Assembly: GCF_029201545.1 (NCBI RefSeq)
Contig: NZ_CP104007.1
Location: forward strand, 2,452,501-2,516,500
Origin: Devosia sp. FJ2-5-3
GTDB lineage: Bacteria > Pseudomonadota > Alphaproteobacteria > Rhizobiales > Devosiaceae
Length of the DNA stretch: 64,000 nt
Reading direction: 5' to 3'
Positions within the stretch are counted from its first letter, which is position 1; each line of letters begins with the position of its first letter. Under the pieces are notes generated by a model. That model was given only the letters and a program-made list of their open reading frames with translations, searched no databases and was not told where the DNA came from. Position numbers and translations under genes: made by a program. Shown here one piece after another: positions 1 through 64,000 of this stretch.

Positions 1-1
1 C

Positions 2-227
2 TCTGATCTCGCGATAGACAGCAAGCTTCGAGGCTGCGATTTGGTGAAGATCAAGGTCGGCACACTCGTGGCTTTACCGGCCATCCGCTCGCGGTCGATG
101 GTGATCCAGCAGAAGACAGGCAGACCCGTTCAGTGAGATCACTGGTGATACCAGAGCCATCCTCCTCGCCTTGGCTCGGGTGGACGTCGATGAGGCTCTG
201 TCGTTGTCAGGGGCTACCGAGATTTAA
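2..227 (+). pseudogene. Tyrosine recombinase (phage integrase) remnant
   Basis: Frame 2 from base 2 reads SDLAIDSKLRGCDLVKIKV and continues to IQQKTGRPVQ before a stop at 134-136. This is the usual block around the first catalytic arginine of tyrosine recombinases (LRxxDLvxlk, then QxKTGrPV). The expected continuation (EIT, then TRA) appears in the next frame from 129 and stops at 225-227. So the copy is frameshifted near 130-135, cut at the window edge, and lacks the HxxR and Tyr region. It looks like a scar of an integrated element at this end of the window. Confidence 0.65.
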
Positions 228-495
228 GCAAACGACTTCGCTGGCGGCCGTTGATGCACCGTCGGCGAAGCGCCCCATTCCAGTTGTTCCGTGAAGCTCG
301 TCGTTTTTCTAAGAGCTTTCGTTAGCTTCGGTAGGTGCAAACGGCCGGCGTTTTAGATGATGGACAGCTTGTAGGTCAGCCTGCTGCAGAAAGGCGGACA
401 CTCGGGCCGCCAGCCACTCTATTTTTCGCCTCTGGCTCAACGATTGCTATCAATGGGAGGCTCAATCTGCTCAAACGAAGAGTCAGGAGAGCACC

Positions 496-1497
496 ATGCC
501 TTTCAGCGACGAAACCCACCCCCTCTGGGAAGTAAAAAACTTGAAGCGGGCTCTGCATGCTGCAGGAGTCGCGCTGTGGTCGTGGACAATCGAAACCGAC
601 TCTTTCGCCATGGACGAGAAGGCATTTGAACTCTGGGGCCTGCCCGCTAGCGGCAATGTCACCTTCGAAGACCTGTCATCCCGTATCCATCCTGCCGATT
701 GGGACCGCGTGCGTGCGGCGTTTACGGCCACGCGGGCTATCATCGGCGCATATGAGATCGACTTCCGAATCCTGCTCGGCGAGGAGATCCGGTGGATCTC
801 TGCACGAGGCCTTGGAAACGATGAGGGTTTGCATGCCGGCCAGATGTCCGGCGTGTTCTTGGACGTCACCGGCAGAAAGCAAGCCGAGGAAGGCAATGAG
901 CTGCTCGCTGGCGAAATGAGCCATCGCGTTAAGAACCTGCTAGCCATTGCCGTCGGTCTCACCAACCTCACCTCGCGATCGACGACCACAGCTATGGAGA
1001 TGGCAAAGGAACTCACCAACCGTCTCACTGCACTGGGGCGGGCCCACGACCTGGTGAGGCCGCTCCCCGGGCATCAAGGCAGTGCGGCCCTGTTAGGCGA
1101 TCTGATCTCGGTGCTGCTGTCTCCCTACGATGACGAAGGTGCGTTCTCCGGGCGCGTACGCGTCGCAGTGCCACGCATGGGCATCGGTGAAGTGGCGGCC
1201 ACTACCTTGGCGCTGGTGGTCCATGAGCTGGCGACGAACTCGTTGAAGTACGGAGCGCTGTCGGCGTCATCAGGCATGCTGGACATTGCCGGGACAGGTT
1301 CGGACGACGAAATCCGTATCACTTGGACGGAACGCGGCGGTCCTTCTGTGGCCCCTCCGGCTGGAGAAGGCGGATATGGGAGCAAGCTCCTACACCGCAG
1401 CGTGAGCGGCCAACTGGGTGGCACGATCGCCTTTGACTGGTCCGATGAGGGCGTCATCGTAACCTTGACGCTTGATCCTAAAAGACTTGCCGCCTGA
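496..1497 (+). CDS. PAS-domain HWE-family sensor histidine kinase
   Basis: A soluble 333-residue sensor kinase. A PAS domain of the PAS_3 type occupies about residues 20-130 (FELWGLP, then IHPADWDRV, ending DVTGRKQAE). The HWE kinase core follows: H-box EMSHRVKNLLA with the likely phospho-acceptor His143, N-box HELATNSLKYGAL (His243, Asn248), and WTERGGP carrying the family Trp-x-Glu (Trp277, Glu279), then the GYGSKLL lid. There is no membrane segment, so the signal is probably cytosolic. HWE kinases are typical of Alphaproteobacteria and often feed light or general-stress signalling. No response regulator lies beside it, so its partner is encoded elsewhere. The start has a plausible AGGAG about 8 bases upstream. 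Confidence 0.9.
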   Translation: MPFSDETHPLWEVKNLKRALHAAGVALWSWTIETDSFAMDEKAFELWGLPASGNVTFEDLSSRIHPADWDRVRAAFTATRAIIGAYEIDFRILLGEEIRWISARGLGNDEGLHAGQMSGVFLDVTGRKQAEEGNELLAGEMSHRVKNLLAIAVGLTNLTSRSTTTAMEMAKELTNRLTALGRAHDLVRPLPGHQGSAALLGDLISVLLSPYDDEGAFSGRVRVAVPRMGIGEVAATTLALVVHELATNSLKYGALSASSGMLDIAGTGSDDEIRITWTERGGPSVAPPAGEGGYGSKLLHRSVSGQLGGTIAFDWSDEGVIVTLTLDPKRLAA

Positions 1498-1804
1498 TAC
1501 GGTTCGAAGAATATTAAATAAGTCCGATCATGTCCTTCGGTCGGCCTTCGAGGCACGGATGCGCCGGGCTCATTCACTCAGTTGTCGTGGCTGTAGTCGT
1601 TGCGATACGAGCGCTCGACCAAATTTCGGCGCTCTACGCACCGTATTTCAGGCGCCACATCTTTGCAGTGAAAGCGCGGCCACCGCTGGCGAACCCCTTC
1701 AAAACCGTCTGGTTATCGGGAGCATAGCGGGTGTCGCAGCTTGGCGCTGACGGCATGAGCGGCACCTGCCCACCAAATAGCTGTCGCAGGAACGTTTCGC
1801 TCCG
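1498..1804. other. Intergenic stretch with no recognised gene
   Basis: Between the HWE kinase stop and the end of the frameshifted hydrolase. Short open frames exist on both strands, but none has a recognisable motif or a convincing ribosome-binding site. I see no clear terminator. Confidence 0.5.
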
Positions 1805-2442
1805 TCAGGCCCGGCTAGAAATTACGGCGGCACACATCTCCTCCGCGGTGACCGTCTCAACCTGCATCCCAAACCGGCTCCGATAGATGCCCAGCATGGC
1901 GTCGTGCGTGGAATCGGCTCCCGAACACACTGCGTCTGAGACGATGATGACCCGATAGCTGCGGTCGATGGCGCCCATAACCGTGGCAAGCACGCAGACC
2001 TCGGTTTCCGCCCCCGAGATGAAGAGCGTGTCGACCTCGGCAGCCTTCAGCCTTGTCTGCAGCAGTCCGTCCGCCCATGCCGACATGACATATTTGTCGG
2101 CGACTTGCGCAGGCGGGATGAAAGTCCTGAGCTCTAGAACGATTTCAATAAGGTCCGGATGAAGCCGGTCGCGGGTCATGCTGGCCAGCGCTCATAGTAG
2201 CGCCGCCACGTTCCGGACACCTGCTCCGCGCAGTAGGGTGGGAGGAACCGCGTGAAGATCGTGCGAGCCGGATCGAGCTCGACCAGATTGACTACCTTGG
2301 GCAGAACCCGTTCCATCCAGGGGGTATGCCATTCGGTCGCTTCGGCAAACATGCGTTGCATGTCGATGCAGAGATGCACCCAATTGTTGCCGAGTGGTCC
2401 AAGCCGCAGTCCTTCTCCCAGTGGCTGCTCGTCGATCGCCAT
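1805..2442 (-). pseudogene. Isochorismatase-like cysteine hydrolase, frameshifted
   Basis: Two overlapping frames together make one complete cysteine hydrolase of the isochorismatase superfamily. The 5' part (2176-2442) contains the catalytic Asp in CIDMQRMF and ends GTWRRYYERWPA. The 3' part (1805-2179) contains the Lys (VADKYVMSAW) and nucleophile region SGAETEVCVLATVMGA with the active Cys. At the junction near 2178, adding one base after TGGCC would give ERWPSMTRDRL and restore a single frame. All three catalytic positions (Asp, Lys, Cys) are intact. So this is either a recent one-base deletion or a sequencing or assembly error. The substrate is unknown; the family includes nicotinamidases and N-carbamoyl hydrolases. 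Confidence 0.8.
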
Positions 2443-2457
2443 CGCTTCCCTCGACCG

Positions 2458-2652
2458 TTAACGCTGCCGCGCAGCGACTGGGACGCTCAGGCCAGTTCGA
2501 CCATCGTCCCCCGGGTAAACGCCGAGGCTGTGTCTTGTGGGCCTCTGCGGCTTCCAGTGGCGGGTGATTTGACCTCCTGGTCGCCGGGCGGCAGGACGCT
2601 GACCCATTAACCAGTCCCTCACGATGACGTTGATCGCGTCGTCATAACTCAT
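2458..2652 (-). CDS. Small hypothetical ORF (64 aa), doubtful
   Basis: An open frame just upstream of the frameshifted hydrolase, same strand. Its first 18 residues (MSYDDAINVIVRDWLMGQ) look like an ordinary amphipathic helix. The remainder is rich in Arg, Pro and Gly, as expected for a non-coding frame. It may be the start of a small protein whose tail is frameshifted. I do not recognise the family. Confidence 0.25.
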   Translation of the reverse strand: MSYDDAINVIVRDWLMGQRPAARRPGGQITRHWKPQRPTRHSLGVYPGDDGRTGLSVPVAARQR

Positions 2653-2731
2653 CCAGCCGCGGGCGGCTGGCTATGGTTGGCAGAGAATTGCTCGCAACCA
2701 TCGCGCATTTCCTCTTCAAGCTTGGCCGCGG

Positions 2732-2941
2732 TCATTGCGGCCCAGATCCTTCATTCTTGGGTCGGGGCGGTGCCTTGCCATCATGCGCATAGCTGTTAGG
2801 GCCGATATCGGGTCCCTTGCGTCGCCGGGTGCCACCCGGATGGGGGATCTTATCGTAATCTTCTTCGGTCGAAGGATGCGGATCGGCGGCGTCATTGACG
2901 CCACTGGTGCCTTCGCCTGTGGGCAGGCCATCGTGCGTCAT
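2732..2941 (-). CDS. Small disordered hypothetical protein (69 aa)
   Basis: A hydrophilic, Gly/Pro/Asp-rich protein without predicted helices, for example the segments DYDKIPHPGGTRRRKGPD and IGPNSYAHDGKAPP. Its ATG overlaps the stop of the DUF3606 gene upstream (ATGA at 2938-2941). That overlap suggests translational coupling and supports this being a real gene. The function is unknown. Composition and linkage suggest a small stress-type protein, but that is inference. Confidence 0.5.
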   Translation of the reverse strand: MTHDGLPTGEGTSGVNDAADPHPSTEEDYDKIPHPGGTRRRKGPDIGPNSYAHDGKAPPRPKNEGSGPQ

Positions 2942-3102
2942 TTCGAAGCCAGCTTTTTCTCGACGGCCTTGCGGCTGTTACCTTCCGACTTCACCGCATC
3001 CTTGACCGCGGTTTTCGAAGTGCCGGTCTTATCCGCCTCATACTCGACTTCGTAATCTTGGCTTCCGGCGACACGGGAACGGTCCTGCTTGGTATTGGGC
3101 AT
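2938..3102 (-). CDS. DUF3606-type small protein (54 aa)
   Basis: The sequence from MPNTKQDRSRVAGSQDYEVE onward matches the DUF3606 pattern: a short basic start, DRxRVxxxxdYEV, then a helical stretch with Thr/Ala and Val-Lys, and a Lys-rich C-terminus (KAVEKKLASK). An upstream in-frame ATG at 3156 would add 18 residues foreign to the family, so 3102 was chosen; GGAG sits just before it. DUF3606 proteins are tiny, common in Rhizobiales, and of unknown function. It overlaps the next gene by 4 bases. Confidence 0.7.
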   Translation of the reverse strand: MPNTKQDRSRVAGSQDYEVEYEADKTGTSKTAVKDAVKSEGNSRKAVEKKLASK

Positions 3103-3200
3103 TGGTGATCTCCAGCTCGGTCCCATTCCAACGCGGCGAAGAATCAAAAAGTTCATCCCGTAACAGAAAGCAGATTTTCATCCGAACCAGCACGCGTCCT

Positions 3201-3404
3201 TTATGGATGAGACCCGCCCCTGACTTTTGCGCCCAGGCGATCGAGGCCGGACGCGGTCAGTCTAGGACCATCCTCTTTCTGCTCTATCAGCGCCAGCGAC
3301 AGCAGCTTGGCGAAATGGTGCGGGTCAATTTCAAGAGGCTGGGTCGAAGCCTGGAACCGCCGCAGAGTTTGCAGTTCGTCAGGCGTAAGGTCGTCGTCCG
3401 TCAT
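3201..3404 (-). CDS. Small hypothetical protein (67 aa)
   Basis: From MTDDDLTPDELQTLRRF the protein is two or three helices followed by a beta-hairpin-like end (LIEQKEDGPRLTASGLDRL). This resembles the small winged-helix-like hypothetical proteins in which a 'T-x-x-G' segment follows a leucine-rich helix. The start at 3404 was preferred to the upstream ATG at 3500, whose extra 32 residues look non-coding. It probably does not belong to the DUF3606 operon, being 98 bases upstream with its own frame. Function unknown. Confidence 0.5.
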   Translation of the reverse strand: MTDDDLTPDELQTLRRFQASTQPLEIDPHHFAKLLSLALIEQKEDGPRLTASGLDRLGAKVRGGSHP

Positions 3405-3582
3405 GGCGTGCTCCAATCTGTGCGGGAACAACCAGCAGGCGGGCCATCGGTTGCCGAAACGAGTGTTTCGTGCGCCGACTCCGCCGCCCACGGAGCTCAC
3501 GGCGCCGCCAGTAGTTTGTTGTTGTCGTGGAACTGCTGCCTATCGACACCGTTACCAAGCATCCAACAGAGGAGTGCCACCC

Positions 3583-3720
3583 ATGCTGGAGATTGTCGAA
3601 GGCATGCCAGAGGGCGGCAAGATGCAGCAGCTGCAGGGCGTTCCATCTGCCTTCACGCCAGACTATGCGCCTGAAGAATTCTACGAGATCGCGTCCAAGC
3701 TCTCCAAGGCATCGCGCTAG
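3583..3720 (+). CDS. Small hypothetical protein (45 aa)
   Basis: A 45-codon frame beginning MLEIVEGMPEGGKMQQLQGV and ending in a short acidic then basic helix (EEFYEIASKLSKASR). It is preceded by a strong Shine-Dalgarno AGAGGAG (3568-3574) at good spacing. A GC-rich, T-tailed hairpin follows the stop. That layout supports a real monocistronic small gene. I do not recognise it. Confidence 0.5.
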   Translation: MLEIVEGMPEGGKMQQLQGVPSAFTPDYAPEEFYEIASKLSKASR

Positions 3721-3729
3721 AAATCCTCT

Positions 3730-3757
3730 CGGGGCCGCCTCGGGCCGCCCGTTTTTG
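3730..3757 (+). terminator. Possible rho-independent terminator
   Basis: An imperfect GC-rich inverted repeat (CGGGGCC facing GCCCG) is followed by GTTTTTG, just after the 45-aa gene. The stem is short and imperfect, so the call is tentative. Confidence 0.4.
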
Positions 3758-3789
3758 CTTCCGCTGCTTCTCAACACGAAGTCATCCCT

Positions 3790-4935
3790 ATGCCCCTGAT
3801 GATCGTCTTCCGCTTTGTCTTCATCCTGCTCTCCCTTTGTATCCTGGGGCTGGCGGCCTACTTGCTCTGGAACTGGTATGACGGGGATCTCATCCGGCGA
3901 GCCGATGGCAGCCTCGTTCGCGTGCGGTCCGACTGGCTGCTCTGGGCCGGCATTGCCCTGTTGGCCCTGTCTTTTATTGGCCGCCCTCTCGTCACCTTGT
4001 TGCTCGCCAAGCCGGATACTGATCCGACATCGGCAAAAAGGGTTTCGGGCACTTTGGTGGCCGGAGCCAGCGGGTCGAGCCTTTATGTCGAGCAACAGGG
4101 GTCGCCAGACGCACCACCCATTGTCCTGGTCCATGGCTGGGCAATGGACAGCACGATCTGGTTTTATGCCAAGCGCGACCTGTCTCGGAACTTTCGCATC
4201 ATATCTTGGGACCTGCCGGGGATGGGGCGCTCGCGGCCGGTTTCGGGCTCCGCCATCGGCCTCACCGAATTTGCCCAGGATCTCAAGACCGTGATCGGCC
4301 TGGCTGGCGATCGCAAGGTCGTACTCGTCGGCCACAGCATCGGTGGCATGACCATCCAGACACTGGCGCGTGACGATGCGGCGTTCTTTAACGCCCACGT
4401 TGCCGGTACTGTTCTGGTCAACACCACCTACACCAATCCCCTGAAGACCATGATCCTGAGCGGTTTGGCGCAGGCCATTCGGTGGCCGCTGCTCGAACCG
4501 CTGATGCGTCTGGGCATCCTGTTGCAGCCGCTGGTCTGGCTGGGTGCCTGGCAGAGCTATTTCAGCGGTTCGGCCCATATGGCCAACCGGCTTGGCTTCG
4601 GCAAATACGTGACCCGCAGCCAGCTCGAGCACACGACCCTGCTGGCCACCCGCAACCCTCCCGGCAATATTCACCGGGGCAACTTGGCGATGTTCCGTTG
4701 GGATGCAACCGGTGCCATGGCCAGGGTTAGCCCGCCCTTGCTGGTGCTGTCAGGCGAATTGGACATCGTCACCAGGCCCGAGGCCGGCGAGATCATTGCC
4801 CTGGACCATAAAGGCGCCGACTTCCGCAGGATCGACGGAGTCAATCACATGGGATTTTTGGAGCGACCGTCTGAGTATAATGCTGCTATCGAGGGCTTTG
4901 CCCTCAACGCCCACGCAGCGGCTTCGGTCATCTAG
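3790..4935 (+). CDS. Membrane-anchored alpha/beta hydrolase
   Basis: 381 residues. Two N-terminal hydrophobic segments (about 4-28 and 48-72) form a membrane hairpin. A classic alpha/beta-hydrolase fold starts near residue 90. Visible elements are the oxyanion-hole motif LVHGWAMD, the nucleophile elbow GHSIGG (Ser183), a probable acid in SGELDIVT (Asp325) and the catalytic His in GVNHMGFL (His353). The triad is complete, so it should be an active esterase, lipase or peptidase-like enzyme acting at the membrane. The substrate cannot be told from sequence. It stands alone, with a weak ribosome-binding site; a second ATG three codons in (3799) is equally possible. Confidence 0.85.
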   Translation: MPLMIVFRFVFILLSLCILGLAAYLLWNWYDGDLIRRADGSLVRVRSDWLLWAGIALLALSFIGRPLVTLLLAKPDTDPTSAKRVSGTLVAGASGSSLYVEQQGSPDAPPIVLVHGWAMDSTIWFYAKRDLSRNFRIISWDLPGMGRSRPVSGSAIGLTEFAQDLKTVIGLAGDRKVVLVGHSIGGMTIQTLARDDAAFFNAHVAGTVLVNTTYTNPLKTMILSGLAQAIRWPLLEPLMRLGILLQPLVWLGAWQSYFSGSAHMANRLGFGKYVTRSQLEHTTLLATRNPPGNIHRGNLAMFRWDATGAMARVSPPLLVLSGELDIVTRPEAGEIIALDHKGADFRRIDGVNHMGFLERPSEYNAAIEGFALNAHAAASVI

Positions 4936-4988
4936 GCGGTCCTGAGGATTACTTCGCCGGTCTGGTTCTAAGGGCACGGAACGCAATA

Positions 4989-5009
4989 GGAGCGCCACAC
5001 AGGCGCCCC
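4989..5009 (-). terminator. Hairpin after the DUF892 gene
   Basis: An inverted repeat around AGCGCC / GGCGCC with a short loop lies just downstream of the DUF892 stop and between convergent genes. There is no strong T-run, so it is a weak terminator candidate. Confidence 0.35.
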
Positions 5010-5020
5010 TGACTGTCGAG

Positions 5021-5530
5021 CTATTTTTTCGCCGTCTCGCCGGCTTCCTTGAGCGCGGCGAACTTGAGCGTTACCATTTCTATGTTTTCATCGAGCCATT
5101 TGGCCATGGCGAGCTCTTCTTCCAGGTTCAGTTCGAGGTCGGAAATGGCCGTAGTGTTGCCGCTGGCGTCCGCAAGGGCGATAAGCGATTTGTAGGCCGC
5201 GATTTCGAAGTTTTCGAAGGCGAAGTTGGCCATAGAATTCTTGAGGATTTCATCGGGCGCCACGGTGTGACCAACGGCTGCCAAGGAGCCTGCCAGGGAG
5301 AGCGCCAGATCCTTCAGCGATGATTTGTCTTCACCGAGCGTTTCGAGAATGCGCTCGAGGCGTGCGATCTGACCTTCTGTTTCGGTAATGTGCTTCTGGA
5401 TCTGGGCTTCGACTTCGGGATAATTTTCAATACGGCTTGCTTGCGGCTTCATGATTGAGAGGGCCTGGTTCTCCATCGCATGAGCATTCTTGAGGCCGGT
5501 CACGAATAAATCCTGAGCTGTAGTGGTCAT
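5021..5530 (-). CDS. DUF892 (YciE/YciF-type) ferritin-like protein
   Basis: 169 residues, almost entirely helical: LFVTGLKNAHAMENQALSI, then IQKHITETEGQIARLERI and FAFENFEIAAYKSLI. The recurring Glu/His positions are those of the DUF892 four-helix ferritin-like fold (YciE/YciF). These proteins are induced by osmotic or general stress in many bacteria; a di-metal site is expected, but enzymatic activity is not established. The start at 5530 has GGAG at proper spacing; longer frames upstream add non-family sequence. It lies 89 bases downstream of treY on the same strand, so the two stress-related genes may be cotranscribed. Confidence 0.88.
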   Translation of the reverse strand: MTTTAQDLFVTGLKNAHAMENQALSIMKPQASRIENYPEVEAQIQKHITETEGQIARLERILETLGEDKSSLKDLALSLAGSLAAVGHTVAPDEILKNSMANFAFENFEIAAYKSLIALADASGNTTAISDLELNLEEELAMAKWLDENIEMVTLKFAALKEAGETAKK

Positions 5531-5619
5531 TGATGGTCTCCTGTTTAGAATGCCGCAACGGCCGGTTGACGCCATGGGTTGCGGGCCCTGGCATGAGGTA
5601 GAAACCCCCAGCATCGTGG

Positions 5620-7851
5620 TTATCGCCAAGCGATGACAAGCCTAAGGTCGCCCGAGCCGCTCTGCCATATGGGCGTTCCCGCGACCTCCCGTCCCAGAGT
5701 GACAGCAAGCGTGCGGCCTTCTCCCGTTCGGCGAAGAATGGTTCCGCTGTCCTGATCGACTGCGGCGACCGCAGTGGAGAAGAAGGACGCTTGATCCCTG
5801 CGCAGTGCGAGCAGCAGGCGAGTGAGCCTGACTTTATCGCCGCCAAAACCTTGGCTGTCTGCGAGGTTCAGCATGGTGGACCAATCCACTGGTAACCGGT
5901 TGTCCGGATCTGTTAGAGCGAAGAATGGGGCCTCAGCTCCCCGGTAGATGTCCGGAAAGCCTGGAAGCAAGCATTTTAGCGCCAGTTGAGCGAGCGACAG
6001 CGCTTGCCCGGCTTCGACCAACTTCCTGAGCGCGGTAGGTTCACCCTTCTGCCAATGATCGCACAAGATGTCGGAGAAACTGTCCGCTGCCCCTTCCACG
6101 GTGGCATTGGGCTTGGTCCAGTAACTTTCCAGCTTAGCCTCTCGCAGAGCCTTTTGGTTGTGCTGGCGGAGACGAAGCTTGAGCGCCTGCGGCTCCACTC
6201 CCCACAAGGCCAGCACGGACTGAACGATATACCATCGCCAGCGCCTCGGGAGCGCATCAGGCGCAAGGCGGTCGGCGTCCGCAACCAAAGAGTGAAACGC
6301 GTCGGGATAGTGACTAATAGCCACCACACGCATCCGGCTATCCTCTGAACGCTTGGTGTCGTGAGAGGACGTCAGCGTCATCTCACTGGAACGGCGCTCC
6401 GCGAGGAATGCATTGGCTTCATCGTCTGACACTGTCGGTTGCTCGGGTTCCGCACCGACTTCGTTGGCGGCTAGATAGCGCGTCCATCGAAAGCCGGCTG
6501 TGTCCTCTTGTGCCTTTGCCAGAAGCGCCCCCGACACCTGCTGGAGGCGTGTCGCGAACCGGCGGTCAGCATGGTTTGCGGGTTCGATAAGATGATGGGC
6601 GAGCCGCTCAACAATACGGGACGAGCGAACGCGGCCCTTGGCGCGCTCGACTATTTGTTCCATGAGCGCTCGATCCTCACCCGATGCCGCAGCGTCGTTC
6701 AAATAAGTCCTGTAGCGCGGCATGCCCAGCAAGAGCTGGGTGATGCCCTCACGCAGGCCCTCGGGACCGGGCTCGACGCCGGGATCGTCGGCCAGGCACG
6801 CTCCGGCGATTGTGGAAAGCTGGTGCAATTCTGCTGATAGTTCATTGTGCAGGATTTCCAGCTTTGCGGCTTCAAGCGCGGTAGAGAATTCCTCTTCGAC
6901 GCCGGTATAACGTCGCCATAGAGGCGTAAGCGTCTCGATACCGTTCGCGTCGGTCAGTAAACGCGCAATCAGACTTGAGGCTTCGTACCCCGTTGTTCCG
7001 ACCGTCTTCCAACGGCGATCGAGCTTTTCGTCACCCACGAGGATTTTTTCTACCCAGACCGGCGTTTCCGGCAGATATTCGGCGAGGCGGTCCAGGTAAC
7101 TTTTGGGGTCCGCGAGCCCGTCGATGTGATCCACCCGCAAACCGTCCACCAGACCGGCGTGGACAAGATCGATGATTAGCCGGTGGGTGGCTTCGAACAC
7201 GGCTGTTTCTTCAACTCGCATGCCGATTAAGGATGTGACGTTGAAGAAACGTCGATGGGTGATACCGTCCCGCTCGAGTTCCCAATGGCGCAGGCGCCAG
7301 TGCTGTCGATCATGTAGGATAGACGGGTCCTCAACCCTATCGGCCTCTCCCCCCTCCATAGCCAATGGGATTTCCGTCTCAGCGAAGCACAAATTCCCAT
7401 TCCTTACCGAGAAGTCGCCTCGCGACTGCATGACCTTGAACGGCTCCGGCAACCAGGGAAGCACAAGCGGTCCGGAAGACCAATCAATGTCGAAAAAGGA
7501 GGCGAAGGGGCTTTGCGGGCCATGCCGCAAGACATCCTTCAACCATTCGTTTTCGGGGGTGAATGCCGTGTGATTGGGGACAATATCGAGAATGATACCG
7601 AGGCCCACGGCGTGTGCAGCGCGAGCCAGCTTCTCAAAGTCTTCTCTGCCTCCAAGGGAGGGTTCAATTCTTGTCGGATCCAATATGTCGTAGCCATGTG
7701 TGGAGCCTTCAGAGGCGGCGAAAATTGGCGACAGATAGATGTGTGAGACGCCGAGGCCCACGAGATAGTCGAAGTGATGCTCCACGTGGCCAAAGGTGAC
7801 ACCCCCACGCATTTGGATGCGATAGGTCGCAGAAGGAAGAGGCTGGATCAA
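5620..7851 (-). CDS. treY: Maltooligosyltrehalose synthase (TreY)
   Basis: 743 residues of the GH13 TreY family, which turns the reducing end of maltooligosaccharides into a trehalosyl unit. Seen: ATYRIQMRGGVTF at the start, the IYLSPIFAASEGSTHGYD block, DIVPNH, nucleophile region DGLRVDHIDGL (Asp241), a probable acid in WVEKIL (Glu268) and SSHDTKRSEDSRMR, the TreY-specific form of the NHD motif. It is somewhat shorter than many TreY proteins but has all core blocks. The first codon is TTG at 7851, with GCAGG upstream. No TreZ hydrolase or TreX debranching enzyme is in the window, although treY usually sits with treZ. Confidence 0.93.
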   Translation of the reverse strand: MIQPLPSATYRIQMRGGVTFGHVEHHFDYLVGLGVSHIYLSPIFAASEGSTHGYDILDPTRIEPSLGGREDFEKLARAAHAVGLGIILDIVPNHTAFTPENEWLKDVLRHGPQSPFASFFDIDWSSGPLVLPWLPEPFKVMQSRGDFSVRNGNLCFAETEIPLAMEGGEADRVEDPSILHDRQHWRLRHWELERDGITHRRFFNVTSLIGMRVEETAVFEATHRLIIDLVHAGLVDGLRVDHIDGLADPKSYLDRLAEYLPETPVWVEKILVGDEKLDRRWKTVGTTGYEASSLIARLLTDANGIETLTPLWRRYTGVEEEFSTALEAAKLEILHNELSAELHQLSTIAGACLADDPGVEPGPEGLREGITQLLLGMPRYRTYLNDAAASGEDRALMEQIVERAKGRVRSSRIVERLAHHLIEPANHADRRFATRLQQVSGALLAKAQEDTAGFRWTRYLAANEVGAEPEQPTVSDDEANAFLAERRSSEMTLTSSHDTKRSEDSRMRVVAISHYPDAFHSLVADADRLAPDALPRRWRWYIVQSVLALWGVEPQALKLRLRQHNQKALREAKLESYWTKPNATVEGAADSFSDILCDHWQKGEPTALRKLVEAGQALSLAQLALKCLLPGFPDIYRGAEAPFFALTDPDNRLPVDWSTMLNLADSQGFGGDKVRLTRLLLALRRDQASFFSTAVAAVDQDSGTILRRTGEGRTLAVTLGREVAGTPIWQSGSGDLRLVIAWR

Positions 7852-8173
7852 TTGGAAGGAACCTGCAGATCGGGCTGGGCGGGAATGCTGAACTCCGACG
7901 CCAATGGCCTAGCTGGAGGGAAGTTCCCAAACATGCCGAGCGCCCTCACAGGCGATACAATAGGACCGCCGAGATGAGTTTATCCGGTTGATTTCGGAAC
8001 GTTCGGACGACAATGACCATTCATCGGTGGAGTGTACCCTGCGTATTTGCACACCCTCACCTGGCAGATACTCCCACTCTTGAGCAGGTGGCGACACGCT
8101 GAACTATATAGATCCGTGAAGCGTCTTCACCTCGTTGGCCGGGGCATGCCAAATTGCAGATGGAGAAAGTCCT
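7852..8173. other. Divergent intergenic region between treY and the small membrane protein
   Basis: About 320 bases upstream of two divergent genes. It should hold both promoters, but I found no clear operator, repeat or RNA in it. Small open frames here lack family features. Confidence 0.5.
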
Positions 8174-8368
8174 ATGAGCACGCCTGAAAAGCCAAATGTC
8201 GAATTTGAGGCACCCGAGGACAAGCCAACTGCCGAGGAGCTCTATAGCGACCCAGCCGAACGCATTGTCTTCGGCAAGCAGGGTGGCATGGTCGGGTTCT
8301 GGCGGTTCATTATTCCCCTCATCGTTCTCCTTGTCGCCGCAGCCGTATTTTTCGCGACCGTCAGCTAG
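8174..8368 (+). CDS. Small single-span membrane protein (64 aa)
   Basis: From MSTPEKPNVEFEAPEDKP, an acidic cytosolic N-terminus of about 38 residues is followed by one hydrophobic helix (WRFIIPLIVLLVAAAVFFATV) that ends the protein. The start at 8174 has GGAGA at good spacing; an upstream ATG at 8135 has none. The family is not recognised. Its last bases overlap the end of the truncated solute-binding gene on the other strand. Confidence 0.6.
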   Translation: MSTPEKPNVEFEAPEDKPTAEELYSDPAERIVFGKQGGMVGFWRFIIPLIVLLVAAAVFFATVS

Positions 8369-9063
8369 CTCCTAACGGCGTCATGCACGAAGGAAATCGA
8401 AACCGAAGTCTCGCCGCGCCCAACCGCCTTGATCGGGCCGGTGCCGGAACGCTGGTAGGTGTTGATGCTCGAATGCAGGGCGGCCAGGTATTTGAACGCC
8501 TCTTCCTCGCCCATCAATTGCACCAGCGTAGCGATGACCACATAGGCCGTGCCGGAAGAATTGGGATTGGCCATCTGGATTTCGCCGGCAAATTCGGGCT
8601 TGAGCAGGTCGGCCCAGCACATCGGGGGCTCGACACCCTTGTCGGCCAGCAGTTCGGTGTTGAAGCCGAAGCCGACGGCACCCGAATAGACGCCGACCGA
8701 ACGTCCGCCGGCGGCACCGAATTGCTGGTGGGCCCATTCGTGCAGATTGGCCAGGTTGGGTGATTCATAGACAGCCGTCAGTCCGCCGGCTGCGGCGATC
8801 AGATGCGGGTCGCCAGTACCGCCGAACCACACGTCGCCTTTGGGGTTCTCCGCCTCGGCGCTGATCTGGGCCAGCACTTCGCCCGAGCCCTTCTGACTCA
8901 TGTTCACCTTGACCCCCGTGGCCTTCTCAAATTCGTTGGCCGCCGCTTCGCACCACTCGACCTGAACCGAGCAGTAGACGTTGAGGCTGCCCTCGAGCGC
9001 CATGGTTGGGGTTGCGGCCACGCCCAGCATGCTCAGCGCCGTCAATGCATTGAGTAATTTCAT
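8365..9063 (-). pseudogene. Family-1 extracellular solute-binding protein, C-terminally truncated
   Basis: The first 232 codons of an iron(III)/phosphonate-type family-1 binding protein: signal peptide MKLLNALTALSMLGVAATPTMA, then NVYCSVQVEWCEAAANEF, WFGGTGDPHLIAAA, GAVGFGFNTELL, WADLL and ISFVHDAVRS, where it stops. The family normally runs to about 330-350 residues, so the second half of the C-lobe is missing. The stop falls where the sequence joins unrelated sequence carrying the small membrane gene. No permease or ATPase follows. The gene diverges from a response regulator, a common layout for sensor-linked uptake operons. I read it as the leftover of a deleted ABC operon. Confidence 0.75.
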
Positions 9064-9374
9064 CCATTCCTCCCTGGGTGATGATAAGAGTCGGCTGTCT
9101 TCCTGACCACACCCTCATGGCGCGGTCGGAACTCTGGATCTGGGAGGTTAGACTTCCTCATCTTTGGTCCCCCCACCGGCGCCCTTGCTGGGTCTTTCCG
9201 GATTGATCTTTCGATGCGGGGAATGTGTCGGGGCCAGATGAACCGCTGATTTCAGCTAAAAGCGCTCGACTGTAATATTGTTCACAAAGTTGAGCCGCCG
9301 CCTTGCTATAGTCCTGAGGCGTCTTGCTTGGTCGGCAGGGACCGGACGGACCGACTTCGGAGGGGGGGCCGGCC
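9064..9374. other. Divergent promoter region, solute-binding remnant / response regulator
   Basis: About 310 bases between divergent starts. It probably holds the promoters and the regulator's binding sites. I could not pick out a convincing repeated box. A GGAGGGG-type ribosome-binding site precedes the regulator start. Confidence 0.45.
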
Positions 9375-10091
9375 ATGCAGTTTCGCATTGCTGTTGTCGA
9401 AGACGATCACATCGTCAGTTCGACAGTTGTCGACATATTGCAGACCGCGGGTTTTACAGCCCTGCCCTGCCGCACGGCGGAAGCGCTGCTGTCATTGATG
9501 CGGTCCGGGCCACCACCCGATCTGATCCTGCTCGACCTTCAATTGCCCGATCAAGATGGCATTGCGCTGGCCAGTTCCATCAGGGCCGACAGCAATGTGC
9601 CCATCGTCATGCTCACAGGTCGATCGGGAGAGATCGACCGCATCGTCGGGCTCGAGATCGGGGCTGACGACTATGTGGTCAAGCCATTCAGCAATCTGGA
9701 ATTGCTGGCCCGGGTAAAGGCCATCCTCCGCCGCACGAAGGGCATCATGCCCGCGTCCCGGCAGCGCGAGGGTTTCCGGTTCGAAGGCTTCTTCCTCGAT
9801 CTGGCTGCCCGCCGGCTCGACGCTCCGGATGGCTCGTCGGTGCAACTGACGGTCGCCGAGTTCGAACTGCTCCACGCCCTGTTGCGGGCACGCGGAAGAG
9901 TGCTGACGCGCGATCAGTTGTTGGAAATGACCCACCATGCCGAGGCCGATGTGTTCGATCGCACCATTGACGTGCTGATCCTGCGGCTGCGGCGCAAGAT
10001 AGAACCGGTCCCCAGCCAGCCCCGGTTCATCCGCACTGAGCGCGGCCTGGGCTACACATTTGCCGGCGCGGTCGAGCCTGTTTCCGGCTGA
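9375..10091 (+). CDS. OmpR-family response regulator
   Basis: 238 residues. The receiver domain (residues 1-120) has acidic residues VEDD at 8-11, phospho-acceptor Asp54 in LLDLQLPDQDG, Thr in VMLTGR and Lys in DYVVKPF. A winged-helix DNA-binding domain follows (LTVAEFELLHALL, RVLTRDQLLEMTH, RTIDVLILRLRRKIE, RTERGLGYTF). The start MQFRIAVVEDD at 9375 follows GGAGGGG, so it was preferred to an upstream in-frame start. It converges on the hybrid kinase gene and the two coding regions overlap by 40 bases. It is probably the partner of that kinase and, in the past, regulator of the truncated uptake gene. Confidence 0.92.
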   Translation: MQFRIAVVEDDHIVSSTVVDILQTAGFTALPCRTAEALLSLMRSGPPPDLILLDLQLPDQDGIALASSIRADSNVPIVMLTGRSGEIDRIVGLEIGADDYVVKPFSNLELLARVKAILRRTKGIMPASRQREGFRFEGFFLDLAARRLDAPDGSSVQLTVAEFELLHALLRARGRVLTRDQLLEMTHHAEADVFDRTIDVLILRLRRKIEPVPSQPRFIRTERGLGYTFAGAVEPVSG

Positions 10092-12382
10092 CCGGCTCGG
10101 CCGAGCGCAGCACTGAGCATGCTGGCCAGATCGGCCCGCGAATAGGGCTTCTGCAGAACCGGGATATCGGTCGGATCCGACGCCTGATTGCCGTAGCCGG
10201 TGCAGAGCAGCACCGCCAGATCGGGATGTCTGGTGCGGGCTTCGTGCGCCAGAGACCGCCCGTCACCGCCGCGGTTTAGGACGATGTCGGAGAACAGGAT
10301 ATCGAAATGCCCGCGGCCCAGGGCTTCAAGTGCCGCGTCGACAGAACTGGCGGCAAATGCCTGATATCCCATGCTCTGCACCATATCGATCGTGGTCGTC
10401 CGAAGAAGTTCGTCGTCCTCGACGATCAGTATCCGGCCTGCAGCCGGTACTTTGGCAGGAAGCTTGGCGGGCTTTTTCGGCCGTTTGGCCGGTTTCTTGC
10501 CGGATGACGGCGGCAGTTCAATGCGCACTACCGTCCCCTGACCCTCCACGCTGTCTATGCCAACATGGCCATCGGACTGACGGATGAAGCCAAATACGGT
10601 GGACAGCCCAAGACCGCTGCCGGCACCAAAGGCCTTGGTGGTGAAGAACGGATCAAAGGCCCGCGCCGCAATCTCGGGCGCCATGCCGGAGCCGGTGTCC
10701 CGCACTGACAGTTCGATCTGTCCCGCAGGGCCGCGGCCGGTGGTTAGAGTAATCGTGCCCAGGCCTTTTATGGCGTCACGGGCATTGAAAACCAGGTTGA
10801 GAATGGCGCTTTCCATCTGCCCGGGATCGACCGTGACCGGCGGCAGATCGCGGGCAAGGTCGGTCTGCAGCGTGATGGCAGGGTCAATGCTGAGTTCGAT
10901 GAGATCGATCAGCCCTTCGATCAGCCGGTTGAGGTCCACCGCTTCGGGAAGGAGGGGCTGGCGTCGCGCGAACAACAGCAGCCGCTGGATCATGCCCGTA
11001 CCGCTTTCGACCGCGCCAAGAGCCCTTCGCGCGCGCTGGTGGGTTGGCGACAGAAGCTCAGACTGGTCTTGGATCAATTGCAGATTGCTGCTGACTGCGG
11101 CCAGCAGATTGTTGAAATCATGCGCTATTCCGCCGGTGAGCTGCCCAAGCGCTTCCATCTGCTGGCTCTGGCGCAGCCGCCGCTCCATGTCCCGGCGCTC
11201 GGTGAGGTCGACAAGCGTCACCAATGTATCGCCGCGCGGCATGACGCCCCGGCGCAGTTCGACGATCCGGCCATCGGGAAATTCATGTTCGTGACTGGAG
11301 ACTGATGCCCTGCGCCTATGTCCGCCAAGGATGCCGAGGATAGTTTCTATCTTGAAGTCTGGTGTCATGAGTTCGGGACTGAGCCCGCTCAGGGCCACGA
11401 AGCGGGGATTGGCAGCGACGAGAGCGCCGTCGGCATCAAACAAGGCCACGCCCTCGTCCAGGCCATTGAGAATGCCCAGGCGCATCTGCGCATCGCGCTC
11501 CACCTGCCGAACGAGCGCCGCGCGTTCGAGCGCATTTGCCTTGAACACCTTGAAAGCGCGGGCCAGGTCGCCGATCTCGTCCTGCCGTTCATGGCCGGGC
11601 AACTCTGCGGCGCTGTCGCCGCCGGCCAGCCGGGAGATCGCCTCGGTAGCGCCGACAAGACTAAGCACGATCTCGCGGTTGAGGAATGCTGAAACCATCA
11701 GTCCCGCGGCCAGACTGCCAAGGGCGCCGGCAATCAACGTGACCTTGAAAGCGCCCATCAGCCCGAGCAATTCATTGCCGCGCTGCAGCGCTGCCTGTTC
11801 GACCAGCGCAGATAGCCCCTCGATCATGCTGGTGAGTTGGACGAAAGAGACCTCAACCATGGCCACGGTGGCGCTGGCGCGCCGCTCGATACTCGCAGCC
11901 TCGAGCGCGACGAGGTCGGAATTGCTTCCGGGATTGTCGCGCAGGGCGATGGCCTCGGCGGTAATGTTGAAGAGGCTTTGCGTGGTGGCGTCGATCCGAT
12001 GCACCAGCCGGACAATGGAAGGAACGTCCGACATGCCGAATAGGCCCGTCGATGGCGGACTGGGCAGTGCCGAGGCCAACGCGCCGAAGTCGTCCATCTT
12101 CTTGCCTAATGTCGCCCTTGCCTCGTGCAGTTCGACCATGGTCGGCAGATAGCTTATGCGCGCCGACTCAGCCGCCAGCGCCACGCTACGGCCCACCAGC
12201 GATGTGATCTGGCCGAGATCCGACAGGCTCTGCGCCTGGTGACGCTCCAGCCGGGACTCAGCCACCGAGAGGCCGATCCAGGCGATGACCGCGGCGACCA
12301 GTGTCAGCGACGTGACCAAAGTCAGCGCACGCCGTAGCCTTACCCTGATGCCGCGATGTCGGCGATCCGTCCCCGCGCCCAT
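10052..12382 (-). CDS. Hybrid sensor histidine kinase, TorS-like layout
   Basis: 776 residues from ATG 12382, which has AGGAG just upstream; longer in-frame extensions look non-coding. Order: TM1 about 19-40, a helical periplasmic sensor of about 170 residues, TM2 about 213-233, HAMP about 235-290 (DEIGDLARAFKVFK), PAS about 300-395, HisKA with His421 in GGIAHDFNNLLAAV, an ATPase domain (NLVFNARDAI, DTGSGM, GSGLGLSTVFGF), a Lys/Pro-rich linker (KKPAKRPKKPAKLPAK), and a C-terminal receiver with Asp in ILFSDIVLN. The helical sensor is like those that contact a periplasmic binding protein. It probably signals to the neighbouring OmpR-type regulator. Confidence 0.9.
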   Translation of the reverse strand: MGAGTDRRHRGIRVRLRRALTLVTSLTLVAAVIAWIGLSVAESRLERHQAQSLSDLGQITSLVGRSVALAAESARISYLPTMVELHEARATLGKKMDDFGALASALPSPPSTGLFGMSDVPSIVRLVHRIDATTQSLFNITAEAIALRDNPGSNSDLVALEAASIERRASATVAMVEVSFVQLTSMIEGLSALVEQAALQRGNELLGLMGAFKVTLIAGALGSLAAGLMVSAFLNREIVLSLVGATEAISRLAGGDSAAELPGHERQDEIGDLARAFKVFKANALERAALVRQVERDAQMRLGILNGLDEGVALFDADGALVAANPRFVALSGLSPELMTPDFKIETILGILGGHRRRASVSSHEHEFPDGRIVELRRGVMPRGDTLVTLVDLTERRDMERRLRQSQQMEALGQLTGGIAHDFNNLLAAVSSNLQLIQDQSELLSPTHQRARRALGAVESGTGMIQRLLLFARRQPLLPEAVDLNRLIEGLIDLIELSIDPAITLQTDLARDLPPVTVDPGQMESAILNLVFNARDAIKGLGTITLTTGRGPAGQIELSVRDTGSGMAPEIAARAFDPFFTTKAFGAGSGLGLSTVFGFIRQSDGHVGIDSVEGQGTVVRIELPPSSGKKPAKRPKKPAKLPAKVPAAGRILIVEDDELLRTTTIDMVQSMGYQAFAASSVDAALEALGRGHFDILFSDIVLNRGGDGRSLAHEARTRHPDLAVLLCTGYGNQASDPTDIPVLQKPYSRADLASMLSAALGRAGQPETGSTAPANV

Positions 12383-13224
12383 AGCTGCTCCTGCTGCCCC
12401 AAAGAAGCTATCGACGGCCGCAGACCTCCGCAATCCATATACAGCCGCGCCGGTCCCCCCGAGCAACGCGGCTGGCCCTCTTCCTGACGCCGCCTCATCC
12501 AAGGCAAACTTGCTTGCAGTCTTGAGTAGCCATAGATCAGCCGCCAGAACTGCGGCAGAGCTGCGAACAAATACTAGTGCCACGATGGAAAGCTGCCCTC
12601 TCACGACCCAGGCCGACTAACACTATCGAGGCACGTTTTGGAAGTTGCTACGCATTTTGATTTATATCCGAGCGAAAAATTTCGTGCTCGTCTAGCTAGA
12701 TTGTTGCGTAACCTTGGGAATCTGGATGTTGCATCCATCATTCCTCACTATTTGTACGACAATCTGTACGCCGACCAAAGAATGGTTCGGACGAGATGGC
12801 TTCTCTGGTCGCCCCACTTATTACGGGTTAGCGTTAGGCCGCGTACAACACTGGCGATCGCCGTGAGCTCGGTATCGAGCGCGTCATTAGGCCCGGTTCA
12901 CCTAAGCTCGTCATAGTCGAAGCCGAAATGGATGCCGACGATATTCTAGCCGAAACAGGTCTGCTGATAGACGTAGGTCAGCAAGAGCTGGTCCAGGTGT
13001 ACACAAGTTCGGCAGCCTACAAGTTCCGAACTCCTGGTTAGTGCGAAGCGTCCCTTTGTGAGCCCAGCCAACAGGGCAACGATCGTTACCAGGTATCACT
13101 GACGAGGCGAGGCGCCAGTGACGCCTTGCCACGAACATGGAGGCCGCTGCTCACGCCAACCTTGAATAGCTTCGACCGGCGGCAGAAGCCCATTGCAATA
13201 ACGTGCCCACTTCGTGAGGCGTCG
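12383..13224. other. Long gene-poor stretch upstream of the giant genes
   Basis: About 840 bases without a supportable gene. The part around 12620-12720 is visibly more AT-rich than its surroundings (TTTGATTTATATCC, CGAAAAATTTCGTG). A short frame at about 12912-13040 (VIVEAEMDADDILAETGLL) vaguely resembles the start of a receiver domain but ends without further motifs. The region may be a junction between unrelated segments. It should contain the promoter of the giant two-gene unit. Confidence 0.45.
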
Positions 13225-16200
13225 ATGGCGGCAAACACTCTACTGGAAATGGTGATCGCCCGTTTCGGGATCGACATCGATGGCGATTCCGATGGCGGCC
13301 AGGTTCTGGACAGCTTGCTGTCGGCAGCGGACTTGGGCGATGGGCTGCGCGGCAGTGCTACGGTTAGGGAACTCACTTTAGCGCTTGGCCCCAAGGGGCT
13401 GAGCGTGCATGCGGCGGGAGCCAGCGACGCCCTGGTCCTCATGCCTCCCGAAACCCCTTGGGCTTTCGAAATCAAACCGCCACCCACTCCGGGTGGAGCG
13501 CTGTTGGTGCAGATCGAACTCGTGGCCCCCCGTTTTCGAGTGCCTTTCCTTCGGCCGGCGTTGCTCACTGCGGACCAGACACTCGAAGAAGGGCTGGCCG
13601 GGCCCGTCCAACTGGTGTTTCCGAGCCTCTTGCTGGTGGTCAGCGTCGGGAGCGGCAATCCCGACGCCACGGCTGAAATAACGCCGTCGCACGGTGTGGG
13701 CGGAGCCCTGGAACTCACGGTCGAGCCCCCTTATGTGCTGTTCGGCGCCGGTGCGGTGCTCGGCTTCCATTTGCCGGTTGCACAACTACTGCTCGAACCA
13801 CAGATCCAGATCCGCTTCCCACAATTGGAAGTGTTTGTAGCGCCACCATCCATGCCGGCACTGGCTATGCATGGGGGAGCCACCGATCTGATAATCGCGA
13901 CGGACGGAGCCGGGTTATCGGGGAATTTTCATATCGCCGCGGCCTCTGGTGCAATGGCGCCCAAGCGGCCACGCTTCCTGCACAATGTGGCGGCACGGCT
14001 GCGGATGGACCGCAGCGTGGTCAACCTGCTTGAAGTGAGCGGGCAGGTAGAGCTGTCCGCTGAAATTGGCCAGTGGCTGGGCGGTGATATCTCCGCGGCA
14101 GGCCCGACGAAGGTCGACTATCGGCTGACCCTGACAGTGGAGGCTACGAGCTGGAACACCACGCTCCACCTGGGGGCGAGCGGCGGGCAGGATTTCCTCT
14201 GGCGATCGCGGACCGGCACCGCCCATGAGCACGATTTGAAGCGGGACACGCTGGGCGCCTACACGGTGTTTGCGCCGCTGCTCGACCCCACCCTTCCCGA
14301 CACGGGCAGCAGCGGACTTGTCGAGCTGGCGCTGGATGCCGGGCTGGCTGGCGGCATCGCGCGCAGCAACTGGATCACCACGCAATCGGTCACGGTGTAC
14401 GGAGCGGAGCTTGCCTTTGCGAGCGGGCCCGACCAGAGCCTCGCCAGCCTGTTTTTCGAAACTGAGACCGAGGTGAACCTCGACGTGCAGGTGGGCGGAT
14501 CCCCGCTTTTGTGGACACGACGCCCAATCCGCGTGCGGCAGAAGGCGGTGGGGCTGAAGCTGGATTTCGGAGGGGGTGGCGGGCCTCCCAAGCTGTCGCC
14601 CGTGTTCGATCCCGGACAGGGGTTCAGCCTTGATCTCAGCGATCCCGGCACATTCGAAATTCCGGGTCCGCTGGGTGAATTCCTGCAGCCGGATGCCGCC
14701 CGCGTGGCGCGCGACAATCCACTGGTCTTCGAGGTGGACCTCGTCACCAAATTGGACCTCGGCGTTGTGAAAATCGACAAGGCTAGCCTGCGCGTACCGC
14801 TGATGGGCGACATGGTGCCCACCCTGACGGGGCTGGGCGCCAATCTCGACCTGGGCCTGATCAGCGGCGGGGGATATCTGCGCGTGCGCCCGCAGGCGAT
14901 ATCGGGCGGGTTCGACCTCTCCGTGGGCGATCCGCTGGGCGTTCGTGTGCAGGCCGACCTGGATATCGAGACGGGCGCGGCGGTCTCGCTGCTGCTCAAC
15001 CTGGAGGTTGAATGGCCGGTGCCCATCCCGCTGCTCAATTCGGGCTTCGGCCTGTTCGGCATATTGGGGCTGCTTGGGGTCAACCGCCGCCGGGACATGC
15101 GTGAGAGCAAGACAGCACTGGACTGGCTGGTACGTGCAGAAGGCAAGCCCAGACGTGGTAAGTGGACGAGCGAACTCGACGCATGGAGCTTTGGCGTGGG
15201 GGCCGTAATCGGGACGCTGGAGGGCGGCTTCCTGTTGCATGCAAGGGGCATGCTGATGATCGAGCTGCCGGGACCGCGCATTCTGCTGCTGATGAAGGCG
15301 GACATGCTCAGTCTGAGGCCAGGGACCCAGGACGAGGGCGACGACATGGGCACGCTCACAGCGGTCATCGAGATCACCGGGCAATCCATCACTCTGGGCA
15401 TCATCGCCGACTACTCAATGCCATTCCTGCTCGACGTTCAGGTGCCCGCCGAGGCTCTCTTCAATTTCAAAGACCTAAGCGACTGGCATTTCGACCTGGG
15501 GTCGGTCATCGAAGATCGCTATGTGTCCATCCGCTTCATGAGCACCATCAGGGCCGACGGCTATCTGATGTTCCATGGCAAAGGGATAGTCAAAAAGCCT
15601 TTGCTAGACCTGCCGGGCATGGCCGTGGCGGCGGGGGTGCGGGCAGCCCTGACCTGGGGACCCGAGGAGATCGGCCTGTATATCCGCGTCACGGTCGAAG
15701 CCAATATCGGCATCAGTTTCAACCCCATGATGCTGGTGGGGCAGTTTTCCCTGGAGGGCGAACTGCACCTGTTCATCGTCAGCATCGGTGCCAGCGCGTT
15801 GGCACAGGTGCGGATCAGCGACGACACTTTCTATGTTCGCGCAGCCATTTCCGGTTCGGTCGATTTCTTCTTCTTCGAGCTGAGCGCTACGGTCACCCTG
15901 GAGCTTGGCACGAAGCCGGCCCCGCCCGAGGCGGGTTCGCTGTTCCGGGCGTTATCGCTGCATGCCCGCAGCCATGCGCTTCTGCCCGGATCGGGGGCCA
16001 CCAGCAGTATCGACGGAAGCCTGGGCACGGCGCTGGCCGAGGGTGTCGAAGGCGCCCTGCCCGTGGTGGCGATCGACGCCATTCCCGTGCTGCAACTGGA
16101 AATGCCCGCCGTCGTCGCCAAAGGCACCACCTTTTCGGGCGTCGCAATCAACAGCCTTTTGCCTCAAGGCGGCCACGTGCAGCGCGGCGAACGCCTGTAT

Positions 16201-18417
16201 TCCTATGTGCTCACAGGTGTCAGCCTCGAGGCGACCGGACATGCCAACCCGTTGCAGGAAGGCGACGTCACGGTGACATGGTGGGATAGCCGCAACCTAA
16301 GCGACCCGGGCAATGACGAAGCGGTGCAATTGGCCCTGCTCTCGGCGGTGCCCACGCCCACGCCCAGCGCCGCCCTGCGCAGCGAGACCCATACCGAACA
16401 AATTCGCCGCCGGTGGGGGGAGGTCTGTGCCGAGGTCGCCCCGCCCACGGGTGTGCTGTGGACCTTTGCCGGGCAGGCGGCGCGCACGTCGTCGACCGGT
16501 TGGACGCTGCAGGGCCAGCCCATGCTGGCCCCCCCGGGCACCCTGCGCTCCGAACCCCCGCCGACCGAACTCAGGGTCACCGAGTGCTGGCGCAGCCACG
16601 GAGCGGCGGACAGCCTGGTCGACGTATTGCCGGCACGCATTGTGGCGGCCACGGGACTGGCCGGCCGGCTGCTGCTGGCACCAAAGACGGGCGCCACGCT
16701 GCAGCCGCGTCCGCAGCGGGCCGACTCGGGCTTCGAGCGCTTGGTGGCGCAGGTCGAATTCATCGAGCTGGAGGGACTGGCCGATGGCATCAGGCTGGAT
16801 GCCGGCGGGCTGCGTCACGTGCGTGGCCTCGTGGTCGTGCCCTGGGAAAGCGGGCGTCTGGTGCTGCGCCGGCGCGATACGGACGGCAACCGCATGGACG
16901 CCGACGATATCGATCTGGCGGCGCATTGGCGGCCGATCGGCAAGATCAACGACCTGCCCGCCGACTGGCAGAATGCGCAATCAGGCTGGCAGGACCTCAC
17001 CCAGGCGGCCCTCGACGCGTGGTTCGGCAGTTTCGCCGGACCGTTGATGGAAGCGCCGCTCTTCCTGTTCGATATAGAGGGGCTGGACGGGGCGGTAACG
17101 ATCGAGATCGGGCGCGTGGAGGTGCCGGACTGGCAGGCATCGCGCTGGGGCCTGCTAGCGGTCGAGGTACTGACTGAGGCCGAATTCAAGCGCCACAACT
17201 TTGACACCCAGCGGCGCGACGAGACCATCGCGGTGATAGACGGCATGCTGACGGGTGTCGATGGCGCCCGCGCCCTGTTGCATCCCCGAGCCGATTATAG
17301 GCTTTCGACCACCTACACGGTGGCGGTTGCCGATCTCGACGAGTCCGGCGCCTTCGTCTGGGGCGCCCCCCAGGAGAGGCATCAGACGTTCCTGTTCCGC
17401 ACCGATGCGCTTCCGCCCCAACACCTGGAAACTCTGGTTATGGCGACCATGCCCATGGCCGATGAACAGGCGGTGTTCTACCGGGATCCGGTCACGGTGG
17501 TATTTTCCACCGCCGAAACGCGCAAGCTCTTCCAAAGTTACGGACGGCCATTGGTGGTGCGTACCCGTGCAGCGTCGGGCCGGCACCCGGTTGCAACGGA
17601 CGGGTTCGACCCCGCGGACATGGCGATTTCGGGGCTGCTGACCCCGCCACGCGCCCTGCCCTATCTTGCCCTGACGCCCTTCGAGGCGGCGCTGGAAGAG
17701 GTGCTGGCCGACCAGCCATGCGTCAATTTCTCCCACCGCAGCGCGCGGCATGAGGCCGTTACGGTCAAGCTGGCCTTCGAGAAGGACACCAATTACGTCT
17801 TCGAGCTCGACACCGAGCCGCCCCGCGAGGACGCCAATGAGCCGATGTTGCGTCGCAATTTCAGCACCTCGCACTATCCCGACGCCGAGGCTTTCGCCCA
17901 CGATATTGGCGCCAAGGCAGCCCGCCATCGCTATTGCGGGGCGACGGCCGCATTGGCCGCCTTGCCGCCCGTGCTCAGCGACCTTGCCTTCGAACGCATG
18001 CTACGCGAGATCGGCTGGGGCGACCTGGCTCGGCCGAAAAAGCCGCTGCTGACGGTGATCTGGACAGGTCCTGCCGGCACCCCTTCCCAACCGGTAGCCG
18101 CGCTGGTGGAAACCACAGAGCCGCATTGGCGCAGCCGGCTGGTGCCCCAGGTGACACCCAATGGATTGGGCACCCTTTCAAGCCTGCCCTGGCTGGAACT
18201 GGAACAACAGGCCGGCGGCTCGATCGTGACGGGCCTGTCTCGCTGCGCCGATGGCTCTCGCACAATGGTCCTCCTGCGAGAGCAGGCCCGCGGCCAGGAG
18301 CTGAGCCTATGCCTGCGGCGCATCCGCCACCCCGTGTTCGATGCCGACGAGCCGACAACGACGCATGTGATCGCGCCGGTGCTACTGAGTGCGCCAGCAT
18401 GGGAGGCGACATCTTGA
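13225..18417 (+). CDS. Giant uncharacterised beta-rich protein (about 1730 aa), possibly DUF6603-related
   Basis: Start ATG 13225 has TGAGG at good spacing and gives MAANTLLEMVIARFGIDIDG. There is no signal peptide or clear membrane anchor. Residues about 60-900 are runs of alternating polar and hydrophobic residues, that is, consecutive amphipathic beta-strands (for example VTVEANIGISF, GELHLFIVSIGAS, VDFFFFELSATVTLEL). Glycine-rich loops such as GGGGGPPKLSPVFDPGQGF separate them. Residues about 900-1730 are linkers and Ig-like or beta-sandwich-like stretches with few cysteines. The layout around FKDLSDWHFDLG and ADGYLMFHGKG reminds me of DUF6603 proteins, which are large and have no known function; an HMM search is needed. 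It is coupled to the next gene. No enzyme motif is visible, so a structural or lipid-binding role is as likely as any. Confidence 0.75.
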   Translation: MAANTLLEMVIARFGIDIDGDSDGGQVLDSLLSAADLGDGLRGSATVRELTLALGPKGLSVHAAGASDALVLMPPETPWAFEIKPPPTPGGALLVQIELVAPRFRVPFLRPALLTADQTLEEGLAGPVQLVFPSLLLVVSVGSGNPDATAEITPSHGVGGALELTVEPPYVLFGAGAVLGFHLPVAQLLLEPQIQIRFPQLEVFVAPPSMPALAMHGGATDLIIATDGAGLSGNFHIAAASGAMAPKRPRFLHNVAARLRMDRSVVNLLEVSGQVELSAEIGQWLGGDISAAGPTKVDYRLTLTVEATSWNTTLHLGASGGQDFLWRSRTGTAHEHDLKRDTLGAYTVFAPLLDPTLPDTGSSGLVELALDAGLAGGIARSNWITTQSVTVYGAELAFASGPDQSLASLFFETETEVNLDVQVGGSPLLWTRRPIRVRQKAVGLKLDFGGGGGPPKLSPVFDPGQGFSLDLSDPGTFEIPGPLGEFLQPDAARVARDNPLVFEVDLVTKLDLGVVKIDKASLRVPLMGDMVPTLTGLGANLDLGLISGGGYLRVRPQAISGGFDLSVGDPLGVRVQADLDIETGAAVSLLLNLEVEWPVPIPLLNSGFGLFGILGLLGVNRRRDMRESKTALDWLVRAEGKPRRGKWTSELDAWSFGVGAVIGTLEGGFLLHARGMLMIELPGPRILLLMKADMLSLRPGTQDEGDDMGTLTAVIEITGQSITLGIIADYSMPFLLDVQVPAEALFNFKDLSDWHFDLGSVIEDRYVSIRFMSTIRADGYLMFHGKGIVKKPLLDLPGMAVAAGVRAALTWGPEEIGLYIRVTVEANIGISFNPMMLVGQFSLEGELHLFIVSIGASALAQVRISDDTFYVRAAISGSVDFFFFELSATVTLELGTKPAPPEAGSLFRALSLHARSHALLPGSGATSSIDGSLGTALAEGVEGALPVVAIDAIPVLQLEMPAVVAKGTTFSGVAINSLLPQGGHVQRGERLYSYVLTGVSLEATGHANPLQEGDVTVTWWDSRNLSDPGNDEAVQLALLSAVPTPTPSAALRSETHTEQIRRRWGEVCAEVAPPTGVLWTFAGQAARTSSTGWTLQGQPMLAPPGTLRSEPPPTELRVTECWRSHGAADSLVDVLPARIVAATGLAGRLLLAPKTGATLQPRPQRADSGFERLVAQVEFIELEGLADGIRLDAGGLRHVRGLVVVPWESGRLVLRRRDTDGNRMDADDIDLAAHWRPIGKINDLPADWQNAQSGWQDLTQAALDAWFGSFAGPLMEAPLFLFDIEGLDGAVTIEIGRVEVPDWQASRWGLLAVEVLTEAEFKRHNFDTQRRDETIAVIDGMLTGVDGARALLHPRADYRLSTTYTVAVADLDESGAFVWGAPQERHQTFLFRTDALPPQHLETLVMATMPMADEQAVFYRDPVTVVFSTAETRKLFQSYGRPLVVRTRAASGRHPVATDGFDPADMAISGLLTPPRALPYLALTPFEAALEEVLADQPCVNFSHRSARHEAVTVKLAFEKDTNYVFELDTEPPREDANEPMLRRNFSTSHYPDAEAFAHDIGAKAARHRYCGATAALAALPPVLSDLAFERMLREIGWGDLARPKKPLLTVIWTGPAGTPSQPVAALVETTEPHWRSRLVPQVTPNGLGTLSSLPWLELEQQAGGSIVTGLSRCADGSRTMVLLREQARGQELSLCLRRIRHPVFDADEPTTTHVIAPVLLSAPAWEATS

Positions 18418-21400
18418 GCAGGGTCATCAATGACGGGCCCAATGGCTGGCTCAACCTGCGCGCGGCCCGCCTGTTCTGGCGCGAGGAAGAGGGCCAGCGC
18501 GATCCGGAGGCCGGCAATGCCGAGCGCAACGCGACGCAATTGCGGTGGATGACCAATCCCTGCCAGGGCCTCGACCGGCAAGTATTCACCGTGTGGCGGG
18601 CGCCGCAGCCCGAGCCAACGATGACCAAGGTGGACGCCGCCAACGACCTCGACTGGGAACCGATCGAATTTGTTGGCCTGCCCGTCGACGACAGATGGGC
18701 CAATACCCGCTACCCACTGGACCTGCAGGGGCCAGTCAACGCTCCCGTCTCCCCCTGGGACGCGGCCCTGATGCGCCTCAGCGCCAATGCACCGCCATCG
18801 GGCTGGATGGCGGATGCCGAGCTACCGGCCTGGGAGGAACCACGACCGGACGCTTACCTGAAGAGCCTGGTTGAGGGACGGATTCTGAACGGCATTCGCT
18901 CCATGCTGGAGGCCGATCCGCCGCCGAAACATTTCAACTATTCAGAGACTTACGAGGACAATCTACAAAGCCAGTTGATGCCGAAACTCCTGCTCAATGG
19001 CGTTGTCGCCGAGCTGGAGGGCGACCGGCCCGCCAGCGGCACGTGGCATCCCTACCGCGTGATGTGCATGAGTGCCTCGGCCGATCCACTGGCGGCGCTG
19101 GCCTTCGGTTTCGGGACCGGATTCAACGACGACAACGAATGCATCTACATGGTGACGGTGTTGCGCCGTGACGAGCAGACGGGCGCGGAGATGGAACTGG
19201 CCGACGTGGTTCGCCCAACACGGCTATCGACGCACCTGCCGCCGCCCGCTGGACTGAGCGTCACCCGCTCCGGGTTCACCCGACCGCAGGTCACCGACGG
19301 CCCGTCGATGGATTCGGTGCGTATTGCCTGGGACCGGGCCATTTCCCCCGAAACCACCCCCTGGTTTAACGAGGAGGCGCCGCAGCCCGTCGCCTACGCT
19401 ATCGGTCGGGTGGGACCGACGATCGGCTGGCGCAAGCTGTTGCTGACGCGGCGGGAGGCGGATGTGCGCGGCTGGCTCTCCTATGTGCCATCGGCCGCCT
19501 CGGGGGACATCAAGTCCGCGTTCCAGGACCATATCTTGCGCGAAAGCTTCATCGTACCGGAGGAGCCGTTTGCCGATCCAGTCGGCGCGGCCTTCACTTA
19601 CTATGTCGCCGCACAGGACCTTTATGGGCGCTGGAGCCTGTGGAACCAGGTCGACTACACGACCGATACGGAGACCGCGCGCGCACCTGAACTGGTGTCG
19701 TTCACTCAAAGTGATGACGGCGCCATCCAGGTGGTTTTCAGCTGGGATTGGTCGGATCGCAGTCCGGCCTTCATGCAGGTCAACGTGAGCTGGGCCGACG
19801 ACCCGGACACCATACTGGCCAGCCGCCGGCTTGACTTCAACGGCGCGTCAACGCCCGAGCCGGCCGGCGATGATATCGCCGCCCTGTCGCACGCGCTGAA
19901 GCCTGTGAGCTGGGGCGACGGCCAGGACAAGCGGCCGGGCGATCCCGGAACGCGGTTCTACAGCTGGACCGTGCCAGTGGTCGAGACGTTCGGACCGGGG
20001 CAGAGCAAGCGCGTCCTGCAGGCCTGGGCATTTGGCCAGAAGCAGATTCATCACATGCGTTTCGCCGACTGGATGATCAGCCCGCCGGGCCCACCGCGCC
20101 AGCTCGAACTCTACAACAGCCGCACACCCGGGACCCCGGCCATCGACCCTGTCGAGGCGCCGCTTTGGGCCAGCCTGCCGGACAGCATGGGGATCAGCCA
20201 TTTCGATCTCAATTGGCATGCGGTCGAGGACGTCGCCGGATATCATGTCTATGAGGCCACGGAGACGGCGCTGCTGAGCGCGCTGAACCTGTCCGGACCG
20301 GATATTGCCCAGCCCCTGACCGAGCGTTTGCGCCTGTTGCGCGGCCGGGAGATCCAGAACCATCGGACCAGCTTCCGGCGCATTACGACCACGCCGCTGG
20401 CCGAGCCGCGCATGACCGTTCACCTGCCGCGGGGGTCGAGGGTCATGCACTTTTTCGCTATCACCGCGGAAACTGAAAATCATATGGCGTCGCACTGGCC
20501 GGCACAGAGCGATCAATTCGCCGCCGTCGCGGTGCCGCGTCTGGATATTCCTGAGCCGCCGTCCCTGTCGGTGTCGCTGATGGAAGGGGCCGTGCAACAG
20601 GCCAGGATTAGGGTTGAGTTGGCCACGGGTGGCGCCGGGCGCGTCGAGCTCTTTCGCGTCCGCAGTGTTTCGGCGGCAGCCGATATCGACAGCATGGGTC
20701 CAGTTCTGCAGGCGACGAATGCGGTGGATGGGATAGCCGAGTTCGTTGACGGCGCGATCGCGCCCGACTGGAGCCCCTATTACTACCGGGCGCAGGTCTG
20801 GTCTCAGCGGGATGACCAGCGTGGCATTGTGGAGGCTCGCTCGTCCTCCTCGCCCATGGTGTCTGTGCTGGTGCCCCCGCCGCCGCTGGCCGCACCAAGC
20901 GATCTTGTCGGCAACCAGGCGTTTTCGGTGGCCACTGCGTCACTTGTCAGTTGGCGGACGGAGGCGCCCAGGCGGAACACGCCGCTGGGACCCTTCAAGA
21001 CGGTGCTCGAGATACGCGATAGTGACGCGACCGTGAGACGCTTGCGACTGGTTCAGGGCTTGCCCGACATCCCCGTATTGGACACTGCCGCGCTGCCGGA
21101 ACCGGGGCTAGCGGGAGCGCCAACGATCTTCCAGCTCTCCTGGGGCGGCTCCAATCAGTATTTCGCCTGGGTCGAGCGCGATGCCGGTGCATCCTTCCAC
21201 ATGACGGCCAGAACTATCGATCCAAGGGGGATGATCGCCAGCGCAACGCTCGAGGTGCCGCCGCTTGCGCCAGATGCGGAATTCGTGACCGTGCCGGCCT
21301 GGAGCACCAAGGAAGAGGTCGAACAGGGCGACGATATGGGTGCCGTCATCTTCAGTGCCGAGAGCCTGGGATTGCGGGTAACGATGATATTCGACCAGGA

Positions 21401-21509
21401 ACGGCCGGGATTTTTCAACGAGCAGGTGATTTCCATTTCCCCACCTCCCGGCAGCGTCGTGACGGCGGGGAGCCAGGTTACAGTAGTGATTAACCTGTCC
21501 CAACGCTGA
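18414..21509 (+). CDS. Giant uncharacterised protein with FN3-like segments and a C-terminal PASTA-like domain
   Basis: About 1031 residues. The TTG at 18414 overlaps the previous stop (TTGA) and has GGGAGG 7 bases upstream. An ATG at 18399 is in frame but lacks a ribosome-binding site. The N-terminal half is rich in Trp, Pro and Asp (WREEEGQRDPEAGNAERNAT, DNLQSQLMPKLLLNG). Then come FN3-like sandwiches (ISHFDLNWHAVEDVAGYHVY; WSPYYYRAQVWSQRDD). The last 75 residues follow the PASTA pattern: VTVPAW, a helix with AESLGLRV, then VISISPPPGSVVTAGSQVTV. PASTA domains usually bind peptidoglycan or act as spacers outside the cell, yet I see no signal peptide. It likely works together with the upstream giant protein; function unknown. 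Confidence 0.75.
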   Translation: MSRVINDGPNGWLNLRAARLFWREEEGQRDPEAGNAERNATQLRWMTNPCQGLDRQVFTVWRAPQPEPTMTKVDAANDLDWEPIEFVGLPVDDRWANTRYPLDLQGPVNAPVSPWDAALMRLSANAPPSGWMADAELPAWEEPRPDAYLKSLVEGRILNGIRSMLEADPPPKHFNYSETYEDNLQSQLMPKLLLNGVVAELEGDRPASGTWHPYRVMCMSASADPLAALAFGFGTGFNDDNECIYMVTVLRRDEQTGAEMELADVVRPTRLSTHLPPPAGLSVTRSGFTRPQVTDGPSMDSVRIAWDRAISPETTPWFNEEAPQPVAYAIGRVGPTIGWRKLLLTRREADVRGWLSYVPSAASGDIKSAFQDHILRESFIVPEEPFADPVGAAFTYYVAAQDLYGRWSLWNQVDYTTDTETARAPELVSFTQSDDGAIQVVFSWDWSDRSPAFMQVNVSWADDPDTILASRRLDFNGASTPEPAGDDIAALSHALKPVSWGDGQDKRPGDPGTRFYSWTVPVVETFGPGQSKRVLQAWAFGQKQIHHMRFADWMISPPGPPRQLELYNSRTPGTPAIDPVEAPLWASLPDSMGISHFDLNWHAVEDVAGYHVYEATETALLSALNLSGPDIAQPLTERLRLLRGREIQNHRTSFRRITTTPLAEPRMTVHLPRGSRVMHFFAITAETENHMASHWPAQSDQFAAVAVPRLDIPEPPSLSVSLMEGAVQQARIRVELATGGAGRVELFRVRSVSAAADIDSMGPVLQATNAVDGIAEFVDGAIAPDWSPYYYRAQVWSQRDDQRGIVEARSSSSPMVSVLVPPPPLAAPSDLVGNQAFSVATASLVSWRTEAPRRNTPLGPFKTVLEIRDSDATVRRLRLVQGLPDIPVLDTAALPEPGLAGAPTIFQLSWGGSNQYFAWVERDAGASFHMTARTIDPRGMIASATLEVPPLAPDAEFVTVPAWSTKEEVEQGDDMGAVIFSAESLGLRVTMIFDQERPGFFNEQVISISPPPGSVVTAGSQVTVVINLSQR

Positions 21510-21672
21510 AGCACGGCCCGCCACCGCAACGCGTTCCCGCGCGGCTTCCCCTCTTTAAGCCGTTGGCGGCATGAACCAGATACCGTCATATCCCAGTCGA
21601 TCCATCCGCGATCAGAGATCGAGCCCGTGCCGGCGGTCGAGTTGCTTTGACCCTCTTGTTAAGCCCGCAATG

Positions 21673-22464
21673 TCAATTCTCGTCAGAGAGCTCCTGCGTC
21701 TCGCGGACCGAGTTGGCAGTATGGATCAGCAGGTCGGGGACGGTTTCCCCGTCCACCAGCACATCGCCGACAAAACGCGCGACACTCTCGGCATCATGGA
21801 GGCGGTACCACTCTCCGCGGGGATAGACGGCGACCATCGGGCCCTGATTACACGGATAGAGACAGCCCGTGCGAGCAGTGAGGCATCTGTCAGAGATGCC
21901 CTGCCGCGCGATTTCGCCTTTCAACTGCAAGAGCAGCGAAGCGGCGTCGCGGAAATGACATCGAGCCCCCGTGCACACCAGCAAGTGATGTGTGAAATCG
22001 GGAGGATTTTGCCAGCCAGGCTTACCCAATGCCGGCTTGGCCTGTGACGCCGGTCGAGCATTTTTGGCACTCGCTTCGACGATGCCGACCAGAGCGCTCA
22101 CGCCAGCTGCAGATGCAGCGACGTCGTCTCCGATCGACACGGTCGCCCCTTCGGGAGCGTCATGCTTTTGCCAATGCGACAGTGCGCCGGAGAGCCAGAC
22201 CGAAAGCGCCTCGGACCATGGCAAGCCAAGCGGTTGCACGAGGATCTTGAGGTGTCCGGCCTCACAAAGCTCCAGCATGGCCTCTGGCAGGCTCTGACCT
22301 TCGCCGTCGATACGGATGAGTGCCGACGCGCAGGTCGTTGCTGATGCGGTATCGGCACGAAGTTGAGCGAGTTTTCGTTTGCTCAGGCTCTGAGCGGAAA
22401 TGACGTATAGAATGGCATCAGGTGACACGAAGCTGGCATTCCCCAAGTGGGGACGCAAAGACAT
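21673..22464 (-). CDS. 2Fe-2S thioredoxin-like ferredoxin domain protein, B12-riboswitch controlled
   Basis: 263 residues. The C-terminal half is a thioredoxin-like 2Fe-2S ferredoxin: LLVCTGARCHFRDAA supplies two cysteines, and TARTGCLYPCNQGPMVAVYP supplies the other two, followed by the usual GEWYRLHDAESVARFV end. The N-terminal half (ILYVISAQSLSKRKLAQL, LPEAMLELCEAGHLKILVQPLG) resembles proteins that bind or handle tetrapyrroles or cobalt, but I cannot name it. A cobalamin riboswitch lies 80 bases upstream, tying it to B12 supply. A hairpin (GCGAA/TTCGC, 22475-22487) just ahead of the ATG could be the switching element. It probably takes part in cobalamin synthesis or cobalt reduction; inference. 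Confidence 0.8.
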   Translation of the reverse strand: MSLRPHLGNASFVSPDAILYVISAQSLSKRKLAQLRADTASATTCASALIRIDGEGQSLPEAMLELCEAGHLKILVQPLGLPWSEALSVWLSGALSHWQKHDAPEGATVSIGDDVAASAAGVSALVGIVEASAKNARPASQAKPALGKPGWQNPPDFTHHLLVCTGARCHFRDAASLLLQLKGEIARQGISDRCLTARTGCLYPCNQGPMVAVYPRGEWYRLHDAESVARFVGDVLVDGETVPDLLIHTANSVRETQELSDEN

Positions 22465-22543
22465 ATCGATGTCTGCGAAACGTTCGCATGGTCATGTCTG
22501 GCCCCTACCGGAACACCTCGTCCGACTTCATGGTATCTCGCTT

Positions 22544-22690
22544 TGGCAGGTCTCCTGGCTGACGGCTCAAACGCGATAGCAGCCTTCCCACCCTGAGGCA
22601 GTGGCATGTGCGATCGCTCGCCGCTTACAGTTGCGAGGGCAGCCACGGGATCGGCCCCTGATGGGTAATCCTCACCGTGTTCCCTTTTAA
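22544..22690 (-). promoter_or_regulatory. Cobalamin (AdoCbl) riboswitch before the ferredoxin gene
   Basis: Read on the minus strand, the element begins AAGGGAACACGGTGAGG and continues with GCAACTGTAAGCGG, GCCACTG, GGTGGGAAGGC and AGCCAGGAGACCTGCC. These are the conserved blocks of the cobalamin riboswitch in the right order, including the B12 box. It ends 80 bases before the ferredoxin ATG. Cobalamin binding is expected to switch this gene off. Confidence 0.93.
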
Positions 22691-22786
22691 TCCGCGCTCA
22701 ATCTGGCGGAACCGAAGCATGAGTTAGATGGCATGTTGAGCATGATGGCGCAAGCAGCGAGAGCAGCGCCATCATGCGGAGCGGCA

Positions 22787-25931
<3,145 letters not shown>

Positions 25932-25944
<13 letters not shown>

Positions 25945-26330
25945 AACCGTTCGAGTCCTTCTTTGACAGTGGCGACATCCTCATCGGTTCCGAGCAGTTC
26001 GAAACGATAGAGGAGAGGCACGGAGCATTTCTGCGCGACGACAGTGCCGGCCCGGCAGAAATCTGCGCCGAAATTGGTATTGCCCGCCGCGATGACGCCG
26101 CGGATCAGGCTGCGATTGGCTTCCACATTGAGGAAGCGGATGACCGGCTTGGGCACGGCTCCCTTGCCGCCATTGCCGCCATAGCTTGGCAACAGCAACA
26201 CGAAGGGTTCGCTCACCAGAGGCGGCTCACTTGCCGCATCCACCGGCAGGCGCAGGCCGGCAAGGCCCAGCTTTTGAAAGAAGCGATGGGTAGTGCCGGA
26301 TGTGCTTGAATAGTAGACGAGGATGCCCAC
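25932..26330 (-). CDS. nrdI: Flavodoxin-like NrdI
   Basis: 132 residues. NrdI is the FMN protein that supplies the oxidant for assembling the manganese-tyrosyl radical of NrdF. The phosphate-binding loop [12 protein letters not shown], the 50s-type loop [20 protein letters not shown] and [12 protein letters not shown] are characteristic. It begins with GTG (VGILVYYSS) preceded by GAGG. It lies 12 bases after nrdH and overlaps nrdE. Confidence 0.95.
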
Positions 26331-26342
26331 CGGCCGCCTCGA

Positions 26343-26564
26343 TCAGCTCAAGGCGCCGATCATGTCAGGGCGAAATCCGGCCCAGTGCCGCTCACCGGCG
26401 ACAACGACCGGCACCTGGCGATAACCCAGGCCTTCGACCAGGGCATAGGCGTCGGCATCCTGGGAAATGTCCACAAGCGTGTAAGCGATCCCCTTACGGT
26501 CGAGAGCGCGGGTCGTGGCAGTGCACTGGACACAGGCGGGCTTGCTGTAAACGGTAATGGGCAT
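26343..26564 (-). CDS. nrdH: NrdH redoxin
   Basis: 73 residues, glutaredoxin-like in sequence with thioredoxin-like function, the electron donor to NrdE. The active site is KPACVQCTATTRAL (CxxC), and the C-terminal block WAGFRPDMIGAL is the NrdH signature. The start at 26564 has GAGGAA at good spacing; an upstream in-frame ATG at 26654 would reach into the riboswitch leader. It is the first gene of the nrdHIEF operon. Confidence 0.95.
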   Translation of the reverse strand: MPITVYSKPACVQCTATTRALDRKGIAYTLVDISQDADAYALVEGLGYRQVPVVVAGERHWAGFRPDMIGALS

Positions 26565-26606
26565 CGAATTTTCCTCGGCAAACAAATCTGATGGCGAGGC
26601 AAAGCA

Positions 26607-26634
26607 GGAAAAACGCGCAGCAAAACGCAGCTGC
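26607..26634 (-). terminator. Terminator-like hairpin in the nrd leader
   Basis: On the minus strand, GCAGC (26630-26634) and GCTGC (26617-26621) form a stem with an 8-base loop, followed by GCGTTTTT. It lies between the cobalamin riboswitch and nrdH, where an expression platform is expected. It is therefore a candidate for B12-dependent termination. The stem is short, so the call is tentative. Confidence 0.4.
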
Positions 26635-26679
26635 TCGTTCGCCTGACCGGGCACCCCGCCGGTGGACGTATCTGTTCGA

Positions 26680-26835
26680 GGCAGGTCTCCTGGCTTGCGG
26701 GTCGCGATTCTATCCCGGCCTTCCCAGGTCGCGGACCCAGTGGCACAAAAAAGGAGAAGAACTCACCGCTTACAGTTGCGGGGGCAGCTTCGGCATTGTT
26801 GAGACACAGGGCCTCAACGCACCGAATTCCCATCT
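26680..26835 (-). promoter_or_regulatory. Cobalamin (AdoCbl) riboswitch before nrdHIEF
   Basis: Minus-strand blocks in order: GGGAATTCGGTGCG, GCAACTGTAAGCGG, GCCACTGGG, CTGGGAAGGCC and AAGCCAGGAGACCTGCC, the consensus of the cobalamin riboswitch. It ends about 115 bases before nrdH. It implies that the B12-independent reductase is repressed when cobalamin is plentiful, presumably because a B12-dependent class II reductase exists elsewhere. A hairpin (CCTCCGAG/CTCGGAGG) lies at its 5' side. Confidence 0.95.
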
Positions 26836-26961
26836 TAGCCTCCGAGCAGCCTCGGAGGAACCTTGAACACTACATATAGTAGAGGATGCCACCTTCGTGT
26901 CAATATGAAGGTCTGATCGCAGTGCGGATTTGGTTCTTGCGAAATTCGAGTGCCCGGAAAA

Positions 26962-27339
26962 TCAGGCGATTCGAGCCGAGGCAGTGTGGAAGGTGAGCGC
27001 GTAGCCATCGGGATCGTTGGCCACAAAAAACCGGCCGAACGGGCCGTCATTGACCGGGCTCAAGATCGTGCCGCCGCGCTCGACGACTTGGTCGTGAAAG
27101 GCGTCGGCATCCTCGCAGGCGATCCACAGTACCATACCTGTTCCGAGCGGACCGCTTTCGGCCAGGGGCCGCAGCGGTTCGCGCAGCGCCAGCGCGATCG
27201 GCTTGGTCGTGAAGACGACCGCGCCGGGCGGATTTCGCTCCTGTGCCGAAAAACCGAAAACGTTCTTGTAGAACGCGGCGGATGCCGCGAGATCGCGCAC
27301 CTGCAAGGCAATGAAGGAAGGTCCGATCGGCATTGTCAT
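26962..27339 (-). CDS. VOC-family (glyoxalase/bleomycin-resistance fold) protein
   Basis: 125 residues with the paired beta-alpha-beta modules of the vicinal-oxygen-chelate fold: FIALQVRDLAASAAFYKNVF, then ESGPLGTGMVLWIAC, DAFHDQVVERGG and FFVANDPDGYALTFH. Lone VOC proteins of this size act as dioxygenases, glyoxalase-like enzymes or antibiotic-binding proteins, and the substrate is not evident. It diverges from a MarR regulator across a short region with a palindromic operator, so it is probably that regulator's target. Confidence 0.85.
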   Translation of the reverse strand: MTMPIGPSFIALQVRDLAASAAFYKNVFGFSAQERNPPGAVVFTTKPIALALREPLRPLAESGPLGTGMVLWIACEDADAFHDQVVERGGTILSPVNDGPFGRFFVANDPDGYALTFHTASARIA

Positions 27340-27358
27340 ATTCTGTTCTCCGGCCTAT

Positions 27359-27394
27359 TATCAGGTTCCTTACATCTATATCAGGCACCTGATA
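27359..27394. promoter_or_regulatory. Probable MarR operator
   Basis: TATCAGG-CA-CCTGATA (27379-27394) is a perfect inverted repeat, and another TATCAGG half-site lies at 27359-27365, two helical turns away. Both sit between the divergent VOC and marR starts, and the palindrome touches the marR ATG. This fits autorepression plus control of the VOC gene. Confidence 0.65.
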
Positions 27395-27849
27395 TGTCAA
27401 TGCGCAAGATGACCCCATCGAGTGGGGAGGCCTGGATCGGCTACAGTTTGAAAATCACCCAGCATCGACTGCGCCAGCGCCTCGAAGCCCAGCTGGCTGG
27501 CACAGGCGTGACGGCGGCGCAAAATGCAGTTCTGCTGGCCATAGGCCACAATCCGCAGATATCGAATGCCTCGCTGGCGCGCGCGGCCTTCGTGACACCC
27601 CAATCCATGCTGGGCATGCTCGTTACCCTTGAGCGGGATGGTTTCATCCTGCGCACTCCCCATCCCGAGCATGGCCGGATCATCATGTCGGAGCTGACGG
27701 AAAAGGGGAAAGCCGCCGCTGAGGCCGGCGCGGTGGCGTCTGAGACGGTGGAGCGGCAGATGCTGGCCGGGCTGACGAAAGACGAGGCAAAACTGCTGGG
27801 TGAACTTCTTCACCGCTGCGCCGAGGCGCTTGAGGGGAAAGAAAAATGA
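27394..27849 (+). CDS. MarR-family transcriptional regulator
   Basis: 151 residues: a winged helix with flanking dimerisation helices. Visible parts are SLKITQHRLRQRLEAQL, TAAQNAVLLAIGHNPQISNASLARA, the recognition helix TPQSMLGMLVTLERDGFILR, the wing HPEHGRIIMSELTEKG and C-terminal helices. The frame is open far upstream, but the protein begins at ATG 27394 or 27400, inside the operator region. Ligand unknown. It overlaps the EVE gene by 4 bases (ATGA). Confidence 0.9.
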   Translation: MSMRKMTPSSGEAWIGYSLKITQHRLRQRLEAQLAGTGVTAAQNAVLLAIGHNPQISNASLARAAFVTPQSMLGMLVTLERDGFILRTPHPEHGRIIMSELTEKGKAAAEAGAVASETVERQMLAGLTKDEAKLLGELLHRCAEALEGKEK

Positions 27850-28289
27850 CCTTCTGGCTGGGCGTTGCATCGGCCGAACATGCCCGCGCCGGGCGCGATG
27901 GCGGCTTTGCCCAACTCGGTCATGGCAAGCACATTGCTGTAAAATCGCTCAAAAAGGGCGACTGGATCGTCTATTACTGCCCCCGCGAGGGCATAAGCGA
28001 TGGTGCCGTGGTTCAGGCGTTTCTCACCATCGGCCAGGTTACGTCGGATGCGCCCTATCGCGCCGCGCAGGCCATGGATTTCAATCCGTTTCGCGTCGAT
28101 GTCGATTATCTTGAAGCCGCCAAACCCGCTCCGATCAGGCCGCTTCTGGACCAACTCCGTCTGACCCGCGACCACATCCCCAATTGGGGTATCGCGATGC
28201 GCGGCACAAAACGCCAACTTGCGGAAGACGACATGCGGCTGATCGCTGAGGCGATGGGTGTTCGCATGGCCTTCGAGGACCGCCTGTAA
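27846..28289 (+). CDS. EVE-domain (PUA-like) protein
   Basis: 147 residues: MTFWLGVASAEHARAGRDGG, then HIAVKSLKKGDWIVYYCPRE, AFLTIGQVTSDAPY, FRVDVDYLEAAKPAPIRPLL and RGTKRQLAEDDMRLIAEAM. This is the EVE fold, related to PUA and YTH domains that recognise modified nucleic-acid bases. Stand-alone EVE proteins are common and mostly uncharacterised. It is translationally coupled to the MarR regulator. Confidence 0.85.
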   Translation: MTFWLGVASAEHARAGRDGGFAQLGHGKHIAVKSLKKGDWIVYYCPREGISDGAVVQAFLTIGQVTSDAPYRAAQAMDFNPFRVDVDYLEAAKPAPIRPLLDQLRLTRDHIPNWGIAMRGTKRQLAEDDMRLIAEAMGVRMAFEDRL

Positions 28290-28377
28290 CGACTTTCCGT
28301 CTAACGCTCCAGGGTGCGCCGTCTGGCGTGTCGGCGTTCGGCATATTGGCAGTAAAAGCGGACATCGCGCCTGTGTT

Positions 28378-29067
28378 CTAGCGCTTGAGCCGATAACCGA
28401 TGCCGGGTTCCGTGACGATGTGAATCGGCGCGCTGGGATTATGCTCCAGCTTCTGGCGCAATTGGCCGATGGCCACGCGAAGATATTGGGTGTCTTCGGC
28501 GTGCGCGATGCCCCATATCGCGACCAGCAATTCCTTGTGTGGAAGGACTTTGCCGTTCCCCGCGAGCAGGCGTGTCAGCAGCGCGTATTCCTTGGGTGGC
28601 AAATGGACGGGCGCGCCGGCGCGAGTAACGTAGCGCATATCGAGGTCGACCTCGATCTCGCCGAAGGCGACCTTAGTCTCGACCGATTGCAGGACGGCCT
28701 TGGGCCGTAGCGCCACCCTTATGCGAGCCAGAAGCTCGCCGATGCCGAAGGGCTTTTCGACATAGTCATTGGCGCCGGCCTCCAGCGCTTCGATCTTTTC
28801 GCCCTCCTTGTCCCGCGCCGATAAAATCAGGATTGGCCCCTCGTAGAACGCCCGCGCCTTCGCCAGCACATCCTTGCCATCCATATCCGGTAGACCGAGG
28901 TCGAGGATCACGACGTCGGGGCTCCATTGCGCGATCTCCCGCAATCCCTGTGCACCTGTGTCCGCGCGTCGATGGTGATAGCCGACGGCCTCGAGTGCCG
29001 GTCCGAGGAAGCGATGGATCTGCGGCTCATCGTCGATGACCAGAATGCGTGCGAGCGGTTGGTTCAC
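28378..29067 (-). CDS. kdpE: KdpE response regulator
   Basis: 229 residues. Receiver domain with VIDDEP, Asp56 in VVILDLGLPDMDG, ILSARD and DYVEKPFGIGELLARI, then an OmpR-type winged helix (HLPPKEYALLTRLL, RVAIGQLRQKLE, TEPGIGYRL). It activates the kdp operon on low potassium or osmotic stress after phosphorylation by KdpD. It begins with GTG overlapping the kdpD stop (GTGA) and is the last gene of the operon. Confidence 0.97.
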   Translation of the reverse strand: MNQPLARILVIDDEPQIHRFLGPALEAVGYHHRRADTGAQGLREIAQWSPDVVILDLGLPDMDGKDVLAKARAFYEGPILILSARDKEGEKIEALEAGANDYVEKPFGIGELLARIRVALRPKAVLQSVETKVAFGEIEVDLDMRYVTRAGAPVHLPPKEYALLTRLLAGNGKVLPHKELLVAIWGIAHAEDTQYLRVAIGQLRQKLEHNPSAPIHIVTEPGIGYRLKR

Positions 29068-31736
29068 TTGGCTTTCCAGACATCGGCTTCGGATTTGTCG
29101 AGCGCAATCAGCATGCGCGTGCCCTTGTCCCCATGGATTGGGCTGGCAGCGACGATGGTTCCGCCCATAGCTTCGATAAAGCCCTTGGTAATCGAGAGGC
29201 CAAGCCCCACGCCCTTGCCACGATCCGTTGGCTCCTCCAATCGTCGGAACTTGTCGAAAACCCGCTCCAGCTCGTCGGTGGGAATGCCTTTCCCTTCATC
29301 CTCGATGCTGATGATGACCTTCTTGCGATCCTCATAGGCTGCAATGCTGATTTCGGTGTTCTCGGGCGAATAGGCAATGGCGTTTTCGAGGATATTGACG
29401 ACCGCCTGTTCGAGCAGCGCAGGATCGATTGTGACCTTGGGCAGTTCGGCCGGGAAGTCATAGCTGATCGAATGTTCGCCCAGACGTCGGCTCAGCCTCG
29501 CTGTCGCCGCCCGCAGCACCAGTTCGATGTCGCTGTCTTCAAGGCGCAGCGTCACGCCACCGCCTTCGAGACGCGTCATATCGAGCAGATTGCGAATGTA
29601 GTGGTTCAGTCGCTCGGCCTCTTCGCGGATAGATTCGAGCAGATCTTGCTTGACCGCCGGCGCCAGCTTGTCGCCAAGCTCGAGCAGGGTTGAGGACGCG
29701 CCAAGCACCGTGGAGAGGGGCGTCCGGAGGTCGTGGCTCACCGAGTTGAGCAGTGCGGTCCTGAACCGGTCCGAGCGGCGCAGGGTTTCTGCCTCGACGG
29801 CATGAAGCGCAAAGTCGGCGCGCTCGATGGCAACGCCACCCCCGTCAGCCAGTGCTGTCAGGAGCTTTTCCTGATCGGACCCGGGCAGGATTGTCAGGCG
29901 CTCGACGCCGACCACGCCGACTCTGTTCTGCACACCGCTAAGCGGCCGGAAGGACCAGTTGCTTTGCGGCAAGGTGCCTGTGCTGTGTCCGGCCGGTTCG
30001 CCACGCTCCCATGTCCATCGCGCCGCCGCCATGGCGCCGGGCCCCAGTTCCTCCGGCGTTCCGGCGACCGCCACGAGCTCCCCGTTTTCAGGCAGCAGCA
30101 CGATCGACCTCGCCCCCGTGGCCGCTGTCATCTGCTCTGCCAATGCCTTTGCCGCGTAATTCTTGGTCGGGGCGCGTGAAAAGGCCCTGGTCGCAACCAA
30201 TAGGTAAGTCAGGTCGCTGGCCCGGCGCTGTGCCTCCCGCGCCCGGTCGCGGGACCGGCCGGCCAGAATCCCGGTCGCGAGGGCCACCGCCAGAAACACC
30301 ATCAGCGTCAGCAGGTCGGTCGGCGAACCGATGGCGAAGCTATAGCGCGGGCTCAGGAAGAGAAAATTGTAGATGGCGAATGCGCAGAGCGCCGCCACCA
30401 TGCCGGGCGCCAGTCCATGCAGAACCGCCGCAGCCAGAATGGCCGCGAGGAAGATCATCCCGAGATCGGCACGCTCGAACTGCAGGTCCAGCAGGTAAGC
30501 CAGCGCGGTCGCGACGCCGACATAGCCCAGCCCGATGGCATGGGGCGCCCAGCCGCGTCTTGCCAATTGAAGCCAGGCGCGGCGCGGCCGAAGCTCCTTC
30601 TCGCCCGGCTCCGTCACGACGTGGATTGCCACACCGCGCGCCGCACGCAGCAGCTCCGCTGCGAGCGACATGCCGAACATTTCCCTGAGCCGACTGTCGC
30701 GCCCCTTGCCGATGACGATCTGCGTCACATTGTTCTGGCCGGCATATCCGAGAGCGCTCGCGACGAGATCCTCGCCGTTGAGCACCACGGTGCTGGCCCC
30801 CAATTGCTCGGCAAGCTTCATCGCGTCCGTCAGTCGGGATGTCATGCCCGCCTGCCCCTCCTCGGAGCGCCCACGGGGAATGTGAGCGACGATCCACGGG
30901 GCGTCCTTCATCGTGTCGGAAAGCCGCCTGCCCTGCCGCACGAGCGCACTGGCCATGCCATCGTCTGCCACCAGCACGAGGATGCGATCCCCGGCCGCCC
31001 ACGGGCCTTCGAGCCCCTTCACGCGCATCGCGGCGTTGAGCTGGTCATCAACCGTCTGCGCCGCACGCCGCAGCGCCAGTTCCCGCAGCGCCGTCAGGTT
31101 TTCGGGCTTGAAGAAATTGTCCGCCGCGAGCCGCGCCGTCTCGGGTACATAGACCTTCCCCGCCGCCATGCGCTCGCGCAGTTCGGCCGGGGTGATGTCG
31201 ACGACTTCGATATCGTCGGCCCGCGACAGCGCCCCGTCCGGCACCGTCTCGCGCTGGCGCACGCCGGTGATCTTGAGCACGACATCGACGAGGCTTTCGA
31301 GGTGCTGGACATTGAGCGTCGTCCACACGTCGATCCCGGCCGCCAGCAGTTCCTCGACGTCCTGCCAGCGCTTGGGGTGGCGCGAGCCCGGGGCATTGGT
31401 ATGGGCATATTCGTCGACGATCAGCAGCTCGGGTCTTCGCGCCAGCGCCGCGTCGATGTCGAATTCGAGCAGCGTTCGCCCCCGATGCTCGATCGGCCGG
31501 CGCGGCAAGACGTCGAGGCCGCGCAGCAGGCTTTCGGTTTCCTTGCGCCCATGTGTTTCGACGAGACCGATGGCCACATCGAGCCCATCCATCTTGCGAC
31601 GCCGGGCCTGACGCAGCATTTCGTAGGTCTTGCCGACACCCGGCGCCATGCCCAGGAAAACCTTGAGCTTGCCCCGATGCGCCTTCTGCGTTTCGGCCAG
31701 GAGTGCCTCGGGATCTGGACGCCGGATGTCTTGCAC
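29064..31736 (-). CDS. kdpD: KdpD sensor kinase
   Basis: 890 residues, full length, GTG start. Order: the KdpD N-terminal domain with Walker A GMAPGVGKTYEML and DEYAHTNAPGSRHPKRWQD, a universal-stress-like domain (ILVLVADDGMASALV to IGKGRDSRLREMFG), four membrane helices at about 395-495, a GAF-like segment, HisKA with His at about residue 667 in NSVSHDLRTPLSTVLG, and a HATPase domain (VNILENAIAYSP, DEGKGI, GVGLGLSITKGF). It senses potassium and turgor and controls KdpE. It sits 6 bases downstream of kdpC. Confidence 0.97.
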   Translation of the reverse strand: MQDIRRPDPEALLAETQKAHRGKLKVFLGMAPGVGKTYEMLRQARRRKMDGLDVAIGLVETHGRKETESLLRGLDVLPRRPIEHRGRTLLEFDIDAALARRPELLIVDEYAHTNAPGSRHPKRWQDVEELLAAGIDVWTTLNVQHLESLVDVVLKITGVRQRETVPDGALSRADDIEVVDITPAELRERMAAGKVYVPETARLAADNFFKPENLTALRELALRRAAQTVDDQLNAAMRVKGLEGPWAAGDRILVLVADDGMASALVRQGRRLSDTMKDAPWIVAHIPRGRSEEGQAGMTSRLTDAMKLAEQLGASTVVLNGEDLVASALGYAGQNNVTQIVIGKGRDSRLREMFGMSLAAELLRAARGVAIHVVTEPGEKELRPRRAWLQLARRGWAPHAIGLGYVGVATALAYLLDLQFERADLGMIFLAAILAAAVLHGLAPGMVAALCAFAIYNFLFLSPRYSFAIGSPTDLLTLMVFLAVALATGILAGRSRDRAREAQRRASDLTYLLVATRAFSRAPTKNYAAKALAEQMTAATGARSIVLLPENGELVAVAGTPEELGPGAMAAARWTWERGEPAGHSTGTLPQSNWSFRPLSGVQNRVGVVGVERLTILPGSDQEKLLTALADGGGVAIERADFALHAVEAETLRRSDRFRTALLNSVSHDLRTPLSTVLGASSTLLELGDKLAPAVKQDLLESIREEAERLNHYIRNLLDMTRLEGGGVTLRLEDSDIELVLRAATARLSRRLGEHSISYDFPAELPKVTIDPALLEQAVVNILENAIAYSPENTEISIAAYEDRKKVIISIEDEGKGIPTDELERVFDKFRRLEEPTDRGKGVGLGLSITKGFIEAMGGTIVAASPIHGDKGTRMLIALDKSEADVWKAK

Positions 31737-31742
31737 GTCGGA

Positions 31743-32327
31743 CTACTCAGCAGGTTTGAGCGGATAGGCACTGTCGAGCGCCAGATTGGTCATCAGCACG
31801 TTGACGCGCGCCTGCCCGATAAAGCCCAGCAGCGGTGCCTCGGTATTGGCAGCGATCGTCGCCGCCACATCCGAAGCTTTTATACCCCTCGCTTGCGCAA
31901 TGCGATCCACCTGCAGAGCGGCGAATTGCGGTGAGATGTGGGGATCCAGTCCGGAGGCCGATGTGGTCACGGCATCGGGCGGAATGGCCCCTTCCGGCGC
32001 ATAAGCCCGAATGGCAGCAGCATCCGCCGCCACGCGTTCGATGAGCGCCGAATTGAGCGGCCCGAAATTGGAGCCCGATGAGCCGGCAGCGTTGTAGCCG
32101 TCCCCTGCCGCCGAAGGACGCGGCCAGAGATAGCCCGGAGAAGTCGTTGCCTGTCCGATCAGCCTCGAGCCCACGACTACCCCCTCCGCATTCCTCACGA
32201 ATGACCCTTCCGCCTGCGCCGGAAACAGCGCCCCGCCGGCGGCAGTCACGATGGCCGGATAGGCGCCGCCAAGAAGGGCGGAGAACAGCAGCATGGAGAC
32301 GATGGCAGGTCTTGCCTGGTTCAGCAT
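31743..32327 (-). CDS. kdpC: Potassium-transporting ATPase subunit KdpC
   Basis: 194 residues. One N-terminal membrane helix (RPAIVSMLLFSALLGGAYPA), then the periplasmic domain with FVRNAEGVVVGSRLIGQ, YLWPRPSAAGDGYNAAGSSG, DAVTTSASGLDPHISPQFA and NTEAPLLGFIGQARVNVL. All are strongly conserved in KdpC, which stabilises potassium binding by KdpA and assembly with KdpB. Confidence 0.97.
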   Translation of the reverse strand: MLNQARPAIVSMLLFSALLGGAYPAIVTAAGGALFPAQAEGSFVRNAEGVVVGSRLIGQATTSPGYLWPRPSAAGDGYNAAGSSGSNFGPLNSALIERVAADAAAIRAYAPEGAIPPDAVTTSASGLDPHISPQFAALQVDRIAQARGIKASDVAATIAANTEAPLLGFIGQARVNVLMTNLALDSAYPLKPAE

Positions 32328-32339
32328 TTTCTTTGCTCC

Positions 32340-34403
32340 TTACGCGAGACCGAGTGCGGTGATGGTCGCGTCGATGAACTTGATGCCGATGAAGGGCGCC
32401 ACAAGGCCACCGAGGCCGTAGATCAGCAGGTTGCGCGACAGCAGTGCCCCTGCCCCCACGGCCCGGTATTTCACGCCGCGCAAGGCCAGTGGGATAAGCG
32501 CGACGATGATCAGGGCGTTGAAGATCACCGCCGAGAGGATGGCGCTTTCCGGGCTCGTCAGGCCCATGACGTTGAGCGCCTGCAACTGCGGCAGCACGCC
32601 CATGAACAGCGCCGGAATGATCGCGAAGTATTTTGCCACGTCATTGGCAATGGAGAAGGTCGTCAGCGCGCCGCGCGTAATCAGCATCTGCTTGCCGACT
32701 TCGACGATTTCGATGACCTTGGTCGGGTCGCTGTCGAGATCGACCATATTGCCCGCCTCACGCGCCGCCTGGGCGCCCGTCTGCATGGCCACGCCGACAT
32801 CGGCCTGGGCCAGGGCCGGCGCGTCGTTGGCGCCGTCCCCGCACATGGCGACGAGACGCCCCTTGCCCTGCTCTTCGCGGATGAGGCGCAACTTGTCCTC
32901 GGGCGTCGCTTCGGCAAGGAAGTCGTCTACCCCCGCCTCGGCCGCGATAGCCGCCGCCGTCACCGGATTGTCGCCGGTGATCATCACCGTGCGCAGACCC
33001 ATCTTCCGCAGGTCGGCAAAGCGCGCGGCGACACCGGGTTTCACCACGTCCTTGAGATGGATGACGCCGATCAGCGTCTTGCCCTCCGCAATGGCCAGCG
33101 GCGTGCCGCCGCTGCGCGCAATGCGCTCCACCGCCTGCCGGAACAGTTGAGGGGCATCGGCATCCGTCCTGCCAGTCAGCTTCAGGATGGCGTCGACCGC
33201 GCCTTTGCGCCAGCATTTGCCCTCGGTGTCGATGCCGGATAGCCGGGTCGATGCCGAAAAGGGGATGATGGTGCTGTCGGCAGGCGCCTCGAGGCCAATG
33301 CCCTTGCTGCGCGCCAATTCGATGATCGAGCGCCCTTCGGGTGTTTCGTCGCCGAGCGAAGTCATGATCGCGGCCCGGAAAGCTACGTCTTCCCTGATCC
33401 CCGGGGCCGGAATGACTTCGGTCGCCATGCGATTGCCGAAGGTGATGGTGCCGGTCTTGTCGAGCAGCAGCGTATCGACGTCGCCCGCAGCTTCCACGGC
33501 CCGACCCGAGGTCGCCAGCACGTTGACCTTGAGCAGCCGATCCATGCCCGCGATACCGACAGCCGAGAGGAGACCGCCGATCGTGGTCGGAATCAGACAG
33601 ACAAAGAGCGCGCCAAGCACGACGGGGTCGAGCTCGATCCCGGAATAGGCGGCAAATGCGAGCAGCGTCACCACGGCAATCAGGAAGATCAGCGTCAGTC
33701 CCGCCAACAAGACCGCGAGCGCAATCTCGTTGGGCGTCTTGCGCCGATCGGCTCCCTCCACCATGGCAATCATGCGATCGAGGAAAGTCGAGCCGGGCTG
33801 CGAGTTGACGCGCACCTTGATCCAGTCCGAAACGACCGTCGTGCCGCCGGTCACGGCCGAGCGGTCGCCGCCGGATTCGCGAATAACCGGGGCGCTTTCG
33901 CCGGTGATCGCCGCTTCGTTGACCGATGCGACGCCCTCGATGATCTCGCCGTCGACAGGAATGACATCACCGGCCTCGACGAGGATGAGCTGTCCCAGTC
34001 CCAGTTCATGGGCTGGCGTCGGCACGATCAGTCCCTGTTTTTCATCGACGATCAACTTGGCCTTGGTCGTGGTGCGCGTTGCCCGCAGGGAGTCCGCGGC
34101 CGCCTTGCCCCGGCCCTCGGCAATGCTTTCGGCAAAATTGGCAAAGAGCACTGTGGCCCAGAGCCAAAGGGCAATGGCGACGGCAAAGCCGCCATTCGTG
34201 CCATTTCCGATGGCAATCGCGGCCGACGCGGTCGCCAGAACCGCGACGAGTTCGGTGGCCAGGATAACCGGATTGCCGAACAGCTTCCGCGGGTCAAGTT
34301 TTGCGAATGCATCGCCCAGGGCGCGGGCCAGCGTCGCGGCATTGAGGCCACCGGAAAGCCGCGCGCCTCCCTTGCCTTCAGTTTCAAATTCCATTGCAGA
34401 CAT
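32340..34403 (-). CDS. kdpB: Potassium-transporting P-type ATPase KdpB
   Basis: 687 residues, the usual length. Start ATG 34403 has GAGG upstream; a second ATG three codons on is possible. P-type ATPase motifs: [16 protein letters not shown], phosphorylation site [66 protein letters not shown], and the KdpB segment [15 protein letters not shown]. It hydrolyses ATP to drive potassium import through KdpA. Confidence 0.98.
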
Positions 34404-34414
34404 ACGAGGAGACC

Positions 34415-36124
34415 TCAGTTTGCCGCGACCGCTTCGAGCACCTGGAAGTGCTCGACGATCGGGCCAAGGGCCAGCGCTGGGAAATATTGCAGCGCGCCCA
34501 GAATGATGATGACGCCGACAAGCAGGCCAACGAAGAGCGCACCCGTGGTCGGCAGGGTACCCGTGCTCGGGGCCAGCTTGGGCTTGGTGACCATGCTGCC
34601 GGCGATGGCGAGCACCGCAATGATCGGAATGAAGCGACCCAGAAGCATGGCTAGGCCAAGCGTGGTGTTCCACCACGGCACATTGGCCGAGATGCCGCCA
34701 AAGGCCGAACCGTTATTGGCCGTGGCCGAGGTGAAGGCATAGAGCAGTTCGCTGAGGCCATGCGCACCTGGGTTGAAAAGGCTCGCAAGTCCACCCGGCC
34801 ACACCACGGTCAGCGCCGAAAGGCCCAGCGTCGAGAGCGGCACCACCAGCAAGGCCACCATGGCAAACTGGATTTCGCGCGCCTCGATCTTCTTGCCGAG
34901 ATATTCGGGCGTCCGTCCCACCATCAGCCCAGCCACGAAGACCGAGAGCAAGGCCATGACAATCATGATGGCGATGCCGGAGCCGATACCACCGGGCAGG
35001 ATTTCGCCCAGCATCATCAGAAGCATCGCCATGCCGCCGCCAAGCGGCATCAGGCTGTCGTGCATGGAATTGACCGAGCCATTGGATGCGCCCGTTGTCT
35101 GGGCCGCCCAGGCGGCGGTGCCGGCCAGTCCAAATCGGGTTTCCTTGCCTTCCATATTGATGGGGTTCTCGATCCCCGCGGCAACGAGGGCCGGAGCTGG
35201 TTGCGCTTCAGCGACATAGATCACCCCCGCACCGGCGCCGAGGATCAGGATGCCCGCAATTGCCAGAGCCCTGATTTCCTTTCGCGCAAAAGCCGATCGG
35301 CCAAAGGCGAAAAACGCCGCCCAGCCCAGAGTATTGATCGCGATGGCCGTGATCAGATTGGTCAGCGGACTGGGGTTCTCGAACGGATGTGCCGAGTTGA
35401 CGTTGAAAACGCCGCCGCCATTGATGCCCAGCTGCTTGATCGCCAACTGGCTCGCCGTAGGCGCAACAGAAACGCTCTGGCTTGCGCCATCGAGCGTTGT
35501 CACTGATACCGAGGCTGCAAAATTCTGCACCACACCCAGGCCGATCAGCGCCACAGCAAGAACGATCGCGAGCGGCAGCAGCACATAAAGTGTCGTGCGC
35601 ACGAGATCGGCCCAGAAATTTCCGATACCGCTTTCGCGATTGCCGACGAATGCGCGCGCCAGGGCGGCAGCGATCGTCGCGCCGGTCGCCGCGGAAACAA
35701 AGTTCTGCGTCGTCAGCCCGACCATCTGGGTGAAATGGCTCATTGTGGTTTCGCCGCCATAGCTCTGCCAGTTGGTATTGGTGACGAAGCTGACCGCCGT
35801 GTTGAACGCCAGATCCGGCGATACACCGGCAAAGCCCTGCGGGTTGAAGGGCAGGATGCCTCGCAGACGCAGCAAGGCGTAAAGCAGGACAAATCCGAAG
35901 AGATTGAAGGCGATCAGCGAAGCGCCATAGCCGAGCCACCCCTGCGACTTGTTGGGATCGATGCCGGCGAGCGCGTAAAAACCGCGCTCGACAGGTTTCA
36001 GCACCGGGTCGAGCCAGGTGCTTTCCTTGTTCCATACGCGCGACATGAAGATGCCCAAGGGCCAGCCCAAACCGAGGGCGAGACCAAGGGTCAGGGCGAT
36101 CTCCGCCCATCCTTGCCAGTTCAT
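34415..36124 (-). CDS. kdpA: Potassium-transporting ATPase subunit KdpA
   Basis: 569 residues, about ten membrane helices. Four selectivity-filter-like repeats are seen, including [52 protein letters not shown] and [13 protein letters not shown]. It is the channel-like potassium-binding subunit. It lies 12 bases before kdpB, and kdpF precedes it. Confidence 0.98.
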
Positions 36125-36139
36125 TTTGAAGAGTTTCCG

Positions 36140-36223
36140 CTAAAGTTTGTCGGGCCGGAACAGGGCGATGACCATGTAGACGGCGACGGCAAGGGCACCG
36201 AGCCCCCAGAGCCAGAGCAGCAT
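36140..36223 (-). CDS. kdpF: KdpF small membrane subunit (27 aa)
   Basis: A 27-codon ORF just before kdpA. It reads MLLWLWGLGALAVAVYMVIA and ends with LFRPDKL, one membrane helix followed by the typical short basic 'RPDKL' end of KdpF. The peptide stabilises the KdpABC complex. It is too short for routine gene calling but is placed exactly where kdpF belongs. Confidence 0.9.
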   Translation of the reverse strand: MLLWLWGLGALAVAVYMVIALFRPDKL

Positions 36224-36227
36224 GGCG

Positions 36228-36311
36228 CTAGACCCGGGCCAGGAGCTTGGCGAGAAGCAAAGTCAGGGTGAAAAACCCCACGCCCAGGGCCAGAAAGAAG
36301 ATGTCGAACAT
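36228..36311 (-). CDS. Small membrane protein at the head of the kdp operon (27 aa)
   Basis: A 27-codon frame with a good GGAGG ribosome-binding site and ATG. It reads MFDIFFLALGVGFFTLTLLL and ends with AKLLARV, a single hydrophobic helix with a basic tail. It stops 4 bases before kdpF. Similar tiny ORFs precede kdpF in other proteobacterial kdp operons as I remember them, but no function is established. It may be a second accessory peptide of the Kdp pump. Confidence 0.6.
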   Translation of the reverse strand: MFDIFFLALGVGFFTLTLLLAKLLARV

Positions 36312-36467
36312 CGACGTGCCTCCGTAATGAGAGGCCTGCACAGTCAACCAATCGCGCGTAAATTATCCATGCGGAACGAGGCAGCCGGCATAAAGACGAT
36401 GTAAAGGTGAGCCAACGCGGTTATCGGCTACGAACCCTCCTGAACACTGAATGGCTCCACCAGCGCC

Positions 36468-37115
36468 TCAAAGCGGATGGCGCGGCACCTCGGCAATAAA
36501 CTCGGCATAGGGTCCGGTCGTGGCCAGCCTGAATAGTGCCGCAAGTTCGGACATGGGATTGCTGGACCAGTCCACTCTCAAATCCACGTCTGCGAAGACC
36601 TGATCTCCCTGCACCAGCAGCGCCGCCGAACCGATGCCGCGGCTGTCGCCCCCTGCCTCGGCCCCGGCGATGAGGGCTGCCAGAAGCGCGGCCGGAAACC
36701 CGTCGGTTACCAATGTCCTTCGGTAGGCGACCAGCATATTTTCCAGCACAGCGGGCCGGGCCAGCATGTTTCCGGCGACGGCCACTCCGGCATCGACAAG
36801 ATGGCCCGCATGAGACACGCATTGGTTACCGGTCCAGCCCTCCGCGTCGCCGTCGCGACCAACCACGATGATCTGCCGGCGCTCCGCTTCGGGGTCGCGT
36901 GCCAGTGCCGATTGCAACGCTGCGGCAGTAGTCTCCCGGTCCAGCAACGCCAGCGCATCGGTGGCAAGATATGGGTTGGTCATGGCTTGCGTTGCCGCCG
37001 CGCCAACGCCGCGCCGTCTATGCGGCACCAACGCCCCCACCATGGGTCCGGCCGTCGCCGTGGCGACACCAAAGGCACCTGTTTGAGGGTCACGGGCAAC
37101 GATGGAAAAAGTCAT
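36468..37115 (-). CDS. DUF1028-domain protein
   Basis: 215 residues. It begins MTFSIVARDPQTGAFGVATA, continues with GVGAAATQAMTNPYLATDAL and GWTGNQCVSHAGHLVDAGVAVAGNML, and has RGIGSAALLVQG near the end: the whole DUF1028 pattern. DUF1028 proteins resemble Ntn-hydrolases in layout and often occur with peptide or amino-acid uptake genes. The reaction is unknown. It diverges from a peptide-type solute-binding protein across a region with two perfect palindromes, so both are probably controlled together. Confidence 0.88.
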   Translation of the reverse strand: MTFSIVARDPQTGAFGVATATAGPMVGALVPHRRRGVGAAATQAMTNPYLATDALALLDRETTAAALQSALARDPEAERRQIIVVGRDGDAEGWTGNQCVSHAGHLVDAGVAVAGNMLARPAVLENMLVAYRRTLVTDGFPAALLAALIAGAEAGGDSRGIGSAALLVQGDQVFADVDLRVDWSSNPMSELAALFRLATTGPYAEFIAEVPRHPL

Positions 37116-37135
37116 GGAGCATCCTCTGTCTGCGT

Positions 37136-37182
37136 ATTTATCATCATAAATTGACAGGACGCAAATTTATGCTGATAAATTT
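37136..37182. promoter_or_regulatory. Two tandem perfect palindromes, probable GntR operators
   Basis: ATTTAT-CATC-ATAAAT (37136-37151) and AAATTTAT-GCTG-ATAAATTT (37163-37182) are perfect inverted repeats with 4-base spacers, centred 29 bases apart, in the divergent promoter of the DUF1028 gene and the peptide ABC operon. The likely binder is the GntR protein at 42788-43600. The AT-rich sites stand out in GC-rich DNA. Confidence 0.7.
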
Positions 37183-37240
37183 AGCCAAGCCCCGAGTTGC
37201 GGTTCACCCCGCCAGGGCGAGGGAACACAAGGAGGAAACT

Positions 37241-38809
37241 ATGATCCGTCGCTGGAAAGGCATGGCGTCCGCGCTGCTCGCCGCCACTGCACTCACCCTG
37301 GCCACCCCGGTTCTGGCGCAGACGCCACCCAACATTCTCGTCGTCGGCCAGATCGCCGAGCCCGCCTCGCTCGATCCGCATGTGTCGACGGCATCGAACG
37401 ACTTCCGCATCGCGGTGAACATTTATGACGGCCTCGTGCGCAATGCGCCGGGCACGCTCGAGATCGAACCGGCCCTTGCTACCGACTGGACCATTTCCGA
37501 CGACGGTCTCGAATACACATTCAATCTGCGCGAAGGCGTCAGTTTCCACGATGGCACGCCCTTCAATGCCGAGGCGGTCAAGTTCAACTTCGACCGCATG
37601 CTGGACGAAAACCACCCTTTCGCCTCGACCGGCCCCTTCCCCCTCGCCTTCTTCTTTTCGGCGGTCGAGAACGTGGAGGTCGTCGATGATCTGACGGTGA
37701 AATTCACCCTCAACGAGCCATTCGCGCCGTTCATGTCGAACCTGGCCTCGCCCACCGGGCTCATCGTCTCCCCCGCCGCTGTCGGGGCCTCAGGCGCCGA
37801 TTATGGCCGCAATCCGGTGGGCACCGGCCCCTTCAAGTTCGAGGAATGGCAGTCCAATACCCGCGTCGTCGCCTCCCGCAATGACGCCTATTGGGACGGA
37901 GCGCCCTCGCTTGAAGCCGTCATTTTCCGTCCCATCACCGACGCCAATACCCGCGTTGCCGAAATGCTCTCGGGCGGCATTGATGTCCTGCTCGAAACGC
38001 CGCCCGACAACGTCTCCCAGTTCCGGGACGACGCCAATTACCAGGTCGTCGAGGCCGTCGGCCCCCATGTCTGGTATGTCATGCTCAACGCCAAGGAAGG
38101 CCCTTTTTCCGATGTGCGGGTTCGCCAGGCGGTGAACTACGCCGTCAACAAGGAAAGCCTCGTCACCGACGTGCTCCAGGGCACCGCCGAAGTCTCCGCC
38201 GGCCCCATTCCGCCTGCCTTCAACTGGGCCTATAATGAGGACGTGGCGCCCTATCCCTATGATCCGGAAAAGGCCAAGGCGCTGCTCGCCGAAGCCGGGG
38301 CCGAAGGCGCCTCGCTCTCCTTCCTCGTCACCGAGGGCGGCTCGGGCATGCTCGATCCGGTCCCCATGGGCACCGCCATTCAGGCCGATCTCGCCGCCGT
38401 CGGGCTCAATGTCGAAATCAAGACCTATGAGTGGAACACCTTCCTTTCGGAAGTGAACCCCGGCCTCGAAGGCAAGGGCGACATGGCCGAAATGGCCTGG
38501 ATGACCTCCGACCCCGACACCCTGCCCTTCCTCACTTTGCGCACCGCAGCCTTCCCGGCCGAAGGCGGCTTTAATTCCTCCTACTACTCCAACCCGGAAG
38601 TGGATGCCCTGCTCGACAAGGCGCGCATCGCCACCGACCCGGCCGAGCGCGGCGAGCTCTATAAGCAGGTCCAGGCCATCACCCACGAGGATGCCCCCTG
38701 GCTCTTCGTCGCCAATTGGAAACAGAACGCCGTCGTCACAAGCGCGGTGGGCGATTTCGAACTCCAGCCCGACTTCAGCCTCATCCTGCGGGATGTGACC
38801 AAGCAGTAA
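37241..38809 (+). CDS. Peptide-type ABC transporter substrate-binding protein (family 5)
   Basis: 522 residues, ATG 37241 behind AAGGAGGAAACT. The signal peptide (MIRRWKGMASALLAATALTL, cleavage after PVLAQ) is followed by a DppA/OppA-type protein: EPASLDPHVSTASND, LATDWTISDDGLEYTFNLRE, VSFHDGTPFNAEAVKFNFDR, NPVGTGPFKFEEW and DVRVRQAVNYAVNKESLV. It binds peptides or similar solutes in the periplasm. It is the first gene of a plus-strand operon whose permease genes follow after a 164-base repeat element. Confidence 0.93.
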   Translation: MIRRWKGMASALLAATALTLATPVLAQTPPNILVVGQIAEPASLDPHVSTASNDFRIAVNIYDGLVRNAPGTLEIEPALATDWTISDDGLEYTFNLREGVSFHDGTPFNAEAVKFNFDRMLDENHPFASTGPFPLAFFFSAVENVEVVDDLTVKFTLNEPFAPFMSNLASPTGLIVSPAAVGASGADYGRNPVGTGPFKFEEWQSNTRVVASRNDAYWDGAPSLEAVIFRPITDANTRVAEMLSGGIDVLLETPPDNVSQFRDDANYQVVEAVGPHVWYVMLNAKEGPFSDVRVRQAVNYAVNKESLVTDVLQGTAEVSAGPIPPAFNWAYNEDVAPYPYDPEKAKALLAEAGAEGASLSFLVTEGGSGMLDPVPMGTAIQADLAAVGLNVEIKTYEWNTFLSEVNPGLEGKGDMAEMAWMTSDPDTLPFLTLRTAAFPAEGGFNSSYYSNPEVDALLDKARIATDPAERGELYKQVQAITHEDAPWLFVANWKQNAVVTSAVGDFELQPDFSLILRDVTKQ

Positions 38810-38824
38810 GCTTACGGGGAGAAA

Positions 38825-38988
38825 TACCCCTCACCCGTCTCGGCCTTTGGCCGATCCACCCTCTCCCTCAAGGGGAGAGGGGCGCAACGGAGACGGGGAG
38901 GCACAGTGGCTTCCTTCTCCCCTTGAGGGAGAAGGTGCCCGAAGGGACTACGAATTCGCTTAGCGAATTTCGTTTGGGATGAGGGGTA
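38825..38988. repeat. Palindromic intergenic repeat element
   Basis: Outer arms TACCCCTCA (38825-38833) and TGAGGGGTA (38980-38988) enclose inner arms TCTCCCTCAAGGGGAGA (38862-38878) and TCTCCCCTTGAGGGAGA (38916-38932). It is a nested mosaic palindrome of the kind scattered through Rhizobiales genomes. It lies inside the operon between the binding protein and the permease, where it could form a transcript-stabilising or attenuating structure. Confidence 0.8.
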
Positions 38989-39024
38989 CTCTTCCCCCCA
39001 CCGCCGCACAAGGAGGACCCGACC

Positions 39025-39968
<944 letters not shown>

Positions 39969-39972
<4 letters not shown>

Positions 39973-41756
39973 CCGTGATCACCGCACCCACCGCCCCCGC
40001 CCCCCGCAAGCGCCGCAGCAATTGGCAATTGCTCATGGCCAATCGCCTCGCGGCGGCCGGCCTCTTTATTTTCGGCTTTGTCGTCATCCTCGCCCTCCTC
40101 GCGCCCGTCCTGCCGATCCCCAATCCGGACGTCACCGACCAGCCCAATCGTCTGCTGCCCCCGCTCAGCGAAGGCCACCTCCTGGGCACCGATCATCTGG
40201 GCCGGGATATCCTTTCGCGCCTTCTCTGGGGCACGCAGGTGTCGCTGCTGGTCGGCATCAGCGCCACCGCGCTTGCCGCACTCTTCGGCTCCCTCATTGG
40301 CCTCGTCGCCGGCTATGCGCGCGGCGCCACCGACAGCATATTGATGCGCTTTGTCGATATGCTCATGGCCTTCCCCTATATCCTGCTCGCGATTGCCATC
40401 GTCGCGGCACTGGGCCCGGGCCTTCTCAACGCGCTCTACGCCATCGCCCTCGTCAATATCCCCTTCTTTGCCCGCAACATACGCGGCGTCACCGTCTCCA
40501 TCCGCAATCGCGAATTCGTCGACGCCGCGCGCCTCTCGGGCAAGAGCCACGCCGCCATTCTCTTCACCGAAGTCCTGCCCAATGTCCTGCCGGTGATTGT
40601 CATCACCATGTCCACCACTGTCGGCTGGATGATCCTCGAGACGGCGGGCCTCTCCTTCCTCGGCCTCGGCGCCCAGCCTCCAACGTCGGATCTGGGGTCC
40701 ATGCTCGGCCAGGCGCGCGCCCAGCTGTTCACCGCCCCTCATGCCTCGATCATTCCGGGCATCATGATCTTTGTCCTCGTCATGAGCATCAATCTCCTCG
40801 GCGACGGCATCCGGGATGTGCTTGATCCCCGCCTCCGTTCCGGCGCGCTGGACCGGCCCATGGCGGTCACGAAAATCGCGCGCGCCGCCCAGCCCCCCGC
40901 AACGCTCGACAATGCCCCTACCCTCGTCGTCGAAAACCTCTCGACCGGTTTCGACACGGGCGAGACTATCACCCCCGCCGTGCGCGAGATCAGCTTCCGG
41001 CTCGACAAGGGCGAATGCCTCGGCCTCATCGGGGAAAGCGGGTCGGGCAAATCGGTCACCGCGCTCTCGCTCATGGGCCTTGTCGCCTCCCCACCGGGTG
41101 TCATCACCAATGGCGCGGTCTATATCGACGGTCAGGATGTTCTGTCCCTCAAGGCGCAGGAGCTCATCGGCATGCGGGGCGCCCGTGTCGCCTATGTCTT
41201 CCAGGATCCGCTGACCACGCTCCATCCCCTTTTCGTGGTCGGCGACCAGATCGCCGAGGCCATCCTCGCCCACAAGCCCATCGGCAAAGCCGGCGCCCGG
41301 GCCCGCGCCATCGAGCTCATGGAAACGGTCGGCATCCGCGACGCGGCGACGAGGGTCAACGCTTACCCCCATGAACTCTCCGGCGGCCAGCGCCAGCGGA
41401 TCGGCATCGCCATGGCCCTCGCCAATGACCCGGACATCATCATTGCCGACGAGCCGACCACTGCGCTCGACGTCACCGTGCAGGCGCGAATCCTCGAACT
41501 CCTGCAGGATCTGCGCCGCGACCGAGGCCTCGCCCTCCTCCTCATCACCCATGATTTTGGCGTTGTCGCCCAGATCTGCGACCGGGTCGCGGTGATGAAA
41601 AATGGCGAGATCGTCGAACAGGGCCACACACAGTCTGTGCTGAAAAATCCCCAGCACGACTATACCAAGCGCCTCATTGCCTGCGTGCCCGAGCTTGGCG
41701 AGGGCCATGGCTTCCTCGACCGGGTTCGCCCGCTTTTTCCGGAGGCAAGTTCATGA
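39969..41756 (+). CDS. Fused peptide ABC permease (DppC type) and ATPase (DppD type)
   Basis: 595 residues. About 1-300 is a DppC-type permease: GTDHLGRDILSRLLWG, the EAA loop REFVDAARLSGKSH, and GDGIRDVLDPRLR at its end. After a short linker (KIARAAQPPATLDN), about 318-595 is an ATPase: Walker [14 protein letters not shown]-loop YVFQDPLTTL, signature ELSGGQRQRIGIAMAL, Walker [14 protein letters not shown] and H-loop LITHDFG. The fusion joins two subunits that are normally separate. This layout is known in some alphaproteobacterial transporters. Confidence 0.92.
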
Positions 41757-42559
41757 CCGGCCCGGCCATTCAGATCCGCGATCTCGTCAAGACCTTTGGC
41801 GGCGGCACATCGCTGTTCGGTCGCAAGGCCAGTGAGGTCCAAGCCGTCAAAGGCATCTCCCTCGATCTCCAGCGTGGCGAAACCCTCGGCATTGTCGGGG
41901 AAAGCGGCTCAGGCAAATCGACCCTGGCGCGCATGCTCGTCGGTCTTGAGAAGCCGACCTCGGGGTCCATGCTGATCGATGGCAAGCCATGGTCCGACCT
42001 GGCCGCCAAGGGGGCCCGCGCCTTCGGCCGCACGATCCAATATGTCTTCCAGGACCCGGTCGCCTCGCTCAATCCGCGAAAGACCATCGGACAGATCCTC
42101 GATGTCCCCCTCCGCCTTCTCTGCGACTACGACGGCACGAAGCGCGCCCTGCGCAAGCGCCAGCTGGTGGACGCCGTCCAGATGCCCGTCGACACGCTCG
42201 ACCGCTACCCGCATGAGTTCTCCGGCGGCCAGGCCCAGCGCATCGCCATTGCCCGCGCCCTGGCAGCCGAAGCCAGCATTCTCGTCCTCGACGAGCCGGT
42301 CAGCGCCCTCGACGTCTCCGTCCAGGCCCAGGTTCTTCTCTTGCTCCAGCAGCTCCGCGATGACCTTGGGCTCTCCTACATTTTTATCAGCCACGATTTG
42401 GCGGTCGTCGAATCCATTTCCGATCGCGTGGCGGTCATGTATCTCGGGGACGTGGTGGAGATCGGCCCCGCGGCCCAGCTTTTCGCCGCCCCGCAGCATG
42501 ATTACACGCAATCGCTCATCGCCAGCGCCCCGCGCCTGACCGCATCGGAAAGTGCATGA
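41753..42559 (+). CDS. Peptide ABC transporter ATPase, DppF/OppF type
   Basis: 268 residues. Walker [15 protein letters not shown]-loop YVFQDPVASLNPRKT, signature EFSGGQAQRIAIARAL, Walker B ILVLDEPVSALDV and H-loop FISHDLAVVE. It lacks part of the C-terminal oligopeptide extension found in longer members. The ATG overlaps the stop of the fused permease-ATPase gene. Together they form the two ATPase halves of one importer. Confidence 0.93.
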   Translation: MTGPAIQIRDLVKTFGGGTSLFGRKASEVQAVKGISLDLQRGETLGIVGESGSGKSTLARMLVGLEKPTSGSMLIDGKPWSDLAAKGARAFGRTIQYVFQDPVASLNPRKTIGQILDVPLRLLCDYDGTKRALRKRQLVDAVQMPVDTLDRYPHEFSGGQAQRIAIARALAAEASILVLDEPVSALDVSVQAQVLLLLQQLRDDLGLSYIFISHDLAVVESISDRVAVMYLGDVVEIGPAAQLFAAPQHDYTQSLIASAPRLTASESA

Positions 42560-42579
42560 TTTTGCATCAAGTTCACCGG

Positions 42580-42787
42580 GCACTACCCCCACCTTACCTC
42601 CCCCTGATCGGAGGAGGAACACATCGAATGTGCTTCGTTACCGGTGAGCCACCGGCGGGTCCCTCCCCCTCCCAGGGGGAGGCTAGGTGGGGGCTATCGA
42701 AGCTCTGCTCCCCCACCGGGTCATTCCCGCGAAAGCGGGAACCCCTGTTTGCGAAACGGAGGTCCCCGCTATCGCGGGGATGACATT
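42580..42787. repeat. Mosaic palindromic repeats between transporter and GntR gene
   Basis: Several short palindromes are strung together: CCTCCCCCTGATCGGAGGAGG, CCTCCCCC/GGGGGAGG around 42663-42681, TTCCCGCGAAAGCGGGAA at 42723-42740 and CCCCGCTATCGCGGGG at about 42765-42780. The last palindrome ends within 10 bases of the regulator's start, so it partly makes up that gene's leader. Confidence 0.75.
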
Positions 42788-43600
42788 GTGGGAGAAACCA
42801 AAACGCAATTTCCAGGCGACACCGCCATCAAGCCCCGCCGCAAGCGGACCGATGAGATCGTAGACGCCATCAAGCGCATGATCGTCGAGCATGGCCTTGG
42901 CCCCGGTGACCGTCTCCCGCAGGAACCCGATCTCATGGCCCAGTTCAGTGCCAGCAAGGGCACCGTGCGCGAAGCCCTGAAGGCGCTCGAGGTGCAGGGG
43001 CTCATTTCGGTCCGCACCGGTCCGGGCGGCGGCGCCTTTATCGAGCGCATGTCCGAAGGCCGGGCGATGAGTCTCCTCTCGAACTTCCTCTTCGCCAAGA
43101 ACCTCTCCATCGCCAATATTTACGAGATGCGGAAAGTCCTTGAGCCGCAGCTCGCCGCCAGCGCGACGCCCCATATTGACGAGGCCGGGCTCAAGCGCCT
43201 CGAGGCGATCATCACCATCTACGACCACGAACCCGCCGACCATGCCGAGCGCTGGACCCAGCGCATGGCAGAGCTGGACTTCCACGGTGTCGTCGCTGAA
43301 TATTCCGACAATCCCATCCTCGCCTTCACCTGCCGCTTTCTGCAGCGCCTCCTCAAGGATCTCGCCGTCGCCCAGGACATCTATGTCCAGCCCGAGCCGG
43401 TCTCGCGCGCCAGCGGCATCCAGCACCAGCGCGATCTCATCGCCGCCATGCGCCGTCGCGACGCCGCTGCCGCCGCCGACATTCTCGCCGAGCACATGCG
43501 CGAGGCCGAGGAGCATATGCTGGGCCTTCAGGCCAAACTGATGGACCGCTTCCTCACGGACGAGGCAGCGCCCCGAACCCGAAAGCGCCGCAGCGCATGA
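42788..43600 (+). CDS. FadR-subfamily GntR regulator
   Basis: 270 residues from GTG 42788 (MGETKTQFPGDTAIKPRRK). The N-terminal winged helix reads TDEIVDAIKRMIVEHGLGPG, LPQEPDLMAQFSASKGTVRE and LISVRTGPGGGAFIERM. The C-terminal all-helical FCD ligand domain has YEMRKVLEPQLAASA, ELDFHGVVAEYSDNPIL and QHQRDLIAAMRRRD with the usual metal-binding His/Asp positions. It probably controls the peptide operon and the DUF1028 gene through the palindromes at 37136-37182. The start codon is inferred; upstream sequence is repeat DNA. It overlaps the peptidase gene by ATGA. Confidence 0.87.
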   Translation: MGETKTQFPGDTAIKPRRKRTDEIVDAIKRMIVEHGLGPGDRLPQEPDLMAQFSASKGTVREALKALEVQGLISVRTGPGGGAFIERMSEGRAMSLLSNFLFAKNLSIANIYEMRKVLEPQLAASATPHIDEAGLKRLEAIITIYDHEPADHAERWTQRMAELDFHGVVAEYSDNPILAFTCRFLQRLLKDLAVAQDIYVQPEPVSRASGIQHQRDLIAAMRRRDAAAAADILAEHMREAEEHMLGLQAKLMDRFLTDEAAPRTRKRRSA

Positions 43601-44631
43601 TCGACACCGACTATCTTCTTGATCGCCTGTTGCAGCTGGTGAAGACGCCCAGCCCGGTCGGCATGACCGACCGCGCCGTGGCGCTGGTAGACACATGGGT
43701 GCGCGAGCTGGGCTTTGTCCCGAAATACACCCGCCGCGGCGTCCTTTATGTCGAGATCGGTGATGGCCCTCCCCGTCGGGCTCTCGCCGCCCATCTCGAT
43801 ACGCTCGGCGCCATGGTCACCGAACTCAAGCCCAATGGCCGCCTTGCCCTGCGCAATACCGGCACCTGGGCCGCCCGCTTCGCCGAAGGCGCCCGCGTCA
43901 CCATCTTCTCCGATCACGCCGAGCACCGCGGCACGATCCTGCCCCTCAAAGCCTCGGGGCACCGCTTCAACACCGAGGTGGATACCCAGCCTGCCGATTG
44001 GGACAATCTCGAAATCCGTGTCGATGCCATCCTGCCGGACAGGGACGCCCTCGTCGCCGCCGGCTTCAATGTCGGCGACATGGTCGCCATCGACGCCCAG
44101 CCGGAAGTCGTGGATGGTTTCATCATCTCGCGCCACCTCGACGACAAGGCCGGGTGCGCCACCCTCCTCGCGGTGCTCAAGTCGATTGCGGATGGCCACA
44201 CCAAGGTGGCAGTCCCCTTCCAGGCCATGTTCACCATCGCCGAAGAAATCGGAATTGGCGGCACCCATGGCTTTGGTCCCGAGGTGGAAGAACTCCTCGC
44301 CATCGACAATGCCGTGACCGCTCCAAACCAGACATCCCGAGACGATGCCGTCACCATCGCGATGCGGGATCGTCAGGGCCCATTTGATTCACGCATGACG
44401 GCTCAAATGCTAGCAGTCTGTGAACAAATAGGCATCAAATGTGAACGCGACACGTTCCGCCATTACCGCTCCGACAGCGCCGCCGCTGTCGAGGCGGGCT
44501 GGGATATCCGTGTGGGCCTCGTCTGTTTTTCGCTCGACAGCTCCCACGGATGGGAGCGCACGCACATGGCTTCGCTTACCGCGCTTGGCCGACTTATCGA
44601 AGGCTATATATCGACCGAGCTTACGGATTGA
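43597..44631 (+). CDS. M42-family aminopeptidase-like metallopeptidase
   Basis: 344 residues. Metal ligands and catalytic positions of the M42/M20-type di-zinc fold are visible: AAHLDTLGAMV (His, Asp), SRHLDDKAGCATLL (Asp), MFTIAEEIGIGGTHGF (catalytic and ligand Glu pair), NAVTAPNQTSRDDAV and a late His in LDSSHGWERTH. It should cleave N-terminal residues from peptides in the cytosol, a logical last step after the peptide importer upstream. It is coupled to the GntR gene. The alternative 'NAGGN-system' M42 annotation applies to close relatives, but no NAGGN synthesis genes are present here. Confidence 0.85.
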   Translation: MIDTDYLLDRLLQLVKTPSPVGMTDRAVALVDTWVRELGFVPKYTRRGVLYVEIGDGPPRRALAAHLDTLGAMVTELKPNGRLALRNTGTWAARFAEGARVTIFSDHAEHRGTILPLKASGHRFNTEVDTQPADWDNLEIRVDAILPDRDALVAAGFNVGDMVAIDAQPEVVDGFIISRHLDDKAGCATLLAVLKSIADGHTKVAVPFQAMFTIAEEIGIGGTHGFGPEVEELLAIDNAVTAPNQTSRDDAVTIAMRDRQGPFDSRMTAQMLAVCEQIGIKCERDTFRHYRSDSAAAVEAGWDIRVGLVCFSLDSSHGWERTHMASLTALGRLIEGYISTELTD

Positions 44632-44789
44632 ATTCGGATATCGGCCATGCCGATCGCGAGCCGACCCTGCTCTGGAGGGGATTCCACGGAGCGCGCCACC
44701 GCCAAACAAATGCCGGCGGCGCGTTGATATCGTTGGGTTTTTCAGCCTATCGGTCAACTGGGCTCACATCGCCCATGTCAAACTGACGG

Positions 44790-45398
44790 TCAGTAGGCGG
44801 CTGTGAACCGTACGCGGCTATGCTGGGGCTGTTCAAGTTCATCCACCATCGCGATGGCGTAGTCCGCAAAGCTGATCTTGCTGTCGCCAGCTGCGTCGGT
44901 GACGAGCTGGTCCCGTCCCAGCCTGTAGCGCCCAACGCGCGGGCCAACGAAGAAATCCGCAGGAGGAGAGAAGAAAATCCAGTCGATTTCCGTCTCCGAG
45001 CGAAGATCGTCAAGGAAAGTGATCCCACCCATCACAAAGGGTTTTGCTTCCTCCGGGAAATTGGGCGCATCAATTAGGCGCACACCCGGCGCAACCTCAA
45101 GACTTCCAGCGCCACCGGTCACCAATAGCCTTGTGACCCCCGCCTGCCGGACGGCCGAAAGCAGGGTTGCTGCCGGCACATCGAAGCGCAGAGCGCTGAT
45201 AACGGCATCGCACCCCTTGAGAAGCTTTGAGAGTGCAGCCGGATCGAATGCGTCACCAGCCACTGGCGTGACCTCTGGCGCTTGAGGAACAGCGTCAGGG
45301 TTCTGGTCGATAGCAAGCACCTCGTGCCCCCGACGTGCGAGTTCCTTGGTGATTTCCGAACCGGCGCGGCCGCTCGCTCCCAAGATTGCAACTTTCAT
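44790..45398 (-). CDS. NAD(P)-binding protein, NmrA/SDR-like
   Basis: 202 residues, an atypical short-chain reductase fold. The nucleotide-binding loop is MKVAILGASGRAGSEITKEL, followed by ALSKLLKGCDAVISALRF, GVTRLLVTGGAGSLEV and ISFADYAIAMVDELEQP. This is the YwnB/NmrA-like group that senses or uses NAD(P)H. It diverges from an HxlR regulator, a very common pairing for redox-stress responses. Substrate unknown. Confidence 0.87.
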   Translation of the reverse strand: MKVAILGASGRAGSEITKELARRGHEVLAIDQNPDAVPQAPEVTPVAGDAFDPAALSKLLKGCDAVISALRFDVPAATLLSAVRQAGVTRLLVTGGAGSLEVAPGVRLIDAPNFPEEAKPFVMGGITFLDDLRSETEIDWIFFSPPADFFVGPRVGRYRLGRDQLVTDAAGDSKISFADYAIAMVDELEQPQHSRVRFTAAY

Positions 45399-45413
45399 AT
45401 TTGATCTCCTGTG

Positions 45414-45446
45414 GTTTCTATGGGAGACCTAGTGATCGATAGGAAC
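45414..45446. promoter_or_regulatory. Possible HxlR operator
   Basis: GTTTCTAT (45414-45421) and ATAGGAAC (45439-45446) form an inverted repeat with one mismatch and a 17-base spacer, exactly between the divergent NAD(P)-binding gene and the HxlR gene. A role in autoregulation is likely but not proven. Confidence 0.5.
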
Positions 45447-45451
45447 TGAGC

Positions 45452-45868
45452 ATGCAAGACGGCACTTTCACCCCACCTGGTTACTCCGACGGAACCCGCA
45501 CGGCACGCGGTCGCGTGTTTGAAAGTGACTGTCCGACCCGAAAACTGTTGGATCGCATAGGCGACAAGTGGAGCGCGTTGATCCTTCTGGTGCTGGGTGA
45601 TGAAGACACTCGCTTCAACGACCTGAAGCGACAGATTGGCGGGATTTCACAAAAGATGCTGAGCCAGACGCTTCAGTCTCTCAAGCGGGACGGCCTGATC
45701 ATGCGCACGGTCGAGCCCACCACGCCAATAACAGTCACCTATTCGATCACCCCCCTCGGGCGCGAATTGCTTGCCGCATTGCGCTTCATGATCGAGTGGG
45801 CCGAAGTTCGACTGCCGGAAGTGGAGAAAGCACAACGCATCCATGACCAATCTTTGGGTGCCGATTGA
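45452..45868 (+). CDS. HxlR-type winged-helix regulator
   Basis: 138 residues. CPTRKLLDRIGDKWSALILL is the HxlR start with the conserved Cys, followed by TRFNDLKRQIGGISQKMLSQ, LQSLKRDGLIMRTVEPTTPI, TVTYSITPLGRELL and a C-terminal helix. Many relatives respond to aldehydes or quinones through this cysteine. It probably regulates the divergent NAD(P)-binding protein. Confidence 0.9.
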   Translation: MQDGTFTPPGYSDGTRTARGRVFESDCPTRKLLDRIGDKWSALILLVLGDEDTRFNDLKRQIGGISQKMLSQTLQSLKRDGLIMRTVEPTTPITVTYSITPLGRELLAALRFMIEWAEVRLPEVEKAQRIHDQSLGAD

Positions 45869-46253
45869 CGACCTGGCTGGTCACACGGGCAGGATTGCAA
45901 AGAGTGCGTTGATCCCTATCGTTTGTGCCCCACAGCCAAGCGCTTGATTTCGCATATGAACGGCCAGAACTGGCAAACCAAATCCTTTTTGCTCGCCAGC
46001 AGGAACTCGAGCCGTACATGCAGGTCCACGAAACGCCAGACCTCTCGTCGTGGCTGGTTTGGTCTGAATATCCTTGCTGGTCGCAAAGCCGCAGCACCCA
46101 AGGCCGACATGGCCAAGCAATCCATCGTCGCCTAAATCAACGCTGTCGGCAGCGACCCCTTTGGATCTGTGGCAAAGCACTGCCTATGCCAAAGCTCGCA
46201 ATTTCCGCATACCGGGTGAGGGCTTTGCAGCGATGCCGCCGGGCAGAACAAGA
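45869..46253. other. Gene-poor stretch between HxlR and GntR genes
   Basis: About 385 bases between convergent coding regions. Frames of 60-117 codons run through it on both strands, but their composition is atypical and none shows a family motif. It may be decayed coding sequence. I see nothing else in it. Confidence 0.45.
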
Positions 46254-46946
46254 TCACTGCTGCCGCCGCTGGAGATGATCATAAACTGACTGAAGATGGC
46301 CGCGCATCGCTGCCTCTGCCGCAATTGGGTTGCGATCTTCCAGCGCAACGATGATGTTCTCGTGCTCCAGAAAAACCTCACTACGCCGAGACTGTGAGAA
46401 GGTGTTTTGCCGGGCGACCCGCCAATTGGCACGTCGGAGGGTCGCCGTTGCCAAGTCATACATGGAGAGCAGCAAGATGTTATTGGCGCCCTTTGCAATG
46501 GAGCGATGAAAAGCGAAGTCGGCGTTTTCAAAGCCATGCGCAGTATCGGCATTGGCGACGAAGTCGGCTTTCTGGCGTATATCCTGGATCTGTTCGCGGG
46601 ACGCCCGCAAGGCGCAGAGTCGGGCCATGATGGGCTCGAACTCTATGCGCACTTCCATCATTTCGGCCGGACTGGTTTCGGCCGCCTCTTCCAGAAAGGC
46701 TTCCGGCCGAGGGGGCCGCATGGAGGAAATGAAGGTCCCCTGCCCCTGCCGACGCCAGATGATCCCCTCCGCCTCGAGGCGATCGAGAACCTGGCGCAGG
46801 CCATATCGACCCACTTCGAGGCGCGAGCATAGCTCCCGCTCGGGAAGTAACCGACCGCCCTCGCTGAGCTCGCCCGACTCAATGGCTTGTCTCAGGCGCT
46901 GAGAGATCTCTGCGTTATCCCCGCGCCCCCGAGCCTTGCCCACCAT
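46254..46946 (-). CDS. FadR-subfamily GntR regulator
   Basis: 230 residues from ATG 46946, preceded by AGGGGG. The winged helix reads NAEISQRLRQAIESGELSEG, LLPERELCSRLEVGRYGLRQ and IIWRRQGQGTFISS. The FCD-type helical domain has MMEVRIEFEPIMARLCALRA, ENADFAFHRSIAKGANN and FLEHENIIVALEDRNPIAAE. It diverges from the dipeptide-type ABC/gamma-glutamyl operon and is its likely regulator. A perfect palindrome (47102-47119) lies between them. Confidence 0.9.
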   Translation of the reverse strand: MVGKARGRGDNAEISQRLRQAIESGELSEGGRLLPERELCSRLEVGRYGLRQVLDRLEAEGIIWRRQGQGTFISSMRPPRPEAFLEEAAETSPAEMMEVRIEFEPIMARLCALRASREQIQDIRQKADFVANADTAHGFENADFAFHRSIAKGANNILLLSMYDLATATLRRANWRVARQNTFSQSRRSEVFLEHENIIVALEDRNPIAAEAAMRGHLQSVYDHLQRRQQ

Positions 46947-47101
46947 CGTACCCCCTATCTGTCGCAATTCTCTTCTGCGCTCGTGCACTCATCGCTGTGC
47001 ACACCATGAAATACTCCAACCAATCAGGCAAATGGTTTTTCAGATCGAGCCATATTGCTAGGTTGACGGCACCTTTGCGCCAATGTTTTATCAACAGGCA
47101 A

Positions 47102-47119
47102 ATTGGTTGTAGAACCAAT
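47102..47119. promoter_or_regulatory. Palindrome, probable GntR operator
   Basis: ATTGGTT-GTAG-AACCAAT is a perfect 7-base inverted repeat with a 4-base spacer in the divergent promoter region. A second copy of CAGGCAAAT followed by a T(T)GGTT half-site lies at about 47026-47040, giving two candidate sites for the divergent FadR-type regulator. Confidence 0.65.
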
Positions 47120-47190
47120 GGCCTTAATGGTTCGAAATCGCAACAGGGGATTGCGCGAACCGGAGACCGTTGGTGGCAAGGGAATTTCAG

Positions 47191-48699
47191 ATGACAAATT
47201 ACAAGACTGCGCTTTCTGCAGGCGTGTTGGCGCTCATGGTTAGCACCACGGCCTTTGGCTCCGACCTCCGCATCGGCATGCGCGACGACCCGGGCTCGCT
47301 CGACCCGGCGACCAATGCGACCTTTGTCGGCCGTGTCTCGCTGCAGTCGATCTGCGACAAGCTGGTCGACATCGACGCACAGGGGAACCTCGTCCCCATG
47401 CTGGCGACAGAATGGGCTTGGTCCGCGGATGGCACCGAAGTCACGCTGACGTTGCGCCAGGACGTGGTCTTCCACGACGGCACGCCATTCAATGCCGAGG
47501 CCGTCAAGTACACGCTTGAACGCTTCAAGACGCTCGAGGGCTCGCGCCGCGCCAGCGAAATCTCGGCCATCGACACCATTGAAGTGGCAGACGAGTTCAC
47601 CGTCGTCCTCAAGCTCAAGGCCCCCTCGGTGTCGCTGCTCACCCAGTTGACGGACCGCGCTGGCATGATCGTTTCGCCGACTGCTGCCCAGGCCGTTTCG
47701 GCCGAGGACTTTGCCAATGCACCGGTCTGCGCCGGCCCCTATTCGGTCGCCGAATATCTTCCTCAGGAACGACTGGTCATCAAGAAGTTCGCCGACCACT
47801 GGCGCGCTGACGACTATGCTTTTGACACCGTGACCTATCTGCCGATCACGGACACCAATGTGCGCTTGCTCAATTTGCGCTCCGGCGATCTCGACTTGGC
47901 CGAGAACATAGCGCCCAACGACCTGCCCTCGATCGAGTCGGATTCCTCGCTTCAGATCGCCGTCGGCGACCAGCCCGCATACGAGATGATCCTGTTCAAT
48001 CTCAACGGCGAAGGCGCCAACCCCACGGTCGCCGAAAATGTTGCGGTCCGTGAGGCCTTCAACCTTGCCATCGACCGCGAAGCGATCAACCAGGTCGTCT
48101 TCGGTGGCCGTTATGCCGCCGGCAACCAGCCGTTCCCGCCGACCAGCCCCTGGTACAACAGCGATTTCCCCGTCCCGGCTCGTGATGTGGAAGCGGCCCG
48201 TGCCAAGCTCGCAGAGGCCGGAGTCGAAAGCGTCGAGATCGACCTCATGATCTCGACCTCGCCGGAACGTCTGGCCGTCGCCGAGATGATGCAGGCCATG
48301 CTGTCGGAAGCTGGGATCACCCTCAATATCGAGCCGACCGAGTTCGTGTCCATGCGTGACCGTGCGACCGCCGGCCAGTTCGAGGCCTACGTGATCGGCT
48401 CGTCCGGCCGCGTGGATCCGGACCTCAACGTTTCGCTGGTTCTCGCCTGTGGCGCTGCCAACAATGCCGGCAAGTATTGCAACGAAGACCTCGATGCCCT
48501 CTTTGCCGAAGGCCGCGCAAACTCGGACGATGCTGCACGCAAGGAGATCTATCGCAAGGTGATCGCGACCATCATGGCCGACATGCCGGGCATCTATCTC
48601 TACAACCAGCGCGCCGCCTACGCGATGACTGCCGATATCGCCGGCTTCACCGCCTATCCCGATGGCATCATCCGCCTCGACGGCGTCTCCCGCGACTAA
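47191..48699 (+). CDS. Dipeptide-type ABC transporter substrate-binding protein (family 5)
   Basis: 502 residues, ATG 47191. Signal peptide MTNYKTALSAGVLALMVSTT with cleavage near AFGS, then MRDDPGSLDPATNATF, WAWSADGTEVTLTLRQDVVF, HDGTPFNAEAVKYTLERF and NVAVREAFNLAIDREAINQV. It belongs to the DppA/NikA/OppA group and binds peptides or peptide-like solutes. It is the first gene of a ten-gene plus-strand operon that also encodes gamma-glutamyl hydrolases, which hints at a gamma-glutamyl compound as substrate. Confidence 0.92.
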   Translation: MTNYKTALSAGVLALMVSTTAFGSDLRIGMRDDPGSLDPATNATFVGRVSLQSICDKLVDIDAQGNLVPMLATEWAWSADGTEVTLTLRQDVVFHDGTPFNAEAVKYTLERFKTLEGSRRASEISAIDTIEVADEFTVVLKLKAPSVSLLTQLTDRAGMIVSPTAAQAVSAEDFANAPVCAGPYSVAEYLPQERLVIKKFADHWRADDYAFDTVTYLPITDTNVRLLNLRSGDLDLAENIAPNDLPSIESDSSLQIAVGDQPAYEMILFNLNGEGANPTVAENVAVREAFNLAIDREAINQVVFGGRYAAGNQPFPPTSPWYNSDFPVPARDVEAARAKLAEAGVESVEIDLMISTSPERLAVAEMMQAMLSEAGITLNIEPTEFVSMRDRATAGQFEAYVIGSSGRVDPDLNVSLVLACGAANNAGKYCNEDLDALFAEGRANSDDAARKEIYRKVIATIMADMPGIYLYNQRAAYAMTADIAGFTAYPDGIIRLDGVSRD

Positions 48700-48705
48700 T
48701 GCCTC

Positions 48706-48734
48706 TGCCGGCGTACCCATCGGGTGCGCCGGCA
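48706..48734 (+). promoter_or_regulatory. Strong intercistronic hairpin after the binding-protein gene
   Basis: TGCCGGCG-TACCC pairs with GGGTG-CGCCGGCA, a 13-bp stem (one G-T pair) with a 3-base loop, 6 bases after the binding-protein stop. No T-run follows. It is typical of hairpins that protect the upstream mRNA or partly stop transcription, giving more binding protein than transporter. Confidence 0.7.
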
Positions 48735-48770
48735 TTCATCTGCAGAACGCACTAGTGCCACGGGGCAAGC

Positions 48771-49760
48771 GTGACTGATCCTACTCGAAGTCTGCTCGAT
48801 ATACGCAACCTCTCTGTTACCTTCGCCAAGGGAACAGAAGAGCAGTCAACCGTCGTCGATGACGTGAGCTTTTCCATCAGTCCGGGCCGTACGCTGGGCA
48901 TTGTCGGCGAATCCGGCAGTGGAAAGAGTGTCACCTCGCTCGCCATCATGGGCCTTCTCGGTGACGGCGTCGCAGTCGGCGGATCAGCCGAATTCGACGG
49001 CACGGACCTGCTCCAGCAAAGTCCAGCAGCCTGGCGGGATGTCCGTGGCAATCGTATCGCCATGATCTTCCAGGAACCGATGACATCGCTCAATCCAGCC
49101 TACACGGTTGGAATGCAGATCTCGGAGTCGCTGATCCGGCACAAAGATCTCGACAAGGATCAGGCGCGCGCCCGCGCCATCGACCTGCTCAAGTTGGTCC
49201 GTATTCCTTCGCCCGAACGGCGCTATGACGACTATCCGCACAAGCTTTCCGGCGGCATGCGGCAGCGCGTTATGATCGCCATGGCCTTGGCCTGCGAGCC
49301 GCAATTGCTGATCGCCGACGAGCCGACGACCGCGCTCGATGTGACCGTCCAGGCACAAATTCTCTATCTCATCGGCAAGCTGCGCGAAGAAACCGGCGCG
49401 GCCATCGCCCTGATTACCCATGATCTGGGTGTGGTTGCCCAGGTCTGCGACGACGTCGTCGTCATGTATGCCGGCCAGGTGGTGGAACAGGCACCGGTGG
49501 AAGATCTCTTTGCCTTTCCGCAGCACCCCTACACGGTTGGCCTGCTCGGTTCGCTGCCCAAATTCGGTGAACGCAAGACGCGCCTGCCGGTGGTCGAGGG
49601 CTCTATGCCCGCGCCGGGCGCCCGCTCGGGCGGATGCCGCTTTGCCGATCGGTGCCCGTTCCGGATCGAAAAATGCGATACACCGCCTCCGCTGGTGAAG
49701 CTGTCCGAGACCCGCACCTCCCGTTGCTGGCGCACGCCCCTGGAGACACTGGCGTCATGA
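48771..49760 (+). CDS. Dipeptide ABC transporter ATPase, DppD type
   Basis: 329 residues, GTG start at 48771. Walker [17 protein letters not shown]-loop [15 protein letters not shown], signature [16 protein letters not shown], Walker [14 protein letters not shown] and H-loop [11 protein letters not shown]. The C-terminal oligopeptide extension carries cysteines in [17 protein letters not shown], the likely iron-sulfur or structural cysteine cluster of this group. Its stop overlaps the next ATG. Confidence 0.95.
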
Positions 49761-50824
49761 ACTTGCTCAAGGTGGATAAGCTCTCCAAGGAATTCGTTGC
49801 CGAACGGACGATTTTTGGCCGTCCGCTCAAGACCGTCCGGGCCGTCGACGACGTTTCGTTCGAGATCGCGCGTGGTGAAACCCTGGCGCTGGTGGGCGAG
49901 TCTGGCTGTGGCAAGTCCACGCTCGGCCGGCTGATCATGCGGCTGATCGAACCCACAGGCGGAACGGCCGAACTCTCGGGGGAGGATATTTCCACCCTTA
50001 GCGGCAAGGCGCTGCTGTCGCTGCGCAAGCGGGTGCAGCTGGTGTTCCAGGACCCGTTCTCCTCGCTCAATCCGCGGATGACGGTCGGTCAGGCCATTGC
50101 CGAGCCGCTGATGCTGCATGATATCGTACCTGCTGCAGAGCGGCCCGCCCGAGTCAGGGAGCTGTTGAGTGCGGTTGGCCTGTCGCCCCAGCACATGCAC
50201 CGGTATCCGCACGAATTTTCCGGCGGACAACGCCAGCGCATCGTCATCGCCCGCGCTCTCGCGTCCCAGCCTGAACTGGTGGTCTGTGATGAGCCGGTCT
50301 CGGCACTCGACGTCTCGATCCGCTCGCAGGTGCTTAACCTACTGGCAGACCTGCAGAAGCAGTTCGGCTTCACCTATCTCTTCATCTCGCATGATCTCTC
50401 GGTGGTCAGGCACATCGCCGACCGCGTCGCGGTGATGTATCTCGGCCGGATCGTCGAGATCGGCGACACCGAGGATGTGTTCGTGCGGCCGCGCCATCCC
50501 TATACGCGCGCGCTGATTGCCTCGATCCCGCAACCAGATCCGGCCGGTCGAGACAATATGCGCCCGCTCGAAGGCGACATGCCCAGCCCGCTCAATCCGC
50601 CCTCAGGGTGCCATTTCCACACGCGGTGCGCCTTTGCGCAGGAACTGTGCAAGCAGGAGCGCCCTCGCCTCGTCAGCAGCAATGGTCGCCAGCCCGCCGC
50701 CTGCCATTTTCAGGATGAGCTTCCGCCGCCCGACGATCTCGCAAGCGCAGCCCAGGTGGATCCGCGTCTCGAGCGCCTCTTCGCAGCCTTCCGCGCCGAC
50801 AGCACGAAAGGGACAGAACCATGA
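49757..50824 (+). CDS. Dipeptide ABC transporter ATPase, DppF type
   Basis: 355 residues. Start ATG 49757 ([19 protein letters not shown]), overlapping the previous stop by ATGA. Walker A GESGCGKSTLGRLI, Q-loop LVFQDPFSSLNPRMT, signature EFSGGQRQRIVIARAL, Walker B LVVCDEPVSALDVS and H-loop FISHDLSVVR. The C-terminal extension has SGCHFHTRCAFAQELCKQE. It pairs with the DppD-type subunit to drive the importer. Confidence 0.95.
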   Translation: MNLLKVDKLSKEFVAERTIFGRPLKTVRAVDDVSFEIARGETLALVGESGCGKSTLGRLIMRLIEPTGGTAELSGEDISTLSGKALLSLRKRVQLVFQDPFSSLNPRMTVGQAIAEPLMLHDIVPAAERPARVRELLSAVGLSPQHMHRYPHEFSGGQRQRIVIARALASQPELVVCDEPVSALDVSIRSQVLNLLADLQKQFGFTYLFISHDLSVVRHIADRVAVMYLGRIVEIGDTEDVFVRPRHPYTRALIASIPQPDPAGRDNMRPLEGDMPSPLNPPSGCHFHTRCAFAQELCKQERPRLVSSNGRQPAACHFQDELPPPDDLASAAQVDPRLERLFAAFRADSTKGTEP

Positions 50825-51762
50825 TCCGCTTGATCGGAAAACGGCTTCTTGAAATCATCCCGACGCTGCTGATCCTGTCGGTCATCATCTTCCTGCTGCA
50901 ACGCCTGTTGCCCGGCGATCCCGCGATTGCCCTTGCGGGCGAAGAAGCCGGAGCGGAGCTGATCGAGCAGATCCGGCAGCAATATGGGCTCGACCGCCCC
51001 CTGCCGCTGCAATATTTCGACTGGATCGGAGGCGTCTTGCAGGGCGACCTCGGGCAGTCCATGCGCATGCGTCGTCCGGTGCTTGATCTCATCGCCTCGC
51101 GCCTGCCCGTGACCCTGCAGCTCGCCGTTATGGCGATGGTGCTGGCGCTCGGCGTCGGGCTCGTCGCCGGCGTGATTGCCGCAGTCAAGAAGCGCAGTGC
51201 CTGGGATTACGGCGCCAATGTCTTCGCGCTGGCCGGTATCTCGGTGCCCAATTTCTGGCTCGGGATCATGATGATCCTGGTCTTCTCGGTCACCCTCAAC
51301 TGGCTACCGGCCTCCGGCTATGTCAGCCCATTCGAGGATCCCGTTCGCTCGTTCCTCAGCCTGCTCATGCCCTCCATCGTCCTGGGCAGTGCCATCGCCG
51401 GCGTCATCATGCGCCATACGCGCTCGGCCATGCTGCAGGCGTTGCAGAGCGATTATGTCCGCACGGCCCGCGCCAAGGGCCTTGATGAGAAGACCGTCGT
51501 CATTCGCCACGCCATGCGCAATGCGCTGACCCCGATCATCACCCTTGGTGCGCTTGAATTCGGCAGCCTTCTGGGTGGCGCCGTGCTGACCGAGCAGATC
51601 TTCAACATCCCCGGTTTCGGCAAGCTGATCGTCGATGCCGTCTACAACCGGGATTATGCCGTCGTTCAGGGCGTGGTGCTGGTCACGGCGCTTGTCTACG
51701 TAATTTTGAGCCTCTTGGCCGACATCGGCTACATGCTCGCCAACCCCAAATTGCGGGGCTAG
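50821..51762 (+). CDS. Dipeptide ABC transporter permease, DppB type
   Basis: 313 residues, six membrane helices. MIRLIGKRLLEIIPTLLILS, RLLPGDPAIALAG, the EAA loop LQSDYVRTARAKGLDEKTV and GAVLTEQIFNIPGFGKLIVD are all DppB/OppB landmarks. Coupled by ATGA to the preceding ATPase. Confidence 0.95.
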   Translation: MIRLIGKRLLEIIPTLLILSVIIFLLQRLLPGDPAIALAGEEAGAELIEQIRQQYGLDRPLPLQYFDWIGGVLQGDLGQSMRMRRPVLDLIASRLPVTLQLAVMAMVLALGVGLVAGVIAAVKKRSAWDYGANVFALAGISVPNFWLGIMMILVFSVTLNWLPASGYVSPFEDPVRSFLSLLMPSIVLGSAIAGVIMRHTRSAMLQALQSDYVRTARAKGLDEKTVVIRHAMRNALTPIITLGALEFGSLLGGAVLTEQIFNIPGFGKLIVDAVYNRDYAVVQGVVLVTALVYVILSLLADIGYMLANPKLRG

Positions 51763-51766
51763 GACC

Positions 51767-52642
51767 ATGACCAACGCAACCAGCCCCACCATGCCTGCTG
51801 ATCACGAAAACCGGTTCGGCCAGTTCGCCAAGCGCCTGTTCCGGCATAAGGGCGCAATTGTCGGCCTGAGCTTTATCGTCCTCGTCGTCCTCGCCGCGAT
51901 CTTTGCGCCTGTCGTCACCAGCTTTGACCCCAATGCTCAGGACTACACCGCCATCCGCCAAGGGCCGAGCCTGTTGCACTGGTTCGGCACCGACGAACTC
52001 GGACGCGACATGTTTGCCCGCATCATCTATGGCGCGCGCGCTTCGCTTCTGGCCGGGCTGATCTCGGTGGTGATCGCCATCGCCATCGGCGTGCCCCTGG
52101 GTATCATTGCCGGCTATTTCGGCGGCTGGGCCGACGTCGGTATCAGCCGCGTTGCCGATGCCATGCTGGCCATGCCGTTCCTCATCCTCGCGATTTCGCT
52201 GGCGGCCTTTCTCGGGCCGAGCCTCATCAACTCGATGATCGCGATCGGCGTGACGGCAGCCCCTCTCTTTGTCCGCCTGACCCGTGGCCAGGTGATCAGC
52301 GTCAAGTCCGAGGATTATGTGGAGGCGGCCCGGTCGATGGGCAATTCTCACGCGCGCATCGCCTTCCGGCACGTACTGCCCAATGTGCTGCCGGCGCTGA
52401 TCGTCCAGGCAACCCTCACCATCGCTGCGGCCATTATTTCGGAAGCCAGCTTGTCGTTCCTCGGCCTTGGTCAGCAGCCGCCGGCAGCATCCTGGGGTTC
52501 GATCCTCAACACGGCGCAACGCTCGCTGTCCACGGCACCGTGGATCGCCGCCTGGCCGGGCATGATGATCTTCCTCACAGTTCTCAGTTTCAATCTGCTC
52601 GGCGACGGACTTCGGGACGCTTTCGATCCCCGTAGTCGCTGA
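51767..52642 (+). CDS. Dipeptide ABC transporter permease, DppC type
   Basis: 291 residues. GTDELGRDMFARIIYGARAS, the EAA loop EDYVEAARSMGNSHARIAFR, LSFLGLGQQPPAASWGSIL and the end NLLGDGLRDAFDPRSR identify DppC/OppC. It lies 4 bases after the DppB-type gene. Unlike in the first peptide operon, permease and ATPase are separate here. Confidence 0.95.
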   Translation: MTNATSPTMPADHENRFGQFAKRLFRHKGAIVGLSFIVLVVLAAIFAPVVTSFDPNAQDYTAIRQGPSLLHWFGTDELGRDMFARIIYGARASLLAGLISVVIAIAIGVPLGIIAGYFGGWADVGISRVADAMLAMPFLILAISLAAFLGPSLINSMIAIGVTAAPLFVRLTRGQVISVKSEDYVEAARSMGNSHARIAFRHVLPNVLPALIVQATLTIAAAIISEASLSFLGLGQQPPAASWGSILNTAQRSLSTAPWIAAWPGMMIFLTVLSFNLLGDGLRDAFDPRSR

Positions 52643-52661
52643 TTTTCTGAAAGGTATTCCC

Positions 52662-53762
52662 ATGCGTATCGTAGTTGTCGGTGCAGGTATCCTGGGCTCC
52701 AGCGCGGCTTACCATCTGAGCCAGCGCGACAATGTCGAGGTGACGGTCATTGATGAGGCGCATCAGGGCAAGGCGACCCTAGCCGGCGCAGGCATTGTCT
52801 GCCCCTGGGCCACGAAGGTCACTGACCCTGATTTTTACCGCTTCTATGCTGCTGGCGGCGCCTATTACCGCCCGCTGGTGGAAGGTCTTGCCGCGCGTGG
52901 TGAGACCGAGTTTGGCTACCGCCAGGTTGGCGCGCTGGTGCTGGCCGAAACCGAAGAGCAGCTGGCCGAAATCGAAGCGCGCGTTCTTCCGCGTGTTGCC
53001 GATGTTCCTGAAGCGGGCGCCGTCCGCCGGGTCAGCGCTGCCGAGACCAAGCAGATGTTCCCCCCGCTACGCGATGGCTTGATGGCCCTCCACATTCCCG
53101 GTGGTGCACGCGTCGAAGCGCGCGCCATTGCGGGTGCGATGCGTCGCGCCGCTGAAGCCAATGGCGCGATTTTCCGCCAGGGCCACGCCGACATCGAGAG
53201 CAGGGACGGCAAGGCAAGCGTGAGCCTCGATGGCAAGGCCATTGCAGCCGACATGGTCATCGTCACCGCCGGCGCCTGGGCCAACCAGGCCCTGACCGCA
53301 ATCGGCGCGACCATTCCCGTTGAACCGCAGCGTGGTCAGATCGTGCATCTGGGCGTCAAGGAAGAAACCATCGACTGGCCGGTGCTGCTGCCGCAGGTCT
53401 CGCACTACATGCTGGCGTTCGACGACAATCGCGTCGTTGCCGGTGCGACCCGCGAAAACGGCGTCGGGTTCGATTATCGCCTCACCGCAGGTGGACAGGC
53501 CGAAGTGCTTAACTTCGCCCTCGACCTCGCTCCGGGCCTCTCCGACGCCACCCATATCGAGACGCGCATCGGCCTCCGCCCGATGGCCGAAAATTACAAG
53601 CCCTTGATCGGCGCCCTACCCGGCTTCGACAATGTGCTGATCGGCAACGGCCTCGGTGCCGGCGGCCTCACCATGGGCCCGCTGGCCGGCAAGCTCCTGA
53701 CCCAGCTGGCCATGGGCCAAGCGACCGACATCGATCTCGCTCCCTACGCCGTTGGAGCCTGA
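52662..53762 (+). CDS. FAD-dependent amino-acid-oxidase-type oxidoreductase
   Basis: 366 residues of the DAO (glycine/D-amino-acid oxidase, DadA-like) family. The dinucleotide motif is MRIVVVGAGILGSSAAYHLS with Glu/Asp partner VTVIDEAHQG. The FAD-binding end is LRPMAENYKPLIGALPGFDN followed by GNGLGAGGLTMGPLAGKLL. It should oxidise a secondary or primary amine to an imine. A RidA-like protein, which handles reactive imines, is encoded in the same operon. The substrate is presumably released from the imported compound by the two gamma-glutamyltransferase-like enzymes. Confidence 0.9.
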   Translation: MRIVVVGAGILGSSAAYHLSQRDNVEVTVIDEAHQGKATLAGAGIVCPWATKVTDPDFYRFYAAGGAYYRPLVEGLAARGETEFGYRQVGALVLAETEEQLAEIEARVLPRVADVPEAGAVRRVSAAETKQMFPPLRDGLMALHIPGGARVEARAIAGAMRRAAEANGAIFRQGHADIESRDGKASVSLDGKAIAADMVIVTAGAWANQALTAIGATIPVEPQRGQIVHLGVKEETIDWPVLLPQVSHYMLAFDDNRVVAGATRENGVGFDYRLTAGGQAEVLNFALDLAPGLSDATHIETRIGLRPMAENYKPLIGALPGFDNVLIGNGLGAGGLTMGPLAGKLLTQLAMGQATDIDLAPYAVGA

Positions 53763-53769
53763 CGCCACC

Positions 53770-55500
53770 ATGACACAATCGTCAGTCGCACCGCACCGCA
53801 CGCGCCATATCGGCACCAGGCACATGGCTGCCGCCGGTCATTATCTCGCCGCGCAGGTTTCCCTGCAGGTTCTTGAGGCCGGCGGCAACGCCATCGATGC
53901 CGGCGTCGCCGGGGGCATCACCCTTGGCGTCGTGCAGAGCGAATACGTCTGCTTTGGCGGCGTCGCTCCGACCATGATCTATTGGGCCGAGACTGACGAG
54001 GTCATTTCGATCAGCGGGCTGGGCACCTGGCCTGCCCTCACCGATGCCAGCCTCTTTCGGACGGAGCACGGCAACAAGATGCCGCCGGGCCTGCTGCGCA
54101 CGATTGTGCCGGCAGCACCGGATAGCTGGATTACCGCGCTTGAGCGCTATGGAACGATGTCGTTTGGCGAGTGTGCGGCCCAGGCCCTGCGCTTCGCCCG
54201 CGACGGTTTTCCCGTTCCCTCGCTGATGGCGGAGATCATCGCCGACCACGAGGAAGAATACCGACGCTGGCCGGCCAATGCGGAGATCTACCTGCCGGGC
54301 GGGAAACCGCCGAAGGCCGGCGATATCCTGGTGCAGTCCTACCTCGCCAACACCATCTCCTATATGATCGACGAAGAGCGTGCTGCTGCTGCCAAGGGTG
54401 GCCGCGCCACCGGGCTCAGCGCAGCTCGCGACGCGTTCTACAAGGGTGACATTGCCAAGGCCATCGTCTCCTATCACCGCGAGCACGGCGGCTGGATGCG
54501 GGAAGATGATCTTGCCAATTTCCGCGTCGAGGTCGAGAAGCCTGCGGCGGTGCAGTTCGGCGACGCCGACATTTTTACCTGCGGCCCGTGGTGCCAGGGA
54601 CCAGTGCTCGGCCAGACCTTTGCCATGCTGGACGGCATCGACCTGCGCGCGCTCGGTCACAACAGCGCCGAATACATTCATCTCCTCGTCGAGACGATGA
54701 AGCTGGCCTATGGCGACCGGCACGAACTCTATGGCGACCCCAATTTCGTCGACGTCCCTCTCGCCAAGCTGCTCAGCCCCGAGTATGCCGCCGAGCGCCG
54801 CAAGCTGATCGATACCGAGGCTGCCCACCCTGGCATGCCCGAGGCAGGTCTGCCGTCGAACTGGGGCCGTAATCCTGATCCGGATCCGCGCAATGGCCGG
54901 CGCGATCCCGGTGAACTCGACACGTCCTATGTCTGCGTCGTTGACCGGCACGGCAACGCCTTCTCGGCAACGCCCAGCGACGGCTCTGTGGGCGCGCCAG
55001 TCATCCCCGGCCTCGGCTTTGTGCCCTCGGCGCGCGGCGTTCAATCGTTCCTTGACCCCCGCGCCCCCGCCGTCGCCGGACCCGGCCGCCGTCCGCGCCT
55101 GACCCCTGCCCCTGCGTTTGCGCGCAAGAAAGGGGAATGGATCATGCCGATTGGTTCGCCGGGCAATGACGTCCAGCCGCAGGCGATGCTGCAGACCTAT
55201 CTCAATCTGCACGTTTTCGGCATGACCATGCAGGAGGCCGTGGACGCGCCGCGCTTTGCGACCTTCTCCTACCCCCGCTCTTCCATTCCCCATTCGTATG
55301 ACCCCGGGCTGCTCAAGCTCGAGGCCCGCATCGACCCCGCGATCGGCGACCAGCTCGCCGCCAAGGGTCACGACGTAAAATACTGGAAAGACTGGGAATA
55401 CGCCGCAGGCGGGGTCTGCTCGATCCTCAAGAATTTCAACGCCGGGACGCTCGAAGGCGGTTCGGACTCACGCCGCCCGACGGCAGTAGCAGGGTGGTAA
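53770..55500 (+). CDS. Gamma-glutamyltransferase-family protein 1
   Basis: 576 residues, an Ntn-hydrolase that normally self-cleaves. The large-subunit start LQVLEAGGNAIDAGVAGGIT is typical. The predicted autoprocessing nucleophile is Thr385 in GELDTSYVCVVDRHGN, which would begin the small subunit, and SPGNDVQPQAMLQTYLNL lies near the end. The Ser-Ser loop of classical GGTs (PMSSMSP) is replaced by RLTPAPAFARK. That suggests altered substrate use, for example acylase or amidase-like hydrolysis rather than glutathione cleavage. No signal peptide is seen, so it is cytosolic, consistent with acting after uptake. Confidence 0.88.
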   Translation: MTQSSVAPHRTRHIGTRHMAAAGHYLAAQVSLQVLEAGGNAIDAGVAGGITLGVVQSEYVCFGGVAPTMIYWAETDEVISISGLGTWPALTDASLFRTEHGNKMPPGLLRTIVPAAPDSWITALERYGTMSFGECAAQALRFARDGFPVPSLMAEIIADHEEEYRRWPANAEIYLPGGKPPKAGDILVQSYLANTISYMIDEERAAAAKGGRATGLSAARDAFYKGDIAKAIVSYHREHGGWMREDDLANFRVEVEKPAAVQFGDADIFTCGPWCQGPVLGQTFAMLDGIDLRALGHNSAEYIHLLVETMKLAYGDRHELYGDPNFVDVPLAKLLSPEYAAERRKLIDTEAAHPGMPEAGLPSNWGRNPDPDPRNGRRDPGELDTSYVCVVDRHGNAFSATPSDGSVGAPVIPGLGFVPSARGVQSFLDPRAPAVAGPGRRPRLTPAPAFARKKGEWIMPIGSPGNDVQPQAMLQTYLNLHVFGMTMQEAVDAPRFATFSYPRSSIPHSYDPGLLKLEARIDPAIGDQLAAKGHDVKYWKDWEYAAGGVCSILKNFNAGTLEGGSDSRRPTAVAGW

Positions 55501-55501
55501 T

Positions 55502-57094
55502 ATGACCGAGTTTTCTTACGCCACCCCTTATGGGGCGCCGCGTCGTCCCGTCATGGCGCGCAACATGGTGGCCACGTCCCAGCCTCTCGCTGCTCAGGCG
55601 GGACTGGCAGCTCTCGCCAGGGGCGGCAACGCCATCGATGCCGCGATCGCCGCTGCCGCGACCCTGACGGTCGTCGAACCCACGGGCAATGGCCTCGGCA
55701 GCGACGCCTTCGCTATTGTCTGGGACGGACAAGAGCTGCATGGCCTCAACGCCTCCGGCCGGTCGCCTGCTGCCTGGACACCGGAGCGTTTTGCCGGACA
55801 GGACCGCATGCCGGTTCGCGGCTGGGAAAGTGTGACCGTGCCGGGTGCTGTCTCGGCCTGGGTCGACCTCTCAAGCCGCTTCGGCAAGCTCGATTTTGCG
55901 GCGCTGCTCGCTCCGGCAATCGATTATGCTGAAAATGGCTTCGCCGTTTCGCCGACCATTGCCGAACTCTGGGCCAAGGGCGGCGCGCTGCTCAAGGACC
56001 ATCCTGGCTTTGCCGAGACTTTTCTGCCCGCGGGCAAGGCCCCGGGTCCAGGCGAAATCTTCCGCAACGCACCGCTCGCGGCGTCTCTGCGCGCCATTGC
56101 CGAGACGCGTGGCGAAGCTTTCTACCGTGGGGCGCTCGCCGAACAGATCGCGGCATTTGCCGCCCAGCATGGCGCGGCTCTCACGGCGGCCGACCTCGCC
56201 AACCACCGCAATGACTGGTGTGGCACCATCGCGATGAACTACCGCGATGTGACCCTGCATGAAATCCCGCCTAGTGGGCAGGGCATCGTCGCGCTGATGG
56301 CACTGGGCATGCTTGAACACCTGCCGCTCGACGCCTTTGGCCCGGACAGCGCCCAGTCGTTCCACTACCAGATCGAGGCAATCAAGCTCGCAACGGCCGA
56401 CGCCGAACGCTTTGTCTCCGATCCGCAGACCATGCGCGTCCCGGTCGAAGCGCTGCTCGAAAAGTCCTATCTCCAGTCACGGGCAAAGCTGATCGATCCC
56501 GCGCGCGCGCAGGATTTCGGAGCCGGAGCGCCGGTAGCGGGAGGCACGGTTTACATCACCACGGCCGACGCCAACGGGATGATGGTCTCCTACATCCAGT
56601 CCAATTATTCCGGCTTCGGGTCCGGCGTTGCGGTGCCGGGAACCGGCATTCACCTGCAGAACCGCGGTTCCGGCTTCACGCTTGAAGAAGGCCACCCCAA
56701 CCAGATCGGGCCCAACAAGCGCCCGTTCCACACCATCATCCCCGGCTTCCTGATGCGCGACGGCGCGCCCCTCATGAGCTTTGGCGTCATGGGTGGACCT
56801 ATGCAGGCCCAGGGCCATGTGCAGATGGTCGTCCGGACCCAACTCAGCGGCCAGAACCCGCAAGCGGCGAGCGATGCCCCCCGCTGGCGCTTCGTCAAGG
56901 GCAAGAAGCTCGCCGTCGAGTGGACCATGGCAGCGGAAACCGTCGCGGAGCTCGAGGCCTTCGGGCACGAAGTGATGCGCGAGAGCCCGGATGAGAGCTT
57001 TGCCTTTGGCGGCGCCCAGCTCATCCATCGACTTGGCGAGGGATATATCGGTGGCTCAGACCACCGCAAGGACGGCATGGCCGTCGGCTACTGA
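55502..57094 (+). CDS. Gamma-glutamyltransferase-family protein 2 (YwrD-like)
   Basis: 530 residues, two bases after the first GGT. The block ALARGGNAIDAAIAAAATLT opens the large subunit. The candidate nucleophile is Thr349 in VAGGTVYITTADANG. The C-terminal block RPFHTIIPGFLMRDGAPLMS, then FGVMGGPMQAQGHVQMV, is characteristic of the YwrD group of cytosolic GGT-like hydrolases. It is clearly a different subfamily from its neighbour, so not a recent tandem duplicate. It probably removes a gamma-glutamyl or acyl group. Confidence 0.88.
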   Translation: MTEFSYATPYGAPRRPVMARNMVATSQPLAAQAGLAALARGGNAIDAAIAAAATLTVVEPTGNGLGSDAFAIVWDGQELHGLNASGRSPAAWTPERFAGQDRMPVRGWESVTVPGAVSAWVDLSSRFGKLDFAALLAPAIDYAENGFAVSPTIAELWAKGGALLKDHPGFAETFLPAGKAPGPGEIFRNAPLAASLRAIAETRGEAFYRGALAEQIAAFAAQHGAALTAADLANHRNDWCGTIAMNYRDVTLHEIPPSGQGIVALMALGMLEHLPLDAFGPDSAQSFHYQIEAIKLATADAERFVSDPQTMRVPVEALLEKSYLQSRAKLIDPARAQDFGAGAPVAGGTVYITTADANGMMVSYIQSNYSGFGSGVAVPGTGIHLQNRGSGFTLEEGHPNQIGPNKRPFHTIIPGFLMRDGAPLMSFGVMGGPMQAQGHVQMVVRTQLSGQNPQAASDAPRWRFVKGKKLAVEWTMAAETVAELEAFGHEVMRESPDESFAFGGAQLIHRLGEGYIGGSDHRKDGMAVGY

Positions 57095-57117
57095 CCAATC
57101 ACACAAGGAGAATAGCG

Positions 57118-57459
57118 TTGGACCGCATCAAGAAGGGTAAGTCCCTGCACGCCGTGACCATTCATAATGGCGTCGTCTACACGTCGGGCCTGGGGGCCAA
57201 CGACATCGACGTCGGCATGGAAGACCAGACCCGCCAGATCTGCGAAAAAATTGAGGGTTTCCTCAAGGAAGCCGGCTCGGATAAGACCAAGATTATTCGC
57301 GCCCAGATCTTTGTCACCGACATGACTAAGAAGCCCGACATGGACCGCGCCTGGCTCGCATGGCTCGGGGAAGACCTCCCCTGCCGTTGCACCGTCGGCG
57401 TTGCCGATCTGGGCGACCCGCGTCGCCTGATCGAAGTCGTCATCACCGCAGCACTCTAG
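57118..57459 (+). CDS. RidA (YjgF/YER057c/UK114) family protein
   Basis: 113 residues. Start is TTG at 57118 with AAGGAG at good spacing. IHNGVVYTSGLGANDIDVGM, QTRQICEKIEGFLKEAGSDK, ARVQ-like AQIFVTDMTK and the end CRCTVGVADLGDPRRLIEVV match the RidA fold. An Arg (in CRCTVG) and Glu (in LIEVV) sit at the active-site positions. RidA proteins hydrolyse reactive enamines and imines. Here it probably removes imines made by the FAD oxidase upstream. Confidence 0.88.
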   Translation: MDRIKKGKSLHAVTIHNGVVYTSGLGANDIDVGMEDQTRQICEKIEGFLKEAGSDKTKIIRAQIFVTDMTKKPDMDRAWLAWLGEDLPCRCTVGVADLGDPRRLIEVVITAAL

Positions 57460-57468
57460 GTATCCCAA

Positions 57469-58482
57469 ATGGCTCTGCAATCGGCCCTCAAGAAGTTCGG
57501 CATTGATGCCTATCTCATCATGCTGCTCGGTGTCGTCGTGCTTGCATGCATCCTGCCGGCGCGCGGGCCTTTTGCAGAGTTTGTTGGACAGGCAGCCTAT
57601 TACGCTGTCGCCCTGCTGTTTTTCGTCTATGGGGCCAAGCTCAAGTCCGAAGCGGTGATCGCCGGCTTTGCCAACTGGCCACTTCAGCTCAGCATCCTCG
57701 GCTTGACCTATCTGGTGTTTCCGCTGATCGCGCTCGCCCTTGCCTTTGCCGGGCGCGAGTTCATCACCGACGAGCTCGCCATCGGCCTCATCTATATCGG
57801 CATCCTGCCCTCCACGGTGCAGTCCTCGATTGCCTTCACCGCGCTCGCCAAGGGCAATGTGGCGGCCAGCGTCTGCGCCGCAGCGGTCTCCAATCTGCTG
57901 GGGGTTGTTCTTACCCCGCTCCTCGCCACGCTCATTCTTCAAGCGGGCGACGGTGGTCTCAATACCGCTGCGGTGATCAACATTGCCATCCAGATCGTGC
58001 TGCCCTTCGGGCTGGGCCAGCTGTGCCGACCCCTGATCGGAGAGTGGATCAATCGGCACAAGATGATCTCGCTGGTCGTCGATCGCGGCTCGATCCTCCT
58101 CATCGTTTATGCGGCGTTCAGCGCCGGCATGGTTGCCGGCGTCTGGACGCAGGTCGGCCTCTCCCAGCTGGCGGCTATCATGGTACTGGTTTGCCTGATG
58201 CTCGCCATCGTTCTGGCGCTTTCCGCCTGGTTCGGCCGCGCTGTCGGGTTCGAGGACCCAGACGGCAAATCGATGCTCTTTTGCGGCTCCACCAAGAGCC
58301 TCGCCTCCGGCGTCCCCATCGCCAATATCCTTTTCGCCGGCGGCCCGCTCAGCCTCATCATCCTGCCGCTGATGCTCTACCACCAGCTCCAGCTCATCGT
58401 CTGCGCCATCATCGCCCAGCGCATGGCCAGCCCTTCAGAAGCACCCGCGGCCCCTGATCTGTCGGTGGAGAAACGCTCGTAA
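57469..58482 (+). CDS. Bile acid:sodium symporter-like (SBF_like) membrane transporter
   Basis: 337 residues and about nine or ten membrane helices: AYLIMLLGVVVLACILPARG, LGLTYLVFPLIALALAFAGR, SSIAFTALAKGNVAASVCAA and CGSTKSLASGVPIANILFAG. The last two are the crossover-type motifs of the SBF_like/YfeH group. It is the last gene of the operon. It could export a product or import an acid; direction and substrate are unknown. Confidence 0.87.
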   Translation: MALQSALKKFGIDAYLIMLLGVVVLACILPARGPFAEFVGQAAYYAVALLFFVYGAKLKSEAVIAGFANWPLQLSILGLTYLVFPLIALALAFAGREFITDELAIGLIYIGILPSTVQSSIAFTALAKGNVAASVCAAAVSNLLGVVLTPLLATLILQAGDGGLNTAAVINIAIQIVLPFGLGQLCRPLIGEWINRHKMISLVVDRGSILLIVYAAFSAGMVAGVWTQVGLSQLAAIMVLVCLMLAIVLALSAWFGRAVGFEDPDGKSMLFCGSTKSLASGVPIANILFAGGPLSLIILPLMLYHQLQLIVCAIIAQRMASPSEAPAAPDLSVEKRS

Positions 58483-58510
58483 GCCGTTCGTTCCGGCAGT
58501 AGAGATGGGA

Positions 58511-60760
58511 TCAAGGGCCAATCGCCGCGCAATGAGCCCTGTACTTCTTCTGTTGCAGCCTCAACTCGTCCGCCAGGGGCCGATAGAGCGCACGTCCATC
58601 GCTGGATCTCTCATGTTCGAGCAAACCGTTCTGGCACGGGCGGTCGTCATCCCAGCCGAGATGGTTGAGGATGGGGTAGAGGCAGATGCCCTCAACCGGG
58701 ACGCCCTTTGTTCGGGCTTGATCGACTTCGCCCGCGACATAGGCGAGCCAGAATGGGCGGGCTTCGAACTCGATGCCAGTCTCAGCGATGACGATTGGCC
58801 TGCCATAACGACCGTGAATTTCCATCAAGAGGCGATGTAGGGGACGATAGAGAACATGCTCCTTGTCAAGCGTCGGGCCGCCGTGGATCCATTGATTGTT
58901 GGAGTAGTAATTCACCCCAACAATATCGAGGAGCCGCGGTTCACCGCCAAGCTGCGGCCAGGCTATGCCGGCCAGCATGTCCCAGCCCTGGTATTGTGCC
59001 TGACGGTGGCCCTCGGCCGCCCAGAAATCATGGGGCCGCTCGGGCGCCGTCACCACATTGATCGCCGGGTCAGCGTGGACGAAGCGCGCACGAGGATCGA
59101 CGTCGAGAATGGCGCGCATGGCTGAAATGGATGCCCGCGCCAGTTGGACTTTAAGTTCAAAGCCCCGGCCGCGGCCGAACGGATTGAGATAGCTCGCATC
59201 GCCGCCGCCCCAAGCGGTGAAAGAGATTTCGTTGACCGGGCAATAGAAGGGAATTTGGTCGCTGTGCTCGCGCACGAGGCGCGCCGCGGCCTTCGCGAAC
59301 TTGGTGAATCGGTCCACGAAATTTGGTTGCCAGATGTCGAGATCATCGGGCCAGCCATAGTGCATGAGGTCCCAGATCACCTGGGTTCCGCTGTCGTGGG
59401 CGGCCTGAAGCATGGGCGTGATGCTGGACCAGTCGTAGTGGCCGGGCGTTGTCTCAATGGCGTGCCAGCGAAAGCCGTCCCGGACAGTGCGTATGCCGAG
59501 ACTACCTAGTTGCCTGTAGTCGGCCTCGGCGTGCCGGTCATGCTCGCTTGAGGCAATGATATCGAGGCGTTTCCCATTCCTCAGCCGGTGGGTGGAGCAC
59601 TCGAACCCGGCCTGAAAGTAGGACTGGAAGAGTTTCGCCGGGGACGCAGGCCGGCGTTCTGCAACAACTTCATCGATGAGGCGCTGCCATTGCGGCACCA
59701 CGACTTCGGCGCTGTAGGTTGCGAGTACCTTGGCGCGGAGGGCGCTTCCGAGAGCTCGCCGTTTCTCAGGCGCATCGAGAAGAGTGAGCATGGCCTTTGC
59801 GACTTCATCCGGCTGCCGGTGTGGAACAAAGAGGCCGGAAACCCCGGACTCAATCTGTTGGCGTGCCCCATTGTCGGGCGTGGCGATGACCGGGAGGCCC
59901 GCGGCACCGGCCTCGGCGATCACATGCGGCATACCCTCACCTTCTGAAAGCCAGACGAAGATATCGAGTGCTTGGAGCAAATCCGGCACATCGGTGCGAT
60001 CACCGAGAAAGCGCAGCGCTGTTCCTAGCCCGGCCTGTTGCGCGAGATCGCGCAGGTGGTCGGCATATTCCGGCATGAAGGCATCTGGCCCGCCAATTAC
60101 GAGGAAGACTACGTCCTTGTGGAGGCGATGCGTGATTGCCGCGGCCTCAATGAAATCTTCGACACGCTTCTTGGCGTCGAGGCGGCCCACCCAACCGATG
60201 ACTGGCGTGGCAGAAGTCAGACCAAGAGCCGCTCGCGTTGCATGGCGGCGGTCCGGGTGGAACTCGCCAAGGTCTACCATTGAGGGGATTTCAAGGGCGT
60301 GATGGCCGCGGTCGCCCATTTTGGAGGCTGCTGCGTCTCGAATGGAGCGGCAGACGCCAACATAGCGGTTCGTCAGGTGTTTCGGCCCGGCAAGTGCTTC
60401 GGACACCAGACCTCCGTGTTCGATGAGCGGCGGGCGCAGGTGTGCACGTTCGAGTGCGGGATAGATATCGGCGACATTCTGACATGAGATAACGAGGTCA
60501 TAGGTCGCCACTTTGCGAGAAAGATAGTCGATGGTGTCCTCAAAGCTCAGGCTGTAGGGCACTGTATCGACATCGACGCCGAGCGCGCGCAATTGCGCGT
60601 GGGTCTGCTCCGGCATTCCTGGCTTATGGAAGCAGGCAACCACATCGATGCGATAGCGCTCCGGGTGGAGGTGGCGCGCGAGAAGACGCACTTCGGTCTC
60701 TTCGCCCCCGACCACGAGCCATGCAAATACAAACAGGATGCGCGTCGGTTCGGACTTCAA
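58511..60760 (-). CDS. Fusion of a GT4 glycosyltransferase and a glycoside-hydrolase-like domain
   Basis: 749 residues from TTG 60760, overlapping the upstream stop (TTGA). Residues about 5-370 are a GT4 glycosyltransferase (VVGGEETEVRLLARHL, IGWVGRLDAKKRVEDFIEAA, SEGEGMPHVIAEAGAAGLPV with the EX7E-type pair). Residues about 385-740 are a GH-A barrel like GH1 beta-glucosidases: GFECSTHRLRNGKRLD, FYCPVNEISFTAWGGGD with acid/base Glu, VGVNYYSNNQWIHGG and VIAETGIEFEARPF with nucleophile Glu. A transferase joined to a hydrolase is unusual and points to editing or release during glycan synthesis. It is the last gene of the glycan operon. Confidence 0.85.
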   Translation of the reverse strand: MKSEPTRILFVFAWLVVGGEETEVRLLARHLHPERYRIDVVACFHKPGMPEQTHAQLRALGVDVDTVPYSLSFEDTIDYLSRKVATYDLVISCQNVADIYPALERAHLRPPLIEHGGLVSEALAGPKHLTNRYVGVCRSIRDAAASKMGDRGHHALEIPSMVDLGEFHPDRRHATRAALGLTSATPVIGWVGRLDAKKRVEDFIEAAAITHRLHKDVVFLVIGGPDAFMPEYADHLRDLAQQAGLGTALRFLGDRTDVPDLLQALDIFVWLSEGEGMPHVIAEAGAAGLPVIATPDNGARQQIESGVSGLFVPHRQPDEVAKAMLTLLDAPEKRRALGSALRAKVLATYSAEVVVPQWQRLIDEVVAERRPASPAKLFQSYFQAGFECSTHRLRNGKRLDIIASSEHDRHAEADYRQLGSLGIRTVRDGFRWHAIETTPGHYDWSSITPMLQAAHDSGTQVIWDLMHYGWPDDLDIWQPNFVDRFTKFAKAAARLVREHSDQIPFYCPVNEISFTAWGGGDASYLNPFGRGRGFELKVQLARASISAMRAILDVDPRARFVHADPAINVVTAPERPHDFWAAEGHRQAQYQGWDMLAGIAWPQLGGEPRLLDIVGVNYYSNNQWIHGGPTLDKEHVLYRPLHRLLMEIHGRYGRPIVIAETGIEFEARPFWLAYVAGEVDQARTKGVPVEGICLYPILNHLGWDDDRPCQNGLLEHERSSDGRALYRPLADELRLQQKKYRAHCAAIGP

Positions 60761-61851
60761 TCTGCCACCTTGAAGACGATCTGCAGGAATTCGGGGCGCG
60801 TTTCGACCAGTTCAGCGAGAAATGCTGGTGCGTCGTCAAAGGGCACAATGTGCGTGATCATTTCGCGCTTGACGGTCTCGCCGACTGCTTCCAGCAAACT
60901 CACCGTTTCCAGCGCCAGGCGGCGCCGGTCCCACTGGTGGGCAAGGCCGCGTGGCACGCGGTTGATCTGCGCGCACTTTATGGCGAGGCCATTATGGTGA
61001 AACTCCTCGCCAAGTCGCAGGGCCTCGGCGCCACCCTGATAGAAGGCGAGATCGATGACAGTGCCCTGGGGTCTCAACGAACGAAGCGCCGCATGGAGGC
61101 TTTGGGCATGTGCGCGGGTCTGGAAGACAAAATCGGCACCGCGATCGGAGCCGCTGTGCCAGTGGGTCTTGGCGTGGTTCCAGGCTGCGTCCTCATCCAT
61201 GGAGGCAATTCCCATGGCATCGAGCCTACGGCGACGATAAGGCGAAGGGTCGGCCACTATCAGTTCTGCCGCGCCCGCTTGCTGGGCGAAGAGAGCCGTC
61301 ATCAGCCCGACCGGACCGGCGCCGATGACGATGACCGACCGGCCTGCAACCCCCTGCCCTAGCTTGCTCACTTGCTGGCCAAAGATTTCCGCATCGGCGT
61401 GGAGGATGCCATTGGCGGCGATCGGGCCCATCTGCCCGACGAGTACGCCGAGGATAGGATCAAAGGTGTCAGGCAGCTGGATCAGGACATCCCGTGACGG
61501 GTCAGCGGTGTGGCCGCTCTTGTGGCCATAGGTTGACGCGACGATGTCGCCGTTGCGAAAGGCAGGGCTTTGGCTGTCTATTACCCTCGCGACCTCCATA
61601 TAGCCGAGGAAGGGCACGGGGTAATCGAGGCCCGATTCACCCGCAAAGAACACGCCCCGCTCGGCATCCCAGCGCGAGTGGAAATAGGGATTGGTGCGCT
61701 TCATGAAGGTGAGCTCTGTGCCGGCGGAAAATCCGGAGTAGAGCGTCTGCAGCCGGACCTGACCCGGCCCGGGCGGGCCTTCGTCATAGGCAAAATGGTA
61801 GGCTTTGCCGGGCCGTTCTATCCCAAGCGAGCGAATGTGTCGGATGCTCAT
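60757..61851 (-). CDS. MDR-type (alcohol dehydrogenase-like) oxidoreductase
   Basis: 364 residues, medium-chain dehydrogenase fold. The N-terminal GroES-like part has PGPGQVRLQTLYSGFSAGTE, where the usual zinc-ligand Cys and GHE motif are missing. The Rossmann part has SVIVIGAGPVGLMTALFAQQ and VADPSPYRRRRLDAMG. It is most like the threonine-dehydrogenase or BchC-like 'zinc-binding' family that accompanies Gfo/Idh oxidoreductases in sugar-modification clusters. It sits 2 bases after the Gfo/Idh gene and overlaps the fusion gene. Confidence 0.85.
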   Translation of the reverse strand: MSIRHIRSLGIERPGKAYHFAYDEGPPGPGQVRLQTLYSGFSAGTELTFMKRTNPYFHSRWDAERGVFFAGESGLDYPVPFLGYMEVARVIDSQSPAFRNGDIVASTYGHKSGHTADPSRDVLIQLPDTFDPILGVLVGQMGPIAANGILHADAEIFGQQVSKLGQGVAGRSVIVIGAGPVGLMTALFAQQAGAAELIVADPSPYRRRRLDAMGIASMDEDAAWNHAKTHWHSGSDRGADFVFQTRAHAQSLHAALRSLRPQGTVIDLAFYQGGAEALRLGEEFHHNGLAIKCAQINRVPRGLAHQWDRRRLALETVSLLEAVGETVKREMITHIVPFDDAPAFLAELVETRPEFLQIVFKVAD

Positions 61852-61853
61852 GC

Positions 61854-62828
61854 CTACTCCGCAGCCTGCAGCGAGACGGGCTGGCCTGTGCGGACCGACT
61901 CGGTAATAGCGAGGGCGATGCGATGGGTCTTGAGCGCTTCGCTATAGGAACAGCGGATGCGATTGGCCCCTCCCCGCACTGCATCGATGAAGTCGCGGTC
62001 CTCCCGCCACACCGGATCGCCCTCCGCATGGCGAACAGGGCGGCCAGCGCCGACATCGATCATGATGTCATGGTCGGTCAGTTCGAGCGCTATGCCATCG
62101 CCGAAGAGATGAAGGCCGACGCGATGCCCCCAGCGCAGGAGGCAGGTAGAGCTGAAATTCGCGATGGCTCCGGACGCGAATTTGAGGCTTGCCGTGCTGA
62201 CCGTGGGGACATCTAGGTCCGGAAAATCTGGTCGTGCCGTGTGGCCGGCCAGACCGTAGACCGACGTGACATCGCCGACGAGGTAGCGCGCTAGGTCGAG
62301 GATGTGGGTGGCCTGCTCCACCATCTGACCGCCGGACTTATCAGCATGCCACCACCATTGCGGCGGTGGGGTCTGGTCGAGCCAATAGCCGGACAGCAAT
62401 TGCGCGGGCCGCTCCGAAAGGATGCGCCGAGTCTCGTCGACGGTGTCGAGATAGCGCCAGTGATAGCCCACCGCGGTGACCAGTTCAGCCGCGGCTATCT
62501 CAGCAGCGAGTTGTTCGGCAAGGCCAATCTCAAGCGAGATAGGCTTTTCGACCAAGAATGGCAGTTTTCGGGCGATGACTGCCCGCTCGACGGCGCCGTG
62601 AGCAAAGGGCGGGATGCAGATATAGACCGCATCCAGGGTCATGTCCGCCAGCAGGCCGTCGTGATCGCCATAGGCGCGGGCGCCGTATCGCGCGGCAGCA
62701 TCCACAGCGCGGTTGAAATCGGGATCGGCAAACCCGACCAATTCGACATCCGGCAGGCTTTCCAGCACGCCAAGGTGGCGTTGGGCAATTCCCCCCACGC
62801 CGATAAAGCCGACACGCGTCTTGGTCAT
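61854..62828 (-). CDS. Gfo/Idh/MocA-family sugar oxidoreductase
   Basis: 324 residues. N-terminal Rossmann motif MTKTRVGFIGVGGIAQRHLG, the family Glu-Lys-Pro motif FLVEKPISLEIG, and the C-terminal sheet with VGYHWRYLDTVDETRRI and GGQMVEQATHILDLARYLVG. It oxidises or reduces a (nucleotide) sugar or inositol with NAD(P). It is coupled to the GT4 gene by a 4-base overlap, so it probably makes or modifies a sugar used by these glycosyltransferases. Confidence 0.9.
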   Translation of the reverse strand: MTKTRVGFIGVGGIAQRHLGVLESLPDVELVGFADPDFNRAVDAAARYGARAYGDHDGLLADMTLDAVYICIPPFAHGAVERAVIARKLPFLVEKPISLEIGLAEQLAAEIAAAELVTAVGYHWRYLDTVDETRRILSERPAQLLSGYWLDQTPPPQWWWHADKSGGQMVEQATHILDLARYLVGDVTSVYGLAGHTARPDFPDLDVPTVSTASLKFASGAIANFSSTCLLRWGHRVGLHLFGDGIALELTDHDIMIDVGAGRPVRHAEGDPVWREDRDFIDAVRGGANRIRCSYSEALKTHRIALAITESVRTGQPVSLQAAE

Positions 62829-63940
62829 GAAATCAGAGCCTGTGAGGTGAGTAGTGATGCGGCCAACAGGTCGGCATATTGCACCGAGGTCTGCTTGGCC
62901 ATGCGATCAGCCTGGAAGTGGCGAAGGAAGCGAGATCTCGCCGCGTCGGCCGCAACGCGCGCAGAGAGAGTATCGCCGAGGGCAATGCCGATAGTGGCGG
63001 CGAGCAGCATTGAATCCCCCGCTTCAACGAGAAAGGCATGGTCTCTGCCGACGGCCTCGATGATCCCCGCGACGGCGGTGCCTACGATGGGAACGCCGAC
63101 CGCCATGGCTTCGAGTAGCACCAGCGGCAGGCCCTCGAACAGCGACGGTAGGACGAATAGGTCCGCAGCAGCCAGCAGCTCCGGCACGTCTTCCCGACGC
63201 CCGAGAAGGGTGACGGATCTTTCCAGTCCCGCCTCAAAAACGCTTTCGGCGATACACTCGCGCTCTGGCCCGTCGCCGACGAAGACAAAGCGCGCCTCTG
63301 GATGCTGAAGCAATACCTGGGGCACGGCCCGTAAAAGACTTGCGTAGTCCTTTTGCGTCGTGAACCGCGCAACGGTCAGGACAAGTGGCGCGATCTCATC
63401 CAGACCAAGCTCGGCGCGCACGGTGGCGCGACTGGCATGGGAGGATGCGGGCGGCACTATGCCGTTGGGAATTACGGCGATGCGGGGCCATCCCACACTA
63501 TCGGCATATGTGTGGGCGACGTCCTGCGAGACGGCGATGACGCGATCGACCGAAAGTAGCATGGCGGCGTATTCTGCCTGCTGCACCTTGCTGGTCAGGA
63601 GATAGGGCAGATGCTCGGTTCTCAGAACCGGCAAACCAGCGGCCTTGCCGAGCCGAACGAGATCATGTCCCTCCCAGCCAATGCCCGCATGGACATGGAG
63701 TAGAGCCGCCTCGCTTGTTTTGAGCCAACGGCGAAAACCCTGCAAGTCACCAGGAGAGAAGCTCTTTATCCTGAGCCCCCACCGTGCCGCCGATCCGAGA
63801 AAGGCTAGGCCGCTCTCGTCATCCTGGCAGGCAATGACGATGTCATAGTGATCGACAAGGCTGCGGCCGAGCGTGACCATATGGGTGCCGAGGCCCGAGG
63901 GTTCGAGGCTGTCTGTGGCCAGTACCAGCACCGGCCTCAT
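62825..63940 (-). CDS. GT4-family glycosyltransferase
   Basis: 371 residues, GT-B fold. N-terminal acceptor part MRPVLVLATDSLEPSGLGTH and HVHAGIGWEGHDLVRLGKAA; donor part PLVLTVARFTTQKDYASLLR, FVFVGDGPERECIAESVFEA, LLGRREDVPELLAAADLFVL and SLFEGLPLVLLEAMAVGVPI with the EX7E motif. It transfers a sugar in polysaccharide or glycolipid synthesis. The ATG overlaps the stop of the gene to its right. Confidence 0.92.
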   Translation of the reverse strand: MRPVLVLATDSLEPSGLGTHMVTLGRSLVDHYDIVIACQDDESGLAFLGSAARWGLRIKSFSPGDLQGFRRWLKTSEAALLHVHAGIGWEGHDLVRLGKAAGLPVLRTEHLPYLLTSKVQQAEYAAMLLSVDRVIAVSQDVAHTYADSVGWPRIAVIPNGIVPPASSHASRATVRAELGLDEIAPLVLTVARFTTQKDYASLLRAVPQVLLQHPEARFVFVGDGPERECIAESVFEAGLERSVTLLGRREDVPELLAAADLFVLPSLFEGLPLVLLEAMAVGVPIVGTAVAGIIEAVGRDHAFLVEAGDSMLLAATIGIALGDTLSARVAADAARSRFLRHFQADRMAKQTSVQYADLLAASLLTSQALIS

Positions 63941-64000
63941 GACAGGACCTCGGCCAGGGCCGAAGCCGGCTGGCTCATGCGGCGGTAATGCGCCAGGGCC
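63937..64000 (-). CDS. 3' end of another gene, probably a glycosyltransferase (partial)
   Basis: The last 20 codons before a TGA at 63937-63939 read ALAHYRRMSQPASALAEVLS, a helical end like those of GT4 proteins. The gene continues beyond the window and overlaps the next GT4 start by 4 bases, so it belongs to the same operon. Confidence 0.6.
   Translation of the reverse strand, partial: ALAHYRRMSQPASALAEVLS

Follow-up and report, generated by a model that had tools for sequence, protein, structure and literature searches.

In the available text of PMC12419007, the belt of ApoB-100 wraps a lipid core with its hydrophobic face, and in that of PMC11014939 a groove of the bacterial proteins TamB and YhdP shields phospholipid tails. 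Here we describe W1 and W2, two giant adjacent genes in a stretch of 64,000 nucleotides of the Devosia sp. FJ2-5-3 genome (hereafter the window), and compare them with these and other described systems. Searches of W1 and W2 against Pfam, NCBIfam, PHROGs, PADLOC and PDB sequences gave a PASTA domain in W2 and otherwise nothing or matches at chance level, and no characterised system was matched by either protein. We found no open-access literature on DUF6603, PF20248, WP_020952543, WP_013436793 or WP_235091495, and among the titles listed on giant genes and fibronectin III none concerned the pair. The initial annotation, which was made from the letters alone, saw no described system of such a composition, and no described system accounting for the pair was found here.

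W1 (13225..18417, + strand) is an open frame of 1730 amino acid residues from the ATG at 13225 to the TGA at 18417, and W2 (18414..21509, + strand) is an open frame of 1031 residues. The two genes share the sequence TTGA (18414..18417, + strand), in which the start of W2 overlaps the stop of W1, so that the two giant genes of 1730 and 1031 codons with a 4-base overlap were confirmed as first annotated. The TTG at 18414 is the likely start of W2, and a likely ribosome-binding site, GGGAGG (18401..18406, + strand), lies seven bases before it; with the ATG at 18399 as an alternative start, W2 would overlap W1 by 19 bases. The start of W1 agrees with those of the relatives L005 and L011, whose proteins open with a similar MA..LL stretch. 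From their overlap, W1 and W2 are probably carried on one transcript. In the region 12600-22800, promoter-like sites numbered 0, against 1.5 in shuffled sequences, and terminator-like sites were not in excess (6 against 6.5 by chance). The GC3 of both genes (78%) resembles that of the nearby nrdB, nrdA and histidine kinase genes (72-83%). By hydropathy, neither protein has a hydrophobic N-terminal segment.

To find relatives, we scanned a collection of species genomes with patterns from the core profile of W1, which gave 215 candidate stretches, 54 of them encoding a relative, each at a separate locus. For the partner, we used a W2 profile that grew by iteration from 27 to 44 members. It detected a W2 relative on the downstream side, and in the same orientation as the W1-like gene, at 52 of these loci; at the other two (L030 and L052) the contig ends inside the W1-like gene. 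With the window, L005 and L006 counted and starts chosen mechanically, the partner starts between -19 and +30 bases from the W1-like stop in 53 of 55 loci, the exceptions being L042 and L063, where the W1-like gene is fragmented. Adjacency holds in every relative long enough to tell, these two broken-gene loci aside. In L042 (Methylobacillus glycogenes), both the W1-like and the W2-like genes are spread over several frames, through decay or sequencing error, and the copies in L013 (M. gramineus) are open.

Genomes of 36 of the 54 loci were then considered whole, using the W2 profile and the W1-core profile (E 1e-10; coordinates compared by eye). All 36, which had been chosen for having W1, carried a single copy of each gene, the two being neighbours on the same contig, although only up to 20 candidates were scored per genome, so that weak paralogues may be missed. 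Four extra W2 rows were pieces of the same genes: three lie on the same contig (G800, G831 and G832), and the fourth, on another contig of G835, complements a gene cut by the contig end. No lone W2 was found in 60 genomes of the same genus or order, which with the plasmid set described below were the places searched beyond the W1-bearing genomes. Pairwise distances among the W1-like and among the W2-like proteins were correlated with r = 0.987 (n = 51 of 60 loci, leaving out L030, L052, L042, L064, L063 and L061, which are cut or broken, and L007-L009, where no partner was detected), and none of 2000 permutations reached this value (highest, 0.201). Shared organismal descent adds to this correlation, yet the tree of the family mixes phyla. 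The homologues were thus found together and not, as the initial annotation had allowed, singly and unlinked: W1-W2 is a conserved module, single-copy, adjacent and diverging in step. The pair is real, and its support exceeds what could be seen from the letters.

The 54 loci cover Pseudomonadota, Actinomycetota, Bacteroidota, Acidobacteriota, Gemmatimonadota and Myxococcota, the phyla being taken from submitters' names and several entries being metagenome bins. In a quick tree with long branches flagged, Frankia and Streptomyces grouped with Mesorhizobium, one Demequina fell among Paracoccus, Roseococcus and Sphingomonas, and an Anaeromyxobacter (a metagenome bin) grouped with Sphingobium. The simplest reading of this phylum-mixing tree would be that the module was passed horizontally as a unit. 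A tblastn search of plasmids gave seven records from four genera, Mycetohabitans (4), Rhizobium, Paracoccus and Azospirillum. A W2 relative directly follows the W1-like gene on Rhizobium tropici pRtrCIAT899c and Paracoccus pAMI4. For Mycetohabitans, the second and third genes had profile support of 80% and 96% (hhalign), and for Azospirillum (L009) the second gene had weak support (56%) and the third gene none. Long forms of W1, e.g., that of Rhizobium, have insertions of 131, 24, 34 and 195 residues between W1 residues 224 and 243, which are absent from W1 itself and from L011.

Many relatives have a third gene after the W2-like gene, a component which was invisible to the initial annotation. 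It was detected in at least 22 of the 54 loci, some of which end early, and also in L005, and encodes a protein of about 1030-1130 residues where complete. None of the 20 third proteins scanned, among 23, matched Pfam, and a PDB profile search gave no row, but the C-terminal part has a relative in Mycetohabitans, a protein in which Pfam recognises PLD domains. On the Mycetohabitans megaplasmid (L007, 11759-13288), a PLD protein lies between the W2-like and W1-like genes and matches the Pfam PLD active-site motif, unlike the degenerate third genes of other loci. When 20 of the 23 third proteins were aligned, four rows ended before the HxK(x)4D motif; in all 16 copies reaching it, the D is kept (by eye), while the H is replaced by R, E, N, D, A or M and the K by T, S, N, Q or A. 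Since the H and K are replaced in every copy read, these third proteins look catalytically dead, and binding seems likelier than cleavage. No third gene adjoins W2 in the window, and none was found elsewhere in the window genome with a query that gave partial matches, away from the pair, in two of five other genomes (Kribbella and Frankia).

The giant size of the genes, the PLD-like third gene, the patchy and phylum-mixing distribution and the plasmid copies would also suit a contact-dependent or encapsulating weapon, in which W1 forms a shell round a cargo, W2 aims it and the PLD-like protein is the payload of the relatives. We regard this as rather improbable. The supposed payload went undetected in 32 of 54 loci (some cut short), and in the 16 copies read its catalytic H and K are replaced; PADLOC and NCBIfam gave no match to W1 or W2, and the one PHROGs row was at chance level (E 0.12). 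Nor did the surroundings of the relatives reveal a conserved neighbour beyond the module: the widest neighbour cluster occurs in 8 of 60 loci and consists, by eye, of ordinary ABC proteins, and the clusters found in 4-6 loci are ordinary genes, an SDR-like one among them (by eye), or trace to genomes that are close relatives of one another. This survey hardly covers the downstream side, where loci with a third gene end soon after it. Upstream, nine large frames in six loci were ordinary genes or had no match. The one in L017 matches none of the profiles of the module and is probably non-coding.

In the window, the pair is flanked by genes on the opposite strand: upstream a hybrid histidine kinase (10052-12604), and downstream a gene whose weak match to a ferredoxin-like Pfam family stays under the cut-off (21673-22464), as well as nrdB (22787-23761) and nrdA (23776-25944), assigned by eye to ribonucleotide reductase. 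Two cobalamin riboswitches on the - strand (Rfam RF00174), one at 26663-26880 (130.7 bits) upstream of the nrdA/nrdB-like genes and one at 22528-22731 (117.4 bits) upstream of the gene at 21673-22464, suggest that the ribonucleotide reductase beside the pair is under B12 control. W1 is single-copy in its own genome (4.19 Mb, one contig). W2 had no match in 60 genomes (36 of the same genus and 24 of the same order), a W1 search of 384 other genomes of the same class gave two matches, both weak and partial, and the W1 core profile had no match in 397 other genomes of the same phylum. The block 22786-26566 is common to five same-genus relatives (five examined of six strong matches), and the region 1-22785, the pair included, was not found at that place in any of the five. 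Because nothing to the left of the block is shared with these relatives, the pair sits in a variable region; as to a lateral origin within the genus, no insertion borders were found.

Phage tails often include giant genes rich in beta-structure, which speaks for a phage structural gene pair or a prophage remnant. Neither protein matched a characterised system, W1 had no match in phage records, and four IMG/VR scans gave no relative. In addition, no phage family was detected among ten window frames scanned, and the fold search returned no convincing viral fold (three hits with E <=0.001 and TM <=0.12). The phage reading is thus largely refuted, and we give it hardly any probability.

The best conserved part of W1 (residues 501-914; 14725..15966, + strand) is predicted from the AlphaFold2 model, hydropathy and fold matches to be an amphipathic antiparallel beta-meander of about 24 strands. 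The pLDDT is mostly 70-95 over this core; the whole model has a mean pLDDT of 69.6 and a pTM of 0.42, residues 1141-1730 lying outside it. The core strands have a mean hydropathy of 2.49 on one face against -0.78 on the other, and three of the 24 (608-623, 647-664 and 907-914) differ little between faces. The hydrophobic face of the core is conserved. Hydropathy alternates over residues 1-1000 (autocorrelation at lags 1-4 of -0.16, +0.15, -0.15 and +0.09) and shows no alternation over residues 1001-1730; the initial description of W1 as a very long run of amphipathic beta-strands is therefore true of the first 1000 residues or so only. An internal segment from residue 124 has a mean hydropathy of 1.87, more than is commonly taken to indicate a membrane helix, and is predicted as strands.

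In the fold search with this model, the nearest solved structures were the lipid belt of ApoB-100 and outer-membrane barrels. Among the 50 matches listed, the TM-score did not exceed 0.30 and the structures of TamB, YhdP and VPS13 were absent; the VIA rmsd was 5-11 Å for all matches but one (45.6 Å). With such low TM-scores and high rmsd, what the matches have in common is an amphipathic meander and not one and the same fold. As predicted, the fold of W1 suggests a lipid-related role of the pair, a theme with which the PLD-fold companion of the relatives is in keeping. The matches to barrels also raise the alternative that the W1 sheet closes into a beta-barrel in the outer membrane or a target membrane, the pair then forming an assembly at the surface or a pore, for whose export no classical signal is used. 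This appears unlikely, for the rmsd to barrels is mostly 7-10 Å over 211-304 residues, and W1 lacks a hydrophobic N-terminus, as do, by eye, nine relatives (whose starts are uncertain). Moreover, of the 48 tree entries that carry a phylum name, 21 belong to the Actinomycetota, a group most of whose members have no outer membrane of the usual kind.

By its predicted fold, W2 consists of fibronectin-III-like domains arranged in a chain, and it ends in a PASTA domain. The best-matched of these domains (residues 711-822; 20544..20879, + strand) fits the FN3 domain of EpoR, as a predicted fold, with 2.2 Å over 99 residues, the fold search scarcely covering the N-terminal part of W2. The Pfam FN3 models gave no match to W2, and a PDB profile search gave one row (E 0.02). 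The sandwich domains seen in the initial annotation are thus supported by the predicted fold as fibronectin-III-like, and the PASTA domain (residues 975-1027; 21336..21494, + strand; Pfam PF03793, E 1.2e-5, 25.6 bits against a cut-off of 23.2) had been overlooked. PASTA domains are mostly located outside the cytoplasm. Among the open frames of the loci examined, only W2 and its closest relative, in L011, have a PASTA-like C-terminus, and this end of W2 therefore looks like a recent addition. An array of fibronectin-III-like domains with a PASTA domain would also be at home in a structural scaffold or matrix, in which the hydrophobic face of W1 is buried against itself or against W2 and no lipid is bound; such a face would be conserved as a buried core. 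We give this alternative a small but appreciable probability.

The guess of the initial annotation that the pair is related to DUF6603 (PF20248) proved right at the level of a superfamily, and W1 itself is not matched by PF20248. Twelve genomes or records behind the relatives were scanned, three of which had a gene passing the cut-off of 27 bits. Two of the passing genes are W1-like, that of L019 with 40.6 bits and that of L036 with 35.2 bits; the matches lie inside the W1-like core, and the proteins are about 30% identical to W1; it is through these two that the guess holds. The W1-like gene of L058 stays below the cut-off (20 bits), those of L007, L009, L011, L012, L015, L041, L046 and L053 have no match, and in the L062 genome another gene only is matched. 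A Frankia genome (L076) that has the W1-W2 module also encodes a separate DUF6603 protein (8424-11342, a 972-residue frame, 353 bits), next to which no W2-like gene was found in a partial set of open frames. The W1 profile did not align significantly with this protein (hhalign probability 0.4%, E 0.15), and profiles of the W1 family scored it at -1.2 to 2.3 bits, so that the kinship comes solely from the PF20248 matches in L019 and L036. Through such intermediates, W1 would be a divergent relative of DUF6603 and not a member of the Pfam family.

We tentatively favour, as a possible reading built on the predicted fold, that W1-W2 is a complex, spread by horizontal transfer, in which the giant sheet binds a lipid, a membrane or some other hydrophobic ligand. 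W1 and W2 would be two subunits of one probably cytosolic complex, made together from a two-gene module, or from three genes in many relatives. The core of W1 is predicted to be a giant antiparallel beta-sheet, hydrophobic on one face and charged on the other; the hydrophobic face would lie on lipid, be it a membrane surface, a lipid body or acyl chains, in the manner of the ApoB-100 belt or the hydrophobic grooves of TamB and YhdP. The fibronectin-III-like chain of W2 may attach to W1 and connect the latter with a target, and the third, PLD-fold protein of the relatives may recognise phospholipid. Against this reading count the low TM-scores, the mean pLDDT and pTM of the W1 model, the three strands that differ little between faces, the hydrophobic segment from residue 124, the lack of a third gene beside the window pair and the PASTA domain of W2. 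A giant pair of about 8 kb that stays together, in single copy, in six phyla and is nevertheless seldom met in the whole genomes sampled must do its work as a unit; should W1 bind lipid, bacteria would possess a kind of apolipoprotein belt that is not exported.

Compared with the described systems, W1 recalls the ApoB-100 beta-belt in its predicted amphipathic meander (4-9% identity, rmsd 11 Å in the best row) and differs from it in being bacterial, in having no hydrophobic N-terminus and in having a constant partner. With TamB and YhdP, of the AsmA-superfamily and bridge-like lipid transfer proteins, it has in common a giant bacterial beta-protein with a hydrophobic face, as these are presented in the available text of PMC11014939; it differs in having no Pfam match and no N-terminal anchor seen. 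The outer-membrane barrels LptD, MtrB, PapC and the OprD family differ in that W1 shows no signal peptide by hydropathy, that its family occurs also in Actinomycetota and that the rmsd is high. W2 shares the EpoR fit with fibronectin III arrays and is without their Pfam FN3 match, and the cut-off of Pfam DUF6603 is passed by two W1-like genes, those of L019 and L036, whereas W1 is unmatched and the Frankia protein showed no W2-like neighbour in the partial set of open frames. Set beside these systems, the pair might be an undescribed lipid machine, doubtful as this still is, with an unexported ApoB-like sheet never without its fibronectin-III-like partner, an ancestral pseudo-phospholipase-D lipid reader and horizontal spread between phyla.
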